A stretch of DNA of 22,847 nt from a virus: positions 1 through 22,847 of IMG/VR virus record IMGVR_UViG_3300025890_000173; one strand, given 5' to 3'. Numbering within the stretch: the stretch's first letter is position 1; each line of letters starts with the position of its first letter. This document shows positions 1 through 22,847 of this stretch, piece after piece. The position numbers were made by a program, and so were the translations under genes. The notes beneath the pieces are model-generated. The model saw nothing but the letters and a program-made list of their open reading frames with translations. It was not told the origin of the DNA and searched no databases.

Positions 1-271
1 AACCTTGCTTCATTCCAACCAATGACGCGGGGGCCGTGGTCGCCGCAGTAAGGCCGGCTTCTTCACCGAACGCGCGCAAACGACCAATGTCCCTTACGCC
101 TTCTACGTTGTAGGAAATAATATCGGAATCGGTAAGACCGGCTTTGCGCGCAGCGTCGTAATCGTAACTTCTACGATTAGATACATGCCTAGCAATGTCT
201 TCTTCGTTAAGACCCGCCTCTACCGCGCTTTTTATGTCAAACTGAATTTTATCTGGGAAACCGTTTGCCAC
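1..271 (-). CDS. N-terminal fragment of a probable internal virion/ejection protein
   Basis: The reading frame opens at a GTG at 271 and runs off the left edge, so only about 90 residues are visible. An AAGGAG ribosome site sits 9 bases upstream of the GTG, and no ATG with a better site is seen. The fragment holds two copies of a roughly 20-residue unit, at residues 11-30 and 36-55, sharing the pattern F/Y-D-x3-A-x2-AGL-x3-DI. I have seen similar AGY/AGL-x-x-x-DI helical units in large internal virion proteins of marine podoviruses, some of which carry a transglycosylase domain, but no catalytic domain is visible here. It follows the three internal-protein genes after 22 bases and is probably cotranscribed with them. 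The role is inferred from position and this repeat; the rest of the gene is needed. Confidence 0.6.
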   Translation of the reverse strand, partial: MANGFPDKIQFDIKSAVEAGLNEEDIARHVSNRRSYDYDAARKAGLTDSDIISYNVEGVRDIGRLRAFGEEAGLTAATTAPASLVGMKQG

Positions 272-293
272 GAGTTATATCTCCTTGTTCAGT

Positions 294-2945
294 TTAACGA
301 CCTTCAAACATTGCCGGGTCCGGCTTATTTGGATTCAGGGATGTTTCGAAGTTCATTATCGCTCTGTCATAGTTTTCAATCAAAGGGGATAAACGTCGAA
401 CGTCTTGACGTGCCGTAGTGACTTGAGCCGTAGTGAATTTTTCAGGGGTCTCAAGTATGCTGGTTGCCAAGTCCTCTACTTCTAACAATTGGTTTCGCAT
501 GTTAGTAAGTTTTTCAAGAGTAGTTTCTTCCGTAGAGATACCCGGTTTTCCTAGTTCTGCGGCAAGCGCTTCTACCTCGTCCTTTAACGCTCTTCCACCC
601 ACTGATTCTCTAACAAAACGCTGAGTCACGTTAGCTAAAGAAGTTAACTGTGTTTGAGCGTCCGCTATTTCAGAAAAAGGAGCTTCCCGATCCGTTAAAC
701 CGGCTTCACGGGCATAAGACATAGTGGTCCTAACCGGATTAAGAAGTGTGCTCAAGCCCACTCCCGGAGTTAAGTTTGGCGTTTCTGGGATAATCCTTCC
801 CGGAAGTTCAATGTCTTGCTCGGTCATAGGCGCGCTAGGATTTAGCATTTCGTTTACACGATTCCAATCGCCTCCGGAAGTTGCGGCACCGCCCAATTGA
901 AATTTACGAACTTCTCCGCCATTGGCAAACGGCGCAGGTAAGCCCCGTTCTTGTCTGCCCGCCAAAGCGTCTTGCAATTGACGAGGAATTACAGGCTTCT
1001 GCTGTTCAAACTGTCCCGTAGCCGGATTATATTGTGCTTTAGGCGTAGCGTAGTACGAAATAGCAGTGTTAAGCATAGCTAAAGCATTTGGATTTTCTTG
1101 GTCCAAGCGACCTAGTTCAAAGTCACGCATGAGTCCTATGTCTGAAATCATGTCTCGCGCTACGCCTTCGAGGCTATTACCAAAGCTATATTGAGATTGC
1201 TGCATTGCTCCTAGCGCGGCAATCTGTGCTTGATTTTGCCTTTGCGCTAATTGCATAGCCGTATTCGCGTTAAAGGCCATTTTTTCGAATTCAAATTGAT
1301 CTCTTGCAAGCTGCGCATTTACACCGTTCCACCCATCATTCAAGAAAAGCTGACGGTTTCTAAAGTCTTGATTTAAGTTTTGAGCTTCCGCAGCTAATTC
1401 TGCGGCGCTTGGAGTCTTCCACCACAGCATTCCAGTGCCGCCTAGCGAGCGATCCATTTGATCGCGTGCAAAATCAAGTTGCCGTGATTGCTGCTTTAAT
1501 TGGAAGCTATTTAAGACGCCGTCTCTTTCAAGAGTGTTCTCGAAGTTAGATTGGATTTCGTTAGCCCTACGAGCGGTATCCGCGTCAAATAGCGTGCGCT
1601 CTGCCGCCGCCCTAGCTTCTAGTTGAGATAAAGCTTGCTCACCTATTACGCCCTGTAGTGTTAATCGACCGTCTATACCCAACTGCTCTAGAGCCGTGCT
1701 TATTTCACCTTGTTCAACCAAACGAGCCATAGCGCCTTCGTCTACCAAACCCTGTAAAGCGCTGCGTAATTCTCCGCTCTTTATGAGCTGATTCATTTGT
1801 TGATCGCCTTGCATTGTCTGCAAAGTTTCTCTTGCGCTTATTTCAAGATTAGCTATGCGCTCTCGGAAGTCACGGTCACTTTCGTTTTCTCCGCGAGTAA
1901 ACTCTCTACCAAGTTGACTCTCGCCCGCGATAAATTCATTTTGCTGGCCTTGGAGTTCGCTTTGAATTCTTCCGCTTAAAATCCCCGCACGCTCTCGGCC
2001 TACCTGCTGCAAACGAGCAACCTGTTCCGCTTCCGCACTCTGAAGGGCCGCGACGCGTGCTCCGCGTTGCGCGTCAGTTACTTCTGCGCCTGCGCGTTGT
2101 GCCGACTCGGCTACAGGCAACGCCGCGCGAGCTATCTGAGCGCCAAGAGGCGCTCCGGTCATAGACTGACCAGTGCTTGGGTCCACGCCACCAGCAAGAT
2201 TTAATCCTGCCTTGGCGATGTCAAAAAAAAGGCTTGACTGAGCCTGCTTGCGACGGTTTTCGGTGTCACCTAAAAGCTCTTCGTACAAAGGCGCGCGGGC
2301 CTCGTACGATTGGCGCACGGCGCTCGGGTCAAAGTCGGTCATCGCGCTAAAGCCCGAAGCTTGGTCTAATAAGCTACGGGGAGGCCCGCCTAATTGGAGC
2401 TTTTGAACGTAGCCGCCTTGATAATACTGCTGAACCGGCATAGGCATAGGTTCTGCCGCAGGAGCGCCCATCATCAATTCGCCAACGCCTTGGCCCATAG
2501 GAGTAGCCATGCCTTGCTCGTCTTCCATTTCCACGCCACCGGTTAAACTTTGCATAAGCTCGCCAATGCCGGTGTCCATAGCGCCTTGCTCCGTCATCAT
2601 CATAGTGGGCTGAACCAAAGCCAATACAGATTCAGGCGTGGCTCGAGCATCTTCTATACCTACAATGCCGGCTAGTTCGTCATAACGAGAATCAATAGGC
2701 TGAGCGTTTCCGCGGATGGCATTGATTACCTCTTCCGCAGACTCGGCGCTATCTAACCCGGTCATCATCTCATCCACATAAGCGCGGCCATACCCCTCCA
2801 TTTCACCCGCAGCAGATTGCTCCGCCTGCTGGACTTGAGCTTGCATCTCAGGAGGAATTACCGCCATGGCGGGCATATCCATCGCCATTGGGGCTGCGGG
2901 TCCGCCAGCTTGACGGAAGAGTGGGCGCTTATAGATGTTCATCAT
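294..2945 (-). CDS. Large internal/ejection-type virion protein (883 aa)
   Basis: An 883-residue protein with no enzymatic motif that I can recognise. Residues 1-170 are Met/Ala/Glu-rich and acidic. Residues 270-600 are Gln/Ala/Glu/Arg-rich with a strong helical, coiled-coil-like character. Residues 740-870 form a second helical stretch. The pattern GG-x-V-x-K-x-QLGG occurs twice, at 177-187 and 676-686. Two adjacent ATG codons open the frame, with an AGGA site 8 bases before the first. The gene begins one base after the stop of the 384-residue gene. Size, helical composition and place after the nozzle gene fit an internal protein delivered through the tail (compare P22 gp16/gp20 or T7 gp15/gp16), but this is inference from context and not from sequence homology I can show. 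Confidence 0.75.
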   Translation of the reverse strand: MMNIYKRPLFRQAGGPAAPMAMDMPAMAVIPPEMQAQVQQAEQSAAGEMEGYGRAYVDEMMTGLDSAESAEEVINAIRGNAQPIDSRYDELAGIVGIEDARATPESVLALVQPTMMMTEQGAMDTGIGELMQSLTGGVEMEDEQGMATPMGQGVGELMMGAPAAEPMPMPVQQYYQGGYVQKLQLGGPPRSLLDQASGFSAMTDFDPSAVRQSYEARAPLYEELLGDTENRRKQAQSSLFFDIAKAGLNLAGGVDPSTGQSMTGAPLGAQIARAALPVAESAQRAGAEVTDAQRGARVAALQSAEAEQVARLQQVGRERAGILSGRIQSELQGQQNEFIAGESQLGREFTRGENESDRDFRERIANLEISARETLQTMQGDQQMNQLIKSGELRSALQGLVDEGAMARLVEQGEISTALEQLGIDGRLTLQGVIGEQALSQLEARAAAERTLFDADTARRANEIQSNFENTLERDGVLNSFQLKQQSRQLDFARDQMDRSLGGTGMLWWKTPSAAELAAEAQNLNQDFRNRQLFLNDGWNGVNAQLARDQFEFEKMAFNANTAMQLAQRQNQAQIAALGAMQQSQYSFGNSLEGVARDMISDIGLMRDFELGRLDQENPNALAMLNTAISYYATPKAQYNPATGQFEQQKPVIPRQLQDALAGRQERGLPAPFANGGEVRKFQLGGAATSGGDWNRVNEMLNPSAPMTEQDIELPGRIIPETPNLTPGVGLSTLLNPVRTTMSYAREAGLTDREAPFSEIADAQTQLTSLANVTQRFVRESVGGRALKDEVEALAAELGKPGISTEETTLEKLTNMRNQLLEVEDLATSILETPEKFTTAQVTTARQDVRRLSPLIENYDRAIMNFETSLNPNKPDPAMFEGR

Positions 2946-2946
2946 A

Positions 2947-4101
2947 TTAGAATCCTAACCCTGCTGTTCTGGCTCCGGTCAATGCGCCGAGGCCCGCGAT
3001 GCCATAACCCAGAACCTGCTGTGCAGTAGAGGGCTGTTGTACCGCTTGGCTGGTAACCGTGGCCTGCGAGCTTGGCGTGCCACGGTAAATGTCTGACAAG
3101 AATGCGTATTGTTGATACGGCGCTGCCATTTGTTCAATGTTGGACTGACGTACGGCATCCAGTTCGGCTTGCTGCTGTTGACGATCCATAGCACCAAGGC
3201 CACCCAAAGTAGAGATGTCGTTCTGAGTCAACGTCTGACCTAGCTGACCAAGACCGGCTTGCTGCAAACCTAACGACCCGGCTTGTCCTGCTATGCCCGC
3301 GGCCTGTGTGCCAAGCGAACCTAAGCCCTGTCCGATATTCATCAACTGACTTACATCTTGCTGACCAAGTTGACCATACTGAAGACCTAGCGCACCCATG
3401 CCCGTACCCGCGGCTTGCCTACGGGCTTGCGACGCTTCGAAGGCTTGTTGTGCGGCACTGCGCGCTGACTCAAAACCTGCGGCACGCATACGCGCACCGA
3501 CGTCGCCTTGCTCTTTCAAGATGTTGCTTGCCAATTCTGACTGCATGATACCTTGTCTAGCTCCACCAAAAGCACCTTGACTTACCGCTTGAGCGGCTTG
3601 TTGGTTTTGAGCTAACTGACCTTGCTTGGCAATGTCTTCTTGAGTTTTTTGTATAACCTGCTCTTCGTACGGGTTATAAAATTGCGATGCGTTTATCATC
3701 GGATCGTACGTGCCGGTAGAACCTAGAAGAGCTTCACCCGCAGCGCGTTGATACTCGTAGGGTACATCGCGTGTTTGTTGCGCAAGGTCACCCGCTTCAG
3801 CATAAAACTGTTGAGCTTGTTGAACCGTGGGCAGTGCAAAGTTTTCCAGTGCCCCTTGTCCAGCAAGAACCTGCTCCACACCGCCTTGAAGGTACGGCTG
3901 GAACGCGCCAACGCCTTGCTGGCCTAACGCCATAGCGGATTGTTCTAGTCCGCTTAGTCCCGCTACTTGGTAGGCAGGAGGAAGAGCCTCTGTGCCGGCT
4001 TTGACACGCTGACGAACTAAATCTTGAACATCGGCAAGAAGACCAAGACGATACGCTTCAATCTGTGGGTTTTCTTGAACTATCTGGGTTGTTACCGCCA
4101 T
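2947..4101 (-). CDS. Gln/Ala-rich internal/ejection-type virion protein (384 aa)
   Basis: A 384-residue protein very rich in Gln, Ala and Gly. Residues 1-60 are helical. A central region (about 140-240) carries the segment NPYEEQVIQKTQEDI followed by Ala/Gln-rich helices with QGAFGGARQG. Residues 230-300 are a Gly/Leu/Gln tract with repeated GLG, LGQ and GLQ. The C-terminal 25 residues are hydrophobic and Gly-rich and could associate with a membrane. The start ATG overlaps the stop of the 614-residue gene (TAATG), which suggests coupled translation. I have no specific family name for it. Composition and place between two other long helical proteins support an internal virion or ejection role. 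Confidence 0.7.
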   Translation of the reverse strand: MAVTTQIVQENPQIEAYRLGLLADVQDLVRQRVKAGTEALPPAYQVAGLSGLEQSAMALGQQGVGAFQPYLQGGVEQVLAGQGALENFALPTVQQAQQFYAEAGDLAQQTRDVPYEYQRAAGEALLGSTGTYDPMINASQFYNPYEEQVIQKTQEDIAKQGQLAQNQQAAQAVSQGAFGGARQGIMQSELASNILKEQGDVGARMRAAGFESARSAAQQAFEASQARRQAAGTGMGALGLQYGQLGQQDVSQLMNIGQGLGSLGTQAAGIAGQAGSLGLQQAGLGQLGQTLTQNDISTLGGLGAMDRQQQQAELDAVRQSNIEQMAAPYQQYAFLSDIYRGTPSSQATVTSQAVQQPSTAQQVLGYGIAGLGALTGARTAGLGF

Positions 4102-5945
4102 TACGCGACTCCCTCGAATTGTCTCATTACCTGATACATCTTACGTATGCCTTTGTCGCGATCTCCGCCACCCGCGCCGCGCACGGCTTTGGCAGTAAAT
4201 ACAAACTCGCCGTCAGAAAGCATTGCAGGGATATCATCGGAAGTTCCCGTACCCGGGCCATTTATAGCTCCGTTACGACGGCGGAAATTTTGGCTGTCCA
4301 TTATGCCGCCTTTTGCTGCGCCAACTACAGGAGCAGAGACGCGTCTCGGCTGATATGCCGCGATGGCTGCCTGAGTTTCAGGAGACCGTGCTAGGCGGGT
4401 ATACGGAACAACAGGAGTTGACGCCACTTGAGTTGTTTCACGTGGAGCATAATTCAGAGGGCCACTGCGGTATAACTCCGGATTTTGTTCCAGAAGATCT
4501 TGTCCGGTTACGCCGCCAAAAGGCATTTCCGTTTCTAACTCCGGAGCCTTGAAACCACCGGTAGCGCCTAACACCGCAGTGCCGGCAGCCACCAATGGCG
4601 CATAAGAACGAAGTGCTCCGCCGATGCCCGGACCCATTCCAGCGGCGGTGTTATACGCTAACGCCTCCTTGGCGGCTTGTTCTTTTGCAGCCGCAGAGGC
4701 GTTTGCAAAAGCCTCGGGGGAAGAAAAGAAATCTTTAGCCGTATAACGTTTTGGAATAAAAGCGTCTTTCATGCTTTCGCTAAAGTTACGGCCGCCCGGA
4801 GCAAACGCGTCTTTTACACTGTCACGGAATCCCGGAATAACGCGTTGACTAATTAACTCGTTTTGAGTTTGAGCTGCGTTGGCCGCGGCCTGTCGCTGTG
4901 CCAGATCCGCAACAATTTGATCGGGCGTAGCCGCAGCAGCAGGAACGCCTGCCCCACCCGCCATAACGGCTTGTTGCTGTGCGCCAAGATTAGCCATTTG
5001 TGCGGGAACCGACGGGGCAGCAGCGGCAGGTGCCGCAGCCGTGGCAGTAATGCTTGGGATTCCAACCGGAGGCTGACGCATACCCGCAGTAAGCGCTTCT
5101 TGAGCCGTGACCGGCGCGCCGGAAGAGGACAGTGTCGTGCCCGCAGCTTTAGCTAGAATCTTCTCGCTCTGTGTCTCGGCTAGTTCCGCAACCATCATGT
5201 CGTTGCTTTTAGCTACTTCAGAAATCGTGTTCTGTGCGGCGCTTTGTGCGCCGGCTTGTGCGCCGGGTAGTGCGCCAGTAACGCCTTCTTTAAACCCGGC
5301 GCCAAACCCTGTGCCTGCTTTAGCGCCTTGAATTCCGCCCTGCACGCCGCTAAACAACCCGCCAATCGCGCCACCCAAAGCTGCCATCTTAAGTGCGTCT
5401 TTAAGGTTTCCGCCTTGAACTAATGTGCCAATACCGCTACCTAGTGCGCCGGCAGCAATAGTGCCAAGACCCGGAGCTAAAATGTTTAAACCAACCGAAA
5501 GGATGATCGGTGCGGCTTTCTTAATTACTTTGACTACGCCCTTTACGGCTTTCTTGATAGCTCGGCCAAGCTTCTTAAGAAAGAATTCGGGCTGACCCGT
5601 TATGGGGTTGATAGAGTTTAGCTCACTGCCTACAACGTAACGGTCGGGGTCAATACCCATAGAACGCATCTGTCGAAACAAAGAATCTTTGAGGCGGGGG
5701 TTTTCTTCAAACACGGCCATAGGAATAACGGTCTCTCCTTGCGCGGCGTGAACTACGTACGTATCTTCGTAACGGCCAAACTTAGCTAGGTCATCAGCTA
5801 TTCGCTTAACCGAGGCCACACCGCTGCTAGGCAAAGGTGCGTCGTCATCGGCCCAATCGCCAACATCTGCGGTCAGAAAAGACGCAAGGCCGCCGTCCGG
5901 AACCTCAAACGGGTCGGGGCGTGAATATACGGACGTTTCGGACAT
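4101..5945 (-). CDS. Membrane-active tail/ejection protein with C-terminal TSD-x-IPAMLSDGE motif (614 aa)
   Basis: A 614-residue structural protein. Residues 1-120 are hydrophilic. Residues 123-143 form a strongly cationic amphipathic helix (pattern KKxGRAIKKAVKG), followed by a Gly/Ala-rich hydrophobic zone to about 230 that resembles a glycine-zipper membrane insert. Residues 230-530 are Ala/Gln-rich. Near the C-terminus, residues 565-592 contain GTGTSDDIPAMLSDGEFV, a motif I know from the ends of phage tape-measure and related tail proteins. The start has an AGGAG site 7 bases upstream. A 75-base gap precedes it and the next gene overlaps its stop. It is most likely a tape-measure-like or ejection protein that helps DNA cross the host membrane; the exact role is inferred. 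Confidence 0.75.
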   Translation of the reverse strand: MSETSVYSRPDPFEVPDGGLASFLTADVGDWADDDAPLPSSGVASVKRIADDLAKFGRYEDTYVVHAAQGETVIPMAVFEENPRLKDSLFRQMRSMGIDPDRYVVGSELNSINPITGQPEFFLKKLGRAIKKAVKGVVKVIKKAAPIILSVGLNILAPGLGTIAAGALGSGIGTLVQGGNLKDALKMAALGGAIGGLFSGVQGGIQGAKAGTGFGAGFKEGVTGALPGAQAGAQSAAQNTISEVAKSNDMMVAELAETQSEKILAKAAGTTLSSSGAPVTAQEALTAGMRQPPVGIPSITATAAAPAAAAPSVPAQMANLGAQQQAVMAGGAGVPAAAATPDQIVADLAQRQAAANAAQTQNELISQRVIPGFRDSVKDAFAPGGRNFSESMKDAFIPKRYTAKDFFSSPEAFANASAAAKEQAAKEALAYNTAAGMGPGIGGALRSYAPLVAAGTAVLGATGGFKAPELETEMPFGGVTGQDLLEQNPELYRSGPLNYAPRETTQVASTPVVPYTRLARSPETQAAIAAYQPRRVSAPVVGAAKGGIMDSQNFRRRNGAINGPGTGTSDDIPAMLSDGEFVFTAKAVRGAGGGDRDKGIRKMYQVMRQFEGVA

Positions 5946-6020
5946 TAAGTCGCTCCTCGATTAATCTGGGCCTCTGCCCGATTTTATCAGTACTTAAACC
6001 ACTATTCTACAGCATCTTAT
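5946..6020 (-). other. 75-base intergenic gap with a small GC hairpin
   Basis: This is one of the two longest gaps in the window. Read on the coding strand it contains GGGC-AGAG-GCCC, a 4-bp stem upstream of the AGGAG ribosome site of the 614-residue gene, and no T-run follows it in that direction. I see no convincing -35/-10 pair. It may be a 5' leader structure, an RNA processing site or nothing. Confidence 0.25.
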
Positions 6021-6323
6021 CTAAGGTGTGTTAACTGTAACAGACCCTACGCTACCGGTCCCAGAGACGCCTAATGCGTTCGGAGAATTGGCTAAGGTTA
6101 TCTTTAAAAACCCCTCTTTCTCGTATACTGCTCCGACCTCTAGCCCTTGATCACTCCCGCTTTGCAGGTTAGTCAACGTAATGTCGGTAGCCCGCACATC
6201 GCCCGGGTTCTGTATCTGGCGGATCAGTGTCTCATACGCTTCCTGAATAGCCGCAATCGTATCCTGCTGATATTCGGCAGGCGGGTTCGGAAAGTAGACA
6301 CGGGTAAGCTGTCTGGATGACAT
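6021..6323 (-). CDS. Small conserved-type tail-region protein (100 aa)
   Basis: A 100-residue protein. Residues 12-40 form a predicted helix (aromatic and Pro near the start, then AIQEAYETLIRQIQ). The second half is beta-rich, with the segment LEVGAVYEKEGFLKITL, and the tail is Gly/Ser/Val-rich. The start ATG overlaps the stop of the nozzle gene (TAATG). Short proteins of this layout occur in the same place in other marine phages as I remember them, but I cannot assign a function. A small tail component or a partner of the nozzle or ejection proteins is a reasonable guess from position. Confidence 0.65.
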   Translation of the reverse strand: MSSRQLTRVYFPNPPAEYQQDTIAAIQEAYETLIRQIQNPGDVRATDITLTNLQSGSDQGLEVGAVYEKEGFLKITLANSPNALGVSGTGSVGSVTVNTP

Positions 6324-8242
6324 TATCTTCTCCCGTCTGGCCTAATTTCTACCCGGGGCGTGCCCAAACGCCATTGTGTGTCGGTCGTATCGGACTCTAC
6401 TTTCACCGCAAACGATCGCCCACGCAGTCTAATCCACGTCTGCTCGGTGAACTGTTCCACGGGCGTTGTAGCGCTTTGCGTCACCCCAGAGGTATCGGTC
6501 TGTAGGTATGCGCCTCCGGGGAAGTTTCGAGCCTGCAACGTGAAATCTACCGTTGGAGCGTCAGAAATAGAGTTTTCAAACGTCAAGTCCGGGATAAGCT
6601 TGCTTAAAAAGACAAAGTCATCCCCAGAACCAATGCTGATCTGACTGCTTTCTATGTAGCTAGTAATTGCACTGGGCGGATTGGTGCTGCCGTCGTTCTG
6701 CCCGCTTTCGTGGTTATACAAGTACCCGTCCGTAGAGGCCGCGATAGGCGCGTTAAACAACCCGCGGTCATGCCACGCGGTGCGCGTCAACGCGCCTATA
6801 GCCCACGTATTCTCTACGTAATTGTAAATAACGTAGCGATCGTTTTCGTTAGAACCGGCAGAAGGGTAGAACCACCAGACTTCCGAGAAAGTAGAGTTTA
6901 GCGCACAAACAGTAAGCTCTATTTGACCGACGTTTATATCGTCAAAAATATAGGCTCGTACTGGGCACGGAAGTTTCTGAGTTTGACCGGTATAGACGTA
7001 GAAGTCCCCGATGCCCATCCAAAACACTTTGTCGTCCACGGCCGTAACCGCGGAAGGACCGGCAATAGTAATGTTTTCCGCCACCTGAGCCAAACCAAAC
7101 GTAAACGGCGGACCTAAAAACTGCATAGAGTGCAGGGATATGTCTGTAAATACCAAGATTTGGTTCCGCGTTTCTACCGCGACTATAATTTCGGATCCAG
7201 ACCCTACCCGCAAATCTCCAGCCGTATTAGTTACCTCCGCATCCCACTCCGTCAAGGATTCTTGCGACGAGAAGCGTATTAACAATGGATCTTGTACGCC
7301 CACGTTGTTTTGAGCATCACACCCAAAAGCAATGATGTGGCGATCCGTGTCGCTGACAAGCACTTGTTTGGCAATAGTAGGAGTGCCCGGATCGGCTCCC
7401 GGCAAGTCCGCTAAAGCAACCGCCCTATCTACGCCGTAATCGCTGGCGCTGGTGTCCCAGTAGTAAATACCGCCGTCACGAGCGTTAAACAAAAGGTCTT
7501 CACCAAAATTGTCTATGCCCCACAAACGTACGTTGTTTACGGTGCTCAGTGTAGACGAAGAACCCCACGTGCCACGGCCCCAAGTGCTGGACCCCCAGCC
7601 GGTGCCTGACACCACTACGCCAAGGCCGGAGTTTATTTGATAAACGCCTACTACCGCTGCACCTCCATTACCGGTATCTGACCCGTCGGCCGTGACCGGC
7701 GTAGGGTTAAGCACCCCGTCGTCTGTAATGCTTGCGATTGTCGATACAGTGCGCGCTTGAACAGTGTAGTTGTTCTCGTCCACGACGGTAATTTGATATT
7801 CTTGGTTCAGGACATCGGCGGTGATTTGACCGCCAAGCGACACCGCGCCGATAAACGTAACAAAATCCCCGGTAACCGCCCCATGGCCGGTGTCCGCAAC
7901 GTCAATAGTAGATGATCCGTTGGTCGCGCCAAACGTGACGTCGCCCGCGGCAGTGGTAGCACGGATAGGGGTAATGTCGTAGTAGAACCCGCCTTCGTTA
8001 ATATAGAACTTAAAACGAGTGCCCACGGCCATGAGCAACGAGCCTTGCAGGGTTACGTAGGAGTGTAGGGCGCGACAGGGTGCAAGAAAACTGTAGTCAG
8101 ACTGTCTGGTCCAACCGCCTATTTTCTCGGGGAATCCAAATCGGAACCGGATCTTGTCGGAGTCAGACCAACCGCCTTCGTTAGAATAGCTGGTGTTTTC
8201 TTTGTTAACACCGGGTCTGAATTGTAATTTCGCTAAGGGCAT
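6323..8242 (-). CDS. Tail nozzle/hub protein, beta-propeller type (P22 gp10/SU10 nozzle-like)
   Basis: A 639-residue beta-rich protein. The N-terminus (FRPGVNKENTSYSNEGGW, then KIRFRFGFPEKIGGW) matches the opening I know from P22 gp10-type packaged-DNA-stabilisation or tail-hub proteins, which close the connector and form the nozzle of a short tail. Later blades carry Trp/Tyr-rich strands such as VWWFYPSAGS and YNYVENTWAIG. An inserted domain at about residues 95-205 is Thr/Ala/Gly-rich. At 216-226 there is a Trp repeat with period 5 (WGSSTWGRGTWG) that recurs in the 290-residue repeat protein of this window. A GAGG site stands 7 bases before the ATG, and the gene follows the lysozyme stop after 9 bases. 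The class is well supported; the exact family name is from memory. Confidence 0.8.
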   Translation of the reverse strand: MPLAKLQFRPGVNKENTSYSNEGGWSDSDKIRFRFGFPEKIGGWTRQSDYSFLAPCRALHSYVTLQGSLLMAVGTRFKFYINEGGFYYDITPIRATTAAGDVTFGATNGSSTIDVADTGHGAVTGDFVTFIGAVSLGGQITADVLNQEYQITVVDENNYTVQARTVSTIASITDDGVLNPTPVTADGSDTGNGGAAVVGVYQINSGLGVVVSGTGWGSSTWGRGTWGSSSTLSTVNNVRLWGIDNFGEDLLFNARDGGIYYWDTSASDYGVDRAVALADLPGADPGTPTIAKQVLVSDTDRHIIAFGCDAQNNVGVQDPLLIRFSSQESLTEWDAEVTNTAGDLRVGSGSEIIVAVETRNQILVFTDISLHSMQFLGPPFTFGLAQVAENITIAGPSAVTAVDDKVFWMGIGDFYVYTGQTQKLPCPVRAYIFDDINVGQIELTVCALNSTFSEVWWFYPSAGSNENDRYVIYNYVENTWAIGALTRTAWHDRGLFNAPIAASTDGYLYNHESGQNDGSTNPPSAITSYIESSQISIGSGDDFVFLSKLIPDLTFENSISDAPTVDFTLQARNFPGGAYLQTDTSGVTQSATTPVEQFTEQTWIRLRGRSFAVKVESDTTDTQWRLGTPRVEIRPDGRR

Positions 8243-8251
8243 TCGCTAACC

Positions 8252-8680
8252 TCATAATAGGTATTCACCTGTCTCGATCATGGATGCGAGTTCATGTGCG
8301 CGGCCTTTAACGTCCCGACTCCACTTCGAGTCAAGGAACTCCTTTGCTGCGAGGGTATAATCAGCCACTTCCATAGCGGCTAACGCTTTCTTAAAGCCAC
8401 GCAGACGTGTGGCACCAAGATTAAAACTAATGTCAATCATAGCATCTTTTCGCACATCATCAAGGTCATTAAACCAAGGATATTCAGAGCTTAGCTCTTT
8501 TATGACGCGGGCTATATCGTTCTCTAGAAGGTAATCGACTTCATCATCGGACAAACCCAAACCGCCTTGGGGGTCCACATTTCGCCCTGCGCCTAAAGTC
8601 CAAAACCCGGCACTACACCGGTAAATATGGTGCTTCACACCTTCGTGGCGCTTGAGCATCTCAAGTAGTTTTTTGGTCAT
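8252..8680 (-). CDS. T4-type lysozyme/endolysin (glycoside hydrolase 24)
   Basis: A 142-residue muramidase that cleaves the MurNAc-GlcNAc bond of peptidoglycan during host lysis. The N-terminus lines up with T4 lysozyme: RHEG gives the general acid E13 (T4 E11), and AGFWTLGAGRN gives T28 (T4 T26). The position of T4 D20 is C22. A Cys here is tolerated in T4 lysozyme, where D20C is known to stay active, and the YRC form occurs in other phage members of the family, so the enzyme is probably functional. There is no signal peptide or membrane anchor, so a holin should be needed for export. The helical C-terminal lobe is complete and the length is close to T4's 164. The ribosome site is weak (GAAG). 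Confidence 0.92.
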   Translation of the reverse strand: MTKKLLEMLKRHEGVKHHIYRCSAGFWTLGAGRNVDPQGGLGLSDDEVDYLLENDIARVIKELSSEYPWFNDLDDVRKDAMIDISFNLGATRLRGFKKALAAMEVADYTLAAKEFLDSKWSRDVKGRAHELASMIETGEYLL

Positions 8681-8693
8681 AACTGCTTCAAAA

Positions 8694-8708
8694 CTAAAAG
8701 CATTTTAG
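8694..8708. repeat. AT-rich inverted repeat upstream of the lysozyme gene
   Basis: CTAAAA-GCA-TTTTAG is a perfect 6-bp inverted repeat with a 3-base loop. It lies in the 42-base gap between the lipoprotein stop and the lysozyme ATG. The stem is mostly A-T and therefore weak. It could modulate lysozyme translation, but it may equally be chance. Confidence 0.25.
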
Positions 8709-8722
8709 CCAATGTGTACATA

Positions 8723-8962
8723 TTATTCAGCGCTTTTGGTTACGCCGTCTTCGGCGTTTTCCTCTTCTACTATTTCGTCAATGCTGTCGCATACATCGGG
8801 GACAATCACACCCGTAGTAAGGCTCAACGCACTGCGGCCTACCGCTCGGACACCTTTGTACATTCCAGAGCAATAAACTTCTTTGTTTTCAATAACCTGC
8901 TCCACTGTAGTGCAGGACGCCATTAGTAAAGCAATGCTAAATATCAACGCCAGTCTTACCAT
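8723..8962 (-). CDS. Small lipoprotein of the lysis module (79 aa)
   Basis: The first 16 residues are a classic lipoprotein signal (basic Arg3, hydrophobic core, then MAS before Cys17), so the mature protein of about 63 residues should be lipid-anchored, probably in the outer membrane. The mature part contains Cys31 and Cys58 and an acidic tail from about 61. The start has a GAGGA site 9 bases upstream, and the gene overlaps the end of the lipase gene by 26 bases. Its place between lipase and lysozyme suggests a role in lysis. It could act as an outer-membrane spanin subunit, but it lacks an obvious Pro-rich or coiled-coil segment and no clear inner-membrane partner overlaps it. An envelope-modifying or superinfection-related role is also possible. 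Confidence 0.75.
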   Translation of the reverse strand: MVRLALIFSIALLMASCTTVEQVIENKEVYCSGMYKGVRAVGRSALSLTTGVIVPDVCDSIDEIVEEENAEDGVTKSAE

Positions 8963-9638
8963 TTTTCTGGTCCTCTAAGAACTTATCTAGTCGGGCTTTG
9001 TAACCTTCCATAAAATGGTCGGATATACGGTCTTTAATGCCTCTGTCTTTCTTTCGAAGGTATTTAGATGGGTTGATATAATCCACGCCACCGTTTGAGA
9101 AATATAACATATCTTGAGATTTACTGGGGCCATAGCATAAACGTGGCACCCGAGGGACAGAGTCGCTACCGTTAACCACTGAAATCTGATTGTCCAGAGT
9201 CATAGGCTTTTTAAAACCTTTGAAGAACGTATTCGGCTTGCCAAAAGTAATCAGACTAAGGTTGTCGTGCTTACCGTTTAGCTTAGCTGCGGACAGTTCG
9301 GCCAAAGCACCGCCAAGGCTGTGACCACAAATCAGCGTTCGCTTGTTGTAATCAATATATGGCTCGATGTCATCCCACACTGACGCGTGGGCCGCGACAA
9401 ACCCTGCGTGACACAATCGCCCGGCGTACGGGACAGGAACCGGGAACAAGTTAAACGCCCAATCTCCCACCTGCTGCGTGCCACGGAACACGATAATGTC
9501 GATGGTTTTGCGCTGTACAATGAAGGCTGTAGTAGAGGTAAGACCGGACTCAATCTTAGTCGCGTCACGATTAGTCTCGTTGTACGCTTTCATTGACCAA
9601 CTACAGGCCATGTTGAGAAGAACCGGATCTAATTTCAT
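8937..9638 (-). CDS. Class 3 lipase (alpha/beta hydrolase)
   Basis: A 233-residue protein with the full lipase class 3 signature. The nucleophile elbow GHSLGG places Ser107. VNGSDSVPRVP gives Asp159 in the family's usual D-x-VPR context, and SDHF gives His208, completing the Ser-Asp-His triad. An FRGT motif at 51-54 is the usual oxyanion-side strand. It should hydrolyse acylglycerol or phospholipid esters. There is no signal peptide, so it is cytoplasmic or released on lysis. I chose the ATG at 9638, two bases after the upstream stop; a TTG at 9668 would add ten residues but has no ribosome site. The neighbours (lipoprotein, lysozyme) suggest action on host membranes at lysis. Lipases of this type occur in other marine phages. 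Confidence 0.88.
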   Translation of the reverse strand: MKLDPVLLNMACSWSMKAYNETNRDATKIESGLTSTTAFIVQRKTIDIIVFRGTQQVGDWAFNLFPVPVPYAGRLCHAGFVAAHASVWDDIEPYIDYNKRTLICGHSLGGALAELSAAKLNGKHDNLSLITFGKPNTFFKGFKKPMTLDNQISVVNGSDSVPRVPRLCYGPSKSQDMLYFSNGGVDYINPSKYLRKKDRGIKDRISDHFMEGYKARLDKFLEDQKNGKTGVDI

Positions 9639-9640
9639 TT

Positions 9641-10108
9641 TTACCCGGCTACTAAATTTATCATCCAAAAAATTATGCCCATAGTAAAAGCTGCCATCAA
9701 CATTATTAACCCGCCATCTATCAGTAAACGTCTGTTTGTAGCCCGTGCTTCAGCAGCAGCAAGACGTTTTTGACGTATAGTACGCCGAGTTTTCATCATT
9801 TCGTTATAAAAGGCTTCGCCCGGACCGTACAGAACGATCATTTCTCTGAGTTGGGTTTCCATCTGCTGCGTTTTATGTTTCGCCATCTGTATTTCTAAGG
9901 CTTGGGCTTCTACAGACGAGCCTCGCAAGAACTTAGGGCCATACTCGTTTTCTTTCTCTATTTCTAGGATTTTTTCCTTAGAATCAAAGAACTTGCCTAT
10001 GTACTGAGCCGTGTCTTCTATCTCACGACCGGCATTTACTGCCTTGGCGACCATGTTGTAGGCGCGACTAGCGCCGGATATACAAGCAACTATTGTTACG
10101 GGGTCCAT
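9641..10108 (-). CDS. Membrane-anchored helical protein of the lysis module (155 aa)
   Basis: A 155-residue protein starting MDPVTIVACISGASRAYNM. The first 25 residues are moderately hydrophobic, the middle (about 45-125) is highly charged and helical with Gln/Glu/Lys/Arg-rich coiled-coil character, and residues 130-152 form a clear transmembrane segment preceded by Arg126-Arg127. The start ATG overlaps the previous stop (TGATG). I recognise this type as a recurrent protein beside lipase and lysozyme genes in marine phages, but no function is known to me. A holin-like, spanin-like or virion membrane role is possible. The topology, with a single C-terminal segment and a long cytoplasmic coil, does not match a textbook holin. 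Confidence 0.75.
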   Translation of the reverse strand: MDPVTIVACISGASRAYNMVAKAVNAGREIEDTAQYIGKFFDSKEKILEIEKENEYGPKFLRGSSVEAQALEIQMAKHKTQQMETQLREMIVLYGPGEAFYNEMMKTRRTIRQKRLAAAEARATNRRLLIDGGLIMLMAAFTMGIIFWMINLVAG

Positions 10109-10320
10109 CAGTATGCCCTCACTGTTACGGGGTCTGCCACACGGGGCAAACAATATGCCGCGAGGGCCACGCCTCGAGGTTCGTAATTAAGGGTCCGCTC
10201 TACCTTCCCCCTGACAATAGCTGTAGCAAAATAATTGCACCTATTAACGTCATAGAAGTACATGTCCGAGGACTGTATCTGGCCGTTGACCAGAACGTAT
10301 AACAAAAACAGGTGCGTCAT
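10108..10320 (-). CDS. Small conserved-type protein MTHLFLLYVLVNG (70 aa)
   Basis: A 70-residue protein with a short hydrophobic N-terminus (residues 3-12) followed by a polar region containing MYFYDVNRCNYFA and a second Cys near AYCLPRV. I recall short marine-phage proteins with the same MTHLFLL start and two Cys. Function is unknown. The two Cys (28 and 57) and the hydrophobic start could mean export and a disulfide, but no cleavage site is obvious. The stop overlaps the start of the 155-residue gene. The ATG at 10320 has no clear ribosome site and may depend on the minigene just upstream. Confidence 0.65.
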   Translation of the reverse strand: MTHLFLLYVLVNGQIQSSDMYFYDVNRCNYFATAIVRGKVERTLNYEPRGVALAAYCLPRVADPVTVRAY

Positions 10321-10407
10321 GGCTCATCATGGCTTATTAAAAAAGCTAAAGTCGTTCATCTCATGGGTACTCCTACTGCTTATTAATTGTATACCGCGTA
10401 CACTCTA
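10321..10407 (-). promoter_or_regulatory. 87-base gap with possible leader minigenes before the lysis module
   Basis: On the coding strand, GTAGGAG (10376-10370) is followed by a two-codon ORF (ATG at 10364) that overlaps a ten-codon ORF (10359-10327, MNDFSFFNKP). The latter ends 6 bases before the ATG of the 70-residue gene. This could feed ribosomes onto a gene that lacks its own ribosome site. A TATACAAT box at about 10394-10387 is -10-like, but I find no good -35. The gap separates the enzyme island from the lysis block, so it is a sensible place for a promoter or processing site. Confidence 0.3.
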
Positions 10408-11157
10408 CTAATCTTCTACGTCCACCTTATACGGGCATCCTTTAATTTTTATTAGCCTAGCGGTCGTCGCATAAGAATTTATAAATTTAGCTCGGTGTGC
10501 CTTACGACGGAAATTTTTAAGTTTTTCCGAAGATACTAAATGTGTCTGTATTAATATAGGTCTTTCGGTTATAGGCACATACGTGTATATAGGGTTTCCT
10601 GCGGATAATACTTTTTCTTGTCTTACTTTTTCTCTTTTTACAAATAAGTTTATATGAGTTGACGCTTGGAAGTTAAAATTAACCACCCCCGGCAAAATAG
10701 AAATGTTCCCTAACGTTTTAAATTGCCAAAAGGGTTCTACCGCTAAGAAATCTATATTTTCATCGCAATTTATTACCCAAGGGCTTATTAATTTTAAATG
10801 TTGGTATTCGGTTTTTTTAAAATAATCCCCGTACTCTTTTTCGCTGTGCTGTCCCATCTCGGAACACTGGTCTGAGTATTGCCAACGATATTGATCGCTA
10901 CCTTCCTCGCCTATCTCTAAAAATAAATCGCTCCACATAGGTATAGTAAATCCAACATTAAATAAACCTATAAACCCCGAGCACGCCTTTAAATTAGTAA
11001 CAGCGTCTTCAGGAGTTCTAAAATAAGGTTTTTTTAATTTTTTAAACCATTCGGGAAATATTTTTTTATTAATTACAACTGGGAAATAGTTATAAACCTC
11101 TGCTCTATCCGTATAACAGTGAATTACTACCTCTTTGTTTTTACGCCATAGCCTCAT
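10408..11157 (-). CDS. Conserved phage protein of unknown function, possibly DUF6065-like (249 aa)
   Basis: A 249-residue protein. The middle carries CSGFIGLFNVGFTIPMWSD (about 59-77), followed by an aromatic/acidic region, ISPWVINCD (about 124-132), an EPFWQF segment and SILPGVVNFNF. This order resembles the DUF6065 proteins that I remember from marine viruses and from oxygenase-containing clusters, but I could not verify the assignment. There is no signal peptide or clear membrane segment. The ATG overlaps the upstream stop (ATGA). Its genomic partner genes are an oxygenase and a halogenase, so a role in the same modification pathway is possible. Codon use is strongly AT-biased, like the halogenase. 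Confidence 0.65.
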   Translation of the reverse strand: MRLWRKNKEVVIHCYTDRAEVYNYFPVVINKKIFPEWFKKLKKPYFRTPEDAVTNLKACSGFIGLFNVGFTIPMWSDLFLEIGEEGSDQYRWQYSDQCSEMGQHSEKEYGDYFKKTEYQHLKLISPWVINCDENIDFLAVEPFWQFKTLGNISILPGVVNFNFQASTHINLFVKREKVRQEKVLSAGNPIYTYVPITERPILIQTHLVSSEKLKNFRRKAHRAKFINSYATTARLIKIKGCPYKVDVED

Positions 11158-11378
11158 TTAATTACCACTATATCGGCATCTTCAAAAAATAACACCGCTC
11201 CTTCGCAAACTATGTTCCAATCTGGCCCTTCTTGTTCACTACGAGAGGGCACTTCTATGATAACATGCTTAGCTAACCACTCTGTATCGCCTTGAAGCAC
11301 TCGCCATACGTGCTCCACAGTTCCTCTGCCGGGTTGACCCCTAGATTTATTAAATCTTATACGGTATTTCCTATTCAA
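11154..11378 (-). CDS. Small basic protein KYRIRFNKSRGQPGRG (74 aa, TTG start)
   Basis: A 74-residue protein: a basic first half (RKYRIRFNKSRGQPGRG, then VEHVWRVLQGDTEWL) and a beta-rich second half ending in FFEDADIVVIK. Short proteins with the same RIRFN-x-SRGQPGRG and HVWRV pattern occur in cyanophages as I recall, function unknown. The frame is open upstream to 11495, but that part overlaps the oxygenase gene. I therefore place the start at the TTG at 11378, one base after the oxygenase stop and with an AAAGGA site 10 bases upstream. This start gives exactly the conserved N-terminus. The stop overlaps the next ATG. Confidence 0.65.
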   Translation of the reverse strand: MNRKYRIRFNKSRGQPGRGTVEHVWRVLQGDTEWLAKHVIIEVPSRSEQEGPDWNIVCEGAVLFFEDADIVVIK

Positions 11379-11379
11379 A

Positions 11380-11982
11380 CTAATCTTTTCCTTTAAGCAT
11401 CCACGCCTCAGATTTAGTTCTTGTGGAAAGTATTTGACCCAAATCTGGTCTGTTATCAAACTTGCAGGCTTTAAACTCCCCATCTTGATAGACATAATGC
11501 AGCATACATTGCAGTGTTACTTGGTCTTCCGAGTGTGGGTATCTCCCATGAGGTATTTCTCTTCCAAGATAAAAAAACGCATCTCCGGGTTTTTGGTAAA
11601 CTTCTACCATTTCTCCATCAAAATTTTCATAGCATAGGGGGTTTTTGGATTCTCCAAAATGCGCTATATTTATAGAGACCGATATTTCGCAACTTGGTCT
11701 ATCGGAATGGATCAACATTTTATCACCCGCAGTGTAAAGTCTTATATAAGAATATGTTGGGTAAAGTTTTCTACCTACTATTTCTTCTGCTTTCGGAAGG
11801 TTATACGCTAAAAGAGACTCAATAAGCGGGTCTGCGTATTTTTTAAAAGAAGAAGTATTACTAAATTCTTCTTGTTCCCATTCGTTGCTCGTTACTCTAT
11901 ATTGGCAATATCTCTGCAATAATTCTATTAAGTCTATACTTAAAAAATTTTCTTCAATGTGTATCCCGTTTTCTTTAAACAT
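11380..11982 (-). CDS. Fe(II)/2-oxoglutarate oxygenase, prolyl-hydroxylase-like (200 aa)
   Basis: A 200-residue protein with a double-stranded beta-helix oxygenase pattern. LIHSDRPSCEISVSINI supplies the H-x-D pair His92 and Asp94, and REIPHGRYP supplies the distal His145 with Arg147 close by. The strand LQCMLHYVYQDGEF at the end matches the closing strand of phage relatives. Enzymes of this fold use Fe(II), O2 and 2-oxoglutarate to hydroxylate or otherwise oxidise a substrate, here unknown. The gene follows the halogenase after 8 bases and lacks a ribosome site of its own. The 2-oxoglutarate-binding basic residue is not at the usual +10 spacing; Arg147 may serve. The fold call is strong, the substrate unknown. 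Confidence 0.78.
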   Translation of the reverse strand: MFKENGIHIEENFLSIDLIELLQRYCQYRVTSNEWEQEEFSNTSSFKKYADPLIESLLAYNLPKAEEIVGRKLYPTYSYIRLYTAGDKMLIHSDRPSCEISVSINIAHFGESKNPLCYENFDGEMVEVYQKPGDAFFYLGREIPHGRYPHSEDQVTLQCMLHYVYQDGEFKACKFDNRPDLGQILSTRTKSEAWMLKGKD

Positions 11983-11990
11983 AATCTACA

Positions 11991-13463
11991 TTAAACCTTG
12001 TGGGGGGTTTTTAGTTCTATAAAATCTTTATGTGAAACAGTGTCACTAAAAATCAATCTATTCTGGTTTTGCTGCAAAAATTTAAGAGCCTCTTTTTTAA
12101 TATCTCTATCATCTTTTGCGCGGATTTGAAGCATGTCTTTATCTAACTGATTTGTGCCAGCTAAAACACACGACCAAGACCATGCTCCAAAAGCATTGTT
12201 ACTAGAAAGGACATCTGAACCATCTATGTTATAGTTTAAAGAACTTTTCATTTCTTCAGACATTTTATTTTTGTTTAAGTTGTTAAATTGATTCCAAAAC
12301 TCCGTATCTTTTCTTCCCGATTGGTAATGTGCAACTATAAAATTCTTTATATGCTCATTAAAATCAAACATATATTTATTAAACTGTTTTGCAAAAAAAT
12401 TAGATTTATTATTAACTCCGTCAGATTGAAAGAACAAATCTAATGACGTGGTAGAACACCAAATAGATGTTGCCTCTAAAGGTTCTATAAAGCCCGAAGA
12501 AAGCCCTACTGCAAGGACATTATTTTTTAATACCTCTTTATACACTCCAGCTTTAAAATTAAACTTTTTATAATCGTTTAACTCTATATCAAAAAATTCT
12601 TGTATTTCGGATATAACATCTTTTTCAGCTACTTTTTTAGAGTCATAAACATAGCCACACCCATACCTGTTTTTTACGGGTATTTTCCAAGCCCAACCAT
12701 GTTTCATGGCTATAGCCTTAGTGGCGGGTATTACATCGTTATTGTGCGGAATAAAAAAAGGTATTGCAGAGTCTGTAGTTAATTCAGAAGCGTAGTCACA
12801 CCATTCTGTGTTGTATTTTCCACCTATAAAAATACGCTTTAACCCAGAGCAGTCAAACACAAAACAAGGATACACGGCATCGTTATGTTCCAAGTTTATT
12901 TTTTCTATATCTTGATTGTCTTTTAATTTTATGTCTGTAACGGTATCTTCTATATACTTTATGCCTCTCTTTAATGCTATTTTTTTTAAATACGCGGCCA
13001 TTTTGATAGCATTAAAATGTACGGCTGTTTCTTGTTTGGTGTCATAAATAGAAAATACTCTTTTGGTTTTATTTAAATATTGGCCTAAAGAAACTGAATC
13101 TAGACTTGAGTATTCGGCTAATAAACCTGACCGCACAGATAAAGGAAGCCCAAACTCATTCGCACTGTTAATAAAAAAAGAATGAAAATAAGAATCGTTT
13201 TTGCCGCACCAATTTTCAAAAACAATACCATTCTTTATAGTCACATCGCATTCAGCTACAAAATCTTCTATACAAATGTTTAAACTTCTTAGCACGGGCA
13301 AGAAACTTGGTGTGGTGCCTTCCCCAGCACCAAGTATTCCTATTTTTTCACTAGCTATTACAATTACTTTAGTGTCTGGGTAGTAGTGCTTAGCAAAAAG
13401 AGCGGATAACCACCCTGCGGTTCCCCCGCCAATTACGACCATAGGTTTTTGGTCTGGTTTCAT
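11991..13463 (-). CDS. Flavin-dependent tryptophan-type halogenase (490 aa)
   Basis: A 490-residue flavoenzyme of the tryptophan halogenase family, using FADH2, O2 and halide to make a hypohalous acid that is captured by an active-site Lys. Motifs seen: dinucleotide-binding VVIGGGTAGW (9-18); GAGEGTTPS (45-53), the family's G-x-GE-T-P segment; Lys77 in TIKNGIVFENW, aligned with PrnA K79; the diagnostic W-x-W-x-I-P as W257, W259, I261 and P262; and GFIEPLEAT with Glu330 aligned with PrnA E346. Length is near that of PrnA (538). A marine viral member (VirX1, cyanophage Syn10) is known to iodinate varied substrates. It is translationally coupled to the chaperone-like gene (ATGA). A reductase partner is not in the window; the host would have to supply FADH2. 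The sequence is strikingly AT-rich. Confidence 0.92.
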   Translation of the reverse strand: MKPDQKPMVVIGGGTAGWLSALFAKHYYPDTKVIVIASEKIGILGAGEGTTPSFLPVLRSLNICIEDFVAECDVTIKNGIVFENWCGKNDSYFHSFFINSANEFGLPLSVRSGLLAEYSSLDSVSLGQYLNKTKRVFSIYDTKQETAVHFNAIKMAAYLKKIALKRGIKYIEDTVTDIKLKDNQDIEKINLEHNDAVYPCFVFDCSGLKRIFIGGKYNTEWCDYASELTTDSAIPFFIPHNNDVIPATKAIAMKHGWAWKIPVKNRYGCGYVYDSKKVAEKDVISEIQEFFDIELNDYKKFNFKAGVYKEVLKNNVLAVGLSSGFIEPLEATSIWCSTTSLDLFFQSDGVNNKSNFFAKQFNKYMFDFNEHIKNFIVAHYQSGRKDTEFWNQFNNLNKNKMSEEMKSSLNYNIDGSDVLSSNNAFGAWSWSCVLAGTNQLDKDMLQIRAKDDRDIKKEALKFLQQNQNRLIFSDTVSHKDFIELKTPHKV

Positions 13464-13807
13464 TTAGGACGTACTGGCCAAACAACTTCTAACGGGAATC
13501 CGGGAAGAGCGCGTACATTTTTTAAATTTTGTATATAAGCGATCCAACCCGCTTTTTCTTCTACAGTTAGTTTTTCATCTTCTAATATGTTTTCGCAATC
13601 GCTTAAAAGGTGTTCTGAAGTCAGTACTATTATTTCCTCTTGAGACAACTCAAACCAACCCATATCGGAGAAGGCTTCGCCTAACCAAGATAAATCACTT
13701 AGTTTCTCTGTAATATTTTGCATGCCAAAAATAGGTCCCCAGTTTTCGGGTAGTTCTCCGGGCCTATTTAGATTTTCGTTGTTTGACCGTTTTCTTAATT
13801 GCCACAT
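13460..13807 (-). CDS. Probable tail-assembly chaperone (115 aa)
   Basis: A 115-residue protein. Its C-terminal part, LTVEEKAGWIAYIQNLKN then LEVVWPVRPK, matches the pattern of phage tail-assembly chaperones (L-T-x-EEK-x-x-W-x-x-Y, closing W-P-x-x-P) that help fold or attach tail fibres. The N-terminal part contains RPGELPENWGPIFGM and an acidic helix. I chose the ATG at 13807 because GGAG lies 9 bases upstream; ATG codons at 13822 and further upstream lie inside the preceding gene without a good site. The final TGA overlaps the halogenase ATG. The adhesin-like gene sits two genes upstream, as expected for a chaperone with its fibre. Assignment is by motif and context. Confidence 0.65.
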   Translation of the reverse strand: MWQLRKRSNNENLNRPGELPENWGPIFGMQNITEKLSDLSWLGEAFSDMGWFELSQEEIIVLTSEHLLSDCENILEDEKLTVEEKAGWIAYIQNLKNVRALPGFPLEVVWPVRPK

Positions 13808-14309
13808 TTTCCACTTCTCCATCAAAAGTAGTATTAACCGCTCCACCATTAACGTATCGGTATTCTTCTTGAGACAAGGCTAAATCTAAAGCTTTTTCCG
13901 AGTTAATTTGATCAAACTTTTCTGTTCCTTGATTCTTAGCTAACTCCAAATCGCTACAAAAAGGAGGGTGCCCGTTTAAGTGTTTTTTCTCGGCTTTAGA
14001 AACTCTCCACTCTCTCCAACTAGCAAAATCATCTCGCGATTTTAAATGTACGTGGCAGCCTATTTGTGCACTAAGAGAGTGAATAAGTTCAGTTACTTCT
14101 ACCGGTTGAAGAAGGTGGTATATAAAATTTCCGTTTACTGCTCGCAAACTTATCTCTATTGTACCGCTTCCGCCATTGCCTACGGTTATACTGCGGCTTC
14201 TGGAGTTTCGATTAACACTTGATTCTTGTAATATATCTAATCTCTGTCTAGCCTCTAGCTCTTGTTGGTATTCTTTTTCAGAAAAATTTGTTTTTTTAAT
14301 CTTTGCCAT
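13764..14309 (-). CDS. Conserved-type phage protein of unknown function (181 aa)
   Basis: A 181-residue protein. Residues 1-35 are a charged helix. Residues 38-60 include SRSITVGNGGSGTIEISLR. A core follows with FIYHLLQPVEVTELIHSLSA, IGCHVHLKSRDDFASWREW and WRVSKAEKKHLNGHPPF. It ends in a Lys/Arg-rich tail. I recall this core from proteins next to glycine-rich fibre genes in cyanophages and related phages, but no function. The start ATG overlaps the stop of the glycine-rich gene (TAATG), and its last 44 bases overlap the chaperone-like gene. Position suggests a fibre-associated role, such as assembly or modification. This is inference only. Confidence 0.7.
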   Translation of the reverse strand: MAKIKKTNFSEKEYQQELEARQRLDILQESSVNRNSRSRSITVGNGGSGTIEISLRAVNGNFIYHLLQPVEVTELIHSLSAQIGCHVHLKSRDDFASWREWRVSKAEKKHLNGHPPFCSDLELAKNQGTEKFDQINSEKALDLALSQEEYRYVNGGAVNTTFDGEVENVAIKKTVKQRKSK

Positions 14310-15286
14310 TATTGTGGACACCATGAAACAACTATTTGACCACCAGAAGGGACTACCACTGAATATGGTGATCCGGGGCTTACAGAAACACAGTTAACAG
14401 AAGTCGGGTTGGCCGCCGAACCAGAATTTCCCGGACTACCGGCGCTGCCAGTTGCCGCTCTTCCTCCACCCCCGCCACCACCTGCTGCGGCTGCGTTAGA
14501 CCACTTTCCACCTTGTCCTCCTCCACCTCCGGCACGACTAGAGTTTGCAGGTGAACCCGCACCACCCGGCGCGGTACCGGGATTTCCTGCACCATCGGCC
14601 CCTGCGCCGCCACCGGGATTTCCACCTGCGCCACCCGAAATAGCACCTCCTAAACCTCCAAGTTGCCCGGAGTTGGTTAATCCTGCACCGCCTCCACCAC
14701 CGCCACGCGCGGTGGAGCCACAAATGGGGTATACAACAGGACAATAGCCAACCAATCCCGCTCTACCGGCACCACCGGCATTACCGCCCGCACCACCCGA
14801 TCGGTTATTGTAGTTAGGGTCGCATGGGCATCCATAATTCATTATTGGTGCGGGGCCTCCATTATTACCTCGAGAACCGCCCGCACCGCCCGGACCGGCA
14901 TTACCACCCGCACCACCGGGAAAGACCGCTGAAGGTACGCCGGTAATAGAAGAAGAAGAACCTACGTTTCCGGAATTCCCGGGATTTCCAGTGTTTCCAG
15001 TGTTTCCAAAACCTCCCCCGCCACCATTACCGCCCGCACCACCGTTAGATAGGGGCGGACACGAGTTCGAAGAGCGAACAGGACCACCATACCCTCCGGC
15101 ACCTCCGTTTCCGTCGTTTCCAGAACCACCTTGATTCCCGGCATTTCCTTGGGCACCTTTACCAACTAAATTTACGGTGGAAAGACCACTAGGCACCGTC
15201 CAAAACTGAGAGCTATTGAACGTAACACTACCCCCTTCTATGGAAAGACCACCCATTACGCCTGATTTTCCGGTACCTATTGGCAT
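14309..15286 (-). CDS. Glycine-rich adhesin-like tail protein (325 aa)
   Basis: A 325-residue protein. Residues 1-40 are beta-rich (FNSSQFWTVPSG). Residues 42-290 are dominated by Gly with Asn, Ala, Ser and Pro, including many GGAGGN and NPGN units and tracts of five to seven Gly. The end (PYSVVVPSGGQIVVSWCPQ) is a beta-strand closure that I know from glycine-rich proteins of marine phages. Seven Cys (76, 153, 155, 182, 189, 299, 323) punctuate the Gly tracts. The composition recalls the polyglycine-II sandwich of phage S16 gp38-type adhesins, which bind host receptors at a fibre tip. A strong AAGGAG site precedes the ATG. Receptor binding is inferred from composition and from the chaperone-like neighbour. 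Confidence 0.75.
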   Translation of the reverse strand: MPIGTGKSGVMGGLSIEGGSVTFNSSQFWTVPSGLSTVNLVGKGAQGNAGNQGGSGNDGNGGAGGYGGPVRSSNSCPPLSNGGAGGNGGGGGFGNTGNTGNPGNSGNVGSSSSITGVPSAVFPGGAGGNAGPGGAGGSRGNNGGPAPIMNYGCPCDPNYNNRSGGAGGNAGGAGRAGLVGYCPVVYPICGSTARGGGGGGAGLTNSGQLGGLGGAISGGAGGNPGGGAGADGAGNPGTAPGGAGSPANSSRAGGGGGQGGKWSNAAAAGGGGGGGRAATGSAGSPGNSGSAANPTSVNCVSVSPGSPYSVVVPSGGQIVVSWCPQ

Positions 15287-15298
15287 TGTGATAACTCC

Positions 15299-15898
15299 TT
15301 ACGTGTATTCAAACCACCCGGTAACTATGTATTTAGTCGCTTCTCCATATACTGGATTGCCCCTATGGGGGTGTGTAAAATCAGCGGGCCAAATAACTAA
15401 AGTGTTCTCAACCGGTTTTATTCTGCGTTGCTGATATAAAAACTCGGTTTCCCCGTTAGCTTCATCGGGCAAAGTATTCAAATAAACCATGTATGTCAAA
15501 CATCTACGAATAACACGGGGGGAAGAGTCTTTTTCGTGATGCCATATATGATAACCTTGGCCACTAGAAATTTCTTGCATTTTAATTTCATGAGCTTTTA
15601 TATTGCAATTTTTTAAAATAGAAAATTTTGCACTATATTGATCATACGATTTTTGAAGGCTTTCCCAGAAAATATCGAAGCTATTTTGACCTTCAAAGTC
15701 TAAAATATTTTGTATTCTTACGTCATAAAACATGGCGTAATCGTCCTTACTGTGGGCGGGCGCGTTTTCTAAAGAACGTCTATCCCCCCCCGCCCCAGAG
15801 TTTTTATGGTGTTGAAAATTTTCTATTAAATGTTTGCAAAATCCTTCTGGAAATACCCCGCTGTACATTTCTATAAAATCATTAGTTTTAATGTTCAT
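15299..15898 (-). CDS. Fe(II)/2-oxoglutarate oxygenase, prolyl 4-hydroxylase-like with H-x-E triad (199 aa)
   Basis: A 199-residue protein with the phage prolyl-4-hydroxylase-like pattern: GQGYHIWHHEKD gives the iron pair His120 and Glu122; then MVYLNTLPDEANGETEF; then VIWPADFTHPHRGNPV with the distal His178 (or His176); then KYIVTGWFEY, whose Lys189 is the likely 2-oxoglutarate ligand. H-x-E replaces the usual H-x-D, a variant I recall from other marine phage members. The substrate is unknown; peptidyl proline is the classic one. It starts inside the stop of the 195-residue oxygenase (ATGA) and ends 12 bases before the glycine-rich adhesin-like gene. Confidence 0.85.
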   Translation of the reverse strand: MNIKTNDFIEMYSGVFPEGFCKHLIENFQHHKNSGAGGDRRSLENAPAHSKDDYAMFYDVRIQNILDFEGQNSFDIFWESLQKSYDQYSAKFSILKNCNIKAHEIKMQEISSGQGYHIWHHEKDSSPRVIRRCLTYMVYLNTLPDEANGETEFLYQQRRIKPVENTLVIWPADFTHPHRGNPVYGEATKYIVTGWFEYT

Positions 15899-16482
15899 TT
15901 AAACCTTGGCCCATTAATCCATGTTACTAAGCTTTGCCGACTTCCTTCCGTTACAGGAGTGACTCTATGTAAAAGCCAAGAAGGAAAAACAGCAATGAGT
16001 CCTCTTTTTCTTGCGACCGCAACAGGTTTATTACCGGTTTGTATTTCTAAGTCCCCCCCCAAATAACTATCTGGATAAGAAAGTTGCATAACTAAACTTA
16101 ATTTACGGGCAAGCCCTTTTCCAAAATCTACGTGCCAATTATATGTCCCCTGATCTTTGCTTGAATAATTTCCCAGTTGTACGGGTTCTGCAAAGCCCGT
16201 TAGATCGAATTGATAGTATTCTGAATTTAACGAAGATATTACGTCCCCTAGCCGTTCATATACCCAATTGTGTTCGGGATCATTATGCTTAAAAGAAACT
16301 TTTACTCTTCTTACTTGCAGATTTACGGAGGAACCATTTTTATTATTTCTACCAACTTCTCCGGGTAGTTCTGCGATAGCCGCATATTGTTGCATATAAT
16401 CTAGCTCTTCTTCTGAAAAAGCGTCTTCCCACGTACAAAACGGGGGCATATTAAGGCTGTAACCGGGTAAAATATATTCCAT
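15895..16482 (-). CDS. Fe(II)/2-oxoglutarate oxygenase, PKHD/PiuC-like (195 aa)
   Basis: A 195-residue protein with a complete facial triad: NWHVDFG gives His117 and Asp119, and PSWLLHRVTPV gives distal His172. Arg182 lies exactly ten residues on and is the expected 2-oxoglutarate ligand. SYLGGDLEI and GLIAVFPSW are the typical strands of PKHD-type hydroxylases. The N-terminal 40 residues resemble a substrate-side helical cap. The ATG comes two bases after the stop of the 190-residue oxygenase, with no separate ribosome site, so translation is probably coupled. Of the four oxygenases it has the most canonical motifs. Substrate unknown. Confidence 0.88.
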   Translation of the reverse strand: MEYILPGYSLNMPPFCTWEDAFSEEELDYMQQYAAIAELPGEVGRNNKNGSSVNLQVRRVKVSFKHNDPEHNWVYERLGDVISSLNSEYYQFDLTGFAEPVQLGNYSSKDQGTYNWHVDFGKGLARKLSLVMQLSYPDSYLGGDLEIQTGNKPVAVARKRGLIAVFPSWLLHRVTPVTEGSRQSLVTWINGPRFK

Positions 16483-16484
16483 TT

Positions 16485-17057
16485 TTAAATTTGTTTCACA
16501 TTAAAATGTATAAATTTAAGAGGGTCGGGGCTTCCGTGAAAAGTCATTGAATGCCCTAGCCAAGAATTAAAAATTAACATCGTCCCCCGCATAACATTGT
16601 CAAAATGAATAAAAGGAGTAGCAGGGGCTATATCGCTGCTTTGTTTTAACGGTAAGTCCGACATTAGCTTGCCAGCTCTAGGGTCACAAAAAAGGGGATA
16701 CCCGCTTTTTTCTGGTACTTCTAAGAAATAAAACCCGGACAGTAGTTTATTTGCATGTACATGTAAGACATTACTGCCGCTGTACTCCATTTTTTGTGCC
16801 CATAAGTCCGATACTTTTAACCGGACTGCGCTAGTATCATATCCTTGAGCATCTAATACCCCCTTTGCCGTTTTTTGTATTAGCCTAATTAAATCTTTTA
16901 CCCTAGGGTCTTCCGTCATATTACTGGTTTGTACAACGATATCGCCGTTATTTACACTATCGAAATAAAAGTCTTCTGCCGAGGCTTGAGACTCTTCAAC
17001 CAACTGAGGTAGCTCTATCCTATAAATTATAGTAGGAAAATACGCAAATCCCTGCAT
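16485..17057 (-). CDS. Putative 2-oxoglutarate-Fe(II) oxygenase of the 2OG-FeII_Oxy_5 type (190 aa)
   Basis: A 190-residue protein matching, by pattern, the family with H-x-H-x-N followed by L-S-G-x-Y: here LHVHANKLLSGFYFL with His99, His101 and Asn103. It later reads GTMLIFNSWLGHSM with distal His169, then LKFIHFNV with Lys181 where Arg is common. The canonical acidic iron ligand is not visible at H-x-D/E, as is usual for this family. The N-terminus, with FPTIIYRIELP, fits the family opening. It starts two bases after the stop of the 74-residue gene. Hydroxylation of an unknown substrate is inferred. Confidence 0.72.
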   Translation of the reverse strand: MQGFAYFPTIIYRIELPQLVEESQASAEDFYFDSVNNGDIVVQTSNMTEDPRVKDLIRLIQKTAKGVLDAQGYDTSAVRLKVSDLWAQKMEYSGSNVLHVHANKLLSGFYFLEVPEKSGYPLFCDPRAGKLMSDLPLKQSSDIAPATPFIHFDNVMRGTMLIFNSWLGHSMTFHGSPDPLKFIHFNVKQI

Positions 17058-17059
17058 TT

Positions 17060-17284
17060 TTAACTGTCGATATATGCTAATAACGAGTTGGCAACCTCGG
17101 TTACTTGAGTAATCGTTACGTCGGATGCTTCAGAAGCTGTTGTAAGACGGCGATTTTCATTAATAATACTTTGCGCCATACGCAAAGCATCTAGCTTAAT
17201 TTGTTTTCTGTTGTCTGGCGCACGTAAAGCTTCACGCGCTGTTTCAAACTCTATATGGGACTGCTGTTCGGTTGTTAGTGCCAT
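17060..17284 (-). CDS. Small helical protein (74 aa)
   Basis: A 74-residue, probably all-helical protein rich in Glu, Arg, Ala and Thr (FETAREALRAPDNRKQIKLD, then AQSIINENRRL). An AGGAG site stands 9 bases before the ATG. It lies between the tail fibre and the first oxygenase. Small proteins of this kind follow fibre genes in other marine phages as I remember them, function unknown. It might be a fibre-associated or chaperone-like factor, but nothing in the sequence shows this. Confidence 0.65.
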   Translation of the reverse strand: MALTTEQQSHIEFETAREALRAPDNRKQIKLDALRMAQSIINENRRLTTASEASDVTITQVTEVANSLLAYIDS

Positions 17285-17309
17285 GATAATAGTCTCCTAG
17301 ACTAAAAAA

Positions 17310-18590
17310 TTAAGAAGTCGCTAATGCTTTCATAGGTAATGTTACATACCAAGTTGTTCCACCATCCGGTGAGAAAAAGAACCATATATCAATTGCATTT
17401 GCGGTTGTTGTACGGCTAATGGAACCACCGGGATAGTAAAAAGTTCCGCCCGCAAGAGCAACTGTTCGAGAAGCCGTTGCATCATTAGTAAGTACTAAGG
17501 TAAACGAGGTTGCTCGGTTAGCCGTGCTGTTAGGCGTAGCTAAAGTAATAGTAGCGTTGCCGTTCAAGGTCGCAGTGAACACGTTACCGTCGTCACAGTC
17601 AATAGTTACGGCTGTTCCAGTATTACCAATTGCAAGTACGCGGTCAGAGAATACGCCAGACATAAAACTTGATGTAACATTAAATTCCCCCGTGCCTTTA
17701 GGAGTTATGTTTAAACCTACGTTAGTGTCATCGCCAGAAGGGGTAATCGTGGGGTTATTGCCCGTAGCGGCATTAGCCAATGTTATTTCGTTAACCGCAG
17801 AGCCTGTAGCCGTAAAGTTAAGTATTTGGTTGGCACTTGCGTCGTTAATTCCAGTTGTTATTGCAGGAGTAGTAAGAGCAGGGCTAGTGTTAAACACCGC
17901 TACACCAGTGCCTGTTTCGTCGGTCAAAGCAGTAGCGAGATTAGCACTAGAAGGTGTGCCTAACCAATCCGCAACCCCAGCACCAAAAGAAGTAATCCCT
18001 GTACCGCCGTTAGCGACAGGGAGGGTTCCTGTAATTTGCGAAGTAAGGTCAATACTGCCAAGAGTACCGCCAAGTGTAAGGTTGCCTGAGCTAGTTACAG
18101 TACCTGTAAGGGTAATGCCGTTAACTGTGCCTGTGCCGCCTACACTTGTTACCGTACCACCGGTTTCAGTGGGGTTAGCGTTAAGTACCGCAGCGCCTGC
18201 GCCTGCACCGTCTGTGACGACCATGACTTTAGAGCCGTTGGGTACGTTAACCGTAGCGCCTGAACCCTGCTTGATCGTGATGATCTGGCTGCCAGTAGTC
18301 GCGTTCTCGATTAGCCACACTTTAGATACTGTATTCGGACCGAGTGTTACTTCGCGTGTAGCTGTTAGCGACGCCGCAGAGGTGATCTTTAAGTAAAACC
18401 CACGAGTCGCATCTGTCGTAGCGTCCGGCATGGTGAAGGTTTCATTGGCATCAGCCGCCATTTGCTTCGTGCCGTAGCTAAAACCGTCAGTAATCAACTC
18501 AAGGTTAGTGTTAGTACTGGTGCCCCAAGTGCCGTCTTCATCACCCGTGGTGATTTCTTTGAGCCGTAAGTTATTTACATAAGTAGCCAT
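17310..18590 (-). CDS. Tail fibre/appendage protein (426 aa)
   Basis: A 426-residue beta-rich, Thr/Gly/Ala-rich protein. The N-terminus (ATYVNNLRLKEITTGDEDG, then TWGTSTNTNLELI) is one I know well from marine phage tail fibres and likely attaches the fibre to the virion. The middle contains the tail-fibre signature LPVANGGTGITSFGAGVADW and then FNTSPALTTPAI. The C-terminal 70 residues form a beta domain with WFFFSPDGGTTWYVTLP. A GGAGA ribosome site precedes the ATG. It should be a trimeric receptor-binding or adaptor fibre. The enzyme island begins two genes downstream. Confidence 0.85.
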   Translation of the reverse strand: MATYVNNLRLKEITTGDEDGTWGTSTNTNLELITDGFSYGTKQMAADANETFTMPDATTDATRGFYLKITSAASLTATREVTLGPNTVSKVWLIENATTGSQIITIKQGSGATVNVPNGSKVMVVTDGAGAGAAVLNANPTETGGTVTSVGGTGTVNGITLTGTVTSSGNLTLGGTLGSIDLTSQITGTLPVANGGTGITSFGAGVADWLGTPSSANLATALTDETGTGVAVFNTSPALTTPAITTGINDASANQILNFTATGSAVNEITLANAATGNNPTITPSGDDTNVGLNITPKGTGEFNVTSSFMSGVFSDRVLAIGNTGTAVTIDCDDGNVFTATLNGNATITLATPNSTANRATSFTLVLTNDATASRTVALAGGTFYYPGGSISRTTTANAIDIWFFFSPDGGTTWYVTLPMKALATS

Positions 18591-18606
18591 CTAATTTCTC
18601 CAGTAC

Positions 18607-18819
18607 CTACGCTAATGTGCTACCGCCAGCGGCGGGGATGCTTGTCGCGTAAATCTTTGTATTCTGACGTAAGTTTAGTGCTTCGCCGCAGTCTGAGCAA
18701 GTATCGGCGGTTAATTCAGCCTCGTTTACATCATACCCGCAGTTGCCACATAACACTTCAATTTCATGCTTCGGGTCTATTGCGCTACCCAAGTCTTGTG
18801 CTTCGTTTGTTGTCTTCAT
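18607..18819 (-). CDS. Zinc-ribbon small protein (70 aa)
   Basis: A 70-residue protein with CGNCG (Cys24, Cys27) and CSDCG (Cys41, Cys44), a 4-Cys zinc ribbon with 13 residues between the pairs. The N-terminal part is acidic. The end (KIYATSIPAAGGSTLA) is a flexible tail. I chose the ATG at 18819, with an AGGA site just upstream; an earlier in-frame start would lie inside the preceding gene. It sits between the repeat protein and the tail fibre. Such ribbons bind nucleic acid or act as small structural modules; neither can be chosen from sequence alone. Confidence 0.72.
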   Translation of the reverse strand: MKTTNEAQDLGSAIDPKHEIEVLCGNCGYDVNEAELTADTCSDCGEALNLRQNTKIYATSIPAAGGSTLA

Positions 18820-18827
18820 GTGTTTTC

Positions 18828-19700
18828 CTATGCCGCGATTTCTGTCCAGATCGTTCCCGGGTTGGGCACTATCTGACCCCAAATCAATACGTTACCTATT
18901 TCGACCGTTCCCTGTACGCCAATGGCGTACACATTTGCATCGGCTGTTTCAGTTGTTTCGCCTAGTGCTGTAGTGCCTTGTACGCCTGTAACGAGAACAT
19001 CAAGAACTAGCTCTACTGTTACGCTGCCTAGTGCAGACGTTGCTTGCAGTCCGGTTTCCGTGACTATTGCGTCTGCTGTGACGCTTACCGTGCCTAGAGC
19101 GGTAGTGCCTACAACGCCCGTAGCATTAACAGTTGAGTCACTTTGCACCCCGGCAGTGCCTAAAGCGGTAGTGCCTACAACGCCCGTTACAGCTACTATA
19201 GCGACGGCTTCTATCTCTACCGTCCCAATTTCTCCGGTAGCGGCATTACCAAGAGCGCTTATCGCTCCATCGCCGTTAACTGCAATATTGCCAAGAGCTG
19301 TTGTGCCCACGACCCCAGTTACGGTGGCCGAAGTACCTTCTTGAACGCCTACCGTGCCTACAACGCCGGTAGCAGAAAGCCCTATCGACTCTCCCCACGC
19401 GCCTTGGCCCCACGAACCTCGACCCCACCCGCCAAAATAAACCGTGGCGTCCCAAACAGCGTAAGCGGCTATTCCTGTGGCGCTAACTCCCGCAACTGAA
19501 ACAGTCGCACTCGCCCCAGCGGAGGAAGTCCCTAAAGCCGTAGTTCCTACAACACCCGTAAGCGTAACAACTGCACCCGCAGCTACCGCTACCGACCCTA
19601 CCTCACCTGTACCGACAGGCAGAGCATTACCTTCGCCCCACGAATCCGTACCCCAAGTGCTGAATCCCCAACCGGAGAGTGGGACCGTAACGTCAGTCAT
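18828..19700 (-). CDS. Repeat-rich structural protein with period-5 Trp motifs (290 aa)
   Basis: A 290-residue protein low in charge and rich in Val, Gly, Ala and Thr. From about residue 44 to 272 it is built of roughly ten degenerate 20-22 residue units with the core TGVVGTTALG, likely beta-solenoid or beta-hairpin repeats. Two Trp clusters with exact spacing of five interrupt it: W11/W16/W21 (WGFSTWGTDSWG) and W92/W97/W102 (WGRGSWGQGAWG). The C-terminus (NVLIWGQIVPNPGTIW) is distinct. It lies between the beta-rich 144-residue protein and the fibre. A virion surface or tail decoration role is inferred; no enzyme motif is seen. The ribosome site (AGGG) is modest. Confidence 0.72.
   Translation of the reverse strand: MTDVTVPLSGWGFSTWGTDSWGEGNALPVGTGEVGSVAVAAGAVVTLTGVVGTTALGTSSAGASATVSVAGVSATGIAAYAVWDATVYFGGWGRGSWGQGAWGESIGLSATGVVGTVGVQEGTSATVTGVVGTTALGNIAVNGDGAISALGNAATGEIGTVEIEAVAIVAVTGVVGTTALGTAGVQSDSTVNATGVVGTTALGTVSVTADAIVTETGLQATSALGSVTVELVLDVLVTGVQGTTALGETTETADANVYAIGVQGTVEIGNVLIWGQIVPNPGTIWTEIAA
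18885..19571 (-). repeat. Tandem degenerate 60-66 base coding repeats
   Basis: These units encode the TGVVGTTALG-type repeats of the 290-residue protein. Most copies have diverged, but two share a 23-base identical core (19099-19121 and 19165-19187), exactly 66 bases (22 codons) apart. The in-frame period shows a protein repeat and not a CRISPR or regulatory array. The identical core suggests recent duplication or gene conversion. Confidence 0.7.
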
Positions 19701-19712
19701 AGCACCCTACTC

Positions 19713-20147
19713 TTAGGCAATACGGATTATAGCGTTGCTCGCATCAGCCGCTGGGAAGACAATAGTAAAGTCGCCCGCAGTAGAGGTCTTATCCGAACCA
19801 AAGTCCAGAACTGCAACAGCAGGGTTAGTGCCACCGTTAGCTAAATAGATCAAAGCACCACGAGCAGTAATAGTGGCTGTAGACCATGTGGTATCCGCAA
19901 AGTCTAGGAACGCTGTAGTGCCGCTAGAAGCGGGGTTTGCAGAGATAGTTAGGGTGTTACCGCCTGCTACGTAGTTAGTGCCCACAACTTCATTAGTCGT
20001 AGCATACGCAGTAGTAGTCGCACCTAGCGTAGCTGATGAAGTAAACAGAGCGATTTTAAATGTTTGTGATGTGCCGCTGCTGAAGTCGAAAGTTCCGTCA
20101 AGAATATCGACTTTGAATGATGTTGCCATAGCCTGTGTGATAGCCAT
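19713..20147 (-). CDS. Beta-rich structural protein (144 aa)
   Basis: A 144-residue protein with the opening ITQAMATSFKVDILDG, then TFKIALFTSSATLGATTTAY, and a Thr/Ala/Gly-rich beta region to the end. I recognise this opening (I-T-x-A-M-x-TSFK, then FKIALYTSSATL) from small structural proteins of many marine and enteric phages; their exact location in the virion is not known to me. An AGGAGA site is 7 bases before the ATG. It is placed after the adaptor genes and before the repeat and fibre proteins, which fits a tail or decoration role. Confidence 0.75.
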   Translation of the reverse strand: MAITQAMATSFKVDILDGTFDFSSGTSQTFKIALFTSSATLGATTTAYATTNEVVGTNYVAGGNTLTISANPASSGTTAFLDFADTTWSTATITARGALIYLANGGTNPAVAVLDFGSDKTSTAGDFTIVFPAADASNAIIRIA

Positions 20148-20177
20148 TGGTGTTTCTCCTGTCTTTTACAAAGTATA

Positions 20178-20828
20178 TTAAGCTTTATCTCTAATGATAA
20201 GCCCGGTTCGGTATGCATCGGTAACTTCTTTTGCTTCGCCGAAGTTCTTCAAAGAGGTAACGGCTTCCACAAAACGTTTCTCATACTCTTGCATGACATC
20301 TGCTTCACCTTTCATGTAGGTGTAGGCTTCAATCAAACAACCGTATAAAAGAGCTACTTCCGCATTTGTACTTAACCAAGTAGTACCACCCCCAAGACCG
20401 GAAGTTAAACTTGCCGGGCGATAGAAGTAGTGAAGCTCTACCGCAAATGCGCCATTTGGAGTAGGGCCTATTAAAAAATTACTAACGTCAAAATATGCGT
20501 AGTAACGCGGCGCTCCCGTAGTGGACGCATCCGGGTTAAAAGATTGGACAAAGTTAACGTCTTTGTATTCCAAGAAAGTTTTGTCGTTATTTCCATCAGT
20601 AAACGACAAAGAAAACGGCGCTAAAAAATCGCTAGGTGCCGCAAGATATTGATTGCTGGCCGTCGTGTTTGCCGTAGCGTTTTTACGAAAAAGCGTAAGC
20701 TGAACGTTCTTTAAGATACGCTCTTCGGCCACGCGTATAAAAACCGGCAAGTTATTCACAAAACTTGTTTCTTCGTTTTGCGTGTAATCTTGTATTGCCG
20801 TTTTTAATTGATCGTAAGTAAAACTCAT
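20178..20828 (-). CDS. Head-tail adaptor-like protein, SU10 adaptor/T7 gp11 position (216 aa)
   Basis: A 216-residue protein. The N-terminal helices (YDQLKTAIQDYTQNEETSFV, then LPVFIRVAEERILKNVQL) and the following LFRKNATA and YLAAPSDFLAP segments match the pattern of short-tail adaptor proteins that sit between portal and nozzle. The second half has LEYKDVNFVQSFNPDA and a late helical part with LLYGCLIEAYTYMKGEADV. The start overlaps the upstream stop (ATGA). Together with the 222-residue gene and the nozzle gene it completes a short-tail connector set. The assignment is by recalled pattern and gene order. Confidence 0.72.
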   Translation of the reverse strand: MSFTYDQLKTAIQDYTQNEETSFVNNLPVFIRVAEERILKNVQLTLFRKNATANTTASNQYLAAPSDFLAPFSLSFTDGNNDKTFLEYKDVNFVQSFNPDASTTGAPRYYAYFDVSNFLIGPTPNGAFAVELHYFYRPASLTSGLGGGTTWLSTNAEVALLYGCLIEAYTYMKGEADVMQEYEKRFVEAVTSLKNFGEAKEVTDAYRTGLIIRDKA

Positions 20829-21130
20829 GTGGTTACCACCGTAACACTACCAACTTGCCCAAAGGCCGTAACCGGACCCAAACTCGGAGCCGTTACCAAA
20901 GGAAGGCCCGCATAAATAACCGTAGGTTCTACCCTATCCGGGCGAGCATCGCGTAAAGCTTGCGGGTCAATAACTTTGCGGCGAGGGTTAAGTTGAGGCT
21001 GTTTAACCTCAAACTCATCCCGTCCCACAAGCATACCCGTCCACTCTTTCTGCATGTCGTTAAGTCTGTAACGAAAGCCCGAGCGGTCCGAAATGCCATA
21101 AGCTTTTTTGCCAACCGCAAACTTACCCAT
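20825..21130 (-). CDS. Small conserved-type structural protein DRSGFRYR (101 aa)
   Basis: A 101-residue protein with a conserved-looking first half: GKKAYGISDRSGFRYRLNDM, then QKEWTGMLVGRDEFEVKQPQ and LNPRR. The second half is a Pro/Val-rich, beta-type tail (PLVTAPSLGPVTAFG). I recall proteins with the same DRSGFRY and EW-x-G-x-x-V pattern in marine phage connector regions. Function is unknown. Start and stop overlap both neighbours (TAATG and ATGA), so it is tightly coupled to the two adaptor genes and is probably a minor connector component. Confidence 0.7.
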   Translation of the reverse strand: MGKFAVGKKAYGISDRSGFRYRLNDMQKEWTGMLVGRDEFEVKQPQLNPRRKVIDPQALRDARPDRVEPTVIYAGLPLVTAPSLGPVTAFGQVGSVTVVTT

Positions 21131-21798
21131 TATCTACCTCTGGAATAAGCTAAACTAGGTACGACGTTGAAAGACGCTCTATCCCGGTCTTCATCCATCG
21201 CACGCTGCATTTCTTCTTCGTACAGAGCTTTAAGAAGCTGTATTCGGTCCGGAGCTTTCTTAATGGCTATGTAGTATGCCAAACCCGCGGCAAGCGCTGG
21301 GTAGAAGCGAAAAGGTATCTGCAACGTATTAGTCGCCGAATCCGCGTCGTCTAGACGGACTAAACGATTATAAATAATTTGGTCCGTGCTATTGTCGGGA
21401 ACAGGCCACAGCTTCAAAATGGGGCTAATTAAGCGGTCTAGAAACCATTGTGACGACCTAGACTGCTGCGTTTTATTCGGAATATTAATGTAATCATCCC
21501 TACTCAAACGTTGTATGCCGTAATCCGTGTTGTCCCGGCGAACCACTATGGACAAAATATCAATGGTGTCAGCGCCTACCGTAATATCCGATACACCCTG
21601 CGTCAGCGTGGTGGTCACCTGCTGAATAGTCCACTGGTTCAAGCCTCGGTTAGCCCAATCTGCAAACAAAAGATTTAAAGAGCGTTTAGCGGTCTTAAGA
21701 TCGTAACCTGTACGCATCTCTTTTCCGCATCGCTCAAACGCCTCTTCGATATAATCGGAGACGTCTAATTCAAAATCTTTTGATCCAGAAACAGCCAT
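21130..21798 (-). CDS. Head-tail connector protein, P22 gp4-like (222 aa)
   Basis: A 222-residue mixed helical protein. The opening (DYIEEAFERCGKEMRTGYDL, then TAKRSLNLLFADWANRGLN) and the following QWTIQQVTTTLTQGVSDI and DILSIVVRR segments match the pattern of tail accessory factors that bind beneath the portal (P22 gp4-type). The end is helical with LLKALYEEEMQRAMDEDRDR. Start and stop overlap neighbours (TAATG on both sides). It is the first gene of the connector set. The family name is from memory; an HMM search would settle it. Confidence 0.72.
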   Translation of the reverse strand: MAVSGSKDFELDVSDYIEEAFERCGKEMRTGYDLKTAKRSLNLLFADWANRGLNQWTIQQVTTTLTQGVSDITVGADTIDILSIVVRRDNTDYGIQRLSRDDYINIPNKTQQSRSSQWFLDRLISPILKLWPVPDNSTDQIIYNRLVRLDDADSATNTLQIPFRFYPALAAGLAYYIAIKKAPDRIQLLKALYEEEMQRAMDEDRDRASFNVVPSLAYSRGR

Positions 21799-21947
21799 TA
21801 TTTCTTCCTAGCCGTTTTCGCCGATTTTTTAAACGCGGCGGCAGTTGGAGCACCTTCAGTTCCCGGAGAACGCATTGTCTCACCCGAACCCGCCGCTATA
21901 CGTTTCTTTTTATCGTTTATGTTTGAATAAAGACCACGCTTAGCCAT
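21798..21947 (-). CDS. Small basic protein MAKRGLYSNINDKKKRI (49 aa)
   Basis: A 49-residue, strongly basic protein: AKRGLYSNINDKKKRIAAGS, then GETMRSPGTEGAPTAAAF, then a Lys-rich end. I recognise near-identical short proteins (RGLY-x-NI-x-x-K-x-KRI, then G-x-MR-x-PG-x-x-GAPT) in many marine phages, usually near structural genes; the role is unknown, and DNA binding or a virion minor component are possible. Its ATG overlaps the stop of the Cys-repeat peptide, and its stop overlaps the connector ATG. Too small for a standard ORF cutoff, but the pattern and overlaps support it. Confidence 0.75.
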   Translation of the reverse strand: MAKRGLYSNINDKKKRIAAGSGETMRSPGTEGAPTAAAFKKSAKTARKK

Positions 21948-22114
21948 TACTTCATACCTCTAACCGCACAACCGCCTTTGTTCATTTTTACGGGTCCGCC
22001 AACTTTCATGCCTTTTACAGCACAACCGCCTTTAGCCATTTTCTTAACTTCTCCGCCATACGAATAACCCATGGCTTCTCTTTTACGTGGACTGCAATTA
22101 GAACCTTGATCCAT
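21947..22114 (-). CDS. Cys-repeat peptide with duplicated KGGCAV-x-GMK (55 aa)
   Basis: A 55-residue basic, Gly/Met/Lys-rich peptide. KGGCAVKGMK (28-37) and KGGCAVRGMK (46-55) are near-identical copies 18 residues apart, and Cys31, Cys49 and an extra Cys7 are present. An AGGAGA site 6 bases before the ATG is the best ribosome site in this part of the window. The stop overlaps the next gene (TAATG). Similar Lys-Gly-Gly-rich peptides occur in marine phages as I recall, without known function. The Cys pairs could bind metal or form disulfides. Confidence 0.72.
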   Translation of the reverse strand: MDQGSNCSPRKREAMGYSYGGEVKKMAKGGCAVKGMKVGGPVKMNKGGCAVRGMK

Positions 22115-22124
22115 AATAATTCTC

Positions 22125-22340
22125 CTAACCTAATACCATCATAACAACCGCGACTAATGTCGCAGAGAGTTGACTAGCAATACCGGCCAAAATCATCCAG
22201 TTTTTGTTCCGCAGATCACGTATATCATCTTCCATGTGGTCAAGATGATTGTTCTCAATGCGGTGCAAAATAGTTTCAACGACGGCCATCTGGCGCTTCA
22301 CGTCGTTTACTTCCTTCTCTAAATGCTCATTACCTACCAT
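22125..22340 (-). CDS. Coiled-coil plus transmembrane protein, XhlA/holin-like (71 aa)
   Basis: A 71-residue protein. Residues 1-48 are a highly charged helix with coiled-coil spacing (LEKEVNDVKRQMAVVETILH), and residues 49-71 are a single hydrophobic segment (MILAGIASQLSATLVAVVMM). The layout matches XhlA-type haemolysin/holin-associated proteins. I chose the ATG at 22340, with GGAG 9 bases upstream; a TTG at 22349 would sit directly on that site. It overlaps the previous gene by 7 bases. It is far from the lysozyme (about 14 kb), so a holin role is uncertain and a virion membrane component is an alternative. Confidence 0.7.
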   Translation of the reverse strand: MVGNEHLEKEVNDVKRQMAVVETILHRIENNHLDHMEDDIRDLRNKNWMILAGIASQLSATLVAVVMMVLG

Positions 22341-22618
22341 TTCTTGCAACTCCAGTAACGGGCCGAGAACTTATCTTTTGCCGTATCGCATTTATGACGT
22401 GCTCTAAAGCTTGCTCGCCTAGCAGGGATGTCCTTTTTAATGGTCATATTAGGGTCCCCAAAACGGACAAGCTTTACGTCATCGCCTTTTTTGGCCAACA
22501 CGGCAAACTTCTTGCTACCGCCAGACGTTCTTTTAGGCTTGTTGTAGCCGGAAAACGTCTCTCCTCTATAAGAAACTCTACCAGAAGGTGTTCTTTTAAC
22601 AGCCGTTGTAGTGGCCAT
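22334..22618 (-). CDS. Small basic protein with C-terminal ARHKCD and YWSCKKW motifs (94 aa)
   Basis: A 94-residue, very basic protein. The N-terminus (VKRTPSGRVSYRGETFSGYN, then KPKRTSGGSKKF) leads to a beta segment (AVLAKKGDDVKLVRFGDPN) and a C-terminal module (SFRARHKCD, then KFSARYWSCKKW) with two Cys. I know this module from many marine phages and some large eukaryotic viruses as an uncharacterised small domain. The Cys/His residues could bind zinc, but the function is unknown. It is separated by 12 bases from the truncated gene at the right edge. Confidence 0.78.
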   Translation of the reverse strand: MATTTAVKRTPSGRVSYRGETFSGYNKPKRTSGGSKKFAVLAKKGDDVKLVRFGDPNMTIKKDIPARRASFRARHKCDTAKDKFSARYWSCKKW

Positions 22619-22630
22619 AAACCCCCCGAG

Positions 22631-22847
22631 TTAATTATAGAATATAGTTACAGCAGTTATATTCGTTAAAGCCGAGACATATATATCGGACACTCTTACG
22701 CCCTCATCCGGTATAAAAACCGAATCAGACGTGCTTGCTCCGAAATCTATGTCTATAGCCGTAGCGCCACCATTTCCTTGCGTTATGGTAAGCCTTCCCG
22801 CCCCGGCACCCGTGGTTACTTGGAACCCACGGACACGAGCAGGACCA
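22631..22847 (-). CDS. C-terminal fragment of a small beta-rich protein (71 aa visible)
   Basis: The frame enters from the right edge and ends in TAA at 22631. The 71 visible residues alternate hydrophobic and polar in beta fashion (RGFQVTTGAGAGRLTITQG, then DSVFIPDEGVRVSDIYVSAL). Short single-domain proteins of this kind sit near connector genes in marine phages as I recall, possibly as head decoration or minor head proteins. No motif decides this. The start is outside the window. Confidence 0.6.
   Translation of the reverse strand, partial: GPARVRGFQVTTGAGAGRLTITQGNGGATAIDIDFGASTSDSVFIPDEGVRVSDIYVSALTNITAVTIFYN

Follow-up and report, generated by a model that had tools for sequence, protein, structure and literature searches.

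Among the 'auxiliary metabolic genes' that marine phages carry, 2-oxoglutarate (2OG) oxygenases are some of the commonest, and their role is a long-standing question. The locus analysed here raises the question of what four such enzymes and a flavin-dependent halogenase might modify when they are encoded side by side with tail fibre genes. The window, i.e. the whole stretch of 22.8 kb, is an IMG/VR virus record; its stabilization protein places the virus among the podoviruses as kin to Phage DSL-LC04 and the pelagiphages HTVC023P and HTVC027P. All ORFs of the cassette lie on the minus strand (Table 1), in the order tail fibre, 74-aa protein, oxygenases A, B and C, glycine-rich protein G, 186-aa protein u, chaperone-like protein p, halogenase, oxygenase D, a second 74-aa protein (o) and a phrog_7084-like protein. 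From A onward, between 17057 and 11154, neighbouring genes overlap by 4–86 bases or leave gaps of no more than about 12. The ORF coordinates and the coupled operon given in a preliminary description were thus confirmed, as was the tail-chaperone-like character of p through its Phage_tail_APC match. A '113-aa' ORF (11154-11495) proved to be over-extended: comparison with a second virus, L099, gave a 74-aa protein at 11154-11378 that does not overlap the ORF at 11380. The 74-aa protein at the fibre/oxygenase junction had no match in a Pfam search, and its position is taken by a gene of 71–81 (maximum 114) aa in most of the cassettes described below. Protein u had no match in Pfam, PHROG or PDB.

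Table 1. Genes of the cassette in the window
Feature	Coordinates	Strand	Evidence
Tail fibre protein, 5' of cassette	17310..18590	-	PHROG tail fibre matches; C-terminal part 56% identical in L099
74-aa conserved protein, fibre/oxygenase junction	17060..17284	-	61% identity with L099
Oxygenase A, PF13759 2OG-FeII_Oxy_5	16485..17057	-	Pfam E 2e-11; own clade
Oxygenase B, PF13640 2OG-FeII_Oxy_3	15895..16482	-	Pfam E 3e-13; nearest solved PKHD-type hydroxylases, PiuC
Oxygenase C, PF13640 2OG-FeII_Oxy_3	15299..15898	-	Pfam E 3e-14; nearest solved prolyl-4-hydroxylases
G, glycine-rich adhesin-like protein, proposed substrate	14309..15286	-	33% Gly, GXX runs
u, 186-aa conserved protein, cassette marker	13764..14324	-	62% identity with L099
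p, tail fibre assembly chaperone-like, PF16778 Phage_tail_APC	13460..13849	-	Pfam E 2e-9
Flavin-dependent halogenase, variable slot	11991..13463	-	Pfam Trp_halogenase PF04820 E 2e-90
Oxygenase D, annotated 'ferrochelatase' phrog_2954	11380..11982	-	AF2 and Foldseek: predicted prolyl-4-hydroxylase-like 2OG oxygenase
o, 74-aa conserved protein	11154..11378	-	TTG start; 65% identity with L099
249-aa phrog_7084-like protein, facultative member	10408..11157	-	PHROG match

Oxygenases A, B and C each passed the Pfam cut-off for 2OG-Fe(II) oxygenase families. In A, residues H99, H101 and H169 are invariant among 46 members, in an HxH..H pattern whose ligand assignment is uncertain. B has invariant H117xD119, H172 and R182 (51 members), and in C the residues H120xE122, H176/H178 and K189 are conserved in 97–100% of 65 members. 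R182 of B and, likely, K189 of C are candidates for the 2OG-binding basic residue that follows the distal histidine; none was pinned down in A or D. The profile of C matched solved prolyl-4-hydroxylases, e.g. 5c5t.

The fourth enzyme carries the label 'ferrochelatase' in PHROGs and in its GenBank neighbours, and the co-location of 2OG oxygenases with such genes has been explained as iron/heme-related (PMC9599517). The window protein itself (11380-11982) had no Pfam match. An AF2 model built from 30 relatives (mean pLDDT 91.7) has a double-stranded beta-helix fold, and its best 50 PDB matches in Foldseek were all 2OG oxygenases, headed by the Pseudomonas putida prolyl-4-hydroxylase 4iw3 (E 4e-10), with no ferrochelatase fold among them. 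Residues H92xD94 and H145 are invariant in 50 members. When the 30 members were searched against Pfam, 2OG-FeII_Oxy_2 was weakly matched by five and no ferrochelatase model by any. The ferrochelatase identity was ruled out, since neither profile nor fold matches it and the fold and HxD..H motif are those of a 2OG oxygenase; as judged from the model, D is a prolyl-4-hydroxylase-like enzyme and the database name is wrong. It is tied to B and C by fold and motif only, hhalign comparisons with both being negative, and an apparent overlap between the D profile and that of the oxygenases was discounted as it arose from profile iteration. The four 2OG oxygenases claimed earlier therefore hold, three by Pfam and the fourth against its annotation. 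At least 590 IMG/VR loci carry the 'ferrochelatase'-annotated family of D, so the re-identification bears on a widely propagated annotation hitherto read as iron/heme metabolism.

L099 (IMG/VR, 12.5 kb) shares eleven genes with the window in identical order, at identities of 54–65%, and reads fibre end, 78 aa, A, B, C, G, u, p, halogenase, D, 74 aa. Every gene compared between the two viruses had a pN/pS of 0.27–0.41 at near-saturated synonymous sites, which indicates that the cassette genes are under purifying selection. To survey the cassette more widely u alone was used as bait, without G or the enzymes. The IMG/VR search yielded 183 relatives, and 80 loci were retained. Together with the other loci of the analysis there are 80 cassettes, of which 63 are distinct and 47 of the latter have at least five genes upstream. 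In all 47, G adjoins u, with two or more oxygenase domains immediately upstream (four in 29 cassettes, three in 11 and two in 7), and p is next to u in 44. At control positions in 158 loci, partly chosen for their halogenases, at least two oxygenases occurred in 14. Together with the conservation in L099, this difference means that the linkage is not due to chance.

Among the 47 cassettes B was present in 47, C in 45, A in 36 and D in 34; in a further seven, B carries a fused second domain of oxygenase size, assumed to be A. Two-enzyme cassettes mostly keep B and C, the core. The gene grammar A-B-C-D-G-u-p-[slot]-o is fixed across the set; in the window and L099, D sits after the halogenase, not before G. 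In trees the four oxygenases separate into clades according to their slots (13 label changes, versus 65 after shuffling), and each has therefore kept its own role. For the marker, tblastn with u against 50,697 phage records gave no match, none of the isolate phage records searched has it, and among the genomes scanned it occurred on one contig only, of a Verrucomicrobiales MAG (L265).

The halogenase behaves differently from the oxygenases. It had been described as apparently intact, and all the catalytic motifs are indeed in place: GxGxxG (G12-G17; GGGxxG), K77, W257xW259xI261P262 and E327. Alignments to PrnA and RebH end short of the C-terminal substrate region of those enzymes. Halogenase genes were found in 3 of the 80 cassette loci, namely in the window, at the same position in L099 and nearby in L265; elsewhere the slot between p and o holds another oxygenase or a phrog_7084-like protein, or is empty. 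The halogenase thus occupies a variable slot and is optional there, and the idea of a five-enzyme pathway is not favoured: across the cassettes the oxygenases co-occur with G, u and p, mostly in the absence of a halogenase. Single-protein scans of IMG/VR gave one locus with the halogenase as query and none with the 11380 protein. The halogenases of the window and L099 stand apart in the tree of phage halogenases, as an isolated clade at the end of a long branch. Proximity to 2OG genes is clustered in this tree and requires several changes (9, against 27 when shuffled). An oxygenase lies within six genes of the halogenase at 24 of the 80 phage loci surveyed, and the remaining 56 stand in other contexts, so that 'phage halogenase' does not denote a single functional class. 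The view of the halogenase as the organising gene was dismissed on two counts, the 24 of 80 halogenase loci with an oxygenase nearby and the 3 of 80 cassettes with a halogenase.

That the halogenase and the oxygenases form a pathway to a halogenated small molecule, one of the two models proposed at the outset, is very improbable. The intact catalytic centre would suit it, but A–D are kept in cassettes that have no halogenase, the halogenase gene is embedded between those of a tail chaperone and D, and no assembly-line, ligase or transporter gene was found among the 10 cassette proteins scanned with Pfam and PHROG. The other model, modification of virion proteins, is strongly favoured by the linkage of two to four oxygenases to G and p.

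The inheritance of the cassette was followed in 16 distinct viruses whose cassette contig also encodes the stabilization protein. The distances of B, C and u correlate with one another (r 0.52–0.73, p ≤ 0.0014; partial correlations 0.50–0.71, p ≤ 0.003), whereas their correlation with the nearby stabilization protein is not significant (r 0.17–0.26). The cassette moves as a unit, because its genes co-diverge with each other but not with the neighbouring tail gene. This bears on the explanation that the gene order was kept merely through recent shared descent, without functional coupling. All cassettes were recruited by their resemblance to a single protein, and close kin are among the contigs; however, the mean amino-acid distance among the 16 viruses is about 0.4 for B and C and 0.5 for u, the co-divergence is independent of the tail gene, and the flanks of the window and L099 differ. 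The next gene common to the two viruses encodes an endolysin of 26% identity, and the genes further downstream are different. Recent descent as the whole explanation is consequently very improbable.

The ends of G are conserved beta segments, MPIGTxK...TFNxxGTxTxPxGV at the N-terminus and NCxxVxPG..GGQVxISWNPQ at the C-terminus; in an AF2 model of poor overall quality (pLDDT 57) these were confident and the glycine-rich middle was not. G is the fastest-diverging cassette gene in near pairs (in L293/L294 u is 100%, B 94% and G 71% identical), with substitutions and indels concentrated in loops between conserved glycine islands. The motif GN[PAST]G occurs 541 times in the G copies against 65 in shuffles, an excess that may simply reflect a glycine-rich fold, and no complete copy lacks GNP. 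The proline content of G is 8.6% in cassettes with D and 7.1% in those without (p 0.004 uncorrected), a difference that does not survive correction, either for the roughly 30 tests or for kinship; other contrasts of composition with and without A or D were mostly uninformative. A comparison of the three viruses with a halogenase, made to find a shared tryptophan as its possible target, gave GGKWSNAAA in the window and L099 but not in L265, and so points to no particular residue. Searches with G gave no sequence match to a known adhesin, no match to gp38 among PDB sequences and none by tblastn in the 50,697 phage records; Foldseek with the poor model gave nothing significant, its leads to the phage fibres Pam3 and Bxb1 being below significance. 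An adhesin role nevertheless fits, because the gene follows that of the fibre and precedes that of the chaperone.

Taken together, these observations are probably best explained by a self-contained, horizontally exchanged receptor-binding cassette, in which A–D hydroxylate the adhesin G and the halogenase, in this virus, acts on it too. G would sit at the tip of the upstream fibre as a distal adhesin, with the 74-aa, u and p proteins serving its attachment or folding. A–D, co-produced from one operon, would hydroxylate G while it is made and assembled; as C and D are prolyl-4-hydroxylase-like, the likeliest sites are Pro and/or Asn in the Gly-Asn-Pro/Ala/Ser-Gly repeats. Hydroxylation could then stabilise an extended glycine-rich scaffold that displays hypervariable host-binding loops, and the halogenase of the accessory slot would probably chlorinate or brominate G at an aromatic side chain, Trp or Tyr. 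We infer the hydroxylation and halogenation chemistry, the adhesin function, the substrate, the residues modified and the benefit. Linkage by itself fits G, u, p or the fibre equally as the substrate; the action of A–D on G is the most economical reading of strict linkage, slot orthology, co-inheritance, the enzyme families and the modest association of proline with D.

The oxygenases could instead act on another cassette product (the upstream fibre, u or the chaperone), the linkage then reflecting general tail-fibre maturation. Fibre-sized and ~77-aa genes precede A–D in most cassettes, and among 24 related podoviruses oxygenases lie near fibre genes in 6 of the 15 that have no Gly-rich gene in the corresponding region. 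On the other hand, oxygenases are found in 7 of the 9 that have one (small numbers), and G adjoins u without exception, is placed between the enzymes and the chaperone, and contains in its repeats the most substrate-like sequence of the cassette, so that this alternative seems unlikely. Still less probable is a metabolic role, with both the oxygenases and the halogenase serving as auxiliary metabolic genes whose targets are small molecules of the host, 2OG levels or nucleic acids. It has been proposed for cyanophage 2OG genes (PMC3037559), and in HTVC008M 2OG genes lie between baseplate and head-tail genes; yet here slot-specific orthologues are strictly linked to an adhesin and exchanged together with it, draining 2OG would not need four non-redundant enzymes, and the cassette proteins scanned include no biosynthetic partner.

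Multi-enzyme sets of this kind are not as rare as had been supposed, since clusters of oxygenases, 'ferrochelatase' and halogenase are known in marine phages (PMC9599517, PMC3037559). HTVC023P-type pelagiphages (PMC9599517) and HTVC008M resemble the window in having several non-orthologous 2OG oxygenases and a phrog_2954-type gene in the structural region, HTVC008M also having a halogenase; unlike the window, their clusters have been described as metabolic or iron/heme genes and contain neither the 186-aa marker nor the fixed A-B-C-D-G-u-p order. The fibre region of Synechococcus phage Sf-CH11 reads structural protein, two 2OG oxygenases, halogenase, 2OG oxygenase, 'ferrochelatase' and LamG protein, but this is a 196-kb cyanophage without the Gly-rich/u/p core, and its halogenase is about 25% identical to that of the window. 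The phage flavin halogenase VirX1 (6qgm), for which we know of no natural substrate, belongs to the same family, the window and L099 forming a separate clade.

Virus-encoded prolyl-4-hydroxylase-like 2OG enzymes whose presumed targets are glycine-repeat proteins are known from PBCV-1 (P4H) and Mimivirus (lysyl/prolyl hydroxylases). Their activity has been demonstrated, that of the cassette enzymes is predicted; these giant or algal viruses also have fewer enzymes and collagen GXY repeats in place of GN[PAST]G. The adhesins of the T-even gp38/S16 type consist of glycine-rich islands split by hypervariable segments and are encoded beside fibre and chaperone genes. G has the same alternation in pair alignments, without a sequence match, and to our knowledge no modifying enzymes accompany the gp38 adhesins. 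Within the literature covered, a search for hydroxylation of phage adhesins found no precedent. The cassette would represent a widespread uncultivated variant of virus-encoded protein hydroxylation, and the union of a fixed set of three to four oxygenases, joined in the window by a halogenase, with a glycine-rich adhesin in one operon suggests that in many uncultivated water-dwelling phages the host-gripping protein is chemically modified. Whether a whole class of such phages finishes its receptor-binding adhesin post-translationally, with up to four hydroxylases and optional extras (the halogenase, possibly a sulfotransferase), is put forward tentatively, at slightly under an even chance. If so, a chemically expanded, fast-evolving adhesin surface would add a new layer to phage host-range biology. 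By linking four orthologous oxygenases to one adhesin the cassette offers a concrete, testable substrate, and many phage 2OG genes may belong to virion maturation rather than to metabolism.

At its downstream end the cassette is less uniform: o was found in 28 of 38 cassettes and the phrog_7084-like protein in 9 of 38. The latter is present in haloarchaeal tailed viruses as well.

The phage genes named 'ferrochelatase' (phrog_2954), to which the gene of oxygenase D in the window belongs, appear to encode 2OG oxygenases. The set comprises at least 590 IMG/VR loci, and the name is used in many marine phage annotations; in RefSeq, the label is carried even by an S-SCSM1 relative belonging to the clade of oxygenase B. 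Oxygenase B was also found as a 360-aa fusion with a second, oxygenase-sized domain, which stands in for the separate A and B genes in several cassettes.

A second phage module, found in L002 and in 11 other loci (L117, L121, L128, L141, L142, L148, L149, L157, L164, L166 and L175), looks RiPP-like. It is ordered as a Cys-rich protein of approximately 130 aa, a radical SAM protein, a protein of approximately 215 aa, one or more 2OG oxygenases, a halogenase and a further 2OG oxygenase. The Cys-rich protein has a tail-like N-terminus, and its Cys-rich end terminates in an invariant Trp, a candidate halogenation site.

The halogenase group of Actinomycetia phage DSL-LC01 is possibly another fibre-modifying set; its locus encodes two collagen-repeat proteins, the halogenase two genes later and then a glycosyltransferase. 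On the single contig L030, the genes of three Gly-rich proteins lie close to those of two halogenases and six 2OG oxygenases. In the cassette of a Verrucomicrobiales MAG (L265) the halogenase is adjoined by a 341-aa protein.

The phrog_7084-like protein of the window has relatives in haloarchaeal tailed viruses and one cyanophage (22–25 % identity). The gene of a Lipase_3 protein, with a possible role in lysis or at the envelope, adjoins the lysozyme gene.

Positions of the genes and loci described
Feature	Locus	Position	Remark
Oxygenase D ('ferrochelatase')	window	11380-11982	
phrog_7084-like protein	window	10408-11157	
Lipase_3 domain protein	window	8937-9668	domain E 7e-18
341-aa protein	L265	7089-8114	sulfotransferase match, sub-threshold
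DSL-LC01 halogenase locus	L014	4079-9548	
Second phage module	L002	6286-12017	
360-aa oxygenase B fusion	L274, L275, L278, L281, L300, L305, L318, L335		cassettes
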